In this document: positions 1 through 64,000 of the stretch, piece after piece
How positions within the stretch are numbered: the stretch's first letter is position 1
How the letters are laid out: each line of letters begins with the position of its first letter
Assembly (NCBI RefSeq): GCF_030915465.1
Contig: NZ_CP133267.1
Location: 1,835,001-1,899,000 of the forward strand
Direction: 5' to 3'
From: Neobacillus sp. PS3-34
GTDB taxonomy: Bacteria; Bacillota; Bacilli; Bacillales; Cytobacillaceae
DNA: 64,000 nt
Position numbers and translations under genes: made by a program
The notes under the pieces: generated by a model
What the model saw: only the letters and a program-made list of their open reading frames with translations
Databases searched by the model: none
Told to the model about the DNA's origin: nothing

Positions 1-1
1 T

Positions 2-922
2 CTTACCAAAACCGATATTAATGCGTATGTAAGTACGGCGAAAACAACGGAGTCGCACTCGATGGCCGACACGTTTGTGAATATCGTTCCTACCAATATT
101 GTTCAATCTTTAGCGAATGGGGACATGCTTGCTGTCATCTTCTTCTCGGTGTTGTTTGGGTTAGGAGTAGCAGCAATCGGAGAGAAAGGAACACCGATTC
201 TCCAGTTTTTCAAGGGAACAGCTGAAGCCATGTTTTATGTGACAAACCAAATTATGAAGATTGCACCGCTTGGGGTATTTGCGTTAATTGGCGTGACCAT
301 ATCCACATTCGGTTTATCATCTTTAATTCCACTAGGGAAACTAGTCCTAGTTGTGTACGGATCGATGATTTTCTTTATTCTCGTCGTGATGGGATTGACG
401 GCGAAAATTGCCGGATTTAATATTTTTAAACTCTTAAAATACTTAAAAGATGAATTATTATTAGGCTATTCAACAGCAAGCTCCGAAACCGTGCTTCCAA
501 AAATCATGGAAAAAATGGAGAAGCTAGGCTGTCCAAAGGCCATCACCTCTTTTGTGATTCCAACTGGTTATTCCTTTAACCTTGATGGATCGACTCTATA
601 TCAAGCAATTGCTGCCTTGTTTATCGCTCAAATGTATGGGATTCATATGAGTATTGGTCATCAAATCACATTGGTTCTCGTATTAATGGTCACATCCAAA
701 GGAATAGCTGGTGTTCCGGGTGTTTCGTTTGTTGTCCTGCTTGCGACACTTGGAAGTGTAGGAATTCCAGTTGAAGGACTTGCCTTTATTGCAGGGATTG
801 ACCGAATCCTTGATATGGCACGGACAGCTGTCAATATTGTCGGAAACTCATTAGCAGCCCTTGTTATTACAAAATGGGAAGGTCAAAAAATCGAGGAAAA
901 GACAGAACAAAAAGTAGCTTAA
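2..922 (+). CDS. Sodium/proton:dicarboxylate symporter (DAACS family), 5' truncated
   Basis: C-terminal ~306 residues of a secondary transporter that imports dicarboxylates or glutamate/aspartate with Na+ or H+. The reading frame stays open upstream to the window edge (an internal Met lies at base 62), so the start is outside the window. Family hallmarks seen: the serine-rich reentrant stretch ASSETVLPKIMEKMEKLGCP, the NLDGSTLYQ segment of the substrate site, the TSKGIAGVPG loop, and DRILDMARTAVNIVGNS, whose Asp and Asn bind substrate and cation. It ends in a short charged tail and is followed at once by a strong terminator, so it closes its transcription unit. Family assignment is firm. Glutamate versus C4-dicarboxylate preference (GltP/GltT versus DctA) cannot be told from this part. 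Confidence 0.93.
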   Translation, partial: LTKTDINAYVSTAKTTESHSMADTFVNIVPTNIVQSLANGDMLAVIFFSVLFGLGVAAIGEKGTPILQFFKGTAEAMFYVTNQIMKIAPLGVFALIGVTISTFGLSSLIPLGKLVLVVYGSMIFFILVVMGLTAKIAGFNIFKLLKYLKDELLLGYSTASSETVLPKIMEKMEKLGCPKAITSFVIPTGYSFNLDGSTLYQAIAALFIAQMYGIHMSIGHQITLVLVLMVTSKGIAGVPGVSFVVLLATLGSVGIPVEGLAFIAGIDRILDMARTAVNIVGNSLAALVITKWEGQKIEEKTEQKVA

Positions 923-930
923 AAAAGGGA

Positions 931-972
931 AAGGTGCAATCTCGAGAAACTCTGAGAATTGCACCTTTTTAT
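931..972 (+). terminator. Rho-independent terminator of the symporter gene
   Basis: Ten-base perfect stem AAGGTGCAAT/ATTGCACCTT around a 17-base loop, followed by a T-rich tract. It begins nine bases after the symporter stop codon. Confidence 0.85.
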
Positions 973-1091
973 TTTATATCTTTTCTAAAGGATTGTTGCT
1001 TTTTTCAGTAGGCGACAGCTATCAGCCAATAAAATTACAATACAAAGGTAAATAAATTGAGAAGGGGATCGGAACCATCATAATTAAATTA

Positions 1092-2267
1092 TTATAGGAA
1101 CAAACCTACGATAGTTCCAGTTAAGACTGATCCCATTGTTGCTACTAACAAAACCTTTAAACCAACCTTAGCTAACTGACTTGCCTTTTCATTATTGATA
1201 GCTTGTACAGTTCCTAAAATAATTCCAATAGAAGAGAAGTTGGCGAAAGATACTAAGAACGCTGATACGATACCAACAGTCTTATGAGACATTTGAGGGA
1301 TCAATTTCATGAAATCTAACATAGCGACGAATTCGTTAGCGGCTACCTTAGTACCCATGATTGAGCCAGCTTTAATAATCTCATTTGTAGGAATACCCAT
1401 GATCCAAGCGATTGGCGCGAATACATATCCAAGTACGCCAGTGAAAGAGATACCGAAGATTGACGTAAAAATCCAGTTAACTGCCGCGATCAATCCTACA
1501 TAAGTAATAAGCATAGCGCCTACGATTAAGGCCGTCTTTCCGCCGAGCAATGTCCAGTTGCCGATTGCTTCGAAAAGAGATTTCTCAGGAATCATTCCCT
1601 TAATATCGATTTTTTCATCTTCTTCTTTACGAACAGGACATACGATCGTTGATAGGATAAGACCAGAGAATACGTTAATTGGTAACGCAACCAATACGAA
1701 CTCCGCAGGAATCATTTGCATGTAAGCACCTAAAATTGAACAGCTTACCGCAACAAGAGAAGAAGTAACAACAACGAACAAGCGGTTACCAGAAAGATTA
1801 GGAATAAATGACTTAACAGAAAGGATAGCAGAAGTATCACCAAATACCATAGAATTCACAGCAACAAATGATTCCACTTTTGGTAAACCTGTTATTTTAC
1901 TTACTGCACCACCAATGTATTTAATAGCTAATGGTAATATTCTTGAATAAGTTAAAATACCTAGAAGAGCTGTTACGAATACAATCATCATCAGAACATC
2001 TACAAAGAATAAATGCTTTCCTGCAAGGTCACCGAATACGAATGAGATACCGTCATTACCGAAAGAAAGAACTTTGTTAAAGCCATCTACGATTTTGTGC
2101 AGAACTTTTTTACCAATTGAAGTATTAAGCATAAACCAAGCTAAAAACAACTGAACAGCTGCCATTACACCAACGGCACGATAGTTTATGTTTTTCTTAT
2201 CATTTGACATCAACCAAGCTATACCTACTAGAGCTAGGATTCCAATGATTCCGATTATGATTGACAT
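1092..2267 (-). CDS. nupC: Concentrative nucleoside transporter, NupC family
   Basis: A 391-residue cation-coupled nucleoside importer, the usual length for Bacillus NupC. The three family parts are visible: an N-terminal pair of helices (about residues 1-60), the gate region (about 85-190, with FGDTSAILSVKSFIPNLSG), and the C-terminal transporter domain with PTNEIIKAGSIMGTKVAANEF and the FANFSSIGIILG motif, which carry nucleoside- and cation-binding residues. It lies one base downstream of the UreI-like gene, and its ribosome-binding site GGGGGT sits inside the end of that gene, so the two should be cotranscribed and perhaps translationally coupled. A CcpA cre-like site upstream of the pair fits carbon-catabolite control, as known for Bacillus nucleoside uptake genes. 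Exact substrate range is inference. Confidence 0.95.
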   Translation of the reverse strand: MSIIIGIIGILALVGIAWLMSNDKKNINYRAVGVMAAVQLFLAWFMLNTSIGKKVLHKIVDGFNKVLSFGNDGISFVFGDLAGKHLFFVDVLMMIVFVTALLGILTYSRILPLAIKYIGGAVSKITGLPKVESFVAVNSMVFGDTSAILSVKSFIPNLSGNRLFVVVTSSLVAVSCSILGAYMQMIPAEFVLVALPINVFSGLILSTIVCPVRKEEDEKIDIKGMIPEKSLFEAIGNWTLLGGKTALIVGAMLITYVGLIAAVNWIFTSIFGISFTGVLGYVFAPIAWIMGIPTNEIIKAGSIMGTKVAANEFVAMLDFMKLIPQMSHKTVGIVSAFLVSFANFSSIGIILGTVQAINNEKASQLAKVGLKVLLVATMGSVLTGTIVGLFL

Positions 2268-2268
2268 A

Positions 2269-2916
2269 TTATTTTACCCCCAAAGTTTTATTTACGTGGA
2301 TTGCTTGACTACTTTTTTCTTTTTTATATGAGAATTTCAATTTGAAAAAACTAACAACAAAATACACAATAGCTAGAATTAAAACGCAGGTCCAGATTTG
2401 ATTGACAATTTTTGTACTCCAAACACCTAAAAAATATAGGAGCGCTGGTATGGTCAATGTAACCCATGACTGAACAAATGCAACTCTGCCAATATAATGG
2501 TCAATTTTCTTATTAAGTGCATTGGATAAAAAGAACAGAAACCATAATAATGCCCACATGCCCCATGTTAATGCATTGACAACATTATGAAAGTGAATAA
2601 AAGATGTTATGGTATATACAATTCCAATAACAGCAACCCATAGACTAAACCATCCTAGTCCGCTGCCTTCAAGCCCTTTCCATAAGGTGAACCCCACATA
2701 TAAATAAGTTAAGCCAAATAGAAAAATCGATGCATCATTATAAAGTTCCCAATGATCTTGACCTGAAACGACCATTAAATAAAATGGGATAATTATCTGA
2801 ATGGTCCCTATGAAAATATTAAAGATCCCAACGCTTTTTCCATCGGCTTTCCCTAATAGCATAAGACTGTTTAGAAATAATACTGCACCTGATAGAAACA
2901 AACCAACAAAGCCCAT
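2269..2916 (-). CDS. AmiS/UreI-type membrane channel or transporter
   Basis: A 215-residue integral membrane protein with six to seven hydrophobic helices, opening MGFVGLFLSGAVLFLNSLML as in the AmiS/UreI family of acid-gated urea channels and short-chain amide transporters. The family LTWGMWALLWFLFF helix and a helix with FGLTYLYVG are present. No urease or amidase gene lies nearby; the partner is nupC immediately downstream. Purine or pyrimidine catabolism releases urea or ureido compounds, so pairing with a nucleoside importer could mean a role in disposal or uptake of such products, but that is inference. The start is fixed by family alignment from memory, yet its Shine-Dalgarno is displaced by a hairpin (described separately). 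Confidence 0.85.
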   Translation of the reverse strand: MGFVGLFLSGAVLFLNSLMLLGKADGKSVGIFNIFIGTIQIIIPFYLMVVSGQDHWELYNDASIFLFGLTYLYVGFTLWKGLEGSGLGWFSLWVAVIGIVYTITSFIHFHNVVNALTWGMWALLWFLFFLSNALNKKIDHYIGRVAFVQSWVTLTIPALLYFLGVWSTKIVNQIWTCVLILAIVYFVVSFFKLKFSYKKEKSSQAIHVNKTLGVK

Positions 2917-2922
2917 ATTAAA

Positions 2923-2959
2923 TGTTGTGAAAAGTCTTTTTCACAACATTCACCTCCTT
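2923..2959 (-). promoter_or_regulatory. Shine-Dalgarno separated from the start codon by a perfect hairpin
   Basis: On the minus strand a strong ribosome-binding site AAGGAGGTG (2951-2959) is followed by an 11-bp perfect inverted repeat, TGTTGTGAAAA/TTTTCACAACA with a 4-base loop (2923-2948), then six bases and the ATG of the UreI-like gene at 2916. Linear distance is about 34 bases, too long for initiation; if the hairpin forms, effective spacing falls to about 8. A two-codon ORF ATG-TTG-TGA starts just after the site, inside the stem. The structure is seen directly; the translational role is inference. Confidence 0.6.
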
Positions 2960-3012
2960 CCCCTTAATCACTGCATTTTCTTCCTCATTTTTTTTAACAC
3001 AGATGGATTATA

Positions 3013-3026
3013 GGTGAGCGCTTTCA
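3013..3026 (-). promoter_or_regulatory. Candidate cre (CcpA) site upstream of ureI-like/nupC
   Basis: TGAAAGCGCTCACC on the minus strand matches the catabolite-responsive element consensus TGWAARCGYTWNCW at 12 of 14 positions. It lies about 97 bases before the UreI-like start, where binding could repress the operon. Confidence 0.6.
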
Positions 3027-3291
3027 TTATTTTAAAAATACAAACATAAATATAACACACATTTGAACAAAATGTAAATTAATATTTTACCATTTCCCTT
3101 AAAAATACCCATTTTTTCATATTTAATAATAAATCACTCGAATTTATTTCAAAAAATGAAATTTTGTAAAAATTAAAATAAGAAAATGTAAACTCCACAC
3201 TATTAACGAATTCTGTGAATCTGGATCCAATGCTGGAGTGAAAAAGGGTTACATTAAAGATCGCCCCTTATTCAAAAAATCCTCAAATATT

Positions 3292-3333
3292 AAAAGCCGT
3301 CCTTCCTTATTAAAGGGAGAACGGCTTTTATTC
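3292..3333. terminator. Bidirectional hairpin terminator
   Basis: AAAAGCCGT and ACGGCTTTT form a 9-bp stem flanked by A and T tracts on both sides. It stands where the ankyrin-gene remnant would have ended on the minus strand. Confidence 0.6.
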
Positions 3334-3370
3334 TAGTACCAAATTTTCCTTCTTTTAAAAAAATATTCAA

Positions 3371-3480
3371 TGGCCCTTTTTGTTTCAAAAGTTCTGCAAC
3401 ACTGATATTGCCATTTTCTTTTGCTAGCTCTAGTCCAGTTTTTCCGCCATTGCTTTGGCGTCGACATTTGCTCCATGCAT
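3371..3480 (-). pseudogene. Remnant of an ankyrin-repeat gene
   Basis: About 110 bases closely match the last ankyrin repeat of the intact gene at 8742-9248: both read GAN-V-x-AKA, then a GKT-LELA-ENGN block, then VAELLKQKG. Here the two halves are in different frames; one base is missing around 3450 relative to the intact copy. No upstream ankyrin repeats remain. This looks like a decayed duplicate or a partial recombination product. Any ORF drawn through it is not expected to be functional. Confidence 0.65.
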
Positions 3481-3750
3481 ATTTCAATAGGAGACAGTTA
3501 TCCACCAGTAAAAAATTCACATAAAATCATCCTCAATTACCATTTAAAAATCAAAAAACTTTTTCAGCCCACCCCCAAAATCTTAAAATGACTATCTAAA
3601 CTTGTTTTGTTAGTTATCTTTTGTCGAAATAAGTCTGTCTGCTTAAAGTTAACGATTCTGTGGATTCTTTACAGATTTTAATTTAATAAAATCAAATTAT
3701 TAATATAAAGTTTTACTTTTTCGGCACTGCACCTACGAGGAGGAATCTAA

Positions 3751-4077
3751 GTGAATCGAATATTTAGGTGGAATGTCAGATCATTGTTTGCACCTGTCAC
3801 AGGAAACGCAGGAGCGGTTGCAAGTACAATTGGTTTTTTTCTGGCCTTTTTACCTTTAGATAATTTAAGAATTCCATTATTGTTTGCTTTTTCACTTTTG
3901 TTGCGACTTAATATCATCGCCTTATTCCTTGGTACGTTTATTACGGCTTTTATTCCTAATATTCGTCATTTACCATACCTGGATTTACGCATATTGGAAG
4001 ATTACTGGTTATTCTCTGCCCTAAAGGCTAAAATACAACATTCGCAATCCATTGCATCAGGGCCTTTGGAGGCTTGA
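3751..4077 (+). CDS. DUF2062-like small membrane protein
   Basis: A 108-residue hydrophobic protein starting with GTG behind a good GAGGAGG site. It shows two to three membrane segments and the pattern (F-SLLLRLNIIALFLGTFI-T) seen in DUF2062 proteins, which often sit beside glycosyltransferase genes. It overlaps the next gene by four bases. The sequence just past its stop, in the next frame, still reads like the missing last transmembrane segment of such a protein (GGLIGLICYFFF), so a one-base frameshift near 4055-4065 may separate what was once a single reading frame, or the two genes are translationally coupled. Function unknown. Confidence 0.65.
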   Translation: MNRIFRWNVRSLFAPVTGNAGAVASTIGFFLAFLPLDNLRIPLLFAFSLLLRLNIIALFLGTFITAFIPNIRHLPYLDLRILEDYWLFSALKAKIQHSQSIASGPLEA

Positions 4078-7000
4078 TTGGTCTTATCTGCTATTTTTTC
4101 TTCCACTGGTTTTACAATTTAGGGCTGAAAAAAAGGGAGCGAAAACAAGAACATATTTTTCTTGATCCCGGAAAAAGTCGCTGGTCCATTATTAAACGAA
4201 TGAGTGCTGGCTTTACTATTTTATTAGTTTTAGTATCGACTATTTTTATTGAAAGCCTAAATACTAACCCAGTCTTTCCTGAGCTGCAATTGAATAATAA
4301 AAGTACAGCGAGCGGGATCGAGCCGATTAATACTATGTTCAGTGAAGCAGAGCTTGCTTCACAGGTTCAAAAAACGAGTCCTTCCCCTCTTATTCAAAAA
4401 AATAGGGGTCTATTAAACAAAAAACAAATGGCGAGCAAACAAGAAGTGTATGGTTTTTACGTCAATTGGGACGAAAACAGCAAAACTTCTTTCAAAAAAA
4501 ATATAGATTCTATTACAACATTAGTGCCTGAGTGGCTGCAGCTTACTCCTAGCCTTACCCTTAAACCCAGCACTGACAGCTCTATTATTGCAGAGGGAAA
4601 AGCACATGATATAAGGATTCTTCCATTAATTAATAATGTTATTAACAATAAATGGGATAGCGATGTACTGCACCGATTATTTACTACTCCCGGTGCTGAA
4701 GAACTTTTTATTAAAAATTTGCTGGCTTATGTGAGAACAAATGACTTTGACGGTATTAATATTGACTTCGAAGAAATCAATCCAAATGACAAAGATCATT
4801 TCACTCAATTTATGGATAAAGTTTATGAAGCATTTCATCAACATGGTCTCTTGGTCACAATGGATGTCCCTCCAAAGAACAATAGCTTTAACTATGCTTC
4901 TTTAGCAGCTAGCGTTGATCGTATGATTGTCATGCTATATGACCAGCACAACTCCATGAGTAAACCTGGACCTGTGGCTCCATCTGATTGGGTAAAAGAG
5001 ACCTTAAACCAGCTCAATATTCCTTCCGAAAAATTGATTGTGAGTTTGGGTAGCTACGGTTATGACTGGGAAGAAAACTCCAATCAGCCTGCAGCTGCGA
5101 TGACTTTTGGGGATATTATGGAATTGGGAAATGGAAACAAACTCCAAATCCATTGGAATAAACAAGTAGGAAACCCTTATTTACGCTACAAAATAAAAAG
5201 AAAAAACCATATTGTTTGGTTTTTAGATGCTGCTACATTTTATAATCAAATGAAGTTAGTGATAGATAGCGGCTCAAAAGGAATAGCGCTTTGGCGTCTC
5301 GGTTCTGAAGATCCTTCTATCTGGAATTACATTAATAAACCAAAGGAAATGCACAATCCATCCCATGCCCTTAATCCTTTGGTGAGTCCTGAGCCACAAT
5401 ATAAAGGTGCTGGTGAGATATTAAAAATAGTTTCTCAATCACAAAAAGGGAAAAGAACGATTCAATTGGATTCACATGGTATGATTCAAACCGAATCCTA
5501 TATTAAACTACCAAAGCCTTCTGAGGTGGTACGGTATGGTAAACCCAAAACCAAGAAAGTCGTCCTTTCCTTTGATGATGGTCCGGATCCAGCTTATACA
5601 CCTCAAATATTAGACATTTTGGACAAGAATCATATAAGAGGTACCTTCTTTATTCTTGGAGAGAACGCTATGCAGCATCCAGAACTGGTTAAAAGGATGT
5701 TTAAAGAAGGTCATGAAATTGGCAACCATACATTCACCCATTCTGATGTTGCCTCTATCACACCATTTCAAACGAGAATGGAGCTTAATGCAACTCAGCG
5801 TTTATTTCAAGAAATTACCCGTCATTCGATGACCCTTTTCCGCCCGCCGTATGTGTCCGGTACGGAACCGAGAACAAAAAGCGAACTGGTGCCTATAATC
5901 CGGGCACAGGATATGGGCTATACCACGGTTGCAGAATCAATTGACTCTGAGGATTGGCAAAAACATTCTAGCAATGAAATTGTGAGTCAGGTATTGAATC
6001 AGCTGCCAAAAGGAAATGTAATTTTGATGCATGATGCTGGCGGTGACCGATCCAACACTGTAAAGGCCTTACCTATTATTATTAAAGAACTGAAAAAGCG
6101 CGGCTACAAATTTACCACCATTGCTGATCTAATTGGAAAAAGTGATAGTCATATTATACCCCCTGCTGATCAGGACAGCCCTTATTTGGTCTATGACAAG
6201 GCTGTATTCATGGTGATACAAGGCTGGCATTTTGGATTAAGCTTCCTATTCTACTCAGCTATTATTTTAGGAATTTTGCGCCTGGCTCTCTTCGTTCTCC
6301 TTTCGAGAAAGCAGGTAAAAAGGTATAAAGAGACCCAGATCGACCCTAGCTTTACACCTTTTGTCAGTGTCGTGATTGCTGCCTATAACGAGGAAAAAGT
6401 AATTTGTAAAACAGTTAATTCTATTTTATCCAGCGATTACCCTGCTTTTGAGATTTTGATTATCGACGATGGATCAAAGGATGACACTTCCGTTGTGGTT
6501 CAGGAAACTTATACCAACAATCCTCTCGTCAGATTAATTAAAAAACACAATGGAGGAAAATCTTCCGCTGTTAATCTTGGTTTTAAAGAAGCAAAGGGGG
6601 AATTCGTGGTTGCTCTTGACGCTGATACACTCATCGCTGAAAATGCCATCTCATTGCTTATTAACCATTTTAAAAATGAAAATGTTGCTGCTGTTTCAGG
6701 TAATGTAAAGGTCGGCAATAAAGGGAACCTCCTTACAAACTGGCAGCATATCGAGTATGTGACAGGCTTTAACCTTGAAAGAAGGGCTTTTGCAGCTCTC
6801 AATTGCATTACGGTTGTACCCGGTGCGATCGGTGCTTGGAGGAAGACGGCGGTAGAAGAAGCAGGATACTTTAAAGAGGATACACTGGCAGAGGATACCG
6901 ATATCACTCTTACCCTTTTACGCAATGGGAAAAAGATTGAATTCGAAGAAATGGCTCATGCCTTTACAGAAGTGCCGGAAGATATAAAAAGTCTGGCAAA

Positions 7001-7454
7001 ACAGCGTTACCGATGGGTTTATGGTACATTACAATGCTTATGGAAACATCGTGAGGCTTTATTCAATAAAAAACATAACTCATTAGGATATATCGCCCTT
7101 CCAAACATGTGGCTTTTCCAATATATTTATCAAACAATATCGCCTTTTGCAGATATACTGTTCATTATGGCCCTTTTTACCACACACCCTGAAAAAGCAG
7201 CCATTGGATTTATCTTTTTTTACTTGCTGGATTTCTTTACTTCTCTATATGCATTTCGATTGGAGAAAGAAAGTCCAAAGCCACTAAGCTCACTGTTTCT
7301 GCAACGAATATTGTACAAACAGCTTATGACTTATGTGGTGATAAAATCCATATTCTCAGCAATAAAGGGAGTAACGGTTGGTTGGAATAAACTAAAACGA
7401 AAAGGTAATGTAACTCAGGAAACCTCTATTGTGAAGGTTAAGGAATCCAGTTAA
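4074..7454 (+). CDS. GH18-like / NodB polysaccharide deacetylase / GT2 glycosyltransferase fusion protein
   Basis: A very large (about 1126 residues) membrane protein with three enzyme modules. Residues ~125-430: GH18-like barrel with the catalytic pattern GINIDFEEI near residue 230. Residues ~490-690: CE4/NodB deacetylase with SFDDGPDP near 498 and HTFTHSD. Residues ~760-1000: processive GT2 domain with VSVVIAAYNEE, ALDADT, AEDTD and QRYRW, flanked by transmembrane helices near 50, 720 and 1010-1090. Known relatives combine these modules for making and trimming a beta-linked N-acetylhexosamine polymer at the membrane, like PgaB/IcaB plus PgaC/IcaA in one chain. The start is uncertain: TTG at 4074 has GGAGG only one base away, and an alternative ATG lies at 4201. 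It follows a DUF2062 gene by a four-base overlap. The product polymer is inference. Confidence 0.88.
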   Translation: MIGLICYFFFHWFYNLGLKKRERKQEHIFLDPGKSRWSIIKRMSAGFTILLVLVSTIFIESLNTNPVFPELQLNNKSTASGIEPINTMFSEAELASQVQKTSPSPLIQKNRGLLNKKQMASKQEVYGFYVNWDENSKTSFKKNIDSITTLVPEWLQLTPSLTLKPSTDSSIIAEGKAHDIRILPLINNVINNKWDSDVLHRLFTTPGAEELFIKNLLAYVRTNDFDGINIDFEEINPNDKDHFTQFMDKVYEAFHQHGLLVTMDVPPKNNSFNYASLAASVDRMIVMLYDQHNSMSKPGPVAPSDWVKETLNQLNIPSEKLIVSLGSYGYDWEENSNQPAAAMTFGDIMELGNGNKLQIHWNKQVGNPYLRYKIKRKNHIVWFLDAATFYNQMKLVIDSGSKGIALWRLGSEDPSIWNYINKPKEMHNPSHALNPLVSPEPQYKGAGEILKIVSQSQKGKRTIQLDSHGMIQTESYIKLPKPSEVVRYGKPKTKKVVLSFDDGPDPAYTPQILDILDKNHIRGTFFILGENAMQHPELVKRMFKEGHEIGNHTFTHSDVASITPFQTRMELNATQRLFQEITRHSMTLFRPPYVSGTEPRTKSELVPIIRAQDMGYTTVAESIDSEDWQKHSSNEIVSQVLNQLPKGNVILMHDAGGDRSNTVKALPIIIKELKKRGYKFTTIADLIGKSDSHIIPPADQDSPYLVYDKAVFMVIQGWHFGLSFLFYSAIILGILRLALFVLLSRKQVKRYKETQIDPSFTPFVSVVIAAYNEEKVICKTVNSILSSDYPAFEILIIDDGSKDDTSVVVQETYTNNPLVRLIKKHNGGKSSAVNLGFKEAKGEFVVALDADTLIAENAISLLINHFKNENVAAVSGNVKVGNKGNLLTNWQHIEYVTGFNLERRAFAALNCITVVPGAIGAWRKTAVEEAGYFKEDTLAEDTDITLTLLRNGKKIEFEEMAHAFTEVPEDIKSLAKQRYRWVYGTLQCLWKHREALFNKKHNSLGYIALPNMWLFQYIYQTISPFADILFIMALFTTHPEKAAIGFIFFYLLDFFTSLYAFRLEKESPKPLSSLFLQRILYKQLMTYVVIKSIFSAIKGVTVGWNKLKRKGNVTQETSIVKVKESS

Positions 7455-7467
7455 TCGAATCTTCGTG

Positions 7468-7497
7468 GTCTTTCCCATTTTAGGGAAGGCCTTTTTA
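7468..7497 (+). terminator. Terminator of the GH18-NodB-GT2 gene
   Basis: GGTCTTTCCC / GGGAAGGCC stem with an ATTTTA loop followed by TTTTT, 13 bases past the stop codon. Confidence 0.75.
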
Positions 7498-7585
7498 GCT
7501 TATCAGAATTTATATCCATAAATTCTAAACGCATAAGAAAAACTAAGGCATTCGCCTAAGGACTTGGCGGATTCCAAGTTTTTCT
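7498..7585 (-). repeat. ~88-bp dispersed palindromic repeat, copy 1
   Basis: Matches the segment at 28862-28950 in the opposite orientation over its whole length. It holds two internal dyads: one of the form AGAATTTAT/ATAAATTCT and one built from paired ACTTGG/CCAAGT and CCTTAGG/CCTAAGG half-sites bordered by AGAAAAACT/AGTTTTTCT. It lies between convergent genes. Confidence 0.75.
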
Positions 7586-7603
7586 AATATTGAATTTGAA
7601 CAG

Positions 7604-7637
7604 AAAAAGGATCACCATAATGTGGGTGACCCTTTTT
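7604..7637. terminator. Terminator between convergent genes
   Basis: Stem AAAAAGGATCACC / GGGTGACCCTTTT with a short loop and T tracts in both directions. On the minus strand it ends the Thr-rich protein gene. Confidence 0.75.
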
Positions 7638-7644
7638 GAATGAA

Positions 7645-8478
7645 TTACATTTGCTTTCGGTTGTTTTCTTTTTGTTCCCGATGGCTCGCGGTCTTTTCTT
7701 TTGCGGCTAGAGAAACTTGTTGTCCACGGTTGGTTGTCGTTGTAGTTGTTGTATTAGTTCCCGTCGGCTTGGATGCAGTCGTTGTGGTTGGAGCTTTTGT
7801 GCTTGTCGGAGGTGTCGTTGTTGCAACAGTCGTTGTGCTTGCACTTGTTGTATTAGTTCTCGACGGCTTGGATGCAGTCGTTCTCGCTGCATTTGTTGTA
7901 TTAGGTCCCGTCGGTTTGGATGCAGTCGCTCTGGTTGCACTTGTTATTTTAGTTCCCGTCGGTTTGGATGCAGTCGCTCTGGTTGCACTTGTTATTTTAG
8001 TTCCCGTCGGTTTGGATGCAGTCGCTCTGGTTGCACTTGTTATTTTAGTTCCCGTCGGCTTGGATGCAGTTGTTGTGTCTGGCGATTTTGCGCTTGTCGC
8101 AAGTATCATTGTGGTTGTTGTCTTATTCGTACTAGCAGTGTTTGTTGTAGTACTCTTACTGTATTTTTTCGTATTCTGTTTATTGACTTTTATAGCCACA
8201 CCACTCTTGTTTCTATTTCTAAAAGCCACTTGCAAAGCCGGAATTTCAGGAGAAAGCTTTGTTTGACCGTTTTCCACATTTGGTCCTGGCATTTGATCTT
8301 TCACCTTTTTGTCCGCTTGGCTGATTACATCCGCTTTTTTGGGATCTCCGGATATAGATGAAGTATTTTCTTTTGATAATCGTTTAGAAGAGTGTTTGAC
8401 TATCAAAGCGTTGGTGACAGAAAACGTAACAGCCCCGGCTAAAACCATCGCAAGGGCTCCCTTGGTTAGTTTGTTCAT
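7645..8478 (-). CDS. Thr/Lys-rich repetitive exported or membrane-anchored protein
   Basis: A 277-residue protein of unknown function. The N-terminus (KGALAMVLAGAVTFSVTNAL) is a signal peptide or uncleaved anchor. From about residue 110 the chain is low-complexity Thr/Ser/Ala/Lys with 16-residue units of the form TASKPTGTKITSATRA, three nearly identical and others degenerate; the tail is charged. The composition suggests an extended, possibly glycosylated stalk at the cell or spore surface (inference). The start ATG has GAGGGAAA upstream. The 48-bp DNA repeats make length variation likely. It is monocistronic between two terminators. Confidence 0.65.
   Translation of the reverse strand: MNKLTKGALAMVLAGAVTFSVTNALIVKHSSKRLSKENTSSISGDPKKADVISQADKKVKDQMPGPNVENGQTKLSPEIPALQVAFRNRNKSGVAIKVNKQNTKKYSKSTTTNTASTNKTTTTMILATSAKSPDTTTASKPTGTKITSATRATASKPTGTKITSATRATASKPTGTKITSATRATASKPTGPNTTNAARTTASKPSRTNTTSASTTTVATTTPPTSTKAPTTTTASKPTGTNTTTTTTTNRGQQVSLAAKEKTASHREQKENNRKQM
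7907..8050 (-). repeat. 48-bp tandem coding repeat, three near-identical units
   Basis: Units begin at 7907, 7955 and 8003, each encoding 16 residues of the Thr-rich protein; diverged copies continue on both sides. Exact spacing and near identity point to recent slippage or recombination. Confidence 0.85.
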
Positions 8479-8673
8479 ATTATTTCCCTCGTGTTTTTAT
8501 TGATGACCATACTAAAAGAATACGAACAAACCATCATGTATTATGGGGGTATAAAAAACAGAATTTTGGAGTCTCTGTTTCGCTATCTAAAAACTCCGCT
8601 TACCTTATTTTAACATTAACCATTTTATGAAAAAATACTTCTTTTAAGCGGATAGCCTATTATCAGTCAAAAC

Positions 8674-8706
8674 AAATAACCGCCTTTTCTTTAGGCGGTT
8701 ATTTCT
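8674..8706. terminator. Terminator of the ankyrin gene
   Basis: Eleven-base perfect stem AAATAACCGCC/GGCGGTTATTT. It is palindromic enough to act in both directions and lies 36 bases past the ankyrin stop codon. Confidence 0.8.
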
Positions 8707-8741
8707 AAACTATTACTCTCCGTTGAATGGCCTGTTAAAAA

Positions 8742-9248
8742 TTATTCTATAGCCCCTTTTTGTTTCAAAAGTTCGGCAACATTGATATTACCATTTTCTA
8801 TTGCTAGCTCTAGTGCCGTTTTTCCATCTTCAGCTTTGGCATTGACATTTGCTCCATGTTCTAATAATAAATTGATCATTTCAATGTTATCATCATGGAA
8901 TGCAGCGGTATGGAGACTTGTATGGGCGTTGCTATCAAAAATATTCGTCTGCGTATTGTGCGAAAGCAGCAGTTTAATCACTTCCATATTCCTCTCTCCT
9001 GCAATCGCGGCATGCAGAGCTGTATTAGAGGGGATATAACTGACTTTAGAATGCGATACAGCATTCACGTCTGCACCATACTCCAACAGCACCTTTACAG
9101 ATTCAGCCTGGCCAAAATGTGCAGCAAATCCTAAAGGTGTTAGACCATCGCTGTTTTCAGTGTTTGCCAGTGTAGAATCAATATCCAACAAACCCTTTAA
9201 TTGTTTGGTATCTCCTGTTTGAGCAGCAGAAAAGACTTCATTGATCAT
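8742..9248 (-). CDS. Ankyrin-repeat protein
   Basis: A 168-residue soluble protein made almost wholly of four to five ankyrin repeats of about 33 residues (e.g. DGLTPLGFAAHFGQAESVK, then VLLEYGADVNAVSHSK, NTALHAAIAGERNMEVIKL, TSLHTAAFHDDNIEMINLL, GKTALELAIENGNINVAEL). Such proteins are binding scaffolds; the partner is unknown. Start ATG has GAGGT upstream. Monocistronic. A frameshifted copy of its last repeat lies near 3.4 kb, which shows duplication within this region. Confidence 0.9.
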   Translation of the reverse strand: MINEVFSAAQTGDTKQLKGLLDIDSTLANTENSDGLTPLGFAAHFGQAESVKVLLEYGADVNAVSHSKVSYIPSNTALHAAIAGERNMEVIKLLLSHNTQTNIFDSNAHTSLHTAAFHDDNIEMINLLLEHGANVNAKAEDGKTALELAIENGNINVAELLKQKGAIE

Positions 9249-9504
9249 ATTTGTTTAAACCTCCATTAATTCTGTTTTTAAGCTACTTATTTCAATGACA
9301 TGAACTTATTGTAGCGAACCTGGTAAAATATTCTTTATAAACTGATTCGGAAAAACATAGGTATTTCCTGCTTTTTTATTTGATTTATTTTGATTCGTTT
9401 TAAATAATCACAATGAAGATGGTCCAATTAAAAGAAGGATCAACCAAAATCGGCTGCTCCCTCTTTAACTCACTTTTCTATTTTCCTAAGACCGCAAATT
9501 ACCT

Positions 9505-12500
9505 TTATTCTATCCCTACAAGAACTTCCTCAATTCCAACCTGGATCTTTTCCATCCGGTCTGAGTCAGAAAAATGAAGAGTGTTTAAAACAATGCTGCT
9601 GTTGATTAACTGCATATAATCCTTCACTAATTGTTGAAATTCAGTACTGCAGTTTAGATAAAGTTCGATTCGCTTTTCAACCGGTAGGTCCATTTTTTTT
9701 CGAAGGTCTTGAATACTTCTAACGAAATCCCTCACAGTTCCTTCTCGTCTTAATTCTTCATTGATATTGGTATCCAGGATTACGGTAAAGTTTCGGCTGG
9801 AGGCTTCAGCAAATCCTTTTAATGCGGCTGTTTTTTGCAAAACTACCTCTTCTTTTTCCAATACGATAACCTCTTGATTTTTCAATGCAATGGTTAGTGT
9901 TCCTTCATTTAGAAAACGCTGAACTTCTTCTGTTGTGGCATTGCTAAGTCCTTGATTTACTTCATTTACCGCTTTACCCAGCCTTGGTCCTGCTGCCTTA
10001 AAATTAAGCTTCAATTGATAATCGATAAGGTCATTTGAGGAATCAGCCCACTCTACCATCTTAAGATTAAGTTCGTCTTTAATGATGTCCTCAAAAGAGC
10101 TTAGTGAATCACCATCAGAATCATTCGTAATAATCACCATTTTAGCAAGTGGCTGTTTTGTTTTAACCTGGTGGGCGTGTCGGACACTTCTCCCTAACTC
10201 CACAATTTCTAAAACTGCCTGCATTTGATTTTCAAGCTCTTCGTCTATTAAATCCTTCTGAGCAACCGGATATTCTGCTAAATGGACACTTTCTCCTGTT
10301 AACGAAAAATATATTTCTTCTGAAATAAACGGAACAAACGGAGCCAGCAGCTTTGATATATCTGTCAATAATTTGTGTAGTGTCTGAAAGGCCGCTGCTT
10401 TATCATCTGACATTCCTTGACTCCAAAAACGATCCCTGTTTCTGCGGATATACCAATTACTGATTTCTTCGACCAGTTTTCCTGCCACTCTTGCGGCAGT
10501 TGTTACCTGATAATGATCCATTTCTTTTTTCATAAGATTTGAAGTTGTCGTTAACCTTGAAAGAATCCAACGATCCATTAGGGATATCGACTCGCTTTTA
10601 TGCAGCTCTGGATTAAATGAATCTATCTCGGCGTAAAGGCTGTAAAAATGATATAAGCTGGAAAGTGTATCAACGAGCTTTGACTTTGCTTCCTGAACAT
10701 TTCGTTCTGAAAATCTTTTCGGATTCCACGGTGCACTGTCTTCAATTAGAGACCACCTGAGAGCGTCTGCACCAAAGGCATTGATTAGTTCCATTGGGTC
10801 TAAAGCATTCCCTTTGCTTTTCGACATTTTTTGTCCATGTTCATCTAAAACATGGCCTGTGGCAAGGACATTTTTATAAGGTGCCTTACCCGTATAGAGA
10901 ATAGACACTGCAAGTAATGAGTAAAACCATCCTCTTGTCTGGTCGATTCCCTCTATTACCACATCGGCAGGGAATTGTTTTTGAAATAGCTCATTATTTT
11001 CAAATGGAATATGGTATTGAGCAAACGGCATCGAACCACTATCAAACCAGACATCAATGACCTCAGGTGTCCTGTGCATCGTTCCCTTACAGGATGGGCA
11101 CGTAAACGTAATGGAGTCTACGTAAGGTTTATGAAGCTCGATATCTAAAATATCTTCGTTTGCTCTATTTTTCAGCTCATGCATACTCTTTGGTGTAACT
11201 TCAGTTTCACAGAAAGAACAGACCCAGACATTTAATGGCGTTCCCCAATAACGGTTCCTGCTGATATTCCAGTCTACTAATCCTTCTAAAAAGTTGCCAA
11301 ATCGCCCATTCCTAATATGCTCAGGGTACCAGTTTACAGTTTTGTTTTGGATGATAAATTCATCCTTTAGTTCAGTCGTTTTGATAAACCAGCTTTCAGT
11401 AGCATAATAAAGTAATGGAGTATCACATCTCCAGCAATGAGGGTAGGAATGCTCATACTTTTCCTTATGAAACAATAATCCTTTTTCATGCAATAATTTA
11501 ACAATTGCAACATCACTTTCTTTAACCAGCTGCCCAGCCAGAGGCTTTACAGCATCCACATATCTTCCGCTTTCGTCTACGACATGAATAAAGGATAGTC
11601 CGTTTTCTTGAACTAAACGGTAATCATCCTCTCCATATGCTGGTGCAATATGGACAATTCCAGTACCGCTTTCTTCTGTAACAAATTTTGCTTCGACAAT
11701 CCGATGTCCATTCTTTACTTCAACAAAATCAAATGGCGGCTGATAAGAAAGACCAGCCAGCTGTTTACCTTTCAACGTTTCCAGGATGGTATACGGTTTA
11801 TTGATTACCTGGTCTAATCTGGAGGCCGCAACAATGTAAGTTTCATCGTTTGTTTTAACCCTTACATAATCAAATTCTCCATTTACAGCTAAAGCTACAT
11901 TTGCAGGAAGAGTCCATGGAGTAGTGGTCCACCCAAGCACATATTCATTTTCTTTTTCCAGGAGTTTAAATTTTACTGTTGCACTTAAATCTTTTACCAC
12001 TTTATATCCTTGAGCCACTTCATGAGAACTTAAGGATGTTTGGCAGCTTGGGCAATAGGGCGAGACTCGGTGCCCTTTATAAAGCCATCCCTTTTCATGA
12101 ATGGTCCCTAAAATGTTCCAAACCGATTCGATATAATCATTCTCCATCGTCATATATGGATGATCCATATCAACCCAATAGCCTAAATCTCTTGTGAATT
12201 CTCTCCATTGCTTTTCATACGAAAACACACTTTCTTTACATTTATTAATAAAAGATTCAACACCGTATTCTTCAATTTCTTTCTTTCCGGAGATGCCAAG
12301 TGCTTTTTCTACGCCTAATTCAACGGGTAAGCCGTGGGTATCCCATCCTGCTTTCCTAACGACATGCTTTCCGCTCATCGTTTGGTACCTCGCAATAATA
12401 TCCTTGAGTGTCCTTCCTAATGCATGCCCAACATGCGGAAGTCCATTAGCTGTAGGCGGACCTTCATAAAATACAAAAGTCTCTTTGTTTTTTCTATTCT

Positions 12501-12594
12501 CCATTGATTGCTGAAAAATATTGTTTTGTTCCCAAAAATTCAATATCCTTCTTTCCCGCTTGGTCCTGCTTTCCTTCTGATTGCTAACATCCAT
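9505..12594 (-). CDS. ileS: Isoleucine--tRNA ligase (long, eukaryote-like type 2)
   Basis: Class I synthetase of 1029 residues charging tRNA-Ile. The HIGH motif reads HVGH (residues 54-57) and the KMSKS motif KMSKSKG lies near residue 588; the editing domain (about 190-400) contains GWTTTPWTLPANVA, and the C-terminal part holds the anticodon-binding region. The opening layout (NFWEQNNIF, GPPTANGLPHVGHALGRTLKDI) is that of the second bacterial IleRS type, related to eukaryotic enzymes and commonly less sensitive to mupirocin. A T-box leader with an apparent AUC specifier precedes it, so expression should rise with uncharged tRNA-Ile. A MITE-like repeat is inserted between leader and gene. Whether the genome also has a type 1 ileS cannot be seen here. 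Confidence 0.96.
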   Translation of the reverse strand: MDVSNQKESRTKRERRILNFWEQNNIFQQSMENRKNKETFVFYEGPPTANGLPHVGHALGRTLKDIIARYQTMSGKHVVRKAGWDTHGLPVELGVEKALGISGKKEIEEYGVESFINKCKESVFSYEKQWREFTRDLGYWVDMDHPYMTMENDYIESVWNILGTIHEKGWLYKGHRVSPYCPSCQTSLSSHEVAQGYKVVKDLSATVKFKLLEKENEYVLGWTTTPWTLPANVALAVNGEFDYVRVKTNDETYIVAASRLDQVINKPYTILETLKGKQLAGLSYQPPFDFVEVKNGHRIVEAKFVTEESGTGIVHIAPAYGEDDYRLVQENGLSFIHVVDESGRYVDAVKPLAGQLVKESDVAIVKLLHEKGLLFHKEKYEHSYPHCWRCDTPLLYYATESWFIKTTELKDEFIIQNKTVNWYPEHIRNGRFGNFLEGLVDWNISRNRYWGTPLNVWVCSFCETEVTPKSMHELKNRANEDILDIELHKPYVDSITFTCPSCKGTMHRTPEVIDVWFDSGSMPFAQYHIPFENNELFQKQFPADVVIEGIDQTRGWFYSLLAVSILYTGKAPYKNVLATGHVLDEHGQKMSKSKGNALDPMELINAFGADALRWSLIEDSAPWNPKRFSERNVQEAKSKLVDTLSSLYHFYSLYAEIDSFNPELHKSESISLMDRWILSRLTTTSNLMKKEMDHYQVTTAARVAGKLVEEISNWYIRRNRDRFWSQGMSDDKAAAFQTLHKLLTDISKLLAPFVPFISEEIYFSLTGESVHLAEYPVAQKDLIDEELENQMQAVLEIVELGRSVRHAHQVKTKQPLAKMVIITNDSDGDSLSSFEDIIKDELNLKMVEWADSSNDLIDYQLKLNFKAAGPRLGKAVNEVNQGLSNATTEEVQRFLNEGTLTIALKNQEVIVLEKEEVVLQKTAALKGFAEASSRNFTVILDTNINEELRREGTVRDFVRSIQDLRKKMDLPVEKRIELYLNCSTEFQQLVKDYMQLINSSIVLNTLHFSDSDRMEKIQVGIEEVLVGIE

Positions 12595-12619
12595 GTTAAA
12601 ACCTCCTTTTTAAAAAATA

Positions 12620-12801
12620 AGCTCTGTTAAACTTGCCTGTTGATTTCCGCTCCAGGCGCTCGCTTTCCGCGGACGGTCCGGGAGCCTCCTCGGCGCTGTG
12701 CGCCTGTGGGGTCTCCCTTGACTCGCTTTTCCCGCAGGAGTCTCGCGCCTTACGCTCCAATCAACATTTTGTCAAAATCAACTATGTGCTTTAACATAGC
12801 T
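12620..12801 (-). repeat. MITE-like palindromic element, copy A, in the ileS leader
   Basis: The core 12639-12765 begins GTTGATTTCCGCTCCAGG and ends with its imperfect complement CGCTCCAATCAAC; GC-rich internal palindromes include the CGCTTTCCGCGG and CGGCGCTGTGCGCC segments. The ends are inverted repeats AGCTCTGTTAAA/TTTAACATAGCT. The same core recurs at 14563-14751, 16788-16917 and 51064-51254. It sits inside the transcribed leader between the T-box terminator and ileS. No coding capacity. Confidence 0.8.
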
Positions 12802-12803
12802 AA

Positions 12804-13063
12804 AAAATAAAAAACACCCGTCCCTATAGAAAGGGACGAGTGTATTACCCGCGTTACCACCCAAATTCTGTTGCAAAACACAACAGCGCTTTGTCACCGT
12901 ACAATCATACGTGTTCCTTTTAACGGCGGAAACCCGTCAAGACTTACTCTATGTTCAGTCTTGCATCTCAGAGATGATTTTTTTCGATAAGGCTTCCTCG
13001 CTGGCTTCCACCATACCCAGCTCGCTGTTAGAGTTTTTCCTCACGTACTTGTTCTCTTCATTG
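12804..13063 (-). promoter_or_regulatory. T-box leader, isoleucine-specific, controlling ileS
   Basis: The conserved T-box GGGTGGTAACGCGGGT lies at 12847-12862 on the minus strand, followed by the terminator stem ACACTCGTCCCT/AGGGACGGGTGT (12814-12843) and a T tract. The stem I start resembles other leaders (GAAGAGAACAAGTACG, AGCGAGCTGGG, GGTGGAAGCCAGCGAGG). By position the specifier is AUC at 12973-12975, just before TCTGAGATG, which matches isoleucine. Uncharged tRNA-Ile would stabilise the antiterminator. Leader identification is firm; the specifier base positions are my alignment by eye. Confidence 0.9.
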
Positions 13064-13169
13064 ACTTTATAAAATGGAATATTTTGTTTATAATAACACC
13101 TTTTTATTTAACAAACAATGGGTTTACAATATGTTCATAACAACTTATTAATACTTTATTTCAAACTAT

Positions 13170-13268
13170 TCAATAAGGGCAAAAACGGCAGCCACAGTTA
13201 CCCTGCGTGCTGCCGTCCGTTATGCTATTAAGTTCTTCTAATTGGTCTCCCCAATAGGGAAAGTTCAT
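13170..13268 (-). CDS. Possible 32-residue Cys-rich small protein
   Basis: A short ORF starts at ATG 13268 and ends with CGCRFCPY and TGA. It has no convincing Shine-Dalgarno directly before the ATG. Its C-terminal codons overlap a hairpin, ACGGCAGC/GCTGCCGT, which is followed by T's on the minus strand and resembles a terminator. It may be a real spore peptide or chance; the hairpin alone is the stronger signal. The rest of the 13064-13444 gap holds the promoter side of the oxygenase gene and nothing else I can name. Confidence 0.25.
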   Translation of the reverse strand: MNFPYWGDQLEELNSITDGSTQGNCGCRFCPY

Positions 13269-13444
13269 GAGTCGAACTATGGAAATAATCGATGTCCTTC
13301 TCCCTATTTTTTTTTGCGATTTACTCCTTTCAAAAATAAGCTGCTGGTCATCATCGTCCTATTAATTCCTATTGTTTTTTCACTATACATATGTTATTTT
13401 TTAATAGTTTGATAACGCTTTCAACTTAGAAAGGAGAGAAAAAA

Positions 13445-14395
13445 ATGACACAACCAATGATTCGCACTTTAAACCTGAAGAACTTTACATACGGCAACTC
13501 AGAACAGCGGGCTACCTTTGCAGAACAATTTGCTGCAGGATTAAAAGAAACGGGCTTTATTATTTTAGAGGGCCATGGTGTAGATCCAAAGCTAATCGAC
13601 AGAAACTATGAGCTTTGGCAAGAATTATTCAACATGGATGTTGAAACGAAAAAGAAATACGAAGGAATTAATGGGGGCCAACGTGGTTATACAGGCTTTG
13701 GTAAAGAGCATGCTAAAAACCGTACAGTAGGCGATTTGAAAGAGTTCTGGCATGTTGGACAGGAATTGCCTGTGGGACACCCTTTAAGCAGCCAATACTC
13801 AGCAAATATTTGGCCAACAGAGCTTCCAGAACTTCAAATCAAAGCTGTATCTTTTTATCGTGAATTAGAGCGTGTTGCGCGCAATATGCTAGAAGCACTT
13901 GCGATGCATTTTGACCTTCGCCCTAACTTCTTTTCAGATATGATTCAAGATGGAAACAGTATTTTGCGTACAATTCACTATCCTCCATTACATGATTCAA
14001 TGGATCCAAATGCAATCCGTGCGGCAGAGCATGAAGATATCAACTTAATTACATTATTAGTAGAATCTACTGCTTCTGGATTAGAATTATTAACACACGA
14101 TGGAGAATGGATGCCAGTTAAGGCTGAAAAAGGACAAATCATTGTAGATGCAGGGGATATGCTGTCCCGTATTTCAAATGAAGTCATTCCAGCAACAACG
14201 CATCGTGTTGTGAATCCTGAAGGTGAAAATACGGCTCGTTATTCTATGCCGTTCTTCGTTCATCCATACAGCAATTGCTTGCTTGAAACAATTCCAGCTT
14301 GTATCTCTGAAGACAATCCGGAAAAATACCCGGCAATCACAGCTGGTGACTTTTTGTACCAAAGGCTGGTTGAGATCGGCTTAATTAAAAAATAA
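13445..14395 (+). CDS. 2-oxoglutarate/Fe(II)-dependent oxygenase, isopenicillin N synthase-like
   Basis: A 316-residue non-heme iron enzyme. The N-terminal DIOX_N part (GFIILEGHGVDPKLID) is followed by the double-stranded beta-helix core. Metal ligands are visible as HED in AAEHEDINLITLLVE (His ~197, Asp ~199) and the distal His in ATTHRVVNP (~251); ARYSMPFF supplies the Arg-x-Ser that binds the 2-oxoglutarate carboxylate. The substrate is unknown: no biosynthetic neighbours are present. Start ATG has AAAGGAGAG upstream. A single-gene unit with a strong terminator. Confidence 0.9.
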   Translation: MTQPMIRTLNLKNFTYGNSEQRATFAEQFAAGLKETGFIILEGHGVDPKLIDRNYELWQELFNMDVETKKKYEGINGGQRGYTGFGKEHAKNRTVGDLKEFWHVGQELPVGHPLSSQYSANIWPTELPELQIKAVSFYRELERVARNMLEALAMHFDLRPNFFSDMIQDGNSILRTIHYPPLHDSMDPNAIRAAEHEDINLITLLVESTASGLELLTHDGEWMPVKAEKGQIIVDAGDMLSRISNEVIPATTHRVVNPEGENTARYSMPFFVHPYSNCLLETIPACISEDNPEKYPAITAGDFLYQRLVEIGLIKK

Positions 14396-14451
14396 TAGAT
14401 TAATAACTTGGGATTATTTAACAGACAGTCATGTTAATCATCCATAAAATT

Positions 14452-14495
14452 AAGGGCTTCTCACAACCGCTGCGGTAGTGAAGAAGCCCTTTTTT
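14452..14495 (+). terminator. Terminator of the oxygenase gene
   Basis: AAGGGCTTCTCAC pairs with GTGAAGAAGCCCTT (one bulge), followed by TTTTTT. Confidence 0.85.
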
Positions 14496-14529
14496 ATAAC
14501 ACGAATCCCGTATCTAATTAGTTTTGCAA

Positions 14530-14792
14530 TTAGGTTTTTAAAAGCAAATCGTTGAAAAAGAAGTTGATTGGAACAGAAGGTGCGAGCTCCTCGAAAATGC
14601 TCTCGCATTTCCTTCGTGCGGTGTTGATTCTAGGAAGCTGATTCAACGTCCTGCGGGAGCAGCGGGACAGGTGAGACCCCACAGGCGCTGTGCGCCGAGG
14701 AGGCTCACTGCCCGCCCCGCGGAAAGCGAGCATCCTGGAGTGGAAATCAACTACTCCTTCAATAGCAACAACGTATACGAAAACAGCCTAAA
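14530..14792 (+). repeat. MITE-like palindromic element, copy B (long form, left end truncated)
   Basis: The core runs 14563-14751, reverse-oriented relative to copies A and C. It carries an extra internal block of about 65 bases (ATGCTCTCGCATTTCC... to ...GATTCAACGTCCTGC) shared only with the copy at 51001-51294. The right end GAAAACAGCCTAA matches copies C and D; the matching left end is missing, suggesting truncation. ORFs across it are not genes. Confidence 0.8.
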
Positions 14793-14808
14793 CTTAAGTA
14801 GAAAACTG

Positions 14809-15123
14809 TTAACTTAAACCTAGATTTTGCTGGACCATTTGATTTGTCTGCATTTGAGTTTGCTGGTATGTATTCATCTGCTTGTTAATCTCCTGGTACG
14901 CTGCAGGAGACGACGTATTATACCAGCCTTGTTGGCTCATCAATTGATACGTCTGGCCCTGAAGTTTTAATGTGTTTTGCAGAAGCTGCTCGAACATCTG
15001 GCGAACCTGTGGACAGTTGGATTCAGTAGCTGCTGTTGTATATTCTCTTGCTGTTCGTTTAAGATCTGCTAAAAATGTATAAACAATGTCTTGTTCCTGA
15101 AGAACTGGTATTTGCTGATTCAT
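14809..15123 (-). CDS. Spore coat protein, Coat F family
   Basis: A 104-residue helical protein with the Coat F pattern: LQEQDIVYTFLADLKRTARE, then TAATESNCPQVRQMFEQLL and a Gln/Tyr/Met-rich C-terminus. Coat F proteins are assembled into the spore coat in the mother cell. Good ribosome-binding site (GGAGGT). It follows the smaller coat-like gene by 22 bases, so the two form one operon. Confidence 0.85.
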   Translation of the reverse strand: MNQQIPVLQEQDIVYTFLADLKRTAREYTTAATESNCPQVRQMFEQLLQNTLKLQGQTYQLMSQQGWYNTSSPAAYQEINKQMNTYQQTQMQTNQMVQQNLGLS

Positions 15124-15145
15124 TTATTAAACCTCCTAATCATCA

Positions 15146-15364
15146 TTACTGCAATTTTGGTGCAAGTGGTGCATGCTGTTGTAAAGTGGTTAACAATTGT
15201 TGATAATGCTGTTTATGCTGCTGTGATAATTGATTAAATAATTGTTGAACTGCAGGCGTTTGTGAATGAGATAATGCGACAACAGTTTGCTTAATTAATA
15301 AATCTTCATTTGACATGGAATCAACAATATATTCAAGCTCTTTTGCTGTTAACGGCTGTACCAT
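15146..15364 (-). CDS. Small coat-associated protein upstream of Coat F
   Basis: A 72-residue protein (LTAKELEYIVDSMSNEDLLI near the start; Gln/His-rich C-terminal half) that resembles the helical N-terminal half of Coat F proteins. Strong AAAGGAGGG site. Cotranscribed with the Coat F gene downstream; the two probably act together in the coat (inference from context). The 286 bases upstream contain the promoter; I could not settle on a sigma-factor class. Confidence 0.65.
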   Translation of the reverse strand: MVQPLTAKELEYIVDSMSNEDLLIKQTVVALSHSQTPAVQQLFNQLSQQHKQHYQQLLTTLQQHAPLAPKLQ

Positions 15365-15650
15365 TTTTTAGCCCTCCTTTTTATCACACTTCCTTTTCTA
15401 CTTTTTACTTAAAATTTGGATTTCATTACAATATTGTTAGGTAAATAATTTAAAACTTGATAAATATTACCATTTACTTATATAAAAGATATCGATTCTA
15501 CATACGAAGTTTTGCGAAGATGCGATTAATGATATCCAAAAAACCACTTTAATGATCGGAATTAATCGTGAATTTCAAAGGAGAGATAGTCTTTAATAAA
15601 ACATCATGGCCTTTTATGGGAAGGTTATGGTTATCAAGGTTGTATCCAAC

Positions 15651-15679
15651 AAAAAAAGACCCAGAAATTTAGGTCTTTA
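15651..15679 (-). terminator. Terminator of the 34-residue ORF
   Basis: AAAGACC and GGTCTTT form a 7-bp stem with a 10-base loop, followed by T's on the minus strand. Confidence 0.6.
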
Positions 15680-15698
15680 TCGCATACATGTTTTTTTG

Positions 15699-15803
15699 TT
15701 ATCCCCGATATCTCGATAACTTGATGAAAACTCCCAATCCGGCAAGAAACACGCCTAAACATAATAAACTACCCGGAGTACCCCAAGCTATTTCGTTTAA
15801 CAT
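15699..15803 (-). CDS. Small single-pass membrane protein (34 residues)
   Basis: Reads MLNEIAWGTPGSLLCLGVFL, continues through a hydrophobic helix (AGLGVFIKL) and ends in SRYRG. The ATG at 15803 has AAAGGGTGA about 10 bases upstream; another ATG at 15812 is too close to it. It has its own terminator and precedes nothing on this strand, so it is a stand-alone small membrane peptide of unknown role, too short for common gene finders. Confidence 0.6.
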   Translation of the reverse strand: MLNEIAWGTPGSLLCLGVFLAGLGVFIKLSRYRG

Positions 15804-15847
15804 ATGTATCATTTCACCCTTTCTTTATTAATAATAAATTCATCATT

Positions 15848-16684
15848 TTATTGTAAATTAATTTTTAAAGTCTCTTTCTTTACAATTCCCGTACACAGCA
15901 TTCCAAAATAAGTCGGCGCTTCATATGACAAAAACTCCACCTTGCGTTCTTCCGATGGAATAGCTCCGGCAAGGATGAGAGTTTGCCAATTGCCGTCCGG
16001 TTTTGCTGCATCTAGATATTCATCATCAAAATCACCCATTCTTTCCAGCTGGTTTTGTTTGATGAGTTCGATCACCTCTTCATCCAGCCTTTTTGCAGCT
16101 GGATTATAGCCATATGGGCCGGTTTCTGCATGAGTATGCGACCAATCACAGCTGGCAATCAATCCAATTCGTTTTGATGAAGCCTGGACTGCTTTTCTTA
16201 ATGCTTTACCAAATTGCACATGTTTTTCGTATGGAATTTCTCTTGAGGGAGTTATTACTACAATCGGTACGTCTGGCATAAACCGAAGCGGAACAATCGC
16301 TCCCCAATCAAGAGGCAGACAGGAAATCGGGCCTGCAGCTGTTCCATAATTAATCGTACCAACAGGAAGCTCAGCAGCGGAAGCCTTATCAGCAATACTT
16401 CTTGCCAGCTCGCGGTCAATCCTTTTTTCCATAGTAAAAGTAAGGCCTCTCTCTTCGGCAATTCCTTCCATTCTTTCACAATCCGTGATGGAAAATTGCC
16501 CGTTGATCCGCGTACCATGCGGTGTCAGGACAATAATCGTATCAGGCTGTGCACTTTCCATATCCCTGCCCATTTTTATCAAGCTATTTCGTGTCAGCGA
16601 CATTCTGCCCGGATCATCCCCTGCCATTTCAGGAATGATTTCCATACCATGCGGTGCAATACAAGCAAAAACAAAAGGATTCAT
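15848..16684 (-). CDS. LigB-type class III extradiol dioxygenase-like protein
   Basis: A 278-residue protein of the LigB/DODA/MEMO superfamily. The metal-binding His in FACIAPHGMEI (about residue 12), the second His in VLTPHGTRI (~55) and the later SCDWSHTHAETGPYGYNP block match the family layout. Members cleave catecholic rings, but several (MEMO-like) have no known ring-cleaving activity, and no aromatic-degradation genes lie nearby here, so the substrate is open. Start ATG has GGAGGG upstream. Confidence 0.85.
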   Translation of the reverse strand: MNPFVFACIAPHGMEIIPEMAGDDPGRMSLTRNSLIKMGRDMESAQPDTIIVLTPHGTRINGQFSITDCERMEGIAEERGLTFTMEKRIDRELARSIADKASAAELPVGTINYGTAAGPISCLPLDWGAIVPLRFMPDVPIVVITPSREIPYEKHVQFGKALRKAVQASSKRIGLIASCDWSHTHAETGPYGYNPAAKRLDEEVIELIKQNQLERMGDFDDEYLDAAKPDGNWQTLILAGAIPSEERKVEFLSYEAPTYFGMLCTGIVKKETLKINLQ

Positions 16685-16749
16685 TCTTTTACCCTCCTTA
16701 ACTTCCTAACTATTAAATTAAAGAGGAACTGTGAAAAATCCTTTTAAGG

Positions 16750-16976
16750 TTAGGCTGTTTTCTAAAAGATTTTTGTTTTTAGTAGTAGTTGATTTCCGCT
16801 TCAGGATGCTCGCTTTCCACGGGGTGGGCGGTGAGCCTCCTCGTCGCTGAAGCGACTGCGGGGTCTCACCTGTCCCACTGCTCCCGCAGGAGTCTCGCAC
16901 CTTCCGCTCCAATCAACTTCTTTATCAACCATCTGATTCACTCTAAATAGCAACAAAGTTTACGAAAACAGCCTAA
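16750..16976 (+). repeat. MITE-like palindromic element, copy C (short form with intact ends)
   Basis: Terminal inverted repeats TTAGGCTGTTTTC/GAAAACAGCCTAA bound a 227-bp element whose core 16788-16917 begins GTTGATTTCCGC and ends CGCTCCAATCAAC. It lacks the extra internal block of copies B and D. No coding capacity. Confidence 0.8.
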
Positions 16977-16995
16977 GGTTAAAATACTTTTCCAC

Positions 16996-17632
16996 AAAAA
17001 AAGCACTGGGTTTTTACTAACGGGTTTACTTGTGAGGTGCAAAAAGGTAAATCGCAGATCAAATTAAATAGCAAATCACATAAACTTCACAGCATAATTC
17101 ACAGTCAAAAAGGCTTAGAGATGCAAATATCTCTAAGTTTTTTTTGAATTTTCTTTTTTTCACTAAGGCAAGCTTGATAAATAAGCGGAGAATTTTCTCT
17201 TAATTAGGAAATAGCACTGAAAATAGCTTAAATAGACGGAAAGATTCCGACTATTGACTCGAAAAACGTGAAAATGGTTAATTTTTCTTTGCTTAAATGG
17301 AAAACCTCCGCTTATATACCCCGAATCGAGCTCTATTCTGCAGTCTAACCGAAAAATCTCCGCTTATTTAAATATTACTGGGTACTCAATTAAGGATAAG
17401 ACCTCTTACTAAATCACAAATAATTCACACACCCTCCAATAATTATTTCATACCCTGTGATTTACTATGTTAATTAAGACAAAATAAGCAATTAAAATTC
17501 GCCAAAATGTTGATAAATCATAAAAAAACGCACTGTGAATTATATCGTGAATTCAAGTGCGTTTTCCTTTGTGTTTTACAATGTTTGCACCTCTAAAGTA
17601 AACCCGTTAGGTTTTCACCAATGCTTTTTACA
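16996..17632. mobile_element. Non-coding ~640-bp element with ~46-bp imperfect terminal inverted repeats
   Basis: The left end (from 16996) and the reverse complement of the right end (to 17632) agree at about 37 of 46 positions, sharing AAAAAGCA, CTAACGGGTTTACTT and GAGGTGCAAA. Inside, next to each end, lie several CACAG/CTGTG half-sites and two hairpins (AGAGAT/ATCTCT near 17117-17134 and AACGCACT/AGTGCGTT near 17527-17564). A second, unrelated inverted-repeat element occupies the middle. No ORF of note. It looks like a non-autonomous transposable element (inference); no target duplication was established. Confidence 0.6.
17180..17368. repeat. Inner inverted-repeat element nested in the 640-bp element
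   Basis: Ends AATAAGCGGAGAATTTTC and GAAAAATCTCCGCTTATT are inverted repeats with one mismatch; a third half-site CCTCCGCTTATA lies inside near 17310. The segment interrupts the outer element, so it either inserted later or is a built-in domain. Confidence 0.65.
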
Positions 17633-17819
17633 TTCAATTCCATGGTTTTAACACAATAGCATTCTATCCTCACGATGAGAAAGAAGTATTTATTTAACGG
17701 TAAAACTTTCTAAACTAGAGAAAAGACACAATCGTTTTGTCTGAAAATGCGTAGCTTGATAGTAAGGAAGGGAACAAATAAATTACATTTCCTTCTATAT
17801 TTTATAAGGAGGTTATTAT

Positions 17820-18239
17820 ATGCAACAAACCATTTCACCACAGGATATTCAAATGGCTGCGGATGAGTTGATCCTGTCTGGGAGCGGGGACTTCATGTTT
17901 GAGGACCCATTTTCCCTTGGACCACTAAGCAGACGCTCTTCTAGACGGTCTTCCAGACGTTCTTCTAGACGTTCTTCCAGACGTTCTTCTAGGCGCTCTT
18001 CCAGACGTTCTTCCAGGCGTTCTTCCAGACGTTCTTCTAGACGTTCTTCCAGACGTTCTTCCAGACGTTCTTCTAGGCGCTCTTCCAGACGTTCTTCCAG
18101 ACGTTCTTCCAGGCGTTCTTCCAGGCGTTCTTCCAGGCGTTCTTCAAGGAGACGCTCTTCAAGGAGACGCTCTTCAAGGAGACGCTCTTCAAGGAGACGC
18201 TCTTCAAGGAGACGCTCTTCTAGACGGCGTCGGACATAA
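17820..18239 (+). CDS. Ser/Arg-repeat spore coat protein (CotG-like)
   Basis: 139 residues. The unique N-terminus (MQQTISPQDIQMAADELILS, then an acidic FEDPF stretch) is followed from about residue 38 to the end by more than 20 units of RRSS, changing near residue 108 to five-residue units RRSSR. Highly basic, phosphorylatable Ser/Arg repeats are typical of CotG and related morphogenetic coat proteins, so a coat role is the best guess; it is not homologous enough in the N-terminus for me to assign a symbol. AAGGAGG lies upstream. The complementary strand is open across the whole repeat, but as a by-product of codon periodicity. Confidence 0.75.
   Translation: MQQTISPQDIQMAADELILSGSGDFMFEDPFSLGPLSRRSSRRSSRRSSRRSSRRSSRRSSRRSSRRSSRRSSRRSSRRSSRRSSRRSSRRSSRRSSRRSSRRSSRRSSRRRSSRRRSSRRRSSRRRSSRRRSSRRRRT
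17932..18231 (+). repeat. 12-bp then 15-bp coding microsatellite-like array
   Basis: The first part is a 12-base unit close to CGTTCTTCCAGA, repeated with third-base variants; from about 18143 the unit becomes the 15-base AGACGCTCTTCAAGG, repeated six times almost perfectly. Both encode Arg/Ser. Confidence 0.9.
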
Positions 18240-18262
18240 TTTTCACCATTATATAACACTTT

Positions 18263-18304
18263 AATAAGTGCCAGGCACTCTCCTAATGGTGCCCGGCACT
18301 TATT
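18263..18304. terminator. Hairpin terminator after the CotG-like gene
   Basis: AATAAGTGCC pairs with GGCACTTATT, and an inner GGCAC/GTGCC extends it. It resembles the GTGACAGGCACC hairpin family found elsewhere in the window. Confidence 0.7.
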
Positions 18305-18361
18305 CCATTAAAACGGAACTACTTAATATATATAACACCATTACATTTAAACTCAATTCTA

Positions 18362-18757
18362 TCAGAGGGGCTTTACCACGATAGCTTGAGAAGAACTGGT
18401 TACCACACAGCCTTTTAAATCATCCTCATTTAAAAAGTTCAAATTCATGGCTGCATTGATTTTCTCTTCATCCGGTTTTTTGACGACCCGAATCAGATCC
18501 TTCATATTTAATTCTTCCAGCCTCTTAACAGTTTCCACTTCATTAAACTTTTGCGTATTTCTTATTTGCCGTTGCAATTTGTAATTATGGACCGTGATTT
18601 CGCCTTTTACATTTTTACCAACTAAATTATCAAAATAGATATGGAAGGTTTTCTTTAATTCATCGAGTTCTTTTTCTAATTCTTTTTTTCTTTCACTAAG
18701 CAGGTTGTATTTAATCACCATGTCTTTTGTTATCAAATGATCATTATCGTTTGCCAT
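18362..18757 (-). CDS. Hypothetical coiled-coil protein
   Basis: 131 residues from ATG 18757, chosen because GGGGTGAG stands 5 bases ahead; a longer frame upstream lacks a site. Residues ~17-45 (LSERKKELEKELDELKKTFH) form a coiled coil, followed by a KGEITVHNYKLQRQIR strand region. It looks like a small soluble phage-type or regulatory protein; I do not recognise the family. Single gene on this strand. Confidence 0.6.
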   Translation of the reverse strand: MANDNDHLITKDMVIKYNLLSERKKELEKELDELKKTFHIYFDNLVGKNVKGEITVHNYKLQRQIRNTQKFNEVETVKRLEELNMKDLIRVVKKPDEEKINAAMNLNFLNEDDLKGCVVTSSSQAIVVKPL

Positions 18758-18905
18758 CATTCTCACCCCAAATGAAAAGATACTCAATCTTATTTTCATC
18801 GAGGGAGAAATATGACAAGGACTATAGCACAATAGGCAGTTCATCGTAGCTAATAACCTTTTTAAAAATCTTATAATTAGACGAAGTATTAACAGGAGCC
18901 ATTCA

Positions 18906-19079
18906 TTATTTTTTATTTTTTTTTGAAGAACCCGTAAATGGATTTATTTCATTTGATAAGTCTCTTCCAGCTTCTTTTTCTTCATGAGATATCCGTTTTC
19001 CTAATGAGGTATAATACAAAATCCAAGCTCCGAAAGATAATAATCCAACAATGGCAGTTACCCAAAATGCAACACCCAT
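18906..19079 (-). CDS. Small membrane protein (57 residues)
   Basis: One N-terminal transmembrane helix (MGVAFWVTAIVGLLSFGAWI) followed by a charged cytoplasmic tail rich in Lys/Glu. Start ATG has GGAGGTGT upstream. It lies 25 bases after the lipoprotein gene on the same strand, so the two are probably cotranscribed. Function unknown. Confidence 0.65.
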   Translation of the reverse strand: MGVAFWVTAIVGLLSFGAWILYYTSLGKRISHEEKEAGRDLSNEINPFTGSSKKNKK

Positions 19080-19104
19080 ATTTACACCTCCGAAAAAGAA
19101 ACCT

Positions 19105-19470
19105 TTATTTTGACAAAAGCTTCAAAAGTTTTTCTGCATCAAATTTTGCCAACGTATAACCTGTTTGAGTATTTTCATTATCCATAATCATTCCGTTGTG
19201 ATGATCACCCAACCAAAGTGAGTATGATTTTGTTTTTTTATTTTTGTATATGATTTTAAACTTATAGTTACTCTTACGTACATCTAATACCCCATCAATT
19301 TTTTTGCTATGTTGGATTGCGTGTAAAAAAATTTGAATATCATCTTTACCATCGAATGCAGCTGTTTTTTCACCAGTTACTATTATTTTTTTAACATTCC
19401 CACTTAGATTGGTGCACCCTGTAATCAAGAGTCCAATAACTAAAAAAAGTAACACTGCCGGCTTATTCAT
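19105..19470 (-). CDS. Putative lipoprotein
   Basis: 121 residues from the ATG at 19470, preferred because AGGAG stands 9 bases ahead; the ATG at 19479 abuts the site. The signal sequence ends in the lipobox LLITGC, so the mature protein is a membrane-anchored lipoprotein. The rest (FKIIYKNKKTKSYSLWLGD) resembles small YhfM-like Bacillus lipoproteins, a loose match from memory. Function unknown. Confidence 0.7.
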   Translation of the reverse strand: MNKPAVLLFLVIGLLITGCTNLSGNVKKIIVTGEKTAAFDGKDDIQIFLHAIQHSKKIDGVLDVRKSNYKFKIIYKNKKTKSYSLWLGDHHNGMIMDNENTQTGYTLAKFDAEKLLKLLSK

Positions 19471-19514
19471 AGGCTCCATCTCCTCTTAAAGAAGGGAAAA
19501 TATAAAAATATTAC

Positions 19515-19540
19515 AAAAGAGGTGATAGCGCCTCTTTTAT
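19515..19540. terminator. Weak hairpin between the lipoprotein gene and a gene-free stretch
   Basis: AAAAGAGGTG/CGCCTCTTTT stem with a very short loop, then TATT. No plus-strand gene needs it; it may end readthrough. Confidence 0.35.
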
Positions 19541-19879
19541 TCTACTTAGTATTGGCTAGCATCAAAAAAGAAAATAGCTCAGGTACTCTTTCTTTAAAGA
19601 ACTTATAGTGATGCTCGGCATCATTTATCTGATTCCGCCTTTCGCTTATTACTTATGGTTTTTTTAAAAATCAATTTCAAGAATAAATTACTTTTAAATT
19701 CTTTATATCCATATTAAATCTCATGATGAGCCCCTAAATAAAATTACAATATTTAACAATATCATATCATTGAAGTTGCAATTATTCGAGTTATTAATTT
19801 TATATTTCTTTTTCTTTATTAGTTTTTCTGTTTTGCGAGTTTAACTATTTATTTAGCCTGAGGCCCAGTTCCACTTTTT
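19541..19879. other. Gene-free AT-rich interval
   Basis: About 340 bases with no ORF, repeat or clear hairpin that I can support. Confidence 0.5.
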
Positions 19880-19912
19880 TAAAAAAACCCTTCCCGCAAA
19901 TAGCAGAAAGGG
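19880..19912 (-). terminator. Terminator of the radical SAM locus
   Basis: On the minus strand CCCTTTCTGC pairs with GCGGGAAGGG, followed by TTTTTTT. Confidence 0.7.
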
Positions 19913-19929
19913 CAAATTTTTCTTATCAA

Positions 19930-20759
19930 TTAATCCGGACTAAATCCTTTTTGAGAAACCAGGAGCTGCACATCCTCCAATTCCTCTCTGAGCATTTTTA
20001 AAACGACCTTATAAGCAGTGGGGTTATACCACTTTTCCATTCCCATCTGTTTATATATCTCATAAACTCCTAATTTGGCTGTCCGCACTCCGCCGCTTCC
20101 GTCTCCCATCCAAAAATCGTCCAATGTTACCCGCCTGGCGATGTTTTTTAGTTTACTCGGAAATTCTCTTGAACACGGCAACAAGGGGGCAATTGTCGCT
20201 TGCGTCAATATCCCTGCATCGGTTATTTCTTTCAATGCCTGCATCCTCGCGGGTATTGGCGGGGCCGATGGAGCAAATGCCTTCCTGATATCTTCCTTAT
20301 CTGTTTCAATTGTCATCGACACCCTGATCCTGTCTCCGAATTGTTTGAATAAATCGATGTCCCTTTTGACTAAGGGTGAACGAGTTTGCACGAACAAAAA
20401 ATCCGGACGCTCCTCCAGCATGGCTTCCAACAAACTTCTCGTTAGCTTTATTTTTGCTTCAATAGGCTGATACGGGTCTGTAGCTGATGACATGAACAAA
20501 GTAACAGACCCCTTCTTCCTGGCCTTCGCCAGTTCCTTTTTAACAGCTCGGCGGCATTTGTTTTAATATCGATCCATGTTCCCCACTCTTCCTCGCGAAA
20601 AAGGGAAACGGGAAGCTGCCTCACATAGCAGTAGCTGCAGCCAAACGCACAGCCGGCATACGGATTCAATGAATGCGAATAATCGGCTAATAAACCCCGC
20701 CCTGGAGTCAAAATGCTTTTTGAAACAATATCTCTAATATTAATTTGCAATCTGATCAC
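19930..20759 (-). pseudogene. Radical SAM protein (spore photoproduct lyase-like), frameshifted
   Basis: Two overlapping frames give one radical SAM enzyme of about 276 residues. The first part holds the Fe-S motif CAFGCSYCY after the family opening LLADYSHSLNPYAG; the second continues with FMSSATDPYQPIE, typical of the small SPL-like/Rv2578c-type radical SAM family, and FVQTRSPLVKRDIDL. The break is at about 20540, where a run of five A's (minus strand CTGTTAAAAAGG) needs one more A to restore KKELAKARKKGSVTLF. So either a pseudogene or an assembly error. Substrate unknown. Start ATG 20759. Confidence 0.8.
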
Positions 20760-20896
20760 CTTATTTCAGAGACAAAAAATTTAATTTCACCATATCACAG
20801 AAACCAACTTCATCAAAACAAATAATTTACCTCATAAATTACAATTTTCCCACAATGAGGTAAAATAAATCTAGAATTAGCCGAAGGGGGTACTTT

Positions 20897-21364
20897 ATGC
20901 TATCAAACGCTCTTAAACTATTAAAGGAAAACCCAATGAAGAAGCTCGTGTTATTTTATGTGACCTTGTATTAAAAAATCCTGATAATTCAATGATTCAT
21001 TATCATTGTGGCTGTGTCCATGACACACTGGAATTAGAAAGGGAAGCAGCACCTTATTACGAACATGCTATCGTTGGGTATTTCCGGTGAGAATAGAGAA
21101 CGGACTTATATTCAATTAGGAAGTACATATCGCTGTATTGGTGAATACAAAAAAGCTCTTGAGTTGTTAAAAAAGGGGCTAAATGAATTTCCCTGCAACA
21201 ATGGCATTAAAATCTTCTACGCTATGACACTCCATAATCTATGAAAACACTCCGAGGCTGTATCACTGCTTATCCAACTTGCATGCTGCTCATCCGACCC
21301 ATGGATTAAAACATACGAACGCGCTTTATCCTTTTATTCCGAACATATTGATGAGAAATGGTAA
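20897..21364 (+). pseudogene. Tetratricopeptide-repeat protein, decayed
   Basis: Starts MLSNALKLLKENP behind GAAGGGGG. Reassembled across frames it reads EARVILCDLVLKNPDNSMIH, GISGENRERTYIQLGSTYR, GEYKKALELLKKGLNEFP and SEAVSLLIQLA, matching a ~155-residue Bacillus TPR protein that ends ERALSFYSEHIDEKW. It has one-base breaks near 20935 and 21080 and an in-frame TGA near 21242 where relatives have Gly. Three lesions including a nonsense codon make real decay more likely than sequencing error here. Confidence 0.75.
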
Positions 21365-21394
21365 GGTAATATCACGTAAATGGAGGAATTTGAA

Positions 21395-21760
21395 ATGTCT
21401 GTCCAAAAAGCACTGGAAGGTTATATACAAGCCACAAATACTCATGTTTTTGAGAATGTAAGTAAGTTTGTTGCTCCGGAGGCGGTATATTGGTTTACAA
21501 AAAAGGAATGCATAGGGCTCAAAGAAATTGAAGAATACTTCATTAATTCCTGGAATCTGATTAAGGATGAAGTTTACAGCATATCAAATGTAAATTGGAT
21601 CTCTATGGACGAAAAAAGCGCAACCTGCCTCTATACATACCATTGGGAGGGTTACTACAACGGGGATTTAATAAAGGGTTTTGGCAATGCCACCAACGTT
21701 TTTATAATAATAAATAATGAGTGGAAATTAATTCATGAGCATTTAAGCTCTTTAACATAA
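21395..21760 (+). CDS. SnoaL/DUF4440-like (NTF2-fold) protein
   Basis: 121 residues from ATG 21395, chosen because GGAGG lies 8 bases ahead; the ATG at 21380 overlaps that site. It has the shape of a nuclear-transport-factor-2 fold protein: an N-terminal helix (QKALEGYIQATNTHVFENV), then WFTKKECIGLKEIEEYF and a beta-sheet half ending in NEWKLIHEHLS. Such proteins may be small enzymes or ligand binders; the role is unknown. Single gene with its own terminator. Confidence 0.8.
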   Translation: MSVQKALEGYIQATNTHVFENVSKFVAPEAVYWFTKKECIGLKEIEEYFINSWNLIKDEVYSISNVNWISMDEKSATCLYTYHWEGYYNGDLIKGFGNATNVFIIINNEWKLIHEHLSSLT

Positions 21761-21785
21761 CTACCAACTTCATCAGAAGGATTAA

Positions 21786-21820
21786 AAAAAGTATCCCTAA
21801 ATTTTGGGATACTTTTTATA
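21786..21820 (+). terminator. Terminator of the SnoaL-like gene
   Basis: Twelve-base stem AAAAAGTATCCC/GGGATACTTTTT with a short AT loop and following T/A tract. Confidence 0.85.
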
Positions 21821-21911
21821 ACTATTGAATACATAGAAACCTTATTTTCCAAATAAAAAAGTGTAATAAACGGCTCAAAGATGAAAATGTAATTTCAAAT
21901 TGGATCGTTGC

Positions 21912-22637
21912 TTATGCAGTTGCTTCACTCTTTCCTAAAGAAAAGCCCGTAAATAACGGCCCGCCATATGGCTCTAAGACTGTTTCGACTAATTGAATTA
22001 TTTTCGATTTTTCACCTGTTTTGTAAAAAGTGTCAAAGGCTTCAACAAAGCATGCTGTAAATTGTGGATCGAAGTGATTTAAAGAACGTATGACCCATTT
22101 CGAAACCCCTAACCATTGGCCATTTGTTCTCGAATAGAATTCATTCGCCAATTCAGCCAGAGTATTGGCAATAAATATCTCTTCCCCTCTGTTGGTACAG
22201 CCTTTAAAATCATCAAGTGCATCGGTAAGAAAGTACCGTTTGACAGTGATGGTTTCTTCCGGCCATTTTTCAGGACCTTTTTCCATAATCAACCGAGCTT
22301 CTTTTTTAATTGCGTCGATCCTTCCGGTTCCGTCATCCTTTAAAATTAGTCCCTCTGAAACCATTCTTGGCATGCTAGGCCGCGCTCTTTCAGCATCACC
22401 TATAAAAAAGGACTGATAAGAGGTAAAGTTATGGGCAAAGGCTTCGATATTCCAGCCAAAGTCAATGAACGACTCCCTGTAAGAGAAATTAAGCTGATCA
22501 TCGAATACGACGATATCAAGATCGGACGTTTCCGTTGCCTCTCCCCGGATGACACTCCCTGCTAAAATTGCACCTTGGCAATTCGGAAAATGTTTGGATA
22601 CCACCTGTTTTGCTGCCTCAATAGGATCTAATCTCAA
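21912..22637 (-). CDS. Nucleotidyltransferase-domain protein
   Basis: About 241 residues. The Pol-beta-type nucleotidyltransferase motif is clear: AGSVIRGEATETSDLDIVVF, i.e. GS-x9-DxD, near residues 25-45, followed by a helical domain. It resembles stand-alone Bacillus nucleotidyltransferases related to aminoglycoside adenylyltransferases, but the substrate is unknown. TTG at 22637 is preferred as start because GAGG lies 8 bases before it; GTG at 22646 overlaps the site. Single gene. Confidence 0.85.
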   Translation of the reverse strand: MRLDPIEAAKQVVSKHFPNCQGAILAGSVIRGEATETSDLDIVVFDDQLNFSYRESFIDFGWNIEAFAHNFTSYQSFFIGDAERARPSMPRMVSEGLILKDDGTGRIDAIKKEARLIMEKGPEKWPEETITVKRYFLTDALDDFKGCTNRGEEIFIANTLAELANEFYSRTNGQWLGVSKWVIRSLNHFDPQFTACFVEAFDTFYKTGEKSKIIQLVETVLEPYGGPLFTGFSLGKSEATA

Positions 22638-23047
22638 TCCCTTCACCTCAATTCTAGTTATTAGTAATTGTTTATTTCCATATTCAAAGAAAAATTCCTT
22701 TTTGGCATTATTTTCATTTTCACTAAAAAAGTTATCTAATGAATAATAAATTTCTGCTTAACGAATAGTAATCACCCCTTTAATTCGGGCATGAGCCTTA
22801 GATTTTCAATCGAACCTTCGATCAAGTGCTCAAAGGAATATGAACATTTGTTCAATAACAAAAACCGCAAAACAACAGGACTGGCGGGCAACTAATCAAA
22901 CGTTTGATTGACTTTTCTATTTGCCATTCTGTCCTTTTCACCCAGTAACCTCCCTTGAACCAAACTTTCTTTAGTGCCACATCTTTTGCTTTCCAATGAA
23001 TAATTTTATAGAATAATATGAATAGTGTTAACGAGGGGGAAGAAAAA
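22638..23047. other. Divergent intergenic region with a palindrome
   Basis: About 400 bases between the nucleotidyltransferase and desaturase genes. Apart from the palindrome at 22894-22909 and the desaturase ribosome-binding site GAGGGGGA (23033-23040), I see no gene or hairpin. Confidence 0.5.
22894..22909. promoter_or_regulatory. Perfect 16-bp palindrome, candidate operator of the desaturase gene
   Basis: AATCAAACGTTTGATT is perfectly self-complementary and lies about 140 bases before the desaturase start. It has the size and symmetry of a TetR-family operator; no regulator gene is nearby. Confidence 0.45.
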
Positions 23048-23949
23048 TTGCTGACGAACCATTTAGACTTTAGGCTCGAACCACAATTGAAGGACCTTTA
23101 TGAAGAACACAAAAAAAGGGCTGCCAAAATAGATTGGGGTTACCACGACTTTTTGCCATGGGACAAGGCACAGGATTTCCGCAGGGTACCCTGGAGTCCC
23201 GAGCAGGTAACTCTTCCGCCGGGGGTAGTGACTGCGATTGAGACTGCACTTCTCACTGAAGTAAATCTTCCGTGGTTCACGTCTTATTTAGACCAAACCT
23301 TTAAAGGATCACTCACTGTCATTAAGGATTTTGTCCATACATGGACTGCAGAGGAGGACCAGCACTCCAATCTGCTGGAAACCTACCTTCTTATCACAAG
23401 AAATGCAGACCCAAAACGTATTCGCCAATTACACAAGCAGACAGTAGAAGGCGGATTTGAGCCGGATTTTCATACTCCGTTTGAAACAATGGTTTATACT
23501 TCCCTTCAAGAATTAGCAACAATGGTGTTTTATAATAACGTTGCTAAAGTAGCAGTGCGCACGATAAGGAATTGGCGACCCTCCTTAGAAGACTGGCCAA
23601 GGATGAAACGCTTCATTATGCTTTTTACAGGGATGTCATCAAGCTTCACCTGGAATTGGAGCCGAATTACTGTTACTATCTCGGCTATGTTATCAAGAAT
23701 TTCAGAATGCCAGGTGCTGTTATGCCTGATTTCGAAGATCGGATGGCCATTATTGCGAAAGAAGCAAATTATGGGCCGCTCGAGTATTTTGATCAAGTAT
23801 TGGATGTTATTGTAGACTATTGGGATATTGCTAACCTTAGACCGATTGCACCGGAAGCTGAAAAAGCGCGTTTGGAAATCCTGAATTATCATGCAAGGCT
23901 TAAACGAGTGAGAGACCGTTTTTTCTCCAGTTCAAACCGCAGCAAATAG
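23048..23949 (+). pseudogene. Acyl-ACP desaturase-like diiron protein, frameshifted
   Basis: Two frames together give a ~300-residue ferritin-like desaturase (type 2, stearoyl-ACP family). The first part holds the first diiron motif in TAEEDQHSNLLETYLL; the second the other in LAKDETLHYAFYRDV, i.e. EExxH and DExxH. Start: TTG 23048 with GAGGGGGA 7 bases ahead, rather than ATG 23018 which has no site. The break is near 23562, where the frame must move by one base to join VAKVA to ELATLLRRLAKDE. A fatty-acid desaturation role is known for the family; in this genome the gene is either inactive or mis-sequenced. Confidence 0.82.
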
Positions 23950-24104
23950 CGTAAGGGACGGAATACCGTATCATTCTGCGAGCCCCTTTGCTCCTAACTA
24001 GTATGCCTGCAGAAAGCTTTCATGTTTTTTCAAAAGTGACTACATGCTTTTAGACCGAATTGGTTAAAGTAACATCGAGGTATTTTAATCAAGGAGGGGT
24101 AATC

Positions 24105-24224
24105 ATGGATAACACACATGAGTACGTAGAGAAATTGCACGAGAAGCAGAAGAAGGATGAGCAAAACAAAAAGCGCCAAAGCAAGGGGCATCAAGGCTAC
24201 AAGCTTCCAAATAAGCAGCATTAG
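24105..24224 (+). CDS. DUF4023-type small protein (39 residues)
   Basis: MDNTHEYVEKLHEKQKKDEQ, then a Lys/Arg/Gln-rich tail ending KLPNKQH. It matches the short, charged DUF4023 family of Bacillus as I recall it. AAGGAGGGG lies 6 bases upstream. It ends shortly before a long hairpin that serves as its terminator and also abuts the sigma-factor gene. Confidence 0.75.
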   Translation: MDNTHEYVEKLHEKQKKDEQNKKRQSKGHQGYKLPNKQH

Positions 24225-24251
24225 AACAAAGCATCGGCTTTTAAAAAGAAG

Positions 24252-24295
24252 AGTGACAGGCACCTTCCAGTAAATAGGAAGGTGCCTGTCACTTT
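24252..24295. terminator. Hairpin of the GTGACAGGCACC family, copy 1
   Basis: AGTGACAGGCACCTTCC pairs perfectly with GGAAGGTGCCTGTCACT. The convergent sigma-factor stop codon overlaps its edge. Near-identical hairpins occur at 47180 and 49744. Confidence 0.85.
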
Positions 24296-24812
24296 AGGCT
24301 GATTCCCTTGCAAATGCCTGCTTCAATTGCTTCCTCGCCCTGTATAGGCGGGTCTTAACCGTCGCCGATTTCAATTGGAGAAGGCCGGCTATTTCATTTT
24401 CTTTTAAACCATACTCTGCCTTTAATATAAGCACTTCCTGATATTCAGGTGACAACTGCTTAATGGTGCGGTTCAAATCTTCCTTAAAAAGAAGAATATC
24501 TACCTCTTCTTCTGTATTGAAACGGGCTGGAGTCCGGCCATGCACCTGTTCCATGAATGACTGATCTGCTGGCAAGCAGTTTTTTCTCTTTTCTGCACGC
24601 ACAAAGTCAATCGCAGTCCTGGTTGTAATTGCAGACAGCCAGGAGCTGATTTTATCCGAATCCTCCACCGTATCGATTTTTTTATAAGCTTTAATAAGCG
24701 ATTCCTGTACAACATCCTCTGCCAGGAATCGGTCTCTGGTGATTGAATAGGCAATACAGAATAACCTCCTGGAGTTCATGGAAACTAATTGATTGAAATC
24801 AATGTCGGCCAT
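24294..24812 (-). CDS. ECF-type RNA polymerase sigma factor
   Basis: 172 residues with sigma region 2 (FCIAYSITRDRFLAEDVVQE, WLSAITTRTAIDFVR) and region 4 (LSPEYQEVLILKAEYGLKEN, AGLLQLKSATVKTRLYRAR). ECF sigma factors direct transcription of stress regulons and are usually followed by an anti-sigma gene. None is present: the next gene downstream is convergent, and upstream is the 146-bp tandem array. How it is held inactive is therefore open. GGGTGGAGG lies just before the ATG. Confidence 0.92.
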   Translation of the reverse strand: MADIDFNQLVSMNSRRLFCIAYSITRDRFLAEDVVQESLIKAYKKIDTVEDSDKISSWLSAITTRTAIDFVRAEKRKNCLPADQSFMEQVHGRTPARFNTEEEVDILLFKEDLNRTIKQLSPEYQEVLILKAEYGLKENEIAGLLQLKSATVKTRLYRARKQLKQAFARESA

Positions 24813-24967
24813 GCCTCCACCCCCTTTTTGTTTAAAATTTTTTTTTATTTAAGGCTCTTATCGTAAACTTTGTATCTGTGATAATTTTGCTCACTTAGAT
24901 ACCACTCAAGACTAATATTGGTGTATTCAATAGTACTCGAGTCCGAATCAGAGGGGTTTTGGCCTTT

Positions 24968-25440
24968 CTCTCACTTATGATGACCATTTCTTCCACTTTA
25001 GACATGCGTTTCGGTCTTCATTCCCCTTATGAAAACCATTTTCTGCTCTCGAGGCAGGGATTTCGGTCTTCATTGCTCCTTTGGGTATCTTTTTTGATGG
25101 GATTTTGCTCATGACCTCGCTTATGAAGACCGTTTCTTCCACCTTAGACTGGCGTTTCGGTCTTCATTCCCCTTATGAAGACCATTTTCTGCTCCCGAGG
25201 CGGGGATTTCGGTCTTCATTGCTCCTTTGGGTATCTTTTTTGATGAGATTTTGCCCATGACCTCGCTTATGAAGACCGTTTCTTCCACCTTAGACTGGCG
25301 TTTCGGTCTTCATTCCCCTTATGAAGACCATTTTCTGCTCCCGAGGCGGGGATTTCGGTCTTCATTGCTCCTTTGGGTATCTTTTTTGATGAGATTTTGC
25401 CCATGACCTCGCTTATGAAGACCGTTTCTTCCACCTTATT
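24968..25440. repeat. 146-bp tandem array of inverted TGAAGACC motifs
   Basis: The marker TTCCACYTTA recurs at 24991, 25137, 25283 and 25429, exactly 146 bases apart each time; there are just over three units, the last three nearly identical. Each unit holds two pairs of facing motifs (ATGAAGACC and GGTCTTCAT), which can fold as hairpins or be read as facing binding sites. An ORF on the minus strand through it is a by-product. It fills the gap between the ABC operon end and the sigma-factor promoter. Confidence 0.9.
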
Positions 25441-25546
25441 CGGACAGGGTTTCAAAACAAGGGCAATCAAGTGCGAATCAGAGGATTTCAGAACAAAATC
25501 TAATATTAGAATTTGTCCCAATACAACAATCCTTGCTAAAAGAACC

Positions 25547-27505
25547 CTATTTAAAGTGTTTTTTTATAAAATTTGGAGCGTGCTCGTCATCAAAATATAA
25601 AACCTCGGGATAGTTGCTTCCTTTGTAGTTAAACACCGCTACATAACTCCCCGACCTTACGCTTGTATGATCAAGACAATATTCCACCTTGTCCGAGTCT
25701 GTTACTTTTAAAGTATCAGGCAGCTTTTCTACTTCCTTGGAAATGCGCATCGAATCTTCTATATCACCGAATTGATTTTTTGCCACCAGGACGTAATCAA
25801 TATCATCAGAAGTAATCTTCGACTGATCCAACCATCCTTTCTCCTTTAGCCACTTTGTCGTTTTCAGATAGGAAGGCTTCATTTCAGTATTGATTATTTG
25901 ATCTCCGCCCATATTCATTTCGATGCTGGATACTCTATTCTGATAATAAGTACTGTCCTCATAGGACTCAGCAAGGATATCTTCTCTAAGCAAACCAACG
26001 GCCTTTTTAATATCCTCCTTCTTTGAAATCGTTACTCGTTTGAATACCTGGCCGTTCGCCATGATCGTGAAGGCCTTTACCTTCTTTTCCTCTACTTTAA
26101 AAATCGGATTGGTACTGCGCTTATATTCAGTAGATTCATAGATTGGTTTATATAAATCTTCATAAAGCCCTCTTTTTATCCTGTATTCTCGGATTACCTG
26201 GCCGCCGTCTTTCAATTGGTACTTCAAAAATGCTACACGATATTCTTCATTTTGACGGGCCTGGTTTACCTTCTGTTCTTTAATAATCCGGAGGTGGAGC
26301 TTGCGGACAGCCTCTATGCTGTTTTTTTCCTTCAATGGCTTAGGAATCAAATACTTTTCATACATATCACTCACAAATACATTTGAACTGTCTGAAAGCA
26401 GGACACTTTTAACCTCGTTTTGTGCTGGTACTTTGTCTCCATATACACCTAGCACACGAGTGAGAGTCACGATTAGGATAATGGCTGCAAAATACATTGC
26501 GAGTCCTTTAAACTGTGTAAATACTCTCCATGTTTTTTGAAAAAGCATCTCGGCAATATAATAGCCAAAAATGGAACCAATCCCATATCCAAAAAGAATC
26601 CATCCGAAGCTGCTGTATGGTACAAGGCCGAAGTACATACCGCCTGCCAGCATCATACAAAATGTCATTCCATATTTAAAAATCGAACGCATTTTTATAA
26701 AAGCAATGGCCTCAGATGCTGCTTCCGTATTTCTCTTTTTATAGAAAAACAGAGCCAAACCATACAATAGAAGGGAGAAAATAGCGTATATCAGCATCAT
26801 ACTCCATTCAAAATGCTTAGCGTCCAGGACGAATGCATAGCTGATAGGCGACATTTTTTCAATTTCATTATTCAAATAATAATCGCTCGGAAATCCATAG
26901 AATAAAAACTTCACATTTAACAAAATCAAAACAATAATTCCAAGTGGAAATAGCAAAAAGATGTAAGACAGAACAGCCTGGACGACCGAAATGCCTGTCA
27001 TCATTCCGATAAAAACTCCAGCTGTATATAAAAGCAGATTTATAAGGATAGTGACACCTGCCCAGTAAACGATATCCTTTAAAGTAAAAAAGCTGTTCAG
27101 GTCCAACGCTGTATGGATGACCAATATAATCAGGCTTATAAAGACAACCGGCAAAATGAGGAAGACCAAACCAGTAAGTGCATAATGATGGTAGATCGTT
27201 TCTCTTTTAACCGGAAGACTGTGCATCATATCTGCTGCCTGTTTCACATGCAAATATCTGAATAAGAAGACTGCCATCAGAATGGGGACAGCAACCAGGA
27301 GTACTGCCTGAATTGGGAACTGATAATAAAAAAGGCTCTTTACCTCTCGATATTGATTAATATTATCAGCATCGGAATACATCATCAGCATCGCCAGCGG
27401 CACCGCAAATAACAGTCCGATGAAATAGATGACGGAGATCCAGCCAGTGCTTCTGAATATCTGGATGCTCATTTCTTTATTCAGCAATGATGTCTTTAAT
27501 GGCAT
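25547..27505 (-). CDS. ABC-2 type transporter permease, large
   Basis: 652 residues. The N-terminal ~350 residues hold about eight to ten transmembrane helices, starting SLLNKEMSIQIFRSTGWISV, with LHVKQAADMMHSLPVKRETI typical of YtrC/YtrD-like permeases. The C-terminal ~280 residues are soluble and probably extracytoplasmic, rich in charged beta-strand sequence ending in YPEVLYFDDEHAPNF. Start ATG 27505 has GGGGGAT upstream and overlaps the ATPase gene by 29 bases, so the two are translationally coupled. The GntR-ATPase-permease order matches the Bacillus ytr type of operon, often linked to cell-envelope antibiotic response (family knowledge). Confidence 0.85.
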   Translation of the reverse strand: MPLKTSLLNKEMSIQIFRSTGWISVIYFIGLLFAVPLAMLMMYSDADNINQYREVKSLFYYQFPIQAVLLVAVPILMAVFLFRYLHVKQAADMMHSLPVKRETIYHHYALTGLVFLILPVVFISLIILVIHTALDLNSFFTLKDIVYWAGVTILINLLLYTAGVFIGMMTGISVVQAVLSYIFLLFPLGIIVLILLNVKFLFYGFPSDYYLNNEIEKMSPISYAFVLDAKHFEWSMMLIYAIFSLLLYGLALFFYKKRNTEAASEAIAFIKMRSIFKYGMTFCMMLAGGMYFGLVPYSSFGWILFGYGIGSIFGYYIAEMLFQKTWRVFTQFKGLAMYFAAIILIVTLTRVLGVYGDKVPAQNEVKSVLLSDSSNVFVSDMYEKYLIPKPLKEKNSIEAVRKLHLRIIKEQKVNQARQNEEYRVAFLKYQLKDGGQVIREYRIKRGLYEDLYKPIYESTEYKRSTNPIFKVEEKKVKAFTIMANGQVFKRVTISKKEDIKKAVGLLREDILAESYEDSTYYQNRVSSIEMNMGGDQIINTEMKPSYLKTTKWLKEKGWLDQSKITSDDIDYVLVAKNQFGDIEDSMRISKEVEKLPDTLKVTDSDKVEYCLDHTSVRSGSYVAVFNYKGSNYPEVLYFDDEHAPNFIKKHFK

Positions 27506-28379
27506 AGCCGTTATCCCCCATTTCGTAAATAAAGATTTCCTCTAACGTGAGGGGCAGCATATCAAAAATGAGTGGTTGTGTTCTAAGAAACTGCGTTTCA
27601 ATCTCCGCTTCCCGACCCCTTACAATGCAAAGGGAGACGCTCCCTCGTTTCTCTGTATGAAGCAGGCTGAGATTTGCCAGCAAGCTCTCTGGAATCCCCT
27701 CTTTATAAGCAACCTGCACCTTATGGATATCAGATTTTAAATCATCAAGCTCTTTTTGAATTAAAAGTGTGCCTTTATGAAGGATGCCGATATGGTCGCA
27801 AATATCTTCTATCTCCCTTAAGTTGTGGGAGGAAATGAGGATCGTCATCTCCCGGTCCGCGACATCCTGGATTAACAGATTCTTTACTTTTTTCCGGACG
27901 ACGGAATCAAGTCCGTCCATCGGTTCATCAAGAATGAGAATTTCTGGCTTTGCCGACAGAGCCAGAATGAACGCTGCCTGCCTTTGCCATCCCTTTGAAA
28001 AAGTATGAATCTTTTTATTTGCATCCAGTTCAAATAGTTCAACAAGCTTTAGGAATCTTTCCTCATTCCAGCCTGGATAGACACTTTTATAAAATTGCGC
28101 CATTTGCCTTGTCGTATAATGAAACAAGAAATACGGCTGATCCGGTATGTAAAAGACTTGTTGCTTAAGGCTGACATTTTCATATACGTGCTTGCCATTA
28201 ATCGTTACATTTCCATTATCCTGCTGGTAAATCCCCGCTAGAAGCTTGATCAGGGTTGTTTTTCCTGCTCCATTTGACCCGATCAATCCATAAATCGATC
28301 CCTTTTGAATGGAAAGATTTACGTTTTCTACCGCATGGTACCGATCAAAGCTTTTGCTTACATTCTTCATCTCAATCAT
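27477..28379 (-). CDS. ABC transporter ATP-binding protein (YtrB/BcrA-like)
   Basis: 300 residues with Walker A GLIGSNGAGKTTLIKLLAG (about residue 31), a signature FSKGWQRQ, Walker B EILILDEPMDGLD and the switch His in ILISSHNLREIED. The signature departs from LSGGQ in the way common in bacitracin- and YtrB-type exporters. It drives the large permease downstream and overlaps the regulator gene upstream by eight bases. Confidence 0.93.
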   Translation of the reverse strand: MIEMKNVSKSFDRYHAVENVNLSIQKGSIYGLIGSNGAGKTTLIKLLAGIYQQDNGNVTINGKHVYENVSLKQQVFYIPDQPYFLFHYTTRQMAQFYKSVYPGWNEERFLKLVELFELDANKKIHTFSKGWQRQAAFILALSAKPEILILDEPMDGLDSVVRKKVKNLLIQDVADREMTILISSHNLREIEDICDHIGILHKGTLLIQKELDDLKSDIHKVQVAYKEGIPESLLANLSLLHTEKRGSVSLCIVRGREAEIETQFLRTQPLIFDMLPLTLEEIFIYEMGDNGYAIKDIIAE

Positions 28380-28761
28380 TCCTGTCGCCTCCCCCTTTTG
28401 AAGCGTCCAAAACCTGGATTAAGCCCATCAATTCTCCAGCCGTTACGCCGAGGTAGAGAGCCTCCAATATAAGTTTTTCAAGTTCCTTTTTGACTGCTTC
28501 GATTTTTTCTATATCCTTAATCAGGTTGTTCGGATTTACAAAGCTCCCTTTTCCTTTTATTGAATAAATGAACCCCTGTACCTCGAGTTCACGGTATGCT
28601 TTTTGTATCGTATTCGGATTAATTGTCAGCTGCTGCGCTAGCGTCCTGACCGATGGCAGCTGTTCATCAGGCATCATCACTTCATTTATGATCAGTTCCT
28701 TCAGCTTGTCGACGAGCTGTTCATATATGGGCTTTCGGCTTCTCAAATCAAGCTCAAACAT
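28372..28761 (-). CDS. GntR-family transcriptional regulator (YtrA-like)
   Basis: 129 residues: an N-terminal winged helix (PIYEQLVDKLKELIINEVMM, LPSVRTLAQQLTINPNTIQK, LEVQGFIYSIKGKGSFV) and a short helical tail, as in the YtrA subfamily. It is first in the operon with its ABC transporter and probably represses it until ligand binding. A candidate operator lies at 28777-28789, close to the expected promoter. Confidence 0.92.
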   Translation of the reverse strand: MFELDLRSRKPIYEQLVDKLKELIINEVMMPDEQLPSVRTLAQQLTINPNTIQKAYRELEVQGFIYSIKGKGSFVNPNNLIKDIEKIEAVKKELEKLILEALYLGVTAGELMGLIQVLDASKGGGDRND

Positions 28762-28776
28762 AATGACCCCCGTTCT

Positions 28777-28789
28777 GTACTAAGTGTAC
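28777..28789. promoter_or_regulatory. Candidate operator of the GntR/ABC operon
   Basis: GTAC-TAAGT-GTAC, two GTAC half-sites five bases apart, 16-28 bases before the regulator start codon. Fits autoregulation, but the site is short. Confidence 0.35.
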
Positions 28790-28861
28790 TATTATTCATA
28801 ATACAGTTACGATTATATTCCATCTTATTCCAAAATAAAAGCTTTTTTGTAAATTTTTATT

Positions 28862-28950
28862 AGAAAAACTTGGCATTAGCCAAGTCCTTAGGCTAGTGCC
28901 TTAGTTTTTCTTATGCGTGCAGAATTTATGGAAATAAATTCTGGTAAGCT
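28862..28950 (+). repeat. ~88-bp dispersed palindromic repeat, copy 2
   Basis: Inverted relative to the copy at 7498-7585 and similar throughout, with compensating changes in some stems (e.g. GCATTAGCC here versus GGAATCCGCC there). It lies between the divergent GntR operon and the DUF3231 gene. Confidence 0.75.
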
Positions 28951-29084
28951 AATAAATGGATATTTTGATACAAAAAAAATTCCGCGCGGAGCTGATTCTC
29001 CAGGCGGGTTTATTCATTACTTTTTACATATTTCTTCCTTCCAAATTAAATAATATTAAAAGAAAAGGAAGAGGAGGCAGCACT

Positions 29085-30089
29085 ATGGAACATTCAACTA
29101 AATTGACTTCATCGGAAATTGGGACGTTGTGGATTTCATTTATAGAAAGCACGATGCAAATTTGTATCTATAAATATTTTGTTCAAAGTATAGAGGATGA
29201 AGAATTACGGGCATTGGTAAACGAAGATTTAACTTTTACAGAGGAATTTGTTCAGACGATTTCATCCATTTTTCAAAAGGAAGGAATCGCGCTGCCAATC
29301 GGTTTTACTGATCAAGATGTAAATGAACATGTACCAAAGTTACTAGCTGATGGATTAATCCTTTACTATTTGCAGACCTTATCTAAGGGAGGAATGAATA
29401 AGGACGCAACGGTGTTGGCATTAACCTCACGCAAGGACCTAAAAAACTTATTCAAAAAACATTTAGACCATAATTATAGTGTTTATGAAAGAGCGGAAGA
29501 TATTCTGTTAGAAAGAGGACTATATATTCGTCCTCCATATGTACCATTACCTAATGAGACTGAGTTTGTCAGTGGCAATAACTATTTGGGCGGTATCCCA
29601 ATTCTTGGAGAAAAAAGGCCTTTGAACACCATTGAAATATCTCATCTATTTATGAACATCAATGTAAATATTATTGGTATGATGCTTTGTACTGCCTTCA
29701 GCCAGGTAGCAAATGACCAAGAAGTGACGAAGCATTTATTAATAGGAAAGCAAGTTTCAAAAGATATCATCGATACCTGTTCCAGGATTTTAATTGACTC
29801 TGACGTCCAGGCACCGACCACATGGGATGTGGAGGTTACCGATTCAACGGTTTCACCCTTTTCAGATAAGCTAATGCTAAGTTTTATCAATATGCTTAGC
29901 GCGTATGGGTTCGGTATCTATGCCGTTTCTTCCGCAGCAAGCCTGCGGACAGATTTACAAGTGAAATATGCAAACATATCAAAGGATGTCGCCGCATACA
30001 CGAAAGACGGAATTGAACTAATGATCAAAAAGGGATGGTTTGAGCAGCCACCAACTTTACCTGACCGGAATAAGCTCGCAAATAGTTAG
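29085..30089 (+). CDS. DUF3231-family protein
   Basis: 334 residues from ATG 29085, which has GAGGAGG 7 bases ahead; the longer frame from 28956 overlaps the dispersed repeat and is rejected. Two similar helical halves are seen (MEHSTKLTSSEIGTLWISFI, TMQICIYKYFVQSIEDEEL; then TIEISHLFMNINVNIIGMML), as in DUF3231 proteins, which resemble duplicated Coat F-like four-helix bundles and are common in sporeformers. Function unknown. Confidence 0.85.
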   Translation: MEHSTKLTSSEIGTLWISFIESTMQICIYKYFVQSIEDEELRALVNEDLTFTEEFVQTISSIFQKEGIALPIGFTDQDVNEHVPKLLADGLILYYLQTLSKGGMNKDATVLALTSRKDLKNLFKKHLDHNYSVYERAEDILLERGLYIRPPYVPLPNETEFVSGNNYLGGIPILGEKRPLNTIEISHLFMNINVNIIGMMLCTAFSQVANDQEVTKHLLIGKQVSKDIIDTCSRILIDSDVQAPTTWDVEVTDSTVSPFSDKLMLSFINMLSAYGFGIYAVSSAASLRTDLQVKYANISKDVAAYTKDGIELMIKKGWFEQPPTLPDRNKLANS

Positions 30090-30129
30090 GAGGACTGAGT
30101 TCAAACGTGCAACTAGTTCCAAGAGAAAA

Positions 30130-30162
30130 AAAATAAAGGGATGATTGATTCATCCCTTTATT
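30130..30162. terminator. Bidirectional terminator
   Basis: AATAAAGGGATGA/TCATCCCTTTATT, a 13-bp perfect stem between the convergent DUF3231 and STAS-domain genes. Confidence 0.85.
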
Positions 30163-30167
30163 GCTGG

Positions 30168-31022
30168 TTATGTTCTTTTTACTAATTGAATTTCATCGAA
30201 TGCCTGCTGAAGATTTGCTTTTACCATTAGACCATCTAATTTTAAACCGAGACTAACCATTGTCTGGGCAACTTCTGGGCGAATTCCTGTGATGATCGTC
30301 TTCACACCCGTTAAAGCTAAAGCGTCGATAACCTTAAATAGCTGGTCTGCTACCATCGTATCAACAAGCATCACACCGGATATATCTAAAATAAGGTGAG
30401 ATAATTTCAGTTCAGCCGAACGCTTAAGTGTCTCTTCCATTAGTAATCGTGCTCTTTCTGTGTCAACATTCCCAATCAAAGGCAAAACGCCTACCCCTTT
30501 TGTTAACGGAACGACAGGAACTGACAATTCAAGAAAGGCACTTTTCGCATTTTCAAGCGTTTTTTGGTGAAACTCAACATAAGAAAGGCTGAAAGAGTAA
30601 ACCGCACGGTCCAGGACAGGGTCAATGATAGAAATAACTTTAAATATAGTAGAAGCCGACATTTTCTTTAATGTTGCTTCCTTCTCAATCGCTTCCCAAA
30701 TATAAATTCGGTAATAACTTGTATCCTTTAAAGCCTCGTCTAATGGTGCTCCCAGATTAAAGAAGTACTCTCCCGTTTCCTTGCCCCATTGTAATATTTT
30801 ATCAAAGGTTTTTTGTTGATCCGTATGTTCAATCAATGCTTCACCAAATAATCCAATGAAATTCGCACGAATATCGATAATATGTGCTTCTAATTTTTTA
30901 AAATCGCGTTTTTCCTGTTCTGTCATTTGAACTCCAGAAAGTCTATCTTCATGTAAAGCCTGGGCAATCTCATATTTCTTTTCTAAAATCATTTCACCTA
31001 ACAATATCAAATCATTATTCAT
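30168..31022 (-). CDS. RsbR-type stressosome protein with STAS domain
   Basis: 284 residues. The N-terminal ~160 residues are helical, like the RsbR N-terminal globin-like domain. The C-terminal STAS domain (about 165-280) has LSHLILDISGVMLVDTMVAD and GVKTIITGIRPEVAQTMVSL, with the conserved Thr positions that RsbT phosphorylates in RsbR paralogues. Such proteins form the stressosome that triggers sigma-B. No rsbS/rsbT genes lie nearby, so this is a stand-alone paralogue. GGGGAAG before the ATG. Confidence 0.88.
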   Translation of the reverse strand: MNNDLILLGEMILEKKYEIAQALHEDRLSGVQMTEQEKRDFKKLEAHIIDIRANFIGLFGEALIEHTDQQKTFDKILQWGKETGEYFFNLGAPLDEALKDTSYYRIYIWEAIEKEATLKKMSASTIFKVISIIDPVLDRAVYSFSLSYVEFHQKTLENAKSAFLELSVPVVPLTKGVGVLPLIGNVDTERARLLMEETLKRSAELKLSHLILDISGVMLVDTMVADQLFKVIDALALTGVKTIITGIRPEVAQTMVSLGLKLDGLMVKANLQQAFDEIQLVKRT

Positions 31023-31220
31023 TTTTCTTCCCCGAAGTTCAGCTAATTGAATTAATTGGTTGGTAGTAGTAGATTATCCGTTCATCTAACTAATTTTTCA
31101 ATATTCTAGTTACATCTTACCTTATTGTGAAAATATTGAACAAGTAATATCACTTATATCGATCCTAGGAAAAACTGGACGTAGGGTGCTGCGTTCATGT
31201 TGCCATAGGATTCAGCCTGC

Positions 31221-31262
31221 AAAAGGGGGTGCCTCAAACTTTTTGAGGCACCCCTTCTTATT
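31221..31262. terminator. Strong hairpin terminator
   Basis: AAGGGGGTGCCTCAAA pairs with TTTGAGGCACCCCTT (one bulge). On the minus strand it lies just beyond the GDYXXLXY gene. Confidence 0.8.
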
Positions 31263-31272
31263 ATTTTATAAG

Positions 31273-31806
31273 TCATTTCTTTTCAATAACATCCGTCAAA
31301 AACGCATAGCCATTGTATACTTTCACTTTCGCGAGCACTTCGCCTTTAGCAGCAGCTTCTTCAAGCTTTGTTCCTGTGTTGTCCTCGACAAAGTATTTAT
31401 CAAGGCTGTAACTGATGTAGGCAACTTCCTTCTGGTCGGCATTTTGTGATAAATAATCCAGCGTTCCTTTTAAATAGATACCGCTTTTCGGCTTTTCAAG
31501 CGTGACCTTTACAGGGGTATAGACCTTATCCTTTTTCTCAAGAAGAACATACACCTTTTCCACATTAGATCCGTTTTGTAAGTGATCCACTATTTTTCTT
31601 TCTACCATTTCCTTGGGCACTTCTTCTGCTTCATACCGAAGCGTGACATAGTCTCCTCTAAACGGATCAGAGGGATCAATCGGTTTCGTAGGAAGCAATA
31701 TTTCATTTCCATTCATAAGAGTATATAGAGGAGTGGCGCACATGCCCAGCAGAATGAGCACCGGCACCGCACAAGCCAATAACAGCTGCTTCGCTTTTTT
31801 ACTCAT
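31273..31806 (-). CDS. GDYXXLXY-domain protein
   Basis: 177 residues from ATG 31806, with GGGAGGGG upstream. An N-terminal transmembrane helix is followed by an extracytoplasmic domain carrying the name motif in FRGDYVTLRYEAEE and an EVAYISYSLDKYFV segment. This family regularly follows DUF2157/DUF4401 membrane proteins, as here, where its start overlaps the preceding gene by eight bases. Role unknown; probably one membrane complex. Confidence 0.88.
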   Translation of the reverse strand: MSKKAKQLLLACAVPVLILLGMCATPLYTLMNGNEILLPTKPIDPSDPFRGDYVTLRYEAEEVPKEMVERKIVDHLQNGSNVEKVYVLLEKKDKVYTPVKVTLEKPKSGIYLKGTLDYLSQNADQKEVAYISYSLDKYFVEDNTGTKLEEAAAKGEVLAKVKVYNGYAFLTDVIEKK

Positions 31807-32870
31807 GAGCTGCCCCTCCCTTTTTCCTTTGTTTTTCAAAATAAAAGCCGAAGCCAAGCAAAAGAAGTCCGCCGATGATAAAAACAAACGATTTCGGCAG
31901 GAAATCAAAGGAGATATCCAAATAAAAGCGGAAAATCATGACACAAAGAATGATAATGCTGAGCAGGCTGCCCTTTTTGACAAGGTAAAAGAGATATATC
32001 AGGTAAGCGATTGAAAAAGGGATATACACCCAATCCACTGGCCAGGCATTCTGGAAAGACAGCATCAGTGCTGCTCCGCCTTGGACAAGGTAACCGAGAA
32101 ACACATAAACGTCTCTAATTTTTCCTGTCATAAACACCAGGAACATACCAATTGCAAGATAGATGAGGCCGAGTATATACATGAAATCTGCGTTTCCATT
32201 GTTAAAATAATTATAAAGATTTCCTATAAAAATCAATGGCAGCACACCAGAGACAAAGCCCGTTACTTTGGAAAAGCCGATTTTTTCATTCAAATAATAA
32301 ATCGAGGCAATCAGCAGTAAAACCCAATAAGGAACGCTTCTGGCCCATTAAGTAATGGTCATTCGTCATATAAATCAGCGCAAACAGCGAAGACGCCAAC
32401 AGAATCCATTTATCGCGCAGTACCCAGGCTAATGGCAAGATTCCAATCGACCACCAAAGAAAGGCTTCTTCAAAGGCTCCTCCAAAATGGAACATCTGCC
32501 CGACGAGGAAAATCCCTGCCCCGTAGACTAACACTCCAAGATAGTAAAAGCTCCTTGAAGTCTTTGGATAATTCCTTTCCATTCTGAACGCTGCAAAATT
32601 GCTGGCAATGAACATCCCAATAATAAACAGAAATTTAGGCAATTTCCCTATTTCATCCCAGTTACTAGCGATCAAGCTGAGTATTCCCGCTCCAACCAAT
32701 ATGGAGCCCACATATAACAGAGTCCTTGTAAACGAAAGCTTTTCCCCTTCTTCATATATGCCTTGAATCTCCGCCGCTTTTTCAGCAGGCAATACACCGG
32801 AATCCTCCAAAAAACGAATTTCACGTTTCAGGATTTGCAGCTCATGTTTTTTGACAACGCGTTTAGTCAA
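31799..32870 (-). pseudogene. DUF2157-type multi-pass membrane protein, frameshifted
   Basis: Two frames form one ~357-residue protein: an N-terminal soluble helix (ELQILKREIRFLEDSGVLPA), then about nine to ten membrane helices. The first frame ends soon after HYLMGQK; the second picks up as SVPYWVLLLIASIYYLNEKI. The one-base break is near 32340. Start: TTG 32870 with GGGGGAGGAG 7 bases ahead. DUF2157 proteins are usually intact partners of GDYXXLXY proteins, so an assembly error is possible. Confidence 0.8.
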
Positions 32871-33064
32871 TTTCCCACTCCTCCCCCTAAGAGGTAATAA
32901 TTTCCTTATATCCAGTTTAGCATATAAAGTGTAAAATGTTACTTTTTTCAAAAATTTTCCCATACAAAAATTTACGGACTTTCCATGGGTATATGCCGTT
33001 TTCTCTCCGCTCATGACTACATAATTTATAGGGTATTTAGATTTAGATAAAGGAGAGCAGCCCA

Positions 33065-33448
33065 ATGAATCCTTATGAATATTATCAAGGTTATATTCCT
33101 CAACAAAGCGGCCATTTTATAGGATACGGATTAGACCCATATCAAGCACATCAAGTTGATTCTATGCAGAATCAACAGCTTCACTTCAATCCCAATTTTC
33201 CTACTCAGAACCAATTTGAACCAGACAGACAACCGCCACAGTTTCAAGGACTTGAAAGAAGATTGAATGCGCTTGAAAGGCAAAATGAGCGGCAAACAAG
33301 AGAGCTCACCAGGTTAAACAATGAGGTAGAACAACAGGCACAACAGATTGAACGAATGAATCGCAGGCTTAATAGAGTAAACCAAAGACTCAGAGTCGTC
33401 GAAAATAGACTTCACATTACCTTTACACCTTTTGATGGAGAGTTTTAA
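33065..33448 (+). CDS. Hypothetical Tyr/Gln-rich coiled-coil protein, possibly spore-associated
   Basis: 127 residues. The N-terminal ~60 residues are rich in Tyr, Gln, Pro and His (MNPYEYYQGYIPQQSGHF); the C-terminal part is a long coiled coil of Arg/Asn/Gln/Leu heptads (RRLNALERQNERQTRELTRL). Composition resembles inner coat or crust proteins, which is only suggestive. AAAGGAGAG upstream. Single gene with terminator. Confidence 0.65.
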   Translation: MNPYEYYQGYIPQQSGHFIGYGLDPYQAHQVDSMQNQQLHFNPNFPTQNQFEPDRQPPQFQGLERRLNALERQNERQTRELTRLNNEVEQQAQQIERMNRRLNRVNQRLRVVENRLHITFTPFDGEF

Positions 33449-33457
33449 AAACTGAAA

Positions 33458-33492
33458 CGGAGCAGTACCCTTTGAGGCCTGCTCCTTTTTAG
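33458..33492 (+). terminator. Terminator of the coiled-coil gene
   Basis: GGAGCAG/CTGCTCC stem, 13-base loop, then TTTTT. Confidence 0.75.
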
Positions 33493-33688
33493 GAATTTTT
33501 CTTTTTGAAATTAGTTCTTCTGAAATCGACTTTTCTCAGTTCAAGTAGTATTTCATGTGATATTAGAGTCTTGTAGTGATTTAATCCATAAGAAAAAAGC
33601 AAGTCTGTAATTAGTCTCCCCATATACTTTAAGAAGGTGTATTATTATTTTATTAAAGATTTAGGACCCTTTTAAAAGGAGAATTAAT

Positions 33689-34183
33689 ATGATACATATC
33701 CGCGATGCAGTAATCGACGATCTGCCAGCCATGCTGGCCATTTACAATTATGCCATTCGTAATCTGAATGCCACTTTTGATTTAGAAGAACAGACTCTGG
33801 AGCAACGCCAGGCTTGGTTTAGCAAATATGGCACCACCTACCCACTGATTGTTGCTGAATCAGAAGGGGAAGTAGCCGGATACTGTAGTTTATCTCCATT
33901 TAGGGAGAAAGAAGCGTACGCAAAAACAACCGAGTTGTCGGTTTACATCTCCGAAAAGCATCAGGGAAAAGGATTGGGCAAAGCGCTGATACAGGAAATC
34001 ATTAATCGGGCGCACCAGCTTGATTTCCACACCATCATCGCAGGTATTACGACCGGTAACGAGGGCAGTGTGAAACTGCACGAAAAGTTCAACTTCGAAT
34101 TTATCGGCCGGTTTAAAGAGGTAGGCTATAAATTTGAACAATGGCAGGATGTGGACTTTTATCAGCTGCTGTTAAAGCGTTAA
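33689..34183 (+). CDS. GNAT N-acetyltransferase, phosphinothricin/methionine sulfoximine type
   Basis: 164 residues with the acetyl-CoA binding motif ISEKHQGKGLGKALIQEIIN and the family opening MIHIRDAVIDDLPAMLAIYN, AGITTGNEGSVKLHEKFNFE and a closing WQDVDFYQLLL, as in Bar/Pat/YwnH-like enzymes. These acetylate phosphinothricin- or methionine-sulfoximine-like amino acid analogues. AAAAGGAG upstream. Single gene with terminator. Confidence 0.9.
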   Translation: MIHIRDAVIDDLPAMLAIYNYAIRNLNATFDLEEQTLEQRQAWFSKYGTTYPLIVAESEGEVAGYCSLSPFREKEAYAKTTELSVYISEKHQGKGLGKALIQEIINRAHQLDFHTIIAGITTGNEGSVKLHEKFNFEFIGRFKEVGYKFEQWQDVDFYQLLLKR

Positions 34184-34207
34184 TAACATATTATTAGTTG
34201 TACACTG

Positions 34208-34236
34208 CCCTGCCGGAAGATCCGGCAGGGTTTCTT
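34208..34236 (+). terminator. Terminator of the acetyltransferase gene
   Basis: CCCTGCCGGA/TCCGGCAGGG 10-bp perfect stem with a 3-base loop and TTTC tail. Confidence 0.85.
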
Positions 34237-34260
34237 TGTGGCTGCTAAATTCGGCATTTT

Positions 34261-34780
34261 GTAGAAGGTAGGGAGGGTTATGTAGAAGGTTATTTTATTG
34301 TGTAGAACATTCCTTTATTAGGAAACTGCCGAGGAATTTTTGTTGATAACCTCATATCTGGTGCGCGTACTGAACTTGCGCTTACCCCCATTTGTTGATA
34401 AAGTGAGTTTTTTTGTAGATAAACCCCATCCTTGTGTAGATAATTCACTTCTTAATGTAGAAACAGCACCTTCTTATGTAACTAACCTCCAAGTTATTGT
34501 TGATAACCCCATTTTCGGATCGGATGCTTACCCCCATTTGTTAATAAAGCGAGTCTTCTTGTAGATAACCCACAAGTTCGTGTAGATATTTCACTTGTTT
34601 TTGTAGAAACTTTACCCACTATTGTAGATAACCTCCGAGTTATTGTTGATAACCACATTTCTGGTACGCATATAGAACTGGCGTTTACCCCCATTTGTTG
34701 ATAAAACGCGTCTTTTTGTATATAACATTCAATGTTGTGTAGATATCTAAATTATTTTTGTAGAAATAGCACCCACTATT
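34261..34780. repeat. Degenerate tandem array of TGTWGATAA motifs
   Basis: About 17 copies of TGTAGATAA, TGTTGATAA or the shorter TGTAGAA recur every 20-30 bases. At a larger scale three units of about 146-157 bases are visible: TTACCCCCATTTGTT recurs near 34382, 34528 and 34685, and TGTTGATAAC at 34341, 34498 and 34644. The reverse complement TTATCTACA or TTATCAACA differs at one position from the DnaA box TTATCCACA. No gene; the ORF on the minus strand through it is a by-product. Confidence 0.8.
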
Positions 34781-34864
34781 TTATTTTTCGGATAGTTACT
34801 ACAATTATGGAAGTACTGGTGTTTTTTATATATAATTTCTAAAAGGAAGTATTGAGGAGATTAT

Positions 34865-35122
34865 ATGCTGTGGCTATGTCCTGAGTATGTAAAACTGGAA
34901 TCAATGGGTTCCGATATTCCTCCTGAAAATCGCATGTTCTCAGACTATATCTCTTGGGATAAGCTAACTGAGGATGGCTGCTGGGGAAAATTTGATAAAG
35001 ACAGTTATCCCCCAGAGGAGTTGGCTAAAATAGGGAAATCCTTTTGGAACACTTTTATATCAGGAAAATGTGAAGGGTTAAAAGCCGTTCTCGAAGAAGC
35101 CTACCACAGAAAAATAAGTTAA
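34865..35122 (+). CDS. Hypothetical protein (85 residues)
   Basis: A small soluble protein, rich in Trp, Glu and Lys, with DYISWDKLTEDGCWGKFDKD and a C-terminal helix GLKAVLEEAYHRK. I do not recognise the family. GAGGAG precedes the ATG by five bases, which supports translation. Confidence 0.55.
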   Translation: MLWLCPEYVKLESMGSDIPPENRMFSDYISWDKLTEDGCWGKFDKDSYPPEELAKIGKSFWNTFISGKCEGLKAVLEEAYHRKIS

Positions 35123-35341
35123 AAAAAGCAGGCTTTTCCATTATAATAGTTATTATAATTCAGTTTTTCATGGAAGAAATTCTATCTTCTCGGGAAAGAT
35201 ACCTTAATAGGGATTTAAAATCATTTATTCGGGAATGGAATAATAGGCCGGTAAAAAGCATTCCGAATAAAAAATGTGATTTCCGCCTGGACTAATTGTT
35301 CGTTATAATAATACAAAGATATTATTTAAAGGAAGTGCACT

Positions 35342-36085
35342 GTGAAAAAGCATATACCGAATCTTTTAACGTTTGGAAACCTATTTTGCGGCTTTTTATC
35401 CATCAGCTATATTATCAATGGAGATCCAAAAAATGCGACTATCCTCATTTTCATCGCCATTATGCTTGATGCATTGGACGGCAGGGTAGCTAGAATTTTA
35501 GGTGTATCAAATGAAATTGGCAAAGAACTTGATTCACTGGCAGACATCGTTTCATTTGGTGTGGCTCCGGCATTTTTGACGATTCACACTTATCTTACCG
35601 GCTACGGTATGACAGGGATTGTACTGGCCAGTTTATTTCCGCTGTTTGGCTCCTACCGGCTGGCTCGCTTCAATATTACCGCCCAGGAGGAATCACTAAA
35701 ACACTTCAAAGGGATTCCCATCACACTTGCGGGGGCAATTGTAGCGTTTTTGATCCTGTTCTCTAAAGATATTCCGGCATGGGTTTTCCTTATTATTTAT
35801 TATGCATTAGCGATTTTAATGGTCAGCACGGTTAAAATCCCGAGCATGAAGAAAATTAAATTGCCAAAGAACAGTATTATCACCACAATATTCCTGATTT
35901 ATATGTTCTACTTATTATCAAAATCGCATTTCAGGCATGTTCCGGAATTTTTCTACGTAGCTTTGGCGACATATATTCTATTTATCGTCTTTAGGTTCAT
36001 CAAAGAAAAAGAACCAAGGCTCCCACGAATCAAACGCAAGAAAATAAAAGTAAAACGCTTCAAGCGCGCGAAGCATAATAAATAG
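35342..36085 (+). CDS. pssA: CDP-diacylglycerol--serine O-phosphatidyltransferase
   Basis: 247-residue membrane enzyme making phosphatidylserine from CDP-diacylglycerol and serine, the first step to phosphatidylethanolamine. The CDP-alcohol phosphotransferase motif DxxDGxxARxxGxxxxxGxxxDxxxD is intact (LDALDGRVARILG ... ELDSLAD, residues ~40-65). Six to eight helices follow, and a very basic C-terminal tail. Start GTG with AAGGAAG upstream. Unlike in B. subtilis, no psd gene follows; the next gene is convergent argS. Confidence 0.95.
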   Translation: MKKHIPNLLTFGNLFCGFLSISYIINGDPKNATILIFIAIMLDALDGRVARILGVSNEIGKELDSLADIVSFGVAPAFLTIHTYLTGYGMTGIVLASLFPLFGSYRLARFNITAQEESLKHFKGIPITLAGAIVAFLILFSKDIPAWVFLIIYYALAILMVSTVKIPSMKKIKLPKNSIITTIFLIYMFYLLSKSHFRHVPEFFYVALATYILFIVFRFIKEKEPRLPRIKRKKIKVKRFKRAKHNK

Positions 36086-36089
36086 TGCA

Positions 36090-36127
36090 AAAAAAGCGGG
36101 TGCTTAACAAAGCATTCCGCTTTTTTG
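36090..36127. terminator. Shared terminator of pssA and argS
   Basis: AAAAAAGCGGGTGCTT/AAGCATTCCGCTTTTTT with T tracts in both directions between the convergent genes. Confidence 0.85.
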
Positions 36128-36134
36128 TTTGGAA

Positions 36135-37837
36135 TTACATCTCCTCAGGAGCTCCTATTCCTAATAACCGCAAGCCTTCCTTCAGGACAATTTTCACACA
36201 ATAAACAAGCGATAGTCGTTCCTGTTTTTTTTCTTGGTCATCCAATATGCGAACGGAGGCATAATATTTATTAAATGCTTTTGAAAGCTCAATCACGTAT
36301 TTGGCAATTTGTGATGGATCATATTCCTCCATTGCCCGCATTACCGTATCAGGAAAGTACATTAAGGTGTGAACCACCGGCCACGCTTCGTCTAAATCCA
36401 TTAAAGCTGATTCGTCACTTTCCTTATAATTACCCTTTCGAAGAAGTGAAGCGGCACGGGCGTGGGTGTATTGAACATATGGACCAGTATCGCCTTCAAA
36501 TCTCAGCATGTCTGTTAAGGAAAATTCGATATCGTTTAAGCGGAAATGCTTTAGGTCGTGAAAAATCACCGCTCCCGTTCCTACCTGGCGGGCGACCTCC
36601 TCTTTTGAAGCAAGGGAAGGATTCTTCTCTTGGATTCCCTCCAAGGCAAGGCGAATTGCCTCATTTAACACTTCCTCCAATAAAACAACCTTGCCTTTAC
36701 GCGTGGACATTTTTTTGCCGTCTTTTAAAATCATGCCAAATGGAACATGGGTCAAGCCTTTGTACCATTGGTACCCCATTTTCTCAAGCACAGCAAACAG
36801 TTGTTTAAAGTGAAGGGTCTGCTCATTGCCCACCACGTAAAAGGATTTAACAAATTGATACTGTTCCTGACGATACATCGCGGCTGCAAGGTCACGGGTC
36901 GCATACAGGGTTGCTCCGTCCCTTTTCTTTATTAAGCAGGGAGGCAGTTCTTTCTGGCTCAGCGAAACTACTTGCGCACCTTCCGATTCCTCCAGTAAAT
37001 TCATTTGCTCCAGCAACTCGATGACCGTGTTCATCTTATCATTATAAAATGCTTCCCCATTATCGGAATCAAAAGAGATTCCTAACAGCTGATAAATTTT
37101 TGAAAACTCTTTAAGCGATTCTTCACGAAACCATTTCCACAGCTGCATCGCTTCCTCATCAGCATCTTCCAGCTTCTTGAACCATTCACGGCCTGGTCGT
37201 TTAGGTCTGGTTTTTGTTCGGCTTCATCATGGAATTTAACATACAATTTTAACAGCTCTTTAATGGGGCTCTCTCTTACTTTCTCTTCATCACCCCACAG
37301 CTTGTAAGCGACAATCAGTTTTCCGAACTGTGTTCCCCAATCACCTAAATGATTAATTCGAACTGGCTGATAACCGCATTTTTCGGCAATCAAAGATAAT
37401 GCATTCCCAATAACCGTCGAACGCAGATGCCCCATTGAAAAAGGCTTCGCTATATTTGGAGATGAAAAATCGACGGTGATAACTCCGCTGTTACCAAAGT
37501 TCAGAGAACCAAAGAATTCTTTTTGTGAAATGACTTCTTTTATGACTCTAGCGGAAACCATATTTTTATTTAAAAAAACATTCACATAACCGCCCACTGC
37601 TTCTATTTTTTCAAAAAGTGGCGACTGGATGCTCTCTGCCACTTCTAATGCTATTGTATGGGGAGCCTTCCGATAAAGCTTCGACAGCTCGAAACACGGA
37701 AAAGCAAGGTCGCCCATCTTGTCATGCTTTGGTTTTTCAATCATGTTTATTAGCTTGCTTTGTTCTAATTGCCCACTTAAATAATCATTTAGCAGCCCTG
37801 CAAAATCGTCCTTGTAATTCAATGTTATCTCCTCCAA
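36135..37837 (-). pseudogene. argS: Arginine--tRNA ligase, frameshifted
   Basis: Two frames together give a complete class I ArgRS of about 566 residues. The N-terminal add-1 domain, the HIGH-like SMGHLRSTVIGNAL near residue 132, and GDWGTQFGKLIVAYKLWG are in the first frame; GMILKDGKKMSTRKGKVVLL and the C-terminal DALR domain ending in LLGIGAPEEM are in the second. The frame breaks near 37190, where restoring one C in minus-strand AGGCCGTG joins DQA to REWFKKLEDADEEAMQLW. A T-box leader with an Arg specifier controls it. ArgRS is essential unless a second copy exists, so either another argS is present or the break is an assembly error. Confidence 0.93.
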
Positions 37838-37841
37838 ATAA

Positions 37842-38095
37842 AAAACTCCCGCCTCTTTTAAAAAAGAGGCGGGAGTTTGAATTAATCCCGCGGTACCACT
37901 CTAATTGTTTTTATCTAAATGATAAAAACCACTTCGACATTGTTAACGAGGTTTCTCCCCGACTTTCCCTACTTCATATTCAGGCAAGCATCTCCAAAGT
38001 GCGCTTCATTATTTGCTCCGCGCCAGGCTCTCACTATCCCAGGCTCGCTTTCGCTTCTGCAAAATAACTACTCTCTTCTTCTCTGACTTTAAATG
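37842..38095 (-). promoter_or_regulatory. T-box leader, arginine-specific, controlling argS
   Basis: The T-box AGAGTGGTACCGCGGGATT lies at 37885-37903 on the minus strand, followed by the terminator stem AACTCCCGCCTCTTTT/AAAAGAGGCGGGAGTT (37842-37880) and a T tract. By analogy with the ileS leader the specifier is CGC at 38001-38003 in AATGAAGCGCACTTTGGAG, an arginine codon. Confidence 0.9.
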
Positions 38096-38147
38096 GTATT
38101 TTTACCTATTATACTCAGTTACCAATAAAAAACAATCAAAATTTTAT

Positions 38148-38375
38148 TTAAAAGAAAAAACTTAAGATGATTCCGATTATACCGCTGACAGCCAGGAAGC
38201 CAACCATAAAATAGCCGATATACCTAATTCCTTTTGGAAGTGAACCAAACCGGACATTTTGCCTTTTATATATTGTGCCCCCTTCAATTCTTTGTATATC
38301 CTCCAAGGGTGTATATACTTTATCCGATTCATTAGGGTTATATTCCTCTGTAGATTGGGTTTCATGGACTTTCAA
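38148..38375 (-). CDS. Small membrane protein (75 residues)
   Basis: A hydrophilic N-terminal half (ETQSTEEYNPNESDKVYTPL) and one C-terminal transmembrane helix (YFMVGFLAVSGIIGIILSFF). Start TTG 38375 with AAGGGGTGA five bases ahead; the alternative ATG 38365 frame gives an unconvincing protein. Unknown function, unknown family. Confidence 0.6.
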   Translation of the reverse strand: MKVHETQSTEEYNPNESDKVYTPLEDIQRIEGGTIYKRQNVRFGSLPKGIRYIGYFMVGFLAVSGIIGIILSFFF

Positions 38376-38630
38376 AAAATCACCCCTTCGTATTTCTTTA
38401 TAGTATTCTCCTTTTCCAAATTAATTCCTTTTTATCTTCATTAGTTTGACTTCTATAATATTTACCTTCTTAACCGCATTCATAGGTAGACCTATTTTTT
38501 TAATAATCCTGTTTTATCTAAAATAATAGTTTAAATTCAGATTTAACAAAATCGTCAAAAAATAAAGTGATTTTTCACACATGGGGTGAATTTTAAAAAA
38601 GAGTAAAATGAGAAAAAGGATCTTTGGACG

Positions 38631-39928
38631 GTGAATAATTTGGAAGTGACAAGACAGCTGTTTTTTAATCTATCTATCATATTAGTTTTTCTCTTTTTTT
38701 TGCAATTAAGGCTTGACCGCAAAGTAAATGCAAAAGCATCCAAATTCTTATTGTTTTCATATTTTTCGGCTGCGGTTTTTTTATGTATGCTGCTTTCTGT
38801 AGAAACAAATAGCGATATAAGGTTCGATTTGCGACAAGTACCGATTATAGTAGGTACCTTATACCTTGGCTGGTGGCGGTTTTTCTTTTTACGCTGTTAC
38901 GATCATCTTTCGTGCCTTCTTAGGAATTAATATGGGCTTATGGGTTTGTACGGTTGTCTATGGCATTCAAGCTATCATCCTAATCTCCCTTCACCGTCGT
39001 TTCCTGGAGAAACATAACTCTTTTGGAAGAGTGGCCATTTCTATTCTAATTTCGATTTTTTCATCCATTACCTTAATCACCATTTTGGATTTTTTAGATA
39101 AACCCATCGATTCAAAAAATCTTATAATTAGTTTTCTTGTTTTGCCTGCCTTAGGAACTGGCCTCATGACACATACCATAGAAAATTGGCAGAAGAACCG
39201 GGAAATCAGAAGCAGCTTTTGAAATCAGAAAAGCTGGAGAGTATTTCCCACCTTAGTTCAGCCCTCGCCATGAAATCCGCAATCCAATGACAGCGATTAA
39301 AGGCTTTTTACAGCTTATTATTACTGACGGATTTGATGAGAAAAAGAAGAAAGAGTACGCATTAATTGCGGTATCTGAAATCGATCGGGCTGAACGAATT
39401 ATTAGGGATTTCCTTACATATGCAAAGCCAGTTTCTAACAAAAAGGATAAAATAAATTTAGCTGAAGAGATATATAAGATAGTGGAAATAATAGAGCCTC
39501 TTGCACATCTTAATACTGTTGAAATCTATTTTGATTCCCAACCCTCCTGTTTCATGCTCGGAGAGAAAGCTTCAATTCATCAATGTTTATTGAATCTATT
39601 TAAGAACTCTATTGAAGCAATGGAAAACGGAGGGGTCCTATCCATCTGTACCTATCAGGATGATTCTAATTTATATGTTGATATCAAAGATACCGGGATT
39701 GGAATGAGTGAAGTGCAATTAAAACGCTTAGGGAAACCTTTTTTTAGTACGAAGGGCGACAAAGGGACCGGACTTGGCATGATGACAACATTCACTCTAA
39801 TAAAATCGATGAACGGATCAATTGATGTCTCTAGTAAACTTGGCGCTGGGACTACTTTTACCCTTTCGTTTCCTTTATTCGAGCAAGGTACTGGTAAAGA
39901 GTTAGCATTAATGAAACAATTAATTTAA
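38631..39928 (+). pseudogene. KinB-like sensor histidine kinase, copy 1, with three frameshifts
   Basis: Reassembled: an N-terminal five-to-six helix LytS/5TMR-type sensor (FDLRQVPIIVGTLYLGWW), the H box ALAHEIRNPMTAIKGF, and the ATPase with N box NLFKNSIEAMENGG, G1 DTGIGMS and G2 GDKGTGLGMMT. This architecture is that of sporulation kinase KinB, which feeds the Spo0 phosphorelay. Breaks: an extra T in TTTTT at 38886-38890; one base missing near 39212; one C missing near 39269 just at the phosphoacceptor His codon. Start GTG 38631. It is followed 158 bases later by a paralogue of the same type. Confidence 0.85.
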
Positions 39929-40086
39929 ATGACGGTTTATGCGTTCCTGGATTCACTGGAACGTTTTTTAAATAAAATGGTATTTATTACAACTTTCGCA
40001 CAAATTTTACAAAATAATTGCCGAATAAAATTATCACATGTAAAATGTTGTTAATTAATAACATTTCGGCGGTGAAAACCTAAAAA

Positions 40087-41372
40087 ATGACAAAGCATTT
40101 ATTATTTAACCTCTCTCTTCTTATATTGATACTTTTTATATCACGTTTATTTATAGAACGTTACCCAAAGAAAAATATTAACCGAATCGTTATGTTTTTC
40201 GGTTTTACGATTTCTCTCCTAGTATGCCTTTGGTTTTCCGCACCTATCAATGGGGATTTCCGTATTGATTTACGGCAAATCCCTGTCATTATAGGAGGCT
40301 TATATCTTGGATTTGGTCCATGGTTAGCGGTTTTAACTATTATTATCAGAGGGCTTTTTTACGGTTTTCATACCGGTTTTATCGCTGCCACAACCATATA
40401 CAGCCTTTATGCCATTTTACTTTGGGTGCTTCATCCTTTATTTATGAGATTGCCTGTCGCCAGGCGTGTACGTTCTACCATCCTGTTCACAGCCTTCATG
40501 TCGCTCATTACAATGGGTGTAATGGGACTGTTTAAGGGTGGATTAATTCATAGCTATGAGATTTGGATTGCATTTTTAGTGATTCCCTCTCTTGGGGCTG
40601 GAATGGTTTCCTACGTACTTGAAGCCCTTTCGCAAAATGATTTCCTCCAAAATGAGATGATCAAATCGCAGAAAATGGATGCTGCAAGCAACCTGGCTGC
40701 ATCCATCGCCCACGAAATAAGAAACCCGTTAACTTCAGCCAGCGGCTTTCTTCAGCTTGTAAATGAGGATTCAGCTGTAGAGGGAAATATAAAAGATTAT
40801 GTAACATTTGCGTTGCAGGAATTACAAAGTGCCGAAAAAATAATAAGCGATTACCTTACTTTTACCAAACCTTCTCTCATATCTATTGAGGAAATGGATG
40901 TAAATGAGGAAATCCGGACTGTTTTAAATGTCCTCAAGCCCCTTGCAAACATGAATTCGGTTGAGATTTTATGCGAATGGGGACCTATCAGTGTATTTTC
41001 TGGAGATCGGCAGAAGTTTAGGCAATGCCTTTTAAACATTTTGCAAAATGGCCTGGAGGCAATGCCTAATGGCGGAATCCTTTCTGTCACTACTGCCCAT
41101 ATCAGCAAAGAGATTGAAATAACTATTCAGGATACTGGTATCGGTATGACTAAAGAACAGATTCACAGGCTGGGAGAGCCATTTTACTCCATAAAAGATG
41201 GTAAGGGAACCTGCCTTGCCTTATGGTAGCTTACAGTATTATCAGGGCGTTTCAAGGGAAATGGAGAGTAGCAAGTGTAAACCAGCAAGGCACAACCTTT
41301 GTCCTTACCTTTCCACACAAACTAATTTTACAAAACGGAATTCCTGCAAATGTTATATCCTTAAATAAATAA
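40087..41372 (+). pseudogene. KinB-like sensor histidine kinase, copy 2, frameshifted near the end
   Basis: About 428 residues when repaired. N-terminal 5TMR-type membrane sensor (FRIDLRQIPVIIGGLYLGFG), H box SIAHEIRNPLTSASGFLQLV, N box NILQNGLEAMPNGG, G1 DTGIGMT. The frame breaks near 41218, inside G2: GKGT is followed by CLALW and a stop, whereas one base more gives GLMVAYSIIRAF and the rest of the ATPase, ending at 41372. It parallels copy 1 in order and domain content, so the pair arose by tandem duplication. Probable input to Spo0F/Spo0A (family knowledge). Confidence 0.87.
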
Positions 41373-41404
41373 TGTCGGTAACTTGAAGTGAGCAAAGGCA
41401 ACAT

Positions 41405-42013
41405 TCACCTTTGCTCTAATGATTTAAAATGCCTTATGATCCCCCAGCAAATTAAGCTCAGCAGCCAATAGATAGGGAATGAGTATATGTTTCTCCATAT
41501 TATCTGCTTGTATATTTTCAGCCATTCCATCACAGGTTCTGCGACAAATGCCAGCATAAAAGATAATAATAATGAATAGAGTGCAAACTTTTTAAAGTTT
41601 TTTCCCCAACGTTGAAAGACCAGCATAAATGGAATAATCACAATCCCTACATCGTAAGGATAAAATTGCGGGTCCATAAATGGGGTTAGTCTTATACGGT
41701 AAGTCCATAACATCATGTTGCTTCCAATGGAGTCCAAAATGGTTGCTGCAACTCCATAAAATAAACCAAATGCAGTAACTTCAGTAATTCTTTTTTTATC
41801 TACAACAAACCACCAGATAATTGCAGGAACAATAGAAAGGATGACTAAAAACCACCATTTTGGTGTTAAAAAACTGGTTTGGTACCAGTAAGTATTAATG
41901 AGTTCATGCATGGCCCTTTCCGCTTCTAAAACCTGGTGAAGCGAAACAGTTCCAATTGTATGTACATCGTATAAAACAAACCCGATACTCTCCGCCGCCG
42001 TCAGAAAAATCAC
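41405..42013 (-). CDS. CBO0543-family membrane protein
   Basis: 202 residues, five to six transmembrane helices, with the family pattern PKWWFLVILSIVPAIIWWFV, VVDKKRITEVTAFGLFYGV and a closing YSFPIYWLLSLICWGI. These proteins are common, often multicopy, in Bacillus and have no known function. Start GTG 42013 with GGAG five bases ahead. Confidence 0.8.
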   Translation of the reverse strand: MIFLTAAESIGFVLYDVHTIGTVSLHQVLEAERAMHELINTYWYQTSFLTPKWWFLVILSIVPAIIWWFVVDKKRITEVTAFGLFYGVAATILDSIGSNMMLWTYRIRLTPFMDPQFYPYDVGIVIIPFMLVFQRWGKNFKKFALYSLLLSFMLAFVAEPVMEWLKIYKQIIWRNIYSFPIYWLLSLICWGIIRHFKSLEQR

Positions 42014-42124
42014 ATCCTCTCCGCATTATTATGCGGTTTTTCCATTAAAATCATGCTAGGGCATACACCATTAATTTTGACGGTCTTTATTTTTCCGAAA
42101 AGGATAATATAAAGCAAATTTTAT

Positions 42125-42165
42125 CCAAGTAAAAAACCAGCAGAATCTGCTGGTTTTTTACTTGG
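42125..42165. terminator. Strong bidirectional terminator
   Basis: CCAAGTAAAAAACCAGCAGA pairs with its exact complement; the internal A/T runs serve as T tracts both ways. It closes the GGDEF-EAL gene on the minus strand. Confidence 0.9.
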
Positions 42166-42172
42166 AATGTAT

Positions 42173-44415
42173 TTAAATTGGTAAGCCTTTTGCCGTACAG
42201 CCAGCCATGAACAACTGCTCGATTTCCTCTGATGGCAGCGGCTTGCTGTAGAAGTAGCCCTGGCCTACTCCGCATTCATTTTCCTTCAAGAACTGGACCT
42301 GCTCTTGTGTTTCAATCCCTTCAGCTATAACTTGAAACTGGAGGTTATGCCCCATATCAATAATCGTTTTGACCATTGCTCCCTGGCTTGAATGATGGAT
42401 AATATCATCTACGAATGACTTATCGATCTTAATGCTGTCAATTGGCAGATGTTTGAGATAGCTTAAGGAAGAATAACCCGTTCCAAAATCATCGATTGTA
42501 TTTTTCACCCCAAGCTCCTTCAACTGATTAAGGATAATCGTCGACCTTTCAATGTCCTGCATAATGCTTTCTGTAATTTCAAGTTCAAGAAAATTCGGGT
42601 CCAAGCCGGTTTCTTGTAAAATTTTCGTGACCAGCTCCACAAAATCATCTTCCTGGATTTGGCGGACGGATATATTTACTGCAATCGGAAAAGCTTCTAA
42701 CCCGCGATCCTGCCATGCCTTATTTTGCTCACAAGCCTTTCTAAGCACCCATTTTCCGAGAGGGACGATCAACCCGGTTTCTTCCGCAAGCGATATGAAA
42801 TCACCTGGAGAAATAAATCCCCTTTCCGGATGGTGCCAGCGGACCAATGCTTCCGCACCGATTATTTTGCCTGTTTCCAGTTCTACCTGCGGTTGATAGA
42901 ACAGCACAAATTGATTCTGTTCCAGCGCCTTGCGCATCCCATTTTCCAGTTCCATCTTGCGGGATGAAAGGCCATGGAGCTGGGATGTATAGAATTGAAA
43001 ATTGTTCTTCCCTCGTTCTTTTGCAAGATACATGGCGGTATCCGCATGCTTAATCAGTGTTTCCTCATCATCCCCATCCGTCGGCGAAAGGCTGATGCCT
43101 ATACTTGGAGTAACAAAGAATTCCTGTTGGTTAATTTCTATTGGATAGGAAAACTCAGCGAGAATCCGCTGTGCAAGCTGGATAACTTTTACTTTATCAA
43201 TATTTTCAAGCAGGATGATAAATTCATCCCCGCCCTGGCGTGAAACCATTCCTTCTTCCTGGACGGCGTTCTTTAAGCGCTTTGCGACAATTTGTAAAAT
43301 AAGATCCCCAATCGTATGGCCTTTTGTATCATTAATAATCTTAAAACGGTCCAAATCCAAAAACAGGACGGCGAGCATTCCATTATTCAGCTTTTTCAAC
43401 GCTTCATTCAAATGCTGTCTGAACATATTCCGGTTAGGCAAGCCTGTTAACGCATCATAGTAAGCCATATATTGAATCGTTTTTTCCGTTTTCTTGCGTT
43501 GTGTTATATCCCGCCCGACAATCTGCCTTGCCACCCTTCCCTCATAAAGGATCGGCATGGCTGTCATTTCGACCTCTATGCTTTTACCATCAAGGCGCAC
43601 GGCCAAAATTCAAACCGCATTTTTACTTCGAAATCATCCTCAATCGTCAGTTCTCGTTTTTTGATTTGCTCAAGAATTTCTGCAGGAATCATTTTCGTCA
43701 CAGACTGCCCAATCAGTTCTTTTGTACTGGCAGCGCCAAAAAGACGGCAGCCTGATTCATTTATGTAATCAATCTTTCCTCGGCTGTAAACAGCAATAAT
43801 ATCAGGCGACATCTCAACAATACTCCGATACCGCCCCTCGCTTTCCTTCTTATCAGTAATGTCAAACAGTACACTATTAAAATCCACAAGATTCCCATTT
43901 TCATCAAGTGCCGGAATGCCGCGGTCCTGAATCCATCGCACTTCGCCATCAGGACGGATAATCCTGTAACTACTTGTGACAACCTTCCCCATTGACAATT
44001 GGTTCTCCCTTTCAACAAGAACATGCAAATCCTCTGGATGGATGACCTTTTTCCAAAGCGTTTTATCCTGATAAAACTCTGCGGACGAATAGCCATATAA
44101 TTTTTCAATTCCAGGTGTAATTAATAAGGTTCCACTCTTTAAGTCATGGGACCAGATGGCCACATCAAGCGTATCGAATATATTCTTAAGCCTTTTGCGG
44201 TTTTTATGGAGTTCTGATGCCGTTTTGTTAATTCCCTTCAGCATAAAATAAACCAAAAACAATGAAACAAGGAGTACCCCTAAATCTACGATAAAAGCCC
44301 TTAATCCTTTGAACCTAAAAATGAAGAAGCTTGCTTCATCAAATAATTCAGCAATGATAATGAACCCCAATATAATGATTAAATTATGCTTATGGATTTC
44401 TTTTTTAAACTTCAT
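42173..44415 (-). pseudogene. PAS-PAS-GGDEF-EAL cyclic-di-GMP protein, frameshifted
   Basis: Repaired length about 747 residues. Two N-terminal membrane helices, PAS 1 (LDVAIWSHDLKSGTLLITPG), PAS 2 (SIVEMSPDIIAVYSRGKIDY), a GGDEF domain with intact RQGGDEF and LDLDRFKIIND, and an EAL domain with intact AEALVRWHHP and TIDDFGTGYSSLSYL. Both active sites look complete, so it could make and break c-di-GMP. The break is near 43607, where TTTT on the minus strand needs one more T to join FEF to LAVRLDGKS. Single gene with GGGGG before the ATG. Confidence 0.88.
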
Positions 44416-44536
44416 ATGTAACCCCCTGTGACAGGTTCCCTCTAATTTCTATTTTTTCCGACATTTTCTTAAACATATCAAAAAAACAGAAATATAACAA
44501 TGAAGCTTTTTAAAGCGCTATCATTTTTTTAAAAAA

Positions 44537-44570
44537 ATAAGCGTTACTCCCATCAGGGTGTAACGCTTAT
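44537..44570 (-). terminator. Terminator of the ribA-ribD-HAD operon
   Basis: ATAAGCGTTACTCCC/GGGTGTAACGCTTAT stem, four-base loop, with a T run on the minus strand directly after the HAD gene. Confidence 0.85.
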
Positions 44571-44572
44571 CC

Positions 44573-45145
44573 TTATTTCAGCTGATCCTTTATTGTTTCG
44601 GAAAATTCTCTCCAGCTTGTAATTCGGGGATAACTGGCATGCCTGTTATAGGATTGATCCATAACAAAGATATTCAGGGAATCTGCCTCAAGAGTTTCCA
44701 GCACGGCTGGCTTATCATCAAAATAATAGTCCAACTCGAGTTCACGGATAATTTTCACTTTCTCTTCGTCTTTCATTCCGTAATAAAACCGGCCCTCCTG
44801 GACGGGAAATCCCTGCTCCATCATCCATTTCTTTGTCCGCTCTCCGTGTTCCTTCGGTCGTGCGGTTATATAATAGATTTCATGTCCGCTCTCGTTTAGC
44901 GCCTGCAAAAACTCAAGAGCATTCGGAAACGGAGGGCACGAGGTAAAGTATATCTCTTCCAGCGATTCGTTCCACATTCGGCCGCCTTCTTCTGCCGTCA
45001 TGCCAAATGGTTCGTGGATTTCGACCGTTTCTAACGCACGAAAAACGTCCAGACCAATCTCTTGTTCTAATTTTTTATTATACAGATGAAACGCATGCTC
45101 CCTCAGGTTAATAAGCGTGTCATCAATATCAAAGCCAAATTTCAT
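44573..45145 (-). CDS. HAD-superfamily phosphatase, 5'-nucleotidase (NT5C-like)
   Basis: 190 residues from ATG 45145 (AGAGGT 8 bases ahead). HAD motif I is FGFDIDDTLINL; motif II lies in YYITARPKEHGERTKKW; motif III/IV in LDYYFDDKPAVLE. It resembles YqfW-type nucleotidases. It starts 15 bases after ribD in the same operon, so an attractive substrate is 5-amino-6-ribitylamino-uracil 5'-phosphate, whose dephosphorylation in Bacillus is done by HAD enzymes. That assignment rests on context only. Confidence 0.85.
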   Translation of the reverse strand: MKFGFDIDDTLINLREHAFHLYNKKLEQEIGLDVFRALETVEIHEPFGMTAEEGGRMWNESLEEIYFTSCPPFPNALEFLQALNESGHEIYYITARPKEHGERTKKWMMEQGFPVQEGRFYYGMKDEEKVKIIRELELDYYFDDKPAVLETLEADSLNIFVMDQSYNRHASYPRITSWREFSETIKDQLK

Positions 45146-45160
45146 GATCAATACCTCTTT

Positions 45161-46258
45161 TTATCGTTCCGGATAAACAGGATAGCCGGTAAATTTATAA
45201 TCCTTGCCTATTTTTACAATGCTTACATCGTCAAGCTCCAGCGCATCCGCCATCATGTCAAAGCCTGTTCCCCCAAAAAAGGACGGAGCATGCTGGCCGC
45301 CAATCAGCTTTGGTGCGATATATAATGCAACTTTATCAACTACTTTATTTTCAAGGAAAGCCGCATTGATGCCACCTCCGCCTTCAACCAAAACGGAAGA
45401 GACAAGCTGTTCTCCCAGAATTTCCAATACCTCAGTAGGATTTACACGCTCAGATCCATTTGTCACAAATACCTTTAGGCCTGCAATCTCAAGCTGAATT
45501 TTCTTTTCGGCATCATATTTTTGGGTTGTAAAAATCCATGTTTCGGCCAGATGGTCTGTAACAACCTTTGAATCGAGTGGAATTCTTAAGGTAGAGTCCA
45601 TAATAATCCGGATAGGATTTCGTCCATTTGGGATCCGTGCCGTCAATTCGGGGTCATCTTCAATGACGGTATTGGCTCCGACGAGGATGGCCATGTTCTC
45701 ATTTCTTAAGATGTGGACATCATGTCTCGCCTCTGCAGATGTTATCCATTTACTGTCGTTTGATGAGGATGCAATTTTTCCATCCAGTGTTATCCCTGAT
45801 TTCAGAGTGACAAATGGCTGTTTTTTTACGATGAATTTATTGAATACCTCGTTCATTTTCCGGGATTCCTCTTCAAGGATACCCACTTCTACCTCAATGC
45901 CGGCGTCTTGCAGAATTTTGACACCGCTGCCGGAAACAAGGGGATTCGGATCCAGAGCTGCAATAACAACCTTCTGGATGCCCGCCTCGACAATTGCTAC
46001 CGCACATGGACCCGTCCTGCCATGGTGGGAACAAGGCTCAAGTGTCACATATATTGTTCCACCCTTCGCCTTTTCGCCTGCCATACGGATCGCATGTATT
46101 TCTGCATGCGCTTCGCCGGCTTTAAGATGGGCACCTACACCAACAATACGATTTTCATTCACGATAACAGCGCCGACCAGCGGATTCGGGTCGGTCTGCC
46201 CTTTCATCGCCTGTGCATTCTTTAAGGCAAGCTCCATGTAGAATTCATGATTAGTCAT
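45161..46258 (-). CDS. ribD: Bifunctional riboflavin biosynthesis protein RibD
   Basis: 365 residues: N-terminal pyrimidine deaminase (zinc ligands in EAHAEIHAIRMAG and EPCSHHGRTGPC) and C-terminal NADPH-dependent reductase (GITLDGKIASSSNDSKWITS, VLVEGGGGINAAFL). It converts the RibA product to 5-amino-6-ribitylamino-uracil phosphate. Start ATG overlaps the ribA stop as TAATG, so translation is coupled. Gene order ribA-ribD-HAD is unlike the usual ribDE-BA-H operon, and no FMN riboswitch is seen. Confidence 0.95.
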   Translation of the reverse strand: MTNHEFYMELALKNAQAMKGQTDPNPLVGAVIVNENRIVGVGAHLKAGEAHAEIHAIRMAGEKAKGGTIYVTLEPCSHHGRTGPCAVAIVEAGIQKVVIAALDPNPLVSGSGVKILQDAGIEVEVGILEEESRKMNEVFNKFIVKKQPFVTLKSGITLDGKIASSSNDSKWITSAEARHDVHILRNENMAILVGANTVIEDDPELTARIPNGRNPIRIIMDSTLRIPLDSKVVTDHLAETWIFTTQKYDAEKKIQLEIAGLKVFVTNGSERVNPTEVLEILGEQLVSSVLVEGGGGINAAFLENKVVDKVALYIAPKLIGGQHAPSFFGGTGFDMMADALELDDVSIVKIGKDYKFTGYPVYPER

Positions 46259-47007
46259 TAAATTCCGGTGCCTCCATCTTCCAAATGGCCTGAACGGCTC
46301 ACTTTCGTTTGCAGATATTTCTCATTGTATTCCGATTTGTCTCCCCATAAAGGTGTTCTGCCATTCACATGGAGACCGGCATTTTTCAATGCTTCCAGCT
46401 TTTTGGGGTTATTCGTGATTAATGTGACCGGCTGGGAACGAAGTGCTTTTAACACCTGGATTGCGTCACTGTAATTACGAGAATCGTCGACAAAACCGAG
46501 ATTAAGGTTAGCCTCGACAGTATCATATCCGTTTTCCTGAAGTACATATGCCATCGCCTTGCTGAAAAGTCCGATTCCACGGCCTTCATGGTTAGCTAAG
46601 TAAAACAATGCGCCTGTGCCTTTTTCGACGATCATTTTCATCGACTGCTTCAGCTGAAAGCCGCAATCGCAACGCTTGCTTCCAAAAATATCTCCTGTAT
46701 GGCAAATCGAATGCATTCGAATCAGTGCATCCGCCTCATATTGAAAATCGCCATAAACCAGGACGCTTGATTGCTGATATTCAGCCAGGTTGGAAGAAGA
46801 CAGTTTTTCGATAATCTGCTTATAGTCTTCTGTTACTTCCTCCGTCTGCAGCCAAGAATACCATTGAAAGGTAACCGTTTCACCATCCAAATTCACGGGC
46901 AGCCGTATTGGACCAACCAAATAAATTGCCCCTGTGTCGGTTTTGATTAGTTGAATCTTTTCTTCTAATATAGAAAGAACCTTGTTATCAAGCCCTGTAC
47001 CTATCAT
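46258..47007 (-). CDS. ribA: Stand-alone GTP cyclohydrolase II
   Basis: 249 residues from ATG 47007, which has AAGGGG 8-9 bases ahead; a frame reaching 47076 has no site. The zinc-binding motif CHTGDIFGSKRCDCG and LANHEGRGIGL are intact. It lacks the N-terminal dihydroxybutanone-phosphate synthase half that B. subtilis RibA carries, so it makes only the pyrimidine branch. The family's reaction is GTP to 2,5-diamino-6-ribosylamino-pyrimidinone phosphate plus formate and pyrophosphate. It heads an operon with ribD and a HAD phosphatase. Confidence 0.93.
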   Translation of the reverse strand: MIGTGLDNKVLSILEEKIQLIKTDTGAIYLVGPIRLPVNLDGETVTFQWYSWLQTEEVTEDYKQIIEKLSSSNLAEYQQSSVLVYGDFQYEADALIRMHSICHTGDIFGSKRCDCGFQLKQSMKMIVEKGTGALFYLANHEGRGIGLFSKAMAYVLQENGYDTVEANLNLGFVDDSRNYSDAIQVLKALRSQPVTLITNNPKKLEALKNAGLHVNGRTPLWGDKSEYNEKYLQTKVSRSGHLEDGGTGI

Positions 47008-47133
47008 TTTGTCATACCCCTTTATTTTAATTCCGCCCCCTGTGGCGTCATTTTCAACTATTGATTTTATCATCATATACTTACTAATGGTTATAAAGAA
47101 TGTGTTATTTTTTCATTACCTTTTAACTGTTAG

Positions 47134-47150
47134 TTACTTTATGTAAGTAA
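47134..47150. promoter_or_regulatory. Candidate operator upstream of ribA
   Basis: TTACTT-TATGT-AAGTAA, a 6-5-6 inverted repeat about 127 bases before the ribA start; dimensions suit a HxlR/MarR-type regulator. It stands where an FMN riboswitch would lie in a normal rib operon. Confidence 0.4.
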
Positions 47151-47179
47151 TATAACATCACACTGGTTTCTACGTCAAG

Positions 47180-47229
47180 AAAGTGACAGGCACCATCCAT
47201 TTTACTGGAAGGTGCCTGTCACTTTTTTT
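47180..47229 (-). terminator. Hairpin of the GTGACAGGCACC family, copy 2
   Basis: AAGTGACAGGCACC...GGTGCCTGTCACTT with flanking runs; three bases beyond the isomerase-like gene on the minus strand, whose terminator it probably is. Confidence 0.8.
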
Positions 47230-47231
47230 GG

Positions 47232-48014
47232 TCACTTTCTCTTAATTTTTTCAACTGAATTTCTTAAAGCCTGGCTTGTTTTAATTTCGACCACGACCGA
47301 AAGTTCATTTTTTTCTGCCAATCTTAGTCGATCATTAATTGGCACCATACCAGTATATAATTCCTGGTGATCTCCTTTTTCATTGAAATCATGTAGATGC
47401 ATATGAACAATATGTTCCATTAGATATTCAAAAATTGGTGTTTCCCTAAAATCACATTTTGCATCATGCCCAACATCCCACGTTAGGTAAAAGCCGTTTA
47501 AATCCCTAATGGCCTCAAGTCCTTTTTTAATAAACGGAAGATAGAAATTTCGTGTATTTTCATGACAAATTTTTACACCTTGTACGACTGCGAATTCAAG
47601 TATTTCTTGATAAGACTCCCTGAATAGCGAAAGAAATTCGTTTTCAAATTTCTCGTTGACCCAAATTTTAGAATCAGGCATGGTAAAATAAATGCCATTA
47701 TTAATATGCATGTTCAGGATTTTAATATTAGCAGCACTTGCCCAGACAATTGCCTCTTTGCATCTCTCAATATGTCCTCTCCTTACGGCTGGGTGAAAGG
47801 ATGTGAAATTAAATTCTTCAGGCAAATGAACGGTAAAATCAACCTGATATTCTTTTCTATATCTGTTTAATTCCTCAGCACTCAGGTTTTCAGGTGTGAA
47901 AATTGGCAGGTCCATGTTTAATTCAATAAAGTCCAGCCCCAGTTCTTTGCATAAGCTAATATTCTCCTCTAATGAATGATATTCCATTAGCGTAGGCATT
48001 CCTAATCGAAACAT
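47232..48014 (-). CDS. Xylose isomerase-like TIM-barrel protein (sugar phosphate isomerase/epimerase type)
   Basis: 260 residues with the AP-endonuclease-2/isomerase pattern: LGLDFIELNMDLPIF, VDFTVHLPEEFNF, metal ligands in CHENTRN, TWDVGHDAKC and HMHLHDFNEKGDHQELY, and a final VVEIKTSQ. The Glu/His/Asp set for a divalent metal is complete. Reaction and substrate unknown; no sugar genes adjoin. GGGGGA precedes the ATG. Confidence 0.87.
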   Translation of the reverse strand: MFRLGMPTLMEYHSLEENISLCKELGLDFIELNMDLPIFTPENLSAEELNRYRKEYQVDFTVHLPEEFNFTSFHPAVRRGHIERCKEAIVWASAANIKILNMHINNGIYFTMPDSKIWVNEKFENEFLSLFRESYQEILEFAVVQGVKICHENTRNFYLPFIKKGLEAIRDLNGFYLTWDVGHDAKCDFRETPIFEYLMEHIVHMHLHDFNEKGDHQELYTGMVPINDRLRLAEKNELSVVVEIKTSQALRNSVEKIKRK

Positions 48015-48149
48015 ACTAAATCCCCCTTTTGTCTTCCTGTGATAAATTTTACGGTAAAAACAATAAAATAATAGACTTATAATTCAAAAAATGTTAATCT
48101 ATACCATAGGATTCTATCCACCGGTACCATCCGTTTTTACCTATACATA

Positions 48150-48195
48150 AAAAGGCAAGGAAAGTGGGTTTCTCTTTCCTTGCCTTTCTTATTTT
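48150..48195 (-). terminator. Terminator of the PAS kinase gene
   Basis: AAAGGCAAGGAAAG/CTTTCCTTGCCTTT 14-bp perfect stem, nine-base loop, located just past the kinase stop on the minus strand. Confidence 0.85.
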
Positions 48196-48204
48196 TCAAC
48201 GGAG

Positions 48205-49665
48205 TTATATACACTCCAATTCGACGCTTACAATCGTACCTTTACCCTTTTGGCTCTTGATTTTCATTAAACCATTATGTTCTTGAATGATTTTATTGCT
48301 GACCGTCAGTCCAAGTCCTATTCCCTTATCCTTGGTTGTATAAAACGGTGTGCCCAACTGCCTCAAAAGCTCCGAGTCAATACCCGCACCTTCATCAGTA
48401 AAGGAAACCATTACTCTCTGATTTTCCTTCTTTAGTACATTAATGTAAACATTTCCCCCGTTAGGCATCGATTCGATTGCATTTTTAAGAAAATTAAGAA
48501 AGGCTTGCTTCAATTGATGCGGACTGCACATTAATTCAATATCTTTTCCAAAAAAATCGACTTGGAATTGAACATTGTACAGAAGAGCTTGCGGATGCAG
48601 GACATTAATCGTGCTATTTAAAATGGAAATTAAATTTTCTTTTTCAAATTGAATTGCCTGTGGTTTAGCCAAGGACATAAATTCATTCACAATCATATCA
48701 ATCCGGTCTAACTCACTCATGATAATGGATAAATAATGATCATCCTTTTCTTTAGAATTAATGTCTTTTAATAATTTTGAAAATCCTTTTAAAGAAGTCA
48801 AAGGATTTCTTATTTCATGGGCAACCCCCGCAGCTAATTGGCCAATGATGGAAAGCCGGTCTAAATTACGGAGTGCTTCCTCATTTTTTACTCTGTCAGT
48901 GATATTTCGGGTGACGGTGACAAAGGAATTGCTTTCAATTCCCTCATTATATATCGGAGAGATATTTGATTCACAATAAATAACTTCATTACTAGCAGTT
49001 CGTACTCTTTCTAGTATGATTTGAGGTTCTCCAGTTTCTAATAGTTTCTGGAAATTCTCTTCAAAGTTTTCTATTTCATCTTGAAAAATAAAATCATATA
49101 CATGCCGTCCTATCATTTCCTCAGGGGTAAAACCCATCACTTTTTCATAGGATGGTGAGGCATAAATGATAGTTCTGTCTTTTGTAAAAACTTTAATCAT
49201 ATCGGAAGTGTTTTCTGTTATTAATTTGTATAGTTCCCGTGTTTGTTTCAATTCTCTTTCCATCGTCACTACTTCAGTAATATCGCGAAAAATAGCGATT
49301 ACAGCCACAATATCCCCTTTCGTATTTCTAAAAGGAGAATAAGACACCGCAATGTCAAGACAAGCTCCGTTTTTATGATAACGTTGGGTAATCATATTAG
49401 GGAATGCTTTGCCTTGTTGGACTTGGCTAATTATGTCTCTTACTATTTCCGGATTAGGAAAAACTTCATATGTTTTTCCTATTACATCTTCCTCAGTGTA
49501 ACCGAAAATTTTTGTATACATATGGTTCACTCGAATAAAGCGATTATCCATATCAACAATAGCAAACCCATCAGCGGTGCAATTAAGGAATAAATCTATT
49601 AATTCATCAGGACTATATAAAGCAGATTCCTTTTCATTTCCAAAAATCGGGATACTATTAGACAT
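48205..49665 (-). CDS. PAS-domain sensor histidine kinase, sporulation-kinase type
   Basis: 486 residues, no membrane segment. PAS 1 about 22-140 (FLNCTADGFAIVDMDNRFIR), PAS 2 about 145-262 (LITENTSDMIKVFTKDRTII), H box AAGVAHEIRNPLTSLKGFSK near 280, N box NFLKNAIESMPNGG, G1 DEGAGID, G2 DKGIGLGL. The HEIRNPLT-SLKGF dimerisation sequence is that of the KinA-KinE group feeding Spo0F. No response-regulator gene nearby, as usual for these orphan kinases. Confidence 0.92.
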   Translation of the reverse strand: MSNSIPIFGNEKESALYSPDELIDLFLNCTADGFAIVDMDNRFIRVNHMYTKIFGYTEEDVIGKTYEVFPNPEIVRDIISQVQQGKAFPNMITQRYHKNGACLDIAVSYSPFRNTKGDIVAVIAIFRDITEVVTMERELKQTRELYKLITENTSDMIKVFTKDRTIIYASPSYEKVMGFTPEEMIGRHVYDFIFQDEIENFEENFQKLLETGEPQIILERVRTASNEVIYCESNISPIYNEGIESNSFVTVTRNITDRVKNEEALRNLDRLSIIGQLAAGVAHEIRNPLTSLKGFSKLLKDINSKEKDDHYLSIIMSELDRIDMIVNEFMSLAKPQAIQFEKENLISILNSTINVLHPQALLYNVQFQVDFFGKDIELMCSPHQLKQAFLNFLKNAIESMPNGGNVYINVLKKENQRVMVSFTDEGAGIDSELLRQLGTPFYTTKDKGIGLGLTVSNKIIQEHNGLMKIKSQKGKGTIVSVELECI

Positions 49666-49743
49666 AGAGACCTCTCCAAACTGTTCGAATATCCATACAG
49701 TCCCTATTTTACATAATTTTTCAAAGAAAATCTTCTATTTTTT

Positions 49744-49785
49744 GGTGACAGGCACCTCCCAGTTACCTGGAAGGTGCCTGTCACC
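49744..49785. terminator. Hairpin of the GTGACAGGCACC family, copy 3
   Basis: GGTGACAGGCACCTCCC pairs with GGAAGGTGCCTGTCACC (one mismatch). It lies nine bases beyond the VanW gene stop on the minus strand. Confidence 0.8.
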
Positions 49786-49794
49786 AGGTTTAGG

Positions 49795-50814
49795 TCATCT
49801 TACTCTGACCTTACTCTGGTATGCTTTGGAGGTTCTTACTTCTACGGTTAGTGATCCGTTATTTGTGTATGCTTTCAGCAGTAACGGTGCTTCCGTTGTA
49901 TTCTGGAATCTGAAGTCTACTCCACCGTAAGATACGGTAGCGTCCCTCCCCGTTGGCACATACCCGACATGGAGTGAGTGGTGGTGCTTTTCCACATAAG
50001 TGACTATTAATTTGTCCACCGCATTATATAAAGTCGAAGATGTCTGGCAAATGCCCCCGCCGATTCCTTCAACCAATTTGCCGTTCACCGCTTCCGGTGC
50101 TTTCTGATAGCCATGTGCCTGGTCACTCGGCCCGACTGTCGTATTAAAGGAGAATACGTCCTGCATTCCGATAATGACATTATTGATAGCCTGGGCAGAA
50201 AGCTCAATATTTCTCGATCTCCCCTTTATGCTGCTGTTGAAATGGGTCGTAAACGATGCAACAACGACTTCTCCCAATTGTGATGCTTCTTCCGGCTTAT
50301 ACCCGGATTCGGTTATATATAAAGGCAGCTCTACAGTTCCACCCTTTGCTGAAGCGTTGATTATTTTCTCTGACAACTCTTTTTCTTCTAAAATTGTCCT
50401 CGGTTTTCCTTTTATAATCTGCCCATCCGCACCTAACCTGTCAGGGACCATCCGTTGGTCATAACCAGGTGCAGCCTCAGTTCCCCTAGCCGCATCCTTT
50501 GCCCACTTCTCTATTTGCTCTTTATACTTTTCCTTATCTGTTTCGTACCCCATATCCTTTGGCGTAAAGCTCTTTATCACTTTTTTTGTAATTGGATCCA
50601 CTACCTCGACCACAGCCGGCATCACTTCGTTTTGCTGATTTGTTTCTGTTTGCTTTGCTTCTTCCTTTGAATCTTTCTCCTTATTAATTTCCTGCTCCAG
50701 GTCGGCTACTCTTTTCTCTAATGCCTTTTCCTTCGCTGTTTTTTCTGAACAACCAACCAAACCTATTAAACTGCCAGCCAGAATGATTAACATTGCCCCT
50801 CTGAATTTTCTCAT
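49795..50814 (-). CDS. VanW-family lipoprotein
   Basis: 339 residues. Signal sequence with lipobox LIGLVGC, then a Lys/Glu coiled-coil linker (about 25-65), a middle domain, and the VanW domain (about 165-310) with the conserved core EGIGGGICQTSSTLYNAV and HSLHVGYVPTGRDATVSYGG. Such proteins sit on the outer face of the membrane; their activity is unknown, with a link to peptidoglycan or sporulation proposed for relatives. GGGGGAG precedes the ATG. Confidence 0.9.
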   Translation of the reverse strand: MRKFRGAMLIILAGSLIGLVGCSEKTAKEKALEKRVADLEQEINKEKDSKEEAKQTETNQQNEVMPAVVEVVDPITKKVIKSFTPKDMGYETDKEKYKEQIEKWAKDAARGTEAAPGYDQRMVPDRLGADGQIIKGKPRTILEEKELSEKIINASAKGGTVELPLYITESGYKPEEASQLGEVVVASFTTHFNSSIKGRSRNIELSAQAINNVIIGMQDVFSFNTTVGPSDQAHGYQKAPEAVNGKLVEGIGGGICQTSSTLYNAVDKLIVTYVEKHHHSLHVGYVPTGRDATVSYGGVDFRFQNTTEAPLLLKAYTNNGSLTVEVRTSKAYQSKVRVR

Positions 50815-50950
50815 TTCTCCCCCAGCTTCTCTATTTTATTTCAATAATTTCTTCTATTCACTAAATGTATTCCGAACTCCTTTTCCACATTCACTCAAAT
50901 AAAAATTCGTTTTCACCTTTAGTTGAATGGAGTTCTTTTAAAGTAACAAC

Positions 50951-50986
50951 AAAAAGCCTTCATTCTCTTAATCGGGAATGAAGGCT
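50951..50986 (-). terminator. Hairpin with minus-strand T tract
   Basis: AGCCTTCATTC/GAATGAAGGCT perfect stem. On the minus strand TTTTTG follows, so it ends transcripts from the short ORF at 51489-51358 and the repeat beyond. Confidence 0.7.
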
Positions 50987-51000
50987 GACTAATTTTAAAT

Positions 51001-51294
51001 TATGGCTGTTTTATAAAAGATTGTTGTTCTATATTTAGGTTTTTAAAAGCATATCGTTGAAAAAGAAGTTGATTGGAGCGGAAGGTGCGAGCTCCTCGAA
51101 AATGCTCTCGCATTTCCTTCGTGCGGTGTTGATTCTAGGAAGCTGATTCAACGTCCTGCGGGAGCAGCGGGACAGGTGAGACCCCACAGGCGCTCTGCGC
51201 CGAGGAGGCTCACCGCCCGCCCGCGGAAAGCGAGCATCCTGAAGTGAAAATCAACTACTCCTATATAGCAACAAAGTATACGAAAACAGCCTAA
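51001..51294 (+). repeat. MITE-like palindromic element, copy D (long form)
   Basis: Ends GGCTGTTTTATAAAAGA and GAAAACAGCC are related inverted repeats; the core 51064-51254 includes the same extra block as copy B, nearly base for base. It lies downstream of the 43-residue ORF. Confidence 0.8.
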
Positions 51295-51357
51295 ATTATT
51301 GATCAAAAATTTAAAGCACCCTGCTCAAAAACGCTTTCGTACGTTCATGATTGAGTG

Positions 51358-51489
51358 TTAAATAACATGATTTTCGGAATCGTATTTGCCTGCTATTTTT
51401 TGAAATTCTTCCTCACTAATAATTCCCATCATTTTAAACAAATACGAATACTTTAAAATCTTCTTGTGAATCCTTAGATTTTCACGCAT
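51358..51489 (-). CDS. Short SHOCT-like protein (43 residues)
   Basis: MRENLRIHKKILKYSYLFKM followed by MGIISEEEFQKIAGKY and a stop. The IISEEEFQKIA segment resembles the short C-terminal (SHOCT) helix pair. AAGGATGG lies just ahead of the ATG. Too short for routine gene calling; unknown function. Confidence 0.55.
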   Translation of the reverse strand: MRENLRIHKKILKYSYLFKMMGIISEEEFQKIAGKYDSENHVI

Positions 51490-51821
51490 ATTTACCATCC
51501 TTAAATTTAATATTACTTATTCATATTCCGCATTTACCAAAAAGTTTCCTTAAACCAAAAAAGATTCTAAAATTGAATTCTTTTGTTTTGATATTAAAAT
51601 TATGCCTAAAAACAAAATAAAGAACTTCGCGATAGAATTAAATATAACCATTAAAAAAAGCCACAGACAGTACGTCCTGGCTTTTGAGAAATATTTTGCG
51701 AAAAATGATTACAAAAATTAACATTAACTAGTTGATAATCTGATAAACTTTAGCTTATCTTTATCATGTGGCAATAGTGAAAAAACCATTTTCTTAAAAA
51801 TACGATTAGAAGGAGATTATA
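51490..51821. other. Intergenic region upstream of the efflux gene
   Basis: About 330 AT-rich bases. A short hairpin AAAAGCCA/TGGCTTTT (about 51655-51685) may be a terminator; the efflux ribosome-binding site AAGGAGA lies at its end. No gene seen. Confidence 0.5.
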
Positions 51822-53344
51822 ATGACACCCCCAAAAAGTAAACAAGGATTTATTGTAGCGGGATTATTGCTTTCGATCCTGATGGCATCGATGGACAATA
51901 CTATTGTCGCTACTGCGATGGGAACAATTGTTGGTGACCTTGGCGGACTGGACAAATTCATCTGGGTTACCTCTGCATATATGGTCGCCGAGATGGCGGG
52001 CATGCCCATTTTCGGAAAACTATCCGATATGTTTGGCCGAAAAAGATTTTTTATGTTCGGAATCATATTATTTATGTTTGGGTCGATCCTTTGCGGCACT
52101 GCCCAAAGTATCGAACAGCTAAGTATTTATAGGGCCATTCAGGGAATTGGTGGAGGCGCACTTGTTCCGATAACCTTTACTATTATTTTTGATATTTTCC
52201 CTCCGGAAAAACGCGGAAAGATGACGGGTTTGTTCGGAGCTGTCTTCGGGCTATCCAGTATATTCGGCCCTTTGCTTGGAGCGTACATAACCGACTATAT
52301 TAATTGGAACTGGATATTTTATATCAACCTTCCTTTAGGAATCACTTCACTTGTATTGATATCGCTTTATTATAAAGAATCACTTGAACATCAAAAACAG
52401 AAAATCGATTGGCTTGGTGCTTTTACACTGGTAGGAGCTGTAGTTTGCTTGATATTTGCACTTGAACTAGGGGGCAATAAATACGCGTGGGATTCTGCAA
52501 ATATTCTTAGTTTATTTACGGGTTTTGCCGTTTTGTTTATTGTTTTTCTCTTTGCCGAAAGAAGGGCGGCAGATCCGATTATTTCGTTCTCCATGTTTAG
52601 GGATCGGTTATTCGCAGCCAGCACGATTGTTGGACTGCTCTATGGAGTAGCTTTTATCGTCGGTTCTGTCTATATCCCTATCTTTATCCAGGGAGTGACT
52701 GGTGGAACGGCAACCAACTCTGGCCTTATATTGCTTCCAATGATGTTAGGTGTTGTCGTTTCAGCTCAGACTGGGGCTATTACTGCGGCAAAATTCGGTT
52801 ATAAAAATGTTATGCTGATTTTTGCCTTCATTTTTGTTACAGGAATGTACTTGTTAAGCACAGTCACCGCAGAAACCACACGAACCGTCATTACTATTTA
52901 TATGATTATCGTAAGCCTTGGTACGGGTGCTTCTTTCTCAGTACTAAATATGGCAGCCATTCACCATATCCTGCGGAAAAACGCGGATCAGCCAATTCCA
53001 CCATTTCGTTTGTCCGTCAGCTCGGCATGACAGTCGGTATAACGGTTTACGGTATCATTCAGCGCAATACATTTGCTGATAGCCTGAAAGAAACCTTTGG
53101 AGGGGCAGGAAAAATGTTTAACGGTGGCGCCCAAAGCGATCCGCGTGCCATCCTGTCCGAACAAGCCCGGGCCATATCCCGAAGCCTGTTCTTGAAAAAA
53201 TTATTGATTCTCTCGCCGATTCAATTGGCTATACATTCTCATGGGCTCTTATCCCAGCAGTTTTAGTAGTTATTTTTGTCTTCCTTCTTACGAACGAGAG
53301 GCTGCAAAGTGAACATAATAGGAAAGATGTCCAGGCTGAATAAT
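51822..53344 (+). pseudogene. MFS multidrug efflux transporter (DHA2/EmrB-QacA type), two frameshifts
   Basis: Repaired it is about 507 residues with 14 predicted helices. The family motifs are clear: SILMASMDNTIVATAMGTI in helix 1, GKLSDMFGRKRFFMFG (motif A), RAIQGIGGGALVPI (motif B) and GAVFGLSSIFGPLLGAYIT (motif C). It is close in type to Bacillus Mdr/YusP. Breaks are near 52970 (one base missing, restoring PAEKRGSANSTISFVRQLG) and near 53172 (one C missing in GGGCCAT, restoring the last helix and the end at 53344). Drug:H+ antiport is family knowledge; the substrate is unknown. Confidence 0.88.
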
Positions 53345-53355
53345 TCAATTTAACA

Positions 53356-53403
53356 GGGCTGACCCGAATAGCTAAAATCTAGCAGCTATTCAGGTCAGCC
53401 CTT
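53356..53403. terminator. GGGCTGACC hairpin family, copy 1
   Basis: AGGGCTGACCCGAATAGCT pairs with AGCTATTCAGGTCAGCCCT. It ends the efflux gene. A nearly identical hairpin with compensating stem changes lies at 61294-61343. Confidence 0.85.
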
Positions 53404-53577
53404 CACTTTCAAAATAATTAGGCAGAATCCACAGTTGTTAATAATGACTTTGATTCTGCCTATTCTATTTCCCTTTCTATAAAGAAATTTCATTTTAGTA
53501 GGCAGGAATCTCAATCAGAAATCAATTGTTTTCGTATGCTAATTTGAATAAATTTTTCGTAAGGGACGTGGAATAAA

Positions 53578-54493
53578 ATGGGTTTGATTCACATCAAGAA
53601 AAAGGACTTTGATAAAAAGGTCCATTGGCATCTTCAAAAGAAAAAGAAAAGAAGAGACCATCATTGTCATGATGAAAGCAGCAGCAGTAGCAGCCATCAT
53701 CATCATGATGAAAGTAGCAGTAGCAGCCATCATCACCATGATGAAAGTAGCAGTAGCAGCCATCATCACCATGATGAAAGTAGCAGTAGCAGCCACCATT
53801 GGCATGATGAAAGTAGCAGCAGTAGCCATCATCACCATGATGAAAGCAGTAGCAGTAGCAGTAGCAGTAGCCATCATTGTCATGATGAAAGCAGTAGCAG
53901 TAGCCATCATTGTCATGATGAAAGCAGCAGCAGTAGTAGTAGTAGCAGTAGCCACCATTGGCATCCTCCTGGACATCAAGAACATTGTATAGAAGATGTT
54001 CTAAAAGCGATATTACATGCACAAAAGAAAGGCCAAAAGGCTGAAAAGAAAGGCCAAAAAGAAAAAAGAGTGCAATACTTCCTGCAATGAATCCATTCAT
54101 CAATTATTAGGTGAGTCGAAGAAGTCGAAGAAGCCTAAGAAAAACACAATTCCTTTCATTCTTTATTGTGGTGATTGTGAACCTTTTAAAGCAACTGGAG
54201 TAACTACCTTTTCATGTCATTCAAAAAAGGAAAAGTTCGCTTGCATCACTTCATTCATATTCAGAATTAAGGATATTGATAATAATTGTGCTGTTCTTGA
54301 GCTTTTGAAAATTAAATCTGAAAAGGATCACTCTTCAGATACTGATAAAAATTGCAAATCCAAAGATGTTTGTTCTCCATGCTGTCAAATCAACAGTAAA
54401 GATGTAGACGATTTAGAAAAAACGGGGATTTGTATTACTGTTGATCTTACTTGCTTCTGTGCTATAACCTGCTTGCCTGCAGTTCGTTTATAA
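53578..54493 (+). pseudogene. His/Ser-repeat spore protein with CotY/CotZ-type C-terminal domain, frameshifted
   Basis: Repaired length about 304 residues. A Lys-rich start is followed by about nine units of HHHHDESSSSS or HHCHDE/HHWHDE variants (residues ~28-130), then a helix CIEDVLKAILHAQ and, in the second frame, a Cys-rich domain (CNTSCNESIHQLLGE, NTIPFILYCGDCEPFKATGV, EKTGICITVDLTCFCAITCL) that matches CotY/CotZ/ExsY, which self-assemble by disulfides into the crust or exosporium. The break is in A6 at 54062-54067; one A fewer restores the frame. The His clusters should bind Ni, Zn or Cu (inference). A fused His-rich head on a CotZ core is unusual. Confidence 0.85.
53660..53957 (+). repeat. 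33-bp-type coding repeat for HHxHDESSSSS units
   Basis: CATCATCACCATGATGAAAG followed by AGCAGT triplets recurs about nine times; the Ser run varies from five to ten codons. All six frames stay open or low-complexity, so antisense ORFs are spurious. Confidence 0.85.
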
Positions 54494-54499
54494 TATCTG

Positions 54500-54530
54500 A
54501 TGCCCAGTTATATATTAACTGGGCTTTTTA
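54500..54530 (+). terminator. Terminator of the CotZ-like gene
   Basis: GCCCAGTTA/TAACTGGGC stem, followed by TTTTTA. Confidence 0.8.
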
Positions 54531-54565
54531 TCTATAAGGATAAACAATTCTTGTCCTCACCCTTT

Positions 54566-54934
54566 CTATCCTCCAAAAGCATCTAGAACTTCCTCTAAAT
54601 CTTTTAAATCCAATTCTGCAGATCCTTTTTGTGGATTTGATCGGGGCAAAAATGGAGAATTGTTTTTTATAAAGGTGCCAGTTTGAATCATGTTTTTTAT
54701 TTCAGATAACTCAAATAGTATTTCTTCATTAACACCATTAAACGATCTTGGATGCAGATAATTATTTAGAGCAGATAAAACAAGATGGATAAGAGTATTG
54801 TTGTTAGCATGGTATTCAATTTGGTCCTGTATCTTGGATGAAACAAGATGGGAGTCTCCTGTTTTGACATCAATGAACGTATCGGGAAGAGTAATGGCGG
54901 TTTTATTAAGGTAATCAGTAAAAGTTCTGGACAT
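54566..54934 (-). CDS. Small partner protein of the ParM/Alp-like actin
   Basis: 122 residues from ATG 54934 (AAGG 8 bases ahead; the GTG at 54943 overlaps the site). No family recognised: an N-terminal part (MSRTFTDYLNKTAITLPDTF), a helical middle and an acidic C-terminus (ELDLKDLEEVLDAFGG). It starts 12 bases after the actin gene stop and its ribosome-binding site overlaps that stop, so they form a two-gene operon. This is the position held by DNA-binding adaptors (ParR, Alp7R, AlfB) in plasmid segregation operons, hence the suggested role; this rests on context only. Confidence 0.6.
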   Translation of the reverse strand: MSRTFTDYLNKTAITLPDTFIDVKTGDSHLVSSKIQDQIEYHANNNTLIHLVLSALNNYLHPRSFNGVNEEILFELSEIKNMIQTGTFIKNNSPFLPRSNPQKGSAELDLKDLEEVLDAFGG

Positions 54935-54946
54935 ATCTGTCACCTT

Positions 54947-56137
54947 CTAGCCTTTAATACTAGCAAATTCAATTGCACTTTCTTGGTCTTTCTTAATTTG
55001 ATTCATTTTCGCAAGAATCATAAGTCCCCGAACATTGAGTTTTTCCATATCTTCCGGGAAAAGCAATTCAATTCGCAGCCCTCTCTCAGTCCATCGGACA
55101 GCAGATTCCTGAATTTGCTTTTTCGCTAATTTTGCGGCACCCCCGACGGCAATATATTTTGTTGCCCCTTTAATTTCATTAGAGTTGCTTCTAACACGAT
55201 CGAAGTGTTCAAGGTATTTAACTGCCATTGATTTTAACTGAGGAATAATATATTTACTAATATCTTTTTTCACTCCTGCAAATGGTTCTACATACCACTC
55301 CGATTGTCCAGAAATTAATTTTTCCTCCAGCTCTGAACGTGAATCAAATTTATATAACTCGTTTTTACTGACCTTTTGAATGATATTGTCTAAGAATTGA
55401 TTGATTCCGAACGGTTTCCCTTCAACAGAAGCAACAGGTTTGTTATTCTTGATGCCTACGAAATCTACCGAGTCTCCCCCAAGATCACCAATAATAATTC
55501 CTTTTCGAGAATCCCTTACTAGGGTATCATCTTGAATCCCTAAAGTTTCTTGATCACGTGTCAGACTCAGGTATGCACAAGCCCCTTCTGCACCGACAAT
55601 CACATCTTTAACATGAAGTTTGACTACTAATTCTTTTGGTTCGGGAACTCCTGGCACTTTTTGAAAAATTACGGTATGTGTACCTAGTAATCTTTGTTTA
55701 AATTTATCCTTTTTTTCTTTGTATTGGGTGGTTGGCAATGAAACTGCTAATTGATCGATATTATAATGTATTTCCGTATCCTCAGGATTTAAGACAGCAG
55801 CATGATAGGCTGCCAGTCCAAAAAGGAGTACATAAGTACGATCCTCATCGACTTTCTGATTATTAAAGCCTGTTAAACTAACATCTCTCTGTTTCGCCGC
55901 AGCTTTCCCTATATAGTATATTTCTCTTTTATCAAAAATGGCCTGGCTCTTGATTTCAACAATAAGGTTTTCTTCGAACAATACATCCTCATCATCATAT
56001 GGCTTTTCAAAAAACTCATCATCAAAAAGCGAAATGGCATTTGGAATTTGATATTCACTTACGATCCCTTTGTCAGACGCCAATGCCTTATACCAGCTGT
56101 TTCCTATATCTACAGCAAAATAATTATATTTATCCAT
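54947..56137 (-). CDS. ParM/StbA-like actin-family protein
   Basis: 396 residues from ATG 56137, which has AGGAGGTAG 8 bases ahead. Actin-fold nucleotide motifs are present: phosphate 1 YFAVDIGNSWYKALAS, phosphate 2 IIGDLGGDSVDFVGIK, adenosine motif YIAVGGAAKLAKK. It resembles ParM and Alp proteins of Gram-positive plasmids, which polymerise to push DNA apart. Here it stands with one small partner gene among spore-surface genes and with no replication or relaxase gene near, so its cargo is unknown: a relic of a plasmid partition system, or a filament with a different job. Confidence 0.85.
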   Translation of the reverse strand: MDKYNYFAVDIGNSWYKALASDKGIVSEYQIPNAISLFDDEFFEKPYDDEDVLFEENLIVEIKSQAIFDKREIYYIGKAAAKQRDVSLTGFNNQKVDEDRTYVLLFGLAAYHAAVLNPEDTEIHYNIDQLAVSLPTTQYKEKKDKFKQRLLGTHTVIFQKVPGVPEPKELVVKLHVKDVIVGAEGACAYLSLTRDQETLGIQDDTLVRDSRKGIIIGDLGGDSVDFVGIKNNKPVASVEGKPFGINQFLDNIIQKVSKNELYKFDSRSELEEKLISGQSEWYVEPFAGVKKDISKYIIPQLKSMAVKYLEHFDRVRSNSNEIKGATKYIAVGGAAKLAKKQIQESAVRWTERGLRIELLFPEDMEKLNVRGLMILAKMNQIKKDQESAIEFASIKG

Positions 56138-56323
56138 CGTATCTACCTCCTTTTGAATCTTATGCAAACTAGGCGTTTCGTTGTGCATGTACCTTTTTTT
56201 TTATAAACACAAAAACTTTATATTATATAGTAAATTCCACGTTTATACTGATTCATTTAACCATGCTTACTAGGAAAGCTTGCATACCATAAATTGAACC
56301 ATAAATTAAAAGGAGGAAAATAT

Positions 56324-57100
56324 ATGAATAAAGATCAACAACAAAATTGTATCGATTTTAATCAATCTGCAGGATTAGAGACTTGCACTAGTACACCAGT
56401 TACTCCTGTCACCACACCAGCCGGTACAAGGATTTTAAGAGTTCCTGTTACACTTGCAGAAAGAACTGTAACTTCTACTCTTTCAACTAACATTCATTTT
56501 CCAGACCCTGTTCTGGAAATCAAGGATATTAAAAAGAGGGTGAAAATTGTACAATGCAGCCTAATTTTGGATCCTGTTAATCCAGGCCAAAGCCCTTTTG
56601 ACGGTGCTCCTGGTACGTTAGTTTTAAGAGGATTTGTCAGAAAAAACATCCAATACGCTACACCTATTTGCGATGCTTCAGGTACATGTGTGTCTTCAAA
56701 CCTAAAATCTCTTACAGTTGATGTTCCATTTGAATGTATGACTGTTATCCCACAAGGAGAATTTCTCACACCGCCAGAACGTCCACAATTAAATTCACGT
56801 GCGGAATTTGACTTCTTCAGATCACAGAATTTAGGAATGGGCTTTCCTGAAAAGGACCATCTCCTTTCTAGCGACCTATCACAATTCCATCAACGAAACA
56901 TTGCATTTTATAATCAATTTCCATTCTGTGAGATTCTCTCACACAATATTCTTGAATGGGATGAAGCATTAGACCGTCAGCCTCTTCCTGGCAACGCACC
57001 TTTTGAAGAAGGAACATTTACGCGTATCGTAGAAAAAATGGTATTACGATTTACAATCAAAGTATTGCAAAATCAGCAAGTTAGAGTTACAGCAATTTAA
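56324..57100 (+). CDS. SPOCS/CsxC-like spore-surface protein, paralogue 1
   Basis: 258 residues from ATG 56324 (AAAGGAGG 7 bases ahead). A Cys/Thr-rich N-terminus is followed by a beta-rich domain with the family core FPDPVLEIKDIKKRVKIVQC, LRGFVRKNIQYATP, LTVDVPFECMTVI and a C-terminal MVLRFTIKVLQNQQVRV. This matches the SPOCS (DUF3794-like) arrangement seen in clostridial CsxC and related Bacillus spore proteins, from memory. Three paralogues lie within 4 kb. Probably displayed on the spore surface; ligand unknown. Confidence 0.75.
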   Translation: MNKDQQQNCIDFNQSAGLETCTSTPVTPVTTPAGTRILRVPVTLAERTVTSTLSTNIHFPDPVLEIKDIKKRVKIVQCSLILDPVNPGQSPFDGAPGTLVLRGFVRKNIQYATPICDASGTCVSSNLKSLTVDVPFECMTVIPQGEFLTPPERPQLNSRAEFDFFRSQNLGMGFPEKDHLLSSDLSQFHQRNIAFYNQFPFCEILSHNILEWDEALDRQPLPGNAPFEEGTFTRIVEKMVLRFTIKVLQNQQVRVTAI

Positions 57101-57151
57101 CTACCATTGTAATTTAGTAAAGGAATTTCTTTACAATAACTAATTAGATAA

Positions 57152-57213
57152 CAATCTCGTCATTATCATCGATCTCTGTTATAAGAGATGGTAATGACGA
57201 GATTTTTTTTGCA
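57152..57213. terminator. Long hairpin terminator
   Basis: AATCTCGTCATTA/TAATGACGAGATT stem extended by ATC and GATCTC/GAGATC-like pairs, with TTTTTTTT after it. Confidence 0.85.
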
Positions 57214-57433
57214 AAGTGAAAGTTCTCATACCAAAATATATTCATTTGGATTAAAAACGGCACTGAAATTAGCCAATACCGATTTCTTTTAAAAAAAACA
57301 GCAAGTCTTCTCAAGCAGAAAGGTTTTGTGTGAATTTTATATTTCCCATGAATGTCCATGGGCGTTTACCCATACATAGTCATTTGTCATGCATAGGATA
57401 CACCATTCTGAGTCATCTAGGAGGAGAAAAAAT

Positions 57434-58204
57434 ATGTCTGACAAAAAACATAAAAAACACACTCATAAGTGTGATGATCATTGCGAATGCGAATCAACCC
57501 ATAACGAACATCCACATATTTCCATTGGAAAAATTGTTACAAAGGTCCCTGTCGTTTTAGCTGAACTGACCTTGCAAGTAAATGTAGATACTACTATTAC
57601 TTTTCCTGAGGCAGTATTAGAAATTAAAGATATTAAAAAGAGATTAAAAATTACTCAGTGTCGTCTGCTGCTGCCAACAAATAAATTGTTTGTAAAAGGA
57701 TTTGTACGAAAAAACATCCAATATGCAAGCCCATGTAAGGATATATCAGAAAGCACTTCCACATCCGTAGCCTCAGATTTGCACTCATTAACTGTGGATA
57801 TTCCATTCCAGTGTGTAACTGAAATTAAAAAGTTTCTTTCTAAACCAGTCATGCCCGAAATGAACAATCGCCAGGAGTTTGATTTCTTCGTTTCAAAACC
57901 ATTACCTTCTGGATTTCCTGAAAAAGATGAGCTGTTAACAAGCGATCTTTCTCAATTCCATCAGGCAAGCAAACAATTTTATAATGAACTTCCTTTCTGT
58001 GAATTGATTTCAAGCAAAATTATTGAATGGGATGAAGCGATAGACAGACAGCCTTTGCCTACTTCTTCTCCTTTAGATGAAGGGTTTTTTACTACAATAG
58101 AAGAAAAAATGGTGGTAGATTTCACTTTGAAGGTTCTTCAAAATCAACAAGTACGCATTTCTTCCACAACCAATGACCATGATTGGGACTCTGACTGTAA
58201 TTGA
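57434..58204 (+). CDS. SPOCS/CsxC-like spore-surface protein with His/Cys head, paralogue 2
   Basis: 256 residues from ATG 57434 (AGGAGGAG upstream). The N-terminus is a short metal-ligand cluster: HKKHTHKCDDHCECESTHNE and HPH. The rest closely follows paralogue 1: FPEAVLEIKDIKKRLKITQC, VKGFVRKNIQYASP, LTVDIPFQCVTEI, SDLSQFHQ, EWDEAIDRQPLP, VDFTLKVLQNQQVRI. Shared internal blocks show a tandem duplication. Acidic tail with DHDWDSDCN. Confidence 0.75.
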   Translation: MSDKKHKKHTHKCDDHCECESTHNEHPHISIGKIVTKVPVVLAELTLQVNVDTTITFPEAVLEIKDIKKRLKITQCRLLLPTNKLFVKGFVRKNIQYASPCKDISESTSTSVASDLHSLTVDIPFQCVTEIKKFLSKPVMPEMNNRQEFDFFVSKPLPSGFPEKDELLTSDLSQFHQASKQFYNELPFCELISSKIIEWDEAIDRQPLPTSSPLDEGFFTTIEEKMVVDFTLKVLQNQQVRISSTTNDHDWDSDCN

Positions 58205-58353
58205 TTGATTTTATGAAACAATGAAAATAGATTCGGGGATATACTCCATTTCGGGTATAATCCCCTTCCTAATGATTAGGAAATTTTAATTGAAGAAAGT
58301 TACAAGGAGGGGACAGGAACGGATGCTTATATAAGCGGTCCTTCCTTTACGAA

Positions 58354-60255
58354 ATGAATAATGAGAGGAATGTTTTTCATGAAATGAATAATTTTCAAAG
58401 CAGAATGCCTGACACATACGGCCAGGCACAGCAATATGCACTTCCACGAAGTCATACTATAACGAATCGAAGTAATAGCAATGGCAAAAATAATAATAAT
58501 TTTACAAATGGACCATCTATACAAAATGAGAGCCAGGAAGTAAATATTAACCAATACAAGCCTAAGGACTCTAAACCTTTAATTTTTACTCCTCCAAAGG
58601 TTCGTGATCAACAAATAATGTATAAGCAAATTGATTATGAGGAATCAGAGGATTACCTATTAGATGAAAGTGAAGATGAAATAAATTCAAGTGAATTGGA
58701 AACCCAGTTCCTCATGCAATTATCAGAACAAAAAGGTAACCTGAGAAAAGAAAAGGAGGAATTGAAGCCCTCTTCCGAGGAAGACAAAAAAGAAAAGGTT
58801 TCATTTTCAGATGGAATACACAAGGAAGAATACAAGGATCACCGTCATTTGAAAACAATCCAAGATGAGTCCTCTTCTTCCAGCAAGAACGATTCCACTC
58901 TAAATGAAGACTTAGTAAAGAAATTCACAGCTATGTTAGAGGAATCTTCATCTTACACTGATGAATCATCTTCAAGTGATGATGAGTCCTCTTCCAGTCA
59001 CGATTTGTCTTCTTCTCTTGAGGAGTCCTCTTCTAGTCATGATGAGTCTTCTTCTCCTGAGGAATCCTCTTCTAGTCATGATGAGTCTTCTTCTCCTGAG
59101 GAATCCTCTTCTAGTCATGATGAGAATTCTTCTCTTGAGGAATCCTCTTCCAGTCACGATGAGTCTTCTTCTCCTGAGGAATCCTCTTCTAGTCATGATG
59201 AGTCTTCTTCTCCTGAGGAATCCTCTTCTAGTCATGATGAGTCTTCTTCTCTTGAGGAATCCTCCTCTAGTCACGATGAGTCTTCTTCTCTTGAGGAGTC
59301 CTCTTCCAGTCACGATGAGTCTTCTTCTCTTGAGGAGTCCTCTTCCAGTCATGATGAGTCTTCTTCTCCTGAGGAATCCTCTTCTAGTCATGATGAGTCC
59401 TCTTCTTCTGAGGAATCCTCTTCTAGTCATGATGAGTCCTCTTCTCTTGAGGAATCCTCTTCCAGTCATGATGAGTCTTCTTCTCCTGAGGAATCCTCTT
59501 CTAGTCATGATGAGTCTTCTTCTCTTGAGGAATCCTCTTCTAGTCATGATGAGTCTTCTTCTCTTGAGGAATCCTCTTCTAGTCATGATGAGTCTTCTTC
59601 TCCTGAGGAATCCTCTTCCAGTTTCGATGAGTCTTCTTCTCTTGATGAATCTTTTTCACACCTAGAATCCGAGGAATCCTCATCATCGGCAAGTTATCTA
59701 GACAAAGATAAAGATCATGTTCACCCTTTAATTGTAAGAATTCCTGTTTTACTTTCATTGTTAAAGGTTGACATTGATATTTATGATTCTTTTAATCTAT
59801 TCGTTCCAATATCAAGTGTGATAAAGGTAAACTGGAGCATAAATTCGTTAGATTGCAAGGTCCTACTCCCAACCCCAAATGTGTTCTTAAAAGGTGAGTT
59901 AATTGCAGATATTGAATATGTAAAAGATAATGTGGAAAATACTTTACATTCAATCAAAATTATTGTTCCATACGAAAAGGTGATTGTGGCTGAATGGCTT
60001 CATTCTCCTAACTTACCTAGCACTCACCAGGCTGAGTATATGTTCGTTTCACCTGATCGCCAGGAAATTCAGTATCACCGCGAATTTACTCAACAATTTG
60101 CTGAACCAGTTTACTGTGAACTGCATGGTATACAGACAATCTGGCATGACGAGTTAATATCAAAGGACGGTAAACCTGAACTTGATGTTCAAGGTAAGGG
60201 TACTTTAACTATCAGTCTTTTACAATCCCAGTATGTAGATTTAAACATCAAGTAA
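58354..60255 (+). CDS. Large Ser/Glu/His-repeat protein with SPOCS-like C-terminal domain, paralogue 3
   Basis: 633 residues. Hydrophilic N-terminal 200 residues; then about residues 210-430 made of 13-residue units (EESSSSHDESSSP or ...L); then a SPOCS-like domain (HPLIVRIPVLLSLL, DCKVLLPTPNVFLKGELIAD, LHSIKIIVPYEKVIV, YCELHGIQTIWHDE, TISLLQSQYVDL). Acidic, phosphorylatable and histidine-bearing, it could form a brush on the spore. The start is uncertain: ATG 58354 lacks a near site, while AAGGAGGGG (58304-58312) is followed by ATG 58323, which is out of frame and stops after three codons. Either a hairpin bridges the gap, or one base is wrong near 58330. Confidence 0.75.
   Translation: MNNERNVFHEMNNFQSRMPDTYGQAQQYALPRSHTITNRSNSNGKNNNNFTNGPSIQNESQEVNINQYKPKDSKPLIFTPPKVRDQQIMYKQIDYEESEDYLLDESEDEINSSELETQFLMQLSEQKGNLRKEKEELKPSSEEDKKEKVSFSDGIHKEEYKDHRHLKTIQDESSSSSKNDSTLNEDLVKKFTAMLEESSSYTDESSSSDDESSSSHDLSSSLEESSSSHDESSSPEESSSSHDESSSPEESSSSHDENSSLEESSSSHDESSSPEESSSSHDESSSPEESSSSHDESSSLEESSSSHDESSSLEESSSSHDESSSLEESSSSHDESSSPEESSSSHDESSSSEESSSSHDESSSLEESSSSHDESSSPEESSSSHDESSSLEESSSSHDESSSLEESSSSHDESSSPEESSSSFDESSSLDESFSHLESEESSSSASYLDKDKDHVHPLIVRIPVLLSLLKVDIDIYDSFNLFVPISSVIKVNWSINSLDCKVLLPTPNVFLKGELIADIEYVKDNVENTLHSIKIIVPYEKVIVAEWLHSPNLPSTHQAEYMFVSPDRQEIQYHREFTQQFAEPVYCELHGIQTIWHDELISKDGKPELDVQGKGTLTISLLQSQYVDLNIK
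58981..59640 (+). repeat. 39-bp coding minisatellite, about 17 units
   Basis: Unit close to GATGAGTCTTCTTCTCCTGA followed by GGAATCCTCTTCTAGTCAT; variation is mostly C/T at third positions and Pro/Leu at one codon. Alternative frames across it are open by periodicity and not genes. Confidence 0.9.
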
Positions 60256-60331
60256 ATAAGTTACATTTTGGATGAAAGTAATCAAAAATATAATTAGACT
60301 TATCTTTTACAAGTCTATTCAATGGTATGTA

Positions 60332-60366
60332 AAAAAGGGTGCCCCTTCTACGAGACACCCTTCCTT
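60332..60366. terminator. Terminator between convergent surface genes
   Basis: AAAAAGGGTG/CACCCTT stem with AAAAAA and TTTTC flanks. Confidence 0.65.
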
Positions 60367-60371
60367 TTCTA

Positions 60372-61100
60372 TTAGAAACATGTACCTCTGAGGTTTGCAC
60401 CTGCATTGTCACGACGTTGTTCTTGAGTCAATCTAACTACTAAATCGATTGTTACTTTTTCAGTAAGTTTGTTGAAATTACCAAAATTATCAAAATCATG
60501 CGGGAAGTCCATTTGTAATACTTTAGCTCTTAGCAATTTACATTTAACAGGTTGGTTAAAGACCTCGAATGTTTCAGATCCGAAACTGCAGCGATCTGAG
60601 CCCATTCCATCCGCTGCCATTTCCCTGATCTCACTAATTTGATTATTCTTTTGGCTAAAGCAGAAATCAATATCAGGTAAGTTAGAAATGGTTTGAAAAC
60701 ATTTAAAAGGAACATTTACACTAAAATCTCTTATAAACCCATTACAACTATCTGAAAATTGAATATTTTTATGCACAAATCCTTCAATGAACAAATTTAC
60801 AGCATTTGCTATACCGGCACCGGGATGATTCGGGTTTTCTATCGGGATTGCCTTACACTGTGTTAATTGCACATTTTTCCTGATTTGCTTAATCTCGCGA
60901 GCAGAATGTGGTAGCTTAATATCTGCTTCGACGTTTGTTGTGATAGGAATATCAGCGATAATAACGTTCCGTTCAAAATCTTGAAGATTAATTGGTGTTC
61001 CTACCATACAGAAATGGTCCTGAGTTTTTGCTGTATCGCAAGTAGGCAATGGCGGGCACTTATCATGTGAGTTACAGCCACAACCAGTATTTTTATTCAT
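60372..61100 (-). CDS. SPOCS/CsxC-like spore-surface protein, Cys-rich, paralogue 4
   Basis: 242 residues from ATG 61100 (GGAG 8 bases ahead; the upstream GTG overlaps the site). Cys-rich N-terminus (MNKNTGCGCNSHDKCPPLPT) and the family core LPHSAREIKQIRKNVQLTQC, LFIEGFVHKNIQFSD, FSVNVPFKCFQTI, VKCKLLRAKVLQMDF and VTIDLVVRLTQEQRR. It is the only member on the minus strand and the most divergent, so it probably predates the tandem pair. Confidence 0.75.
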   Translation of the reverse strand: MNKNTGCGCNSHDKCPPLPTCDTAKTQDHFCMVGTPINLQDFERNVIIADIPITTNVEADIKLPHSAREIKQIRKNVQLTQCKAIPIENPNHPGAGIANAVNLFIEGFVHKNIQFSDSCNGFIRDFSVNVPFKCFQTISNLPDIDFCFSQKNNQISEIREMAADGMGSDRCSFGSETFEVFNQPVKCKLLRAKVLQMDFPHDFDNFGNFNKLTEKVTIDLVVRLTQEQRRDNAGANLRGTCF

Positions 61101-61293
61101 ACAATTCACTCCTTTTTGATTTTATCAAAAGACATTAAAAGAAATATTCCATATCAGTTTATTTCTCTTTTTCTTTTGACTTACTATTTTATATGCTTAA
61201 GTGCTAGTATTCGTATGGACAGCTGCCGATAGACTTTCACATATTTTTTACAACTTGTACGTTTTTTCATTTCATTTGATTAATTCCATTAAA

Positions 61294-61343
61294 AAGGGCT
61301 GACCCGAATGGCTAAAATCTAACAGCCATTCAGGTCAGCCCTT
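61294..61343. terminator. GGGCTGACC hairpin family, copy 2
   Basis: AAGGGCTGACCCGAATGGCT pairs with AGCCATTCAGGTCAGCCCTT. Compared with copy 1 at 53356 the stem bases change on both arms together (A-T to G-C), so the fold is conserved. It ends the ligase gene on the minus strand. Confidence 0.85.
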
Positions 61344-61355
61344 CACTTTTGAATA

Positions 61356-62680
61356 TTATACTTCCATCGTTTCATTTATATGGTTCACAATCCGAACGGC
61401 TTTTCCTTCTGATCTCGGAATCGATTTTGGCTGAAGGATGTTAACATCCACCGAAATTAAACAATGGTTTTTTATTAGGTGGTGAATATGCTTTTTAAGT
61501 TCATTTATTTTTCCATGATTCATATCGCCGTGTATTTGATTAAAGAGTTCATCCGTCACTTCTACTTGCAGCTCTATATGCTGTAAACTCCCCCTTTTAA
61601 ATAAGTGAATCTGATAATGCGGTTCGATATCTTTTTCCAAAAGTAAAAAATGCTCGATTTCGGATGGAAATACATTGACTCCCCGAACAATCAGCATATC
61701 ATCTATTCGCCCTTTTACACGTGACATTCTAACTGTTGTTCGCCCGCATTTACACTTCTCTCTGTTAATAGAAGCAATATCTCCTGAACGATAGCGGATA
61801 ATCGGAAATGCTTCTTTGGTCAAACTGGTAAAGACCAGTTCCCCATCTTCCCCATCCGGAACCGGCTCTAACGTATTTGGATCAATTACTTCTACAATAA
61901 AGTGATCCTCGGCAATATGCAGGCCGTCCTGGGCTTCATGGCATTCCATCGAAACTCCAGGTCCCATAACCTCGCTTAAACCATAAATATCACATGCTTT
62001 TATATCCAGCTTTTGCTCTATTGTATTGCGCATTTCCTCTGACCAAGGCTCCGCTCCAAGTATTCCGAATTTCAGTGATGTCTCTTTGGGGTTCTTGCCC
62101 AGTTCCTCCATGCGCTCAGCTAAATTCAATAAATAAGAAGGGGTACAGCATATTACTGTGGGCTTAAAATCTTCAATAATCGTAATTTGCCGATCTGTAT
62201 TCCCCCTGAGACTGGTACCGTTACCATTCCGAGCTCTTCACTTCCATAATGGAGCCCGAGCCCGCCTGTAAATAACCCATAACCATATGCATTATGCAGC
62301 ATTTCTCCCGGCTGTCCACCGGAAATGGCAATTGCACGTGCTACAAGCTCGGACCAAATTTTAATATCGCTTTTTGTATACCCTACAACCGTTGCCTTTC
62401 CACTGGTACCTGATGAAGCATGAATGCGAATTAATTCGCTTTGGTTAACGGCAAATAAACCGAATGGATAGTGGTCTCTTAAATCTTTTTTTACCGTAAA
62501 AGGGAGTCTGGCAATGTCCCTGACGGATTGGATATCTTCGGGTTTTACATCCAGCTCATTAAACTTATTTTTATAAAATGGGACCTTATCATAAACTCTC
62601 TTAACGGTTTCTTGAAGTCGTTTCAATTGAAGTTGTTCCATCACCGCTTTGGAAGCGGTTTCAATTTCATGCATGATCAT
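61356..62680 (-). pseudogene. paaK: Phenylacetate--CoA ligase, frameshifted
   Basis: Repaired length about 441 residues, normal for PaaK. AMP-binding motif SSGTSGKATVVGYTKSDI and DLRDHYPFG lie in the first frame; GLSEVMGPGVSMEC, YRSGDIA and RGVNVFPSEIEHFL in the second. The frame breaks at the run of five G's (62202-62206): one more base restores GGNTDRQITIIEDFKPTVIC. Start ATG 62680 with AGGGGG 9 bases ahead. No other phenylacetate catabolism genes in the window, so it may serve another aryl acid. Confidence 0.88.
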
Positions 62681-62896
62681 ATACCAAATCCCCCTCATAA
62701 CCATTTTTGATAAGTAAAAGCAAATCAAATGTGACGATTTTTTCCCGATGCGTTACTTTTTCGTTCAGCTATTTACCCCTAAATTTAACTTGGAAATATT
62801 CGAATGTCAAATAATTTTTATAAAATTATTTATATTCAGAATTATAAAATTGGGAGGATACTAATTACAGATCCTTGTTTGTAAAATTTGCATTTA

Positions 62897-62930
62897 TAAA
62901 AAGCTGCCGAGGGTTTCCCGGCAGCTTTTT
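62897..62930. terminator. Terminator downstream of the ABC permease
   Basis: AAAAAGCTGCCG/CGGCAGCTTTTT 12-bp perfect stem with T tracts both ways. Confidence 0.85.
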
Positions 62931-62980
62931 CCTGTTTGTTAGTGATTTTTCCTTTAAATTAGACGAGCAATTCAAATTGC

Positions 62981-63984
62981 TCAATGCTGCTGTTTGTAAT
63001 AAGTAATGGCCAGGGCAAAGGCGAGAACGGCTCCTTTTACGATGTCCATTGCGTAATACGGAACGGACATCATGACGAGCCCGTTTTGCAAAATGCCGAT
63101 TAGCACGGCCCGACAAACGTCCCAATGGCATTCGGTTTTCCTGAACCCAAAACGGAAAAGCCAATGAATGCTGCCGCGACGGAATCCATTAAATAGGGGG
63201 AACCAGCGTTAATTTCCGCTGTCATCACACGGGAGGCAAGGACAATGCCTCCGATTGAAGAAAATAAGGCAGACAATAGATAGGCTAAGGTTTTATAGCG
63301 GTTAACCGGAATTCCCGATAGCCTCGCCGCCTCCTTATTTCCGCCAATCACATACATATAACGCCCATGCTTCGTATAGGTCAAAAAGACATGCACGGTG
63401 AGAACGGCAACGGCCATGATGATAATAATCCATGGTACCTGGCCGATTTTCGCAAAAATCCTGCTGATCAATCCGGCGGATGTGCTGCCATCGGGCATGA
63501 TCATATTTTCTGAAATGGTTGCTCCCTTCGTATAGGTAAGCGCAGTTCCCTGGATAATAAACATCATCGCCAGAGTCATCAGCATATCCGGTATCCGAAG
63601 TTTCAGGATCATAAATGAATTGATTGCCCCGACTACGAGGGAAGCAACGACTGCTGCAAAAATTGCAATAAGGGTATTCTCGGAGAACCAGACAAACATC
63701 GAAATAACAATCGCATTGGATAAAGATGCAACAGAACCTGCAGACAGGTCGAAGCCATCAACAGATAATGAAATGGTTATGCCAATCGCGATAATGGTTA
63801 CAATCGAAATCGATCTTAAAATATTGATAATATTGTCTCCTTGTACAAAGGAAGGGTTTGCCGATGAGAAAATGATAATCAGGACAAAAATGGTTAATAT
63901 CGTGCCGAATTTATATAAAAACTGAAACAATTCGAACGTTTTCTTTGGCGGAGCGTCGTTCTGAAAAGGAATTTTTGCTTCCAT
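62981..63984 (-). pseudogene. Sugar ABC transporter permease (RbsC-like), frameshifted
   Basis: Repaired length about 334 residues, with eight to ten helices. Family motifs: GITISLSVDGFDLSAGSVAS (near residue 70), MLMTLAMMFIIQGTALTYTK, GRYMYVIGGNKEAARLSGIP (the EAA-like loop) and SPYLMDSVAAAFIGFSVLG. The frame breaks near 63111, where minus-strand GTCGGGCCG needs one more G to continue GAVLIGILQNGLVMMSV and end at 62983-62981. It would work with an ATPase and a solute-binding protein, which must lie beyond the window edge. Confidence 0.87.
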
Positions 63985-64000
63985 CCTATCTGCCTCCTGT

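Follow-up and report, generated by a model that had tools for sequence, protein, structure and literature searches.

Alp7A is the actin of plasmid pLS20 of Bacillus subtilis. The filament-binding part of ParR is a short conserved C-terminal tail. Among spore-surface proteins, CotZ is akin to CotY and ExsY. CsxC is described as an exosporium protein of Clostridium sporogenes in PMC4942563, and according to PMC4750369 several Bacillus thuringiensis exosporium genes need SigK, some need GerE, and the bclA promoter has the form CAC-N16-CATATGTTA. That chromosomal ParM-like actins do anything besides segregating plasmids is no more than a suggestion in PMC12270681. Among the literature titles and abstract openings covered, a scope outside which most subscription papers lie, none ties an actin-like protein to the exosporium.

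By open reading frame analysis of the window, that is, the whole stretch of 64,000 nucleotides that was analysed, an island of seven genes was found at positions 53578-61109, in agreement with an earlier note that had counted seven genes in 7.5 kb. Judged by the ribosome-binding sites, two genes start within their longest open reading frames, which gives 396 aa for the actin and 256 aa for csx2. The features of the island are as follows.

53578..54090, + strand: His/Ser-repeat head of CotZ (open reading frame; tandem repeat)
54017..54493, + strand: CotZ core, PF10612 (profile, 157.2 bits, cut-off 24; other frame than the head)
54566..54934, - strand: actin partner, 122 aa (alignment; ATG with ribosome-binding site)
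54947..56137, - strand: actin-like protein of Alp7A type, 396 aa (Pfam and PDB profile)
56157..56192, - strand: predicted SigK-type promoter of the actin (pattern match)
56283..56290, + strand: conserved -10-like element of csx1, GCATAnnnT (conservation compared to shuffles)
56324..57100, + strand: csx1, CsxC family NF045794 (242 bits, cut-off 135)
57359..57372, + strand: GerE-like inverted repeat TGGG-N6-CCCA upstream of csx2 (repeat pattern in relatives)
57392..57399, + strand: predicted SigK-type -10 of csx2, CATAGGAT (pattern match)
57434..58204, + strand: csx2, CsxC family, with Cys/His head (273 bits, cut-off 135)
58304..58346, + strand: csx3 leader, AAGGAGG ribosome-binding site followed by a hairpin (covariation)
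58354..60255, + strand: csx3, Ser/Glu/His repeat head and diverged CsxC domain (29.7 bits, below 135)
60372..61100, - strand: csx4, CsxC family (170 bits, cut-off 135)

The four paralogues had been called SPOCS-like. Three of them, csx1, csx2 and csx4, were found to belong to the CsxC family at scores above the cut-off, and the SPOCS similarity was sub-threshold, with 20.2-20.4 bits for csx2 against the SipL/SPOCS profile PF12673 (cut-off 23.6). A distant kinship of csx2 to SPOCS is possible from profile similarity, because 25 of 31 csx2 sequences matched PF12673 at E<0.01. The His/Cys head and the long Ser/Glu/His repeat, each ascribed to one paralogue, were located on csx2 and csx3 respectively, the latter as 17 copies of a 39-bp unit (TRF). 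The CotY/CotZ-type protein with a His/Ser repeat was recovered in both its parts, a tandem repeat of period 33 (TRF) and a core that was the sole PF10612 match in the whole genome, but not as one protein, since head and core lie in different reading frames. They form a single open reading frame in relatives L031 and L075. An MFS gene and PaaK within 12 kb were also frame-split, as was an ABC permease judged by eye; indel errors in this assembly are therefore likely, and for the same reason a programmed frameshift in CotZ was not favoured.

The earlier note had proposed looking for these families together in other Bacillaceae. When species genomes were scanned with the actin alone as query, 64 syntenic loci were obtained, whose record titles name 14 genera besides Bacillus. 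The partner was present in 63 of these 64 loci, csx2 in 62, csx3 in 60, csx1 in 56, csx4 in 54 and CotZ in 48, adjoining the partner in 44; both loci that lack csx2 lie on truncated contigs. Any other neighbour family occurred in 12 of the 64 at most, and the outer flanks varied around a constant core. In a class-wide set of 299 genomes, five had an actin orthologue, and the same five had csx2 at E<1e-100, a line chosen after the sequences were seen; the other 294 had neither, and none had one alone. Twelve further genomes of the 299 carried more distant csx genes only. One csx locus each from seven of these 12, and one from G003, had no actin, partner or CotZ alongside. CsxC genes thus occur elsewhere without the actin, indicating that it is not required for every CsxC layer. 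In G031 the actin and partner reading frames were open, with no csx2, csx3, csx4 or CotZ alongside; their neighbours were an IS21-type element and what is left of a csx1 gene. Synteny and co-occurrence show well, at the level of sequence, that the actin pair is associated with the spore-surface cluster.

The actin claimed for this locus, with its adjoining partner open reading frame, was confirmed by the Pfam profiles ALP_N (49.4 bits, cut-off 26.3) and Alp7A_like_C (29.5 bits, cut-off 22). In a profile comparison with the PDB, Alp7A (5ec0) was the sole match (E 1e-10). Residues D11, G13, N14, S15 and K18, D219, L220, G221, G222 and D223, and G333, G334 and A335 were invariant in 33 aligned actins. 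We take these to be the phosphate 1, phosphate 2 and adenosine motifs, so that the nucleotide-binding motifs are intact as judged by alignment. Mean column identity was 81% for the actin (33 rows), 66% for csx2 (31 rows) and 51% for the partner (50 rows). Of all parts of the island, the actin pair, to which the earlier note had assigned no role, stands out as the most conserved and the least expected. Orthologues of the actin across many genera were 70-92% identical, compared to 25-32% for plasmid actins among the matches listed, which cover 20 of 23 plasmid records; no match was found in phage records. That the pair as it stands came from a plasmid or a phage was rejected on these grounds, the listed plasmid actins all being below 33%, and on the lack of any match to the partner in plasmid records.

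The partner gene lies downstream of the actin, and its product of 122 aa, read from an ATG with a ribosome-binding site, has a conserved C-terminal tail with the consensus DxKExEDxLEAFGG. Nothing over the cut-off was found for it in Pfam, PDB or PHROG. It has 188 homologues; among the 120 listed, identity was at least 39% and none had a Pfam domain. The partner therefore represents a family without a name. No match was found by BLASTP with two partners of plasmid actins, and hhalign gave a probability of 0.6% against a profile of three, which is thin and ParR-like by eye only. Little can be read from the missing ParR match, because the three plasmid partners, searched in Pfam and PHROG to confirm them as ParR, matched no family either.

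A SigK-type promoter, GTAC..GCAC-N18-CATAAGAT, was predicted for the actin, with CATA 27 nt upstream of the start and a CAC-CATA gap of 18 nt compared to 16 in bclA. The pattern used, -35 AC and -10 CATAnnnT at about SigK spacing, is a regular expression chosen after the sequences were seen; it was found upstream of the actin in all 64 cases (the window and 63 relatives) compared to 32 of 693 control open reading frames, and upstream of csx2 in 57 of 63, window included. It was rare upstream of csx1 (3/57) and CotZ (6/48) and absent upstream of csx3 (0/61), csx4 (0/55) and the partner (0/64). Both csx3 and the partner gene may be co-transcribed. Expression of csx4 and CotZ finds no explanation in the SigK pattern. 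The GCATAnnnT element of csx1 was present in 50 of 57 sequences, window included, compared to 2.0 in shuffles, and a -35 at SigK spacing was lacking in all but three. Repeats of the type GGGC-N3-6-GCC(C/T), presumably resembling a GerE site, were found in 35 of 63 csx2 upstreams compared to 0.2 in shuffles; the copy in the window is a weaker one, missed by the repeat pattern. Together with the CsxC and CotZ families and the synteny, the SigK-type promoters of actin and csx2 sustain the description of the locus as a spore-surface island.

Two further upstream searches were of little or no power. A strict SigA pattern was matched by 0 of 63 actins and 2 of 606 controls, a test without power. Upstream iterons as in parC reached three copies in 2 of 64 actin loci and 2 of 192 shuffles, a test of little power, since four plasmid loci gave 2-4 copies and the second chromosomal actin 3, compared to 1-3 in the shuffles of these loci. 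In the csx3 leader, a hairpin at 58315-58346 lies between AAGGAGG and the ATG at 58354, and between ribosome-binding site and start codon in most loci. It covaried in an alignment of 21 relatives, counted on a structure specified by the analyst; RNAalifold on a 38-sequence MAFFT alignment gave no structure, and no Rfam family exceeded its gathering score. The hairpin was preferred to an upstream open reading frame, which was rejected because its start codon was not kept across loci.

We propose, at about even chances, that an actin filament, formed late in the mother cell and served by an adaptor of its own, helps to assemble a CsxC/CotZ outer spore layer. The cluster would be expressed late in sporulation in the mother cell, and its CsxC-family and CotZ proteins would form an outer layer of the spore, either exosporium or outer coat. 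The actin and its small partner would be an ATP-driven filament system that descends from plasmid-partition (ParM/Alp7A) systems but has come to act on the spore surface and not on DNA. The actin would polymerise in the mother cell, the conserved tail of the partner would bind the filament, and its N-terminal domain would join the filament either to the outer membrane of the forespore or to a layer component. Filaments, whether growing or anchored, might then position the CsxC/CotZ sheet around the forespore, give it its shape or extend it. The sequence features behind this proposal are the order of the genes and their co-occurrence, the promoters of SigK type, nucleotide motifs that are intact and a partner without sequence likeness to those of three plasmid relatives. 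From these we infer that the actin polymerises and is bound by the partner, and also what it carries, when and where it acts. The fuller statement, put forward tentatively, at somewhat less than even chances, is that SigK turns on a chromosomal Alp7A-type actin with a new adaptor of its own in the mother cell, and that this actin drives or guides the assembly of the layer.

The same clustering and SigK-type promoters would also suit a filament that is itself a building block of the spore and not a transient motor in the mother cell. The partner would cap or cross-link such filaments, which might, for example, fill or brace the space beneath the outer layer or make up fibres. Chromosomal Cb-cParM filaments, which stay stable after hydrolysis (PMC12270681), agree with it. 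However, the invariant nucleotide-motif residues are as in a dynamic polymer, and actin cysteines are very few (median 1 per protein), unlike in CotZ and the csx proteins; we regard a building block as unlikely.

A ParMR-like chromosomal partition system, moving DNA such as the mother-cell or forespore chromosome and placed in the cluster by history, would be in keeping with the Alp7A/ParM kinship of the actin and with the small downstream gene, positioned as in three plasmid actin loci. SigK works after engulfment, which speaks against such a role, as do the close linkage of the actin to csx genes, the short divergent intergenic space (median 202 bp), which is occupied by promoters, and the partner's lack of likeness to the plasmid partners tried (two by BLASTP, three in the thin profile). 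Partition is thus rather improbable here, although cParMR systems do exist on chromosomes and a sporulation-specific amidase is among the conserved neighbours of Clostridium cParMR (PMC12270681, Fig. 4 legend).

The earlier note had read the island mainly as a metal-sequestering layer built on acidic, Ser-rich, His-bearing repeat heads. His/Ser heads do occur in this genome, CotZ heads are His/Cys-rich although very variable (median 17.5% His+Cys, n=47), and at least two Cys and at least three His were found in 42 of 62 csx2 heads. The acidic part of the shared theme was retained, with a median of 23.5% Asp+Glu in the csx3 heads of 60 relatives and [DE][DE]SSS motifs in 30 of the 60. In contrast, His was sparse and variable in these heads (4.8% here; median 2.2%, maximum 5.9%, range 0-6% in the relatives), and metal sequestration was rejected as the common theme for this reason. 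Richness in Cys is common in exosporium protein layers, where disulphides can form cross-links; the Cys/His csx2 heads, acidic csx3 heads and Cys-rich CotZ cores (median 14 Cys) fit such cross-linking as well as metal binding. Metal sequestration, which also leaves the actin pair without explanation, is very unlikely as the main function. That actin and csx genes adjoin by shared descent only, with no functional tie, deserves the least credence: the genera that carry the loci are related spore-formers in which synteny may persist, and G031 shows that the actin can outlast the csx genes, but the flanks vary around the constant core, actin and csx2 have a promoter type in common, and none of the 299 genomes has an actin orthologue without a close csx2 (E<1e-100) or the reverse.

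If the proposed assembly role is true, a further, morphogenetic role joins cell-wall growth, division and the positioning of DNA or organelles among the tasks of bacterial actins, and one group of chromosomal ParM-like actins gains a function. In many spore-forming bacteria the outer spore layer may then be built with the help of an actin filament, and a conserved actin and partner in a spore-surface cluster can be tested directly in culturable bacteria of many genera.

Compared with known systems, the island actin belongs by profile to the same actin fold family as Alp7A (PDB 5ec0) and ParM/StbA, and it likewise has a small downstream partner gene, as in three plasmid relatives. It differs in being conserved across genera and distant from the listed plasmid relatives, in its SigK-type promoter and in a partner without likeness to theirs. 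The chromosomal cParMR systems, among them the Bacillus Bt-cParMs, likewise pair an actin with a small partner, and certain genera conserve them. In the passages of PMC12270681 covered, the roles discussed for them resemble segregation or are left unspecified, and a CsxC/CotZ cluster does not come up. With CsxC of C. sporogenes (PMC4942563) the island shares three proteins above the family cut-off, and it differs in having four paralogues in one cluster, one of which carries an extended repeat head on a divergent domain. The Cys-rich core domain is in common with CotZ (PF10612), whereas the head is variable and rich in His, Cys and charged residues, and the frame is split in this genome. SpoIVA of B. 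subtilis, described as ATP-driven in PMC7952092, is a nucleotide-using sporulation polymer, as is proposed for the island actin, but it comes from the P-loop GTPase class, whereas the island polymer would come from actin.

The interval 53578-61109 was found to contain a CotZ-type gene, an actin-like gene, a small gene downstream of it (the partner) and the genes of four CsxC-kind proteins, for which the names csx1 to csx4 were coined in this analysis:

53578-54090 (+): CotZ head
54017-54493 (+): CotZ core; Pfam CotZ, 157 bits against a cut-off of 24
54566-54934 (-): partner
54947-56137 (-): Alp7A-type actin; Pfam ALP_N and Alp7A_like_C, each above cut-off
56324-57100 (+): csx1; Pfam DUF7852, NCBIfam CsxC family, above cut-off
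57434-58204 (+): csx2; as csx1
58354-60255 (+): csx3; 39-bp Ser/Glu/His repeat in 17 copies, CsxC domain at 29.7 bits only
60372-61100 (-): csx4; as csx1

When species genomes were scanned with the actin as the only query, 64 loci with actin identities of 70-92% were obtained, the window's own genome possibly not among them. By record title they came from Bacillus and 14 further genera (Priestia, Cytobacillus, Solibacillus, Niallia, Metabacillus, Neobacillus, Sporosarcina, Thalassobacillus, Mesobacillus, Lederbergia, Rossellomorea, Halobacillus, Oceanobacillus and Pontibacillus); one was from a MAG, and two titled Pseudomonas and Paenibacillus appear mislabelled. With csx1-4 assigned by top BLAST score against the window's four, the partner was present in 63 of the 64 loci, csx2 in 62, csx3 in 60, csx1 in 56, csx4 in 54 and CotZ in 48. 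The two loci lacking csx2 (L055 and L075) are short or truncated contigs, and one (L031) was scored as csx3-less although two csx3 pieces are visible there. The order csx3-csx2-csx1, divergent from actin-partner, was exact in 48 of the 53 loci having csx1-3, actin and partner. CotZ was convergent with the partner and less than 400 bp away in 44 loci, and lay beyond csx4 in 4. All-ORF clustering placed every other neighbour family in at most 12 of the 64 loci, which shows that the cluster core is conserved and its surroundings are variable. The actin pair belongs to this cluster.

Among 299 class-wide genomes, an actin orthologue (E<=1e-40) was found in 5 and csx2 in the identical 5 (E<1e-100, a threshold set once the separation of close from distant csx had been seen); 12 further genomes held only more distant csx genes. 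Among 61 nearer relatives, a draw that overlaps the first and has 4 positives in common with it, orthologous actin was found in 12, with close csx2 in 10 of the 12 and in none of the remainder. Genome G001, with actin and no close csx2, is fragmented into 570 contigs, and the contig concerned begins within actin. In genome G031 (L137, 8077-12362) a csx1 remnant is adjoined by a transposase pair of the IS21 type (IstB_IS21, 226 bits); actin and partner remain open, and csx2, csx3, csx4 and CotZ were not found in the 18 kb examined. At one csx locus in each of 7 of the 12 distant-csx genomes, plus genome G003, no actin, partner or CotZ was found by BLASTP, and the csx genes there were solitary or in small groups. 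A csx / csx3-like / csx trio in another genome (L125, 6792-10751) had neither actin nor CotZ adjoining; csx3-type proteins thus also exist without actin. On a contig without actin, a 220-aa CsxC-like protein (L131, 2428-3090) with a coiled-coil-like start, judged by eye, adjoined a csx gene.

In the PDB, the actin profile had Alp7A as its sole match (E 1e-10), and the protein matched a PHROG partition family. Plasmid relatives were 25-32% identical (best 20 of 23 records), and no match was found in phages. All 33 aligned actin sequences shared the nucleotide-site residues unchanged; columns averaged 81% identity in the actin and 51% in the partner, to which no family was assigned. The partner had 188 homologues; the 120 among the matches listed were all at least 39% identical and, where named, were called hypothetical, uncharacterized or 'dehydrogenase', with the exception of one metagenome protein bearing an enzyme name. 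In three plasmid relatives, a different small protein, ParR-like by eye, lies downstream of actin, and a profile comparison of the partner with these gave a probability of 0.6%. Because the plasmid partners matched no Pfam or PHROG family, this comparison shows that the partner is unlike them, not that it is a non-ParR protein. A second actin in the genome (L123, 5037-6828) is 29% identical and is followed by a 171-aa protein resembling the plasmid partners by eye. The divergence from plasmid actins, the unlike partners and the second actin indicate that the spore-cluster pair is a distinct lineage having its own partner.

The earlier note had described the csx products as SPOCS-like, had seen acidic, Ser-rich repeat heads bearing His as the common theme, and had proposed that a metal-sequestering spore layer could result. 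SPOCS (PF12673) scored 20 bits, below the cut-off of 23.6, and recurred weakly in 25 of 31 csx2 sequences; the term is therefore fair as a distant likeness and fails as family membership. The csx3 heads of 60 relatives were acidic (median Asp+Glu 23.5%), with 105 [DE][DE]SSS motifs compared to 3.9 in shuffles, confined to 30 of the 60 heads. Their His content had a median of 2.2% and a maximum of 5.9% (4.8% in the window), and the CotZ heads were rich in His, Cys and charge and highly variable. Metal binding by the repeat heads is possible from their composition; with so little His in csx3 heads and such variable CotZ heads, it does not hold as a conserved theme.

CotZ core and head occupy different frames in the window, and a single ORF holds both in two relatives (L031 and L075). 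The window's CotZ was the sole PF10612 match found in this genome. The frame-splits within the same 12 kb were:

51822-53340: MFS efflux transporter (three frames)
54017-54090: CotZ
62129-62153: PaaK
about 63100: sugar ABC permease (by eye)

Since neighbouring genes are also split, the CotZ split suggests an indel error of this assembly rather than biology.

In the csx3 leader (58304-58354), the ribosome-binding site is followed by a predicted hairpin and only then by the start codon. Site and codon were 39-46 nt apart in 38 aligned leaders (46 being the script's limit), none of which had a nearer ribosome-binding site. These came from 59 extracted leaders; the 21 omitted were near-duplicates and leaders without this layout, and at least seven of them (L043, L046, L060, L061, L064, L066 and L080) had ordinary spacing. 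Hairpin z-scores were modest (mean -1.95; below -1 in 29 and below -2 in 17 of the 38). In 21 hand-picked leaders, the 11-pair helix had 87.9% paired cells and a covariation score of 0.335; shuffles gave 0.177, and sliding the helix gave no more than 0.177. The count of cells altered on both sides was 15 compared to 6.2 (0 of 500 shuffles), and the 5 pairs with both-side change were not above shuffles (4.3). Because just about 11 nt stay unpaired between the two signals, these may be drawn together by the hairpin, in a hairpin-bridged translation start. Phage T4 gene 25 has a similar layout; a search for a T4 gene 25-like layout gave no result.

A SigK-type pattern (AC-N15-18-CATAnnnT, CATA 18-60 nt upstream of starts picked by ribosome-binding site), fitted after the sequences had been read, lay upstream of actin in all 64 sequences analysed (those of the window and of 63 relatives, with L075 excluded because its contig starts within the gene) and upstream of csx2 in 57 of 63, window included. 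It occurred in 32 of 693 control ORFs from the same loci, a rate possibly lowered by non-genes among them. A GGGC...GCC(C/T)-type inverted repeat, which we take to resemble the GerE box, was found in 35 of 63 csx2 upstreams compared to 0.2 in shuffles, the window's copy being weaker. For csx1, a -10 element was present in 50 of 57 and a -35 at SigK spacing in only 3 of 57. The pattern was absent or nearly so upstream of csx3 (0/61), csx4 (0/55), the partner (0/64) and CotZ (6/48). Transcription of csx3 after csx2 and of the partner after actin, each in one transcript, may occur, which would leave csx4 and CotZ unaccounted for.

The best-supported reading, with function inferred from co-occurrence, is that the CsxC/CotZ layer would be acted on, late in the mother cell, by a filament of the actin together with a dedicated adaptor. 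Its main rivals are that the filament would be a structural element deposited in the spore, and that the pair would be a chromosomal partition system. For partition, a figure legend places a sporulation-specific amidase near Clostridium cParM, so that other chromosomal actins may also neighbour sporulation genes (PMC12270681). As for timing, SigK is required by several exosporium genes of B. thuringiensis, and GerE controls some (PMC4750369). For SigK promoters of B. subtilis, a -35 element of 5 nt and a -10 element of 10 nt are published as lying 15 +/- 1 bp apart (PMC517825). The actin promoter consensus was GTAC..GCACA-N16-GCATAnGATT. In the B. thuringiensis bclA promoter, given as CAC-N16-CATATGTTA (PMC4750369), CAC is 2 nt closer to CATA than in the actin promoter.
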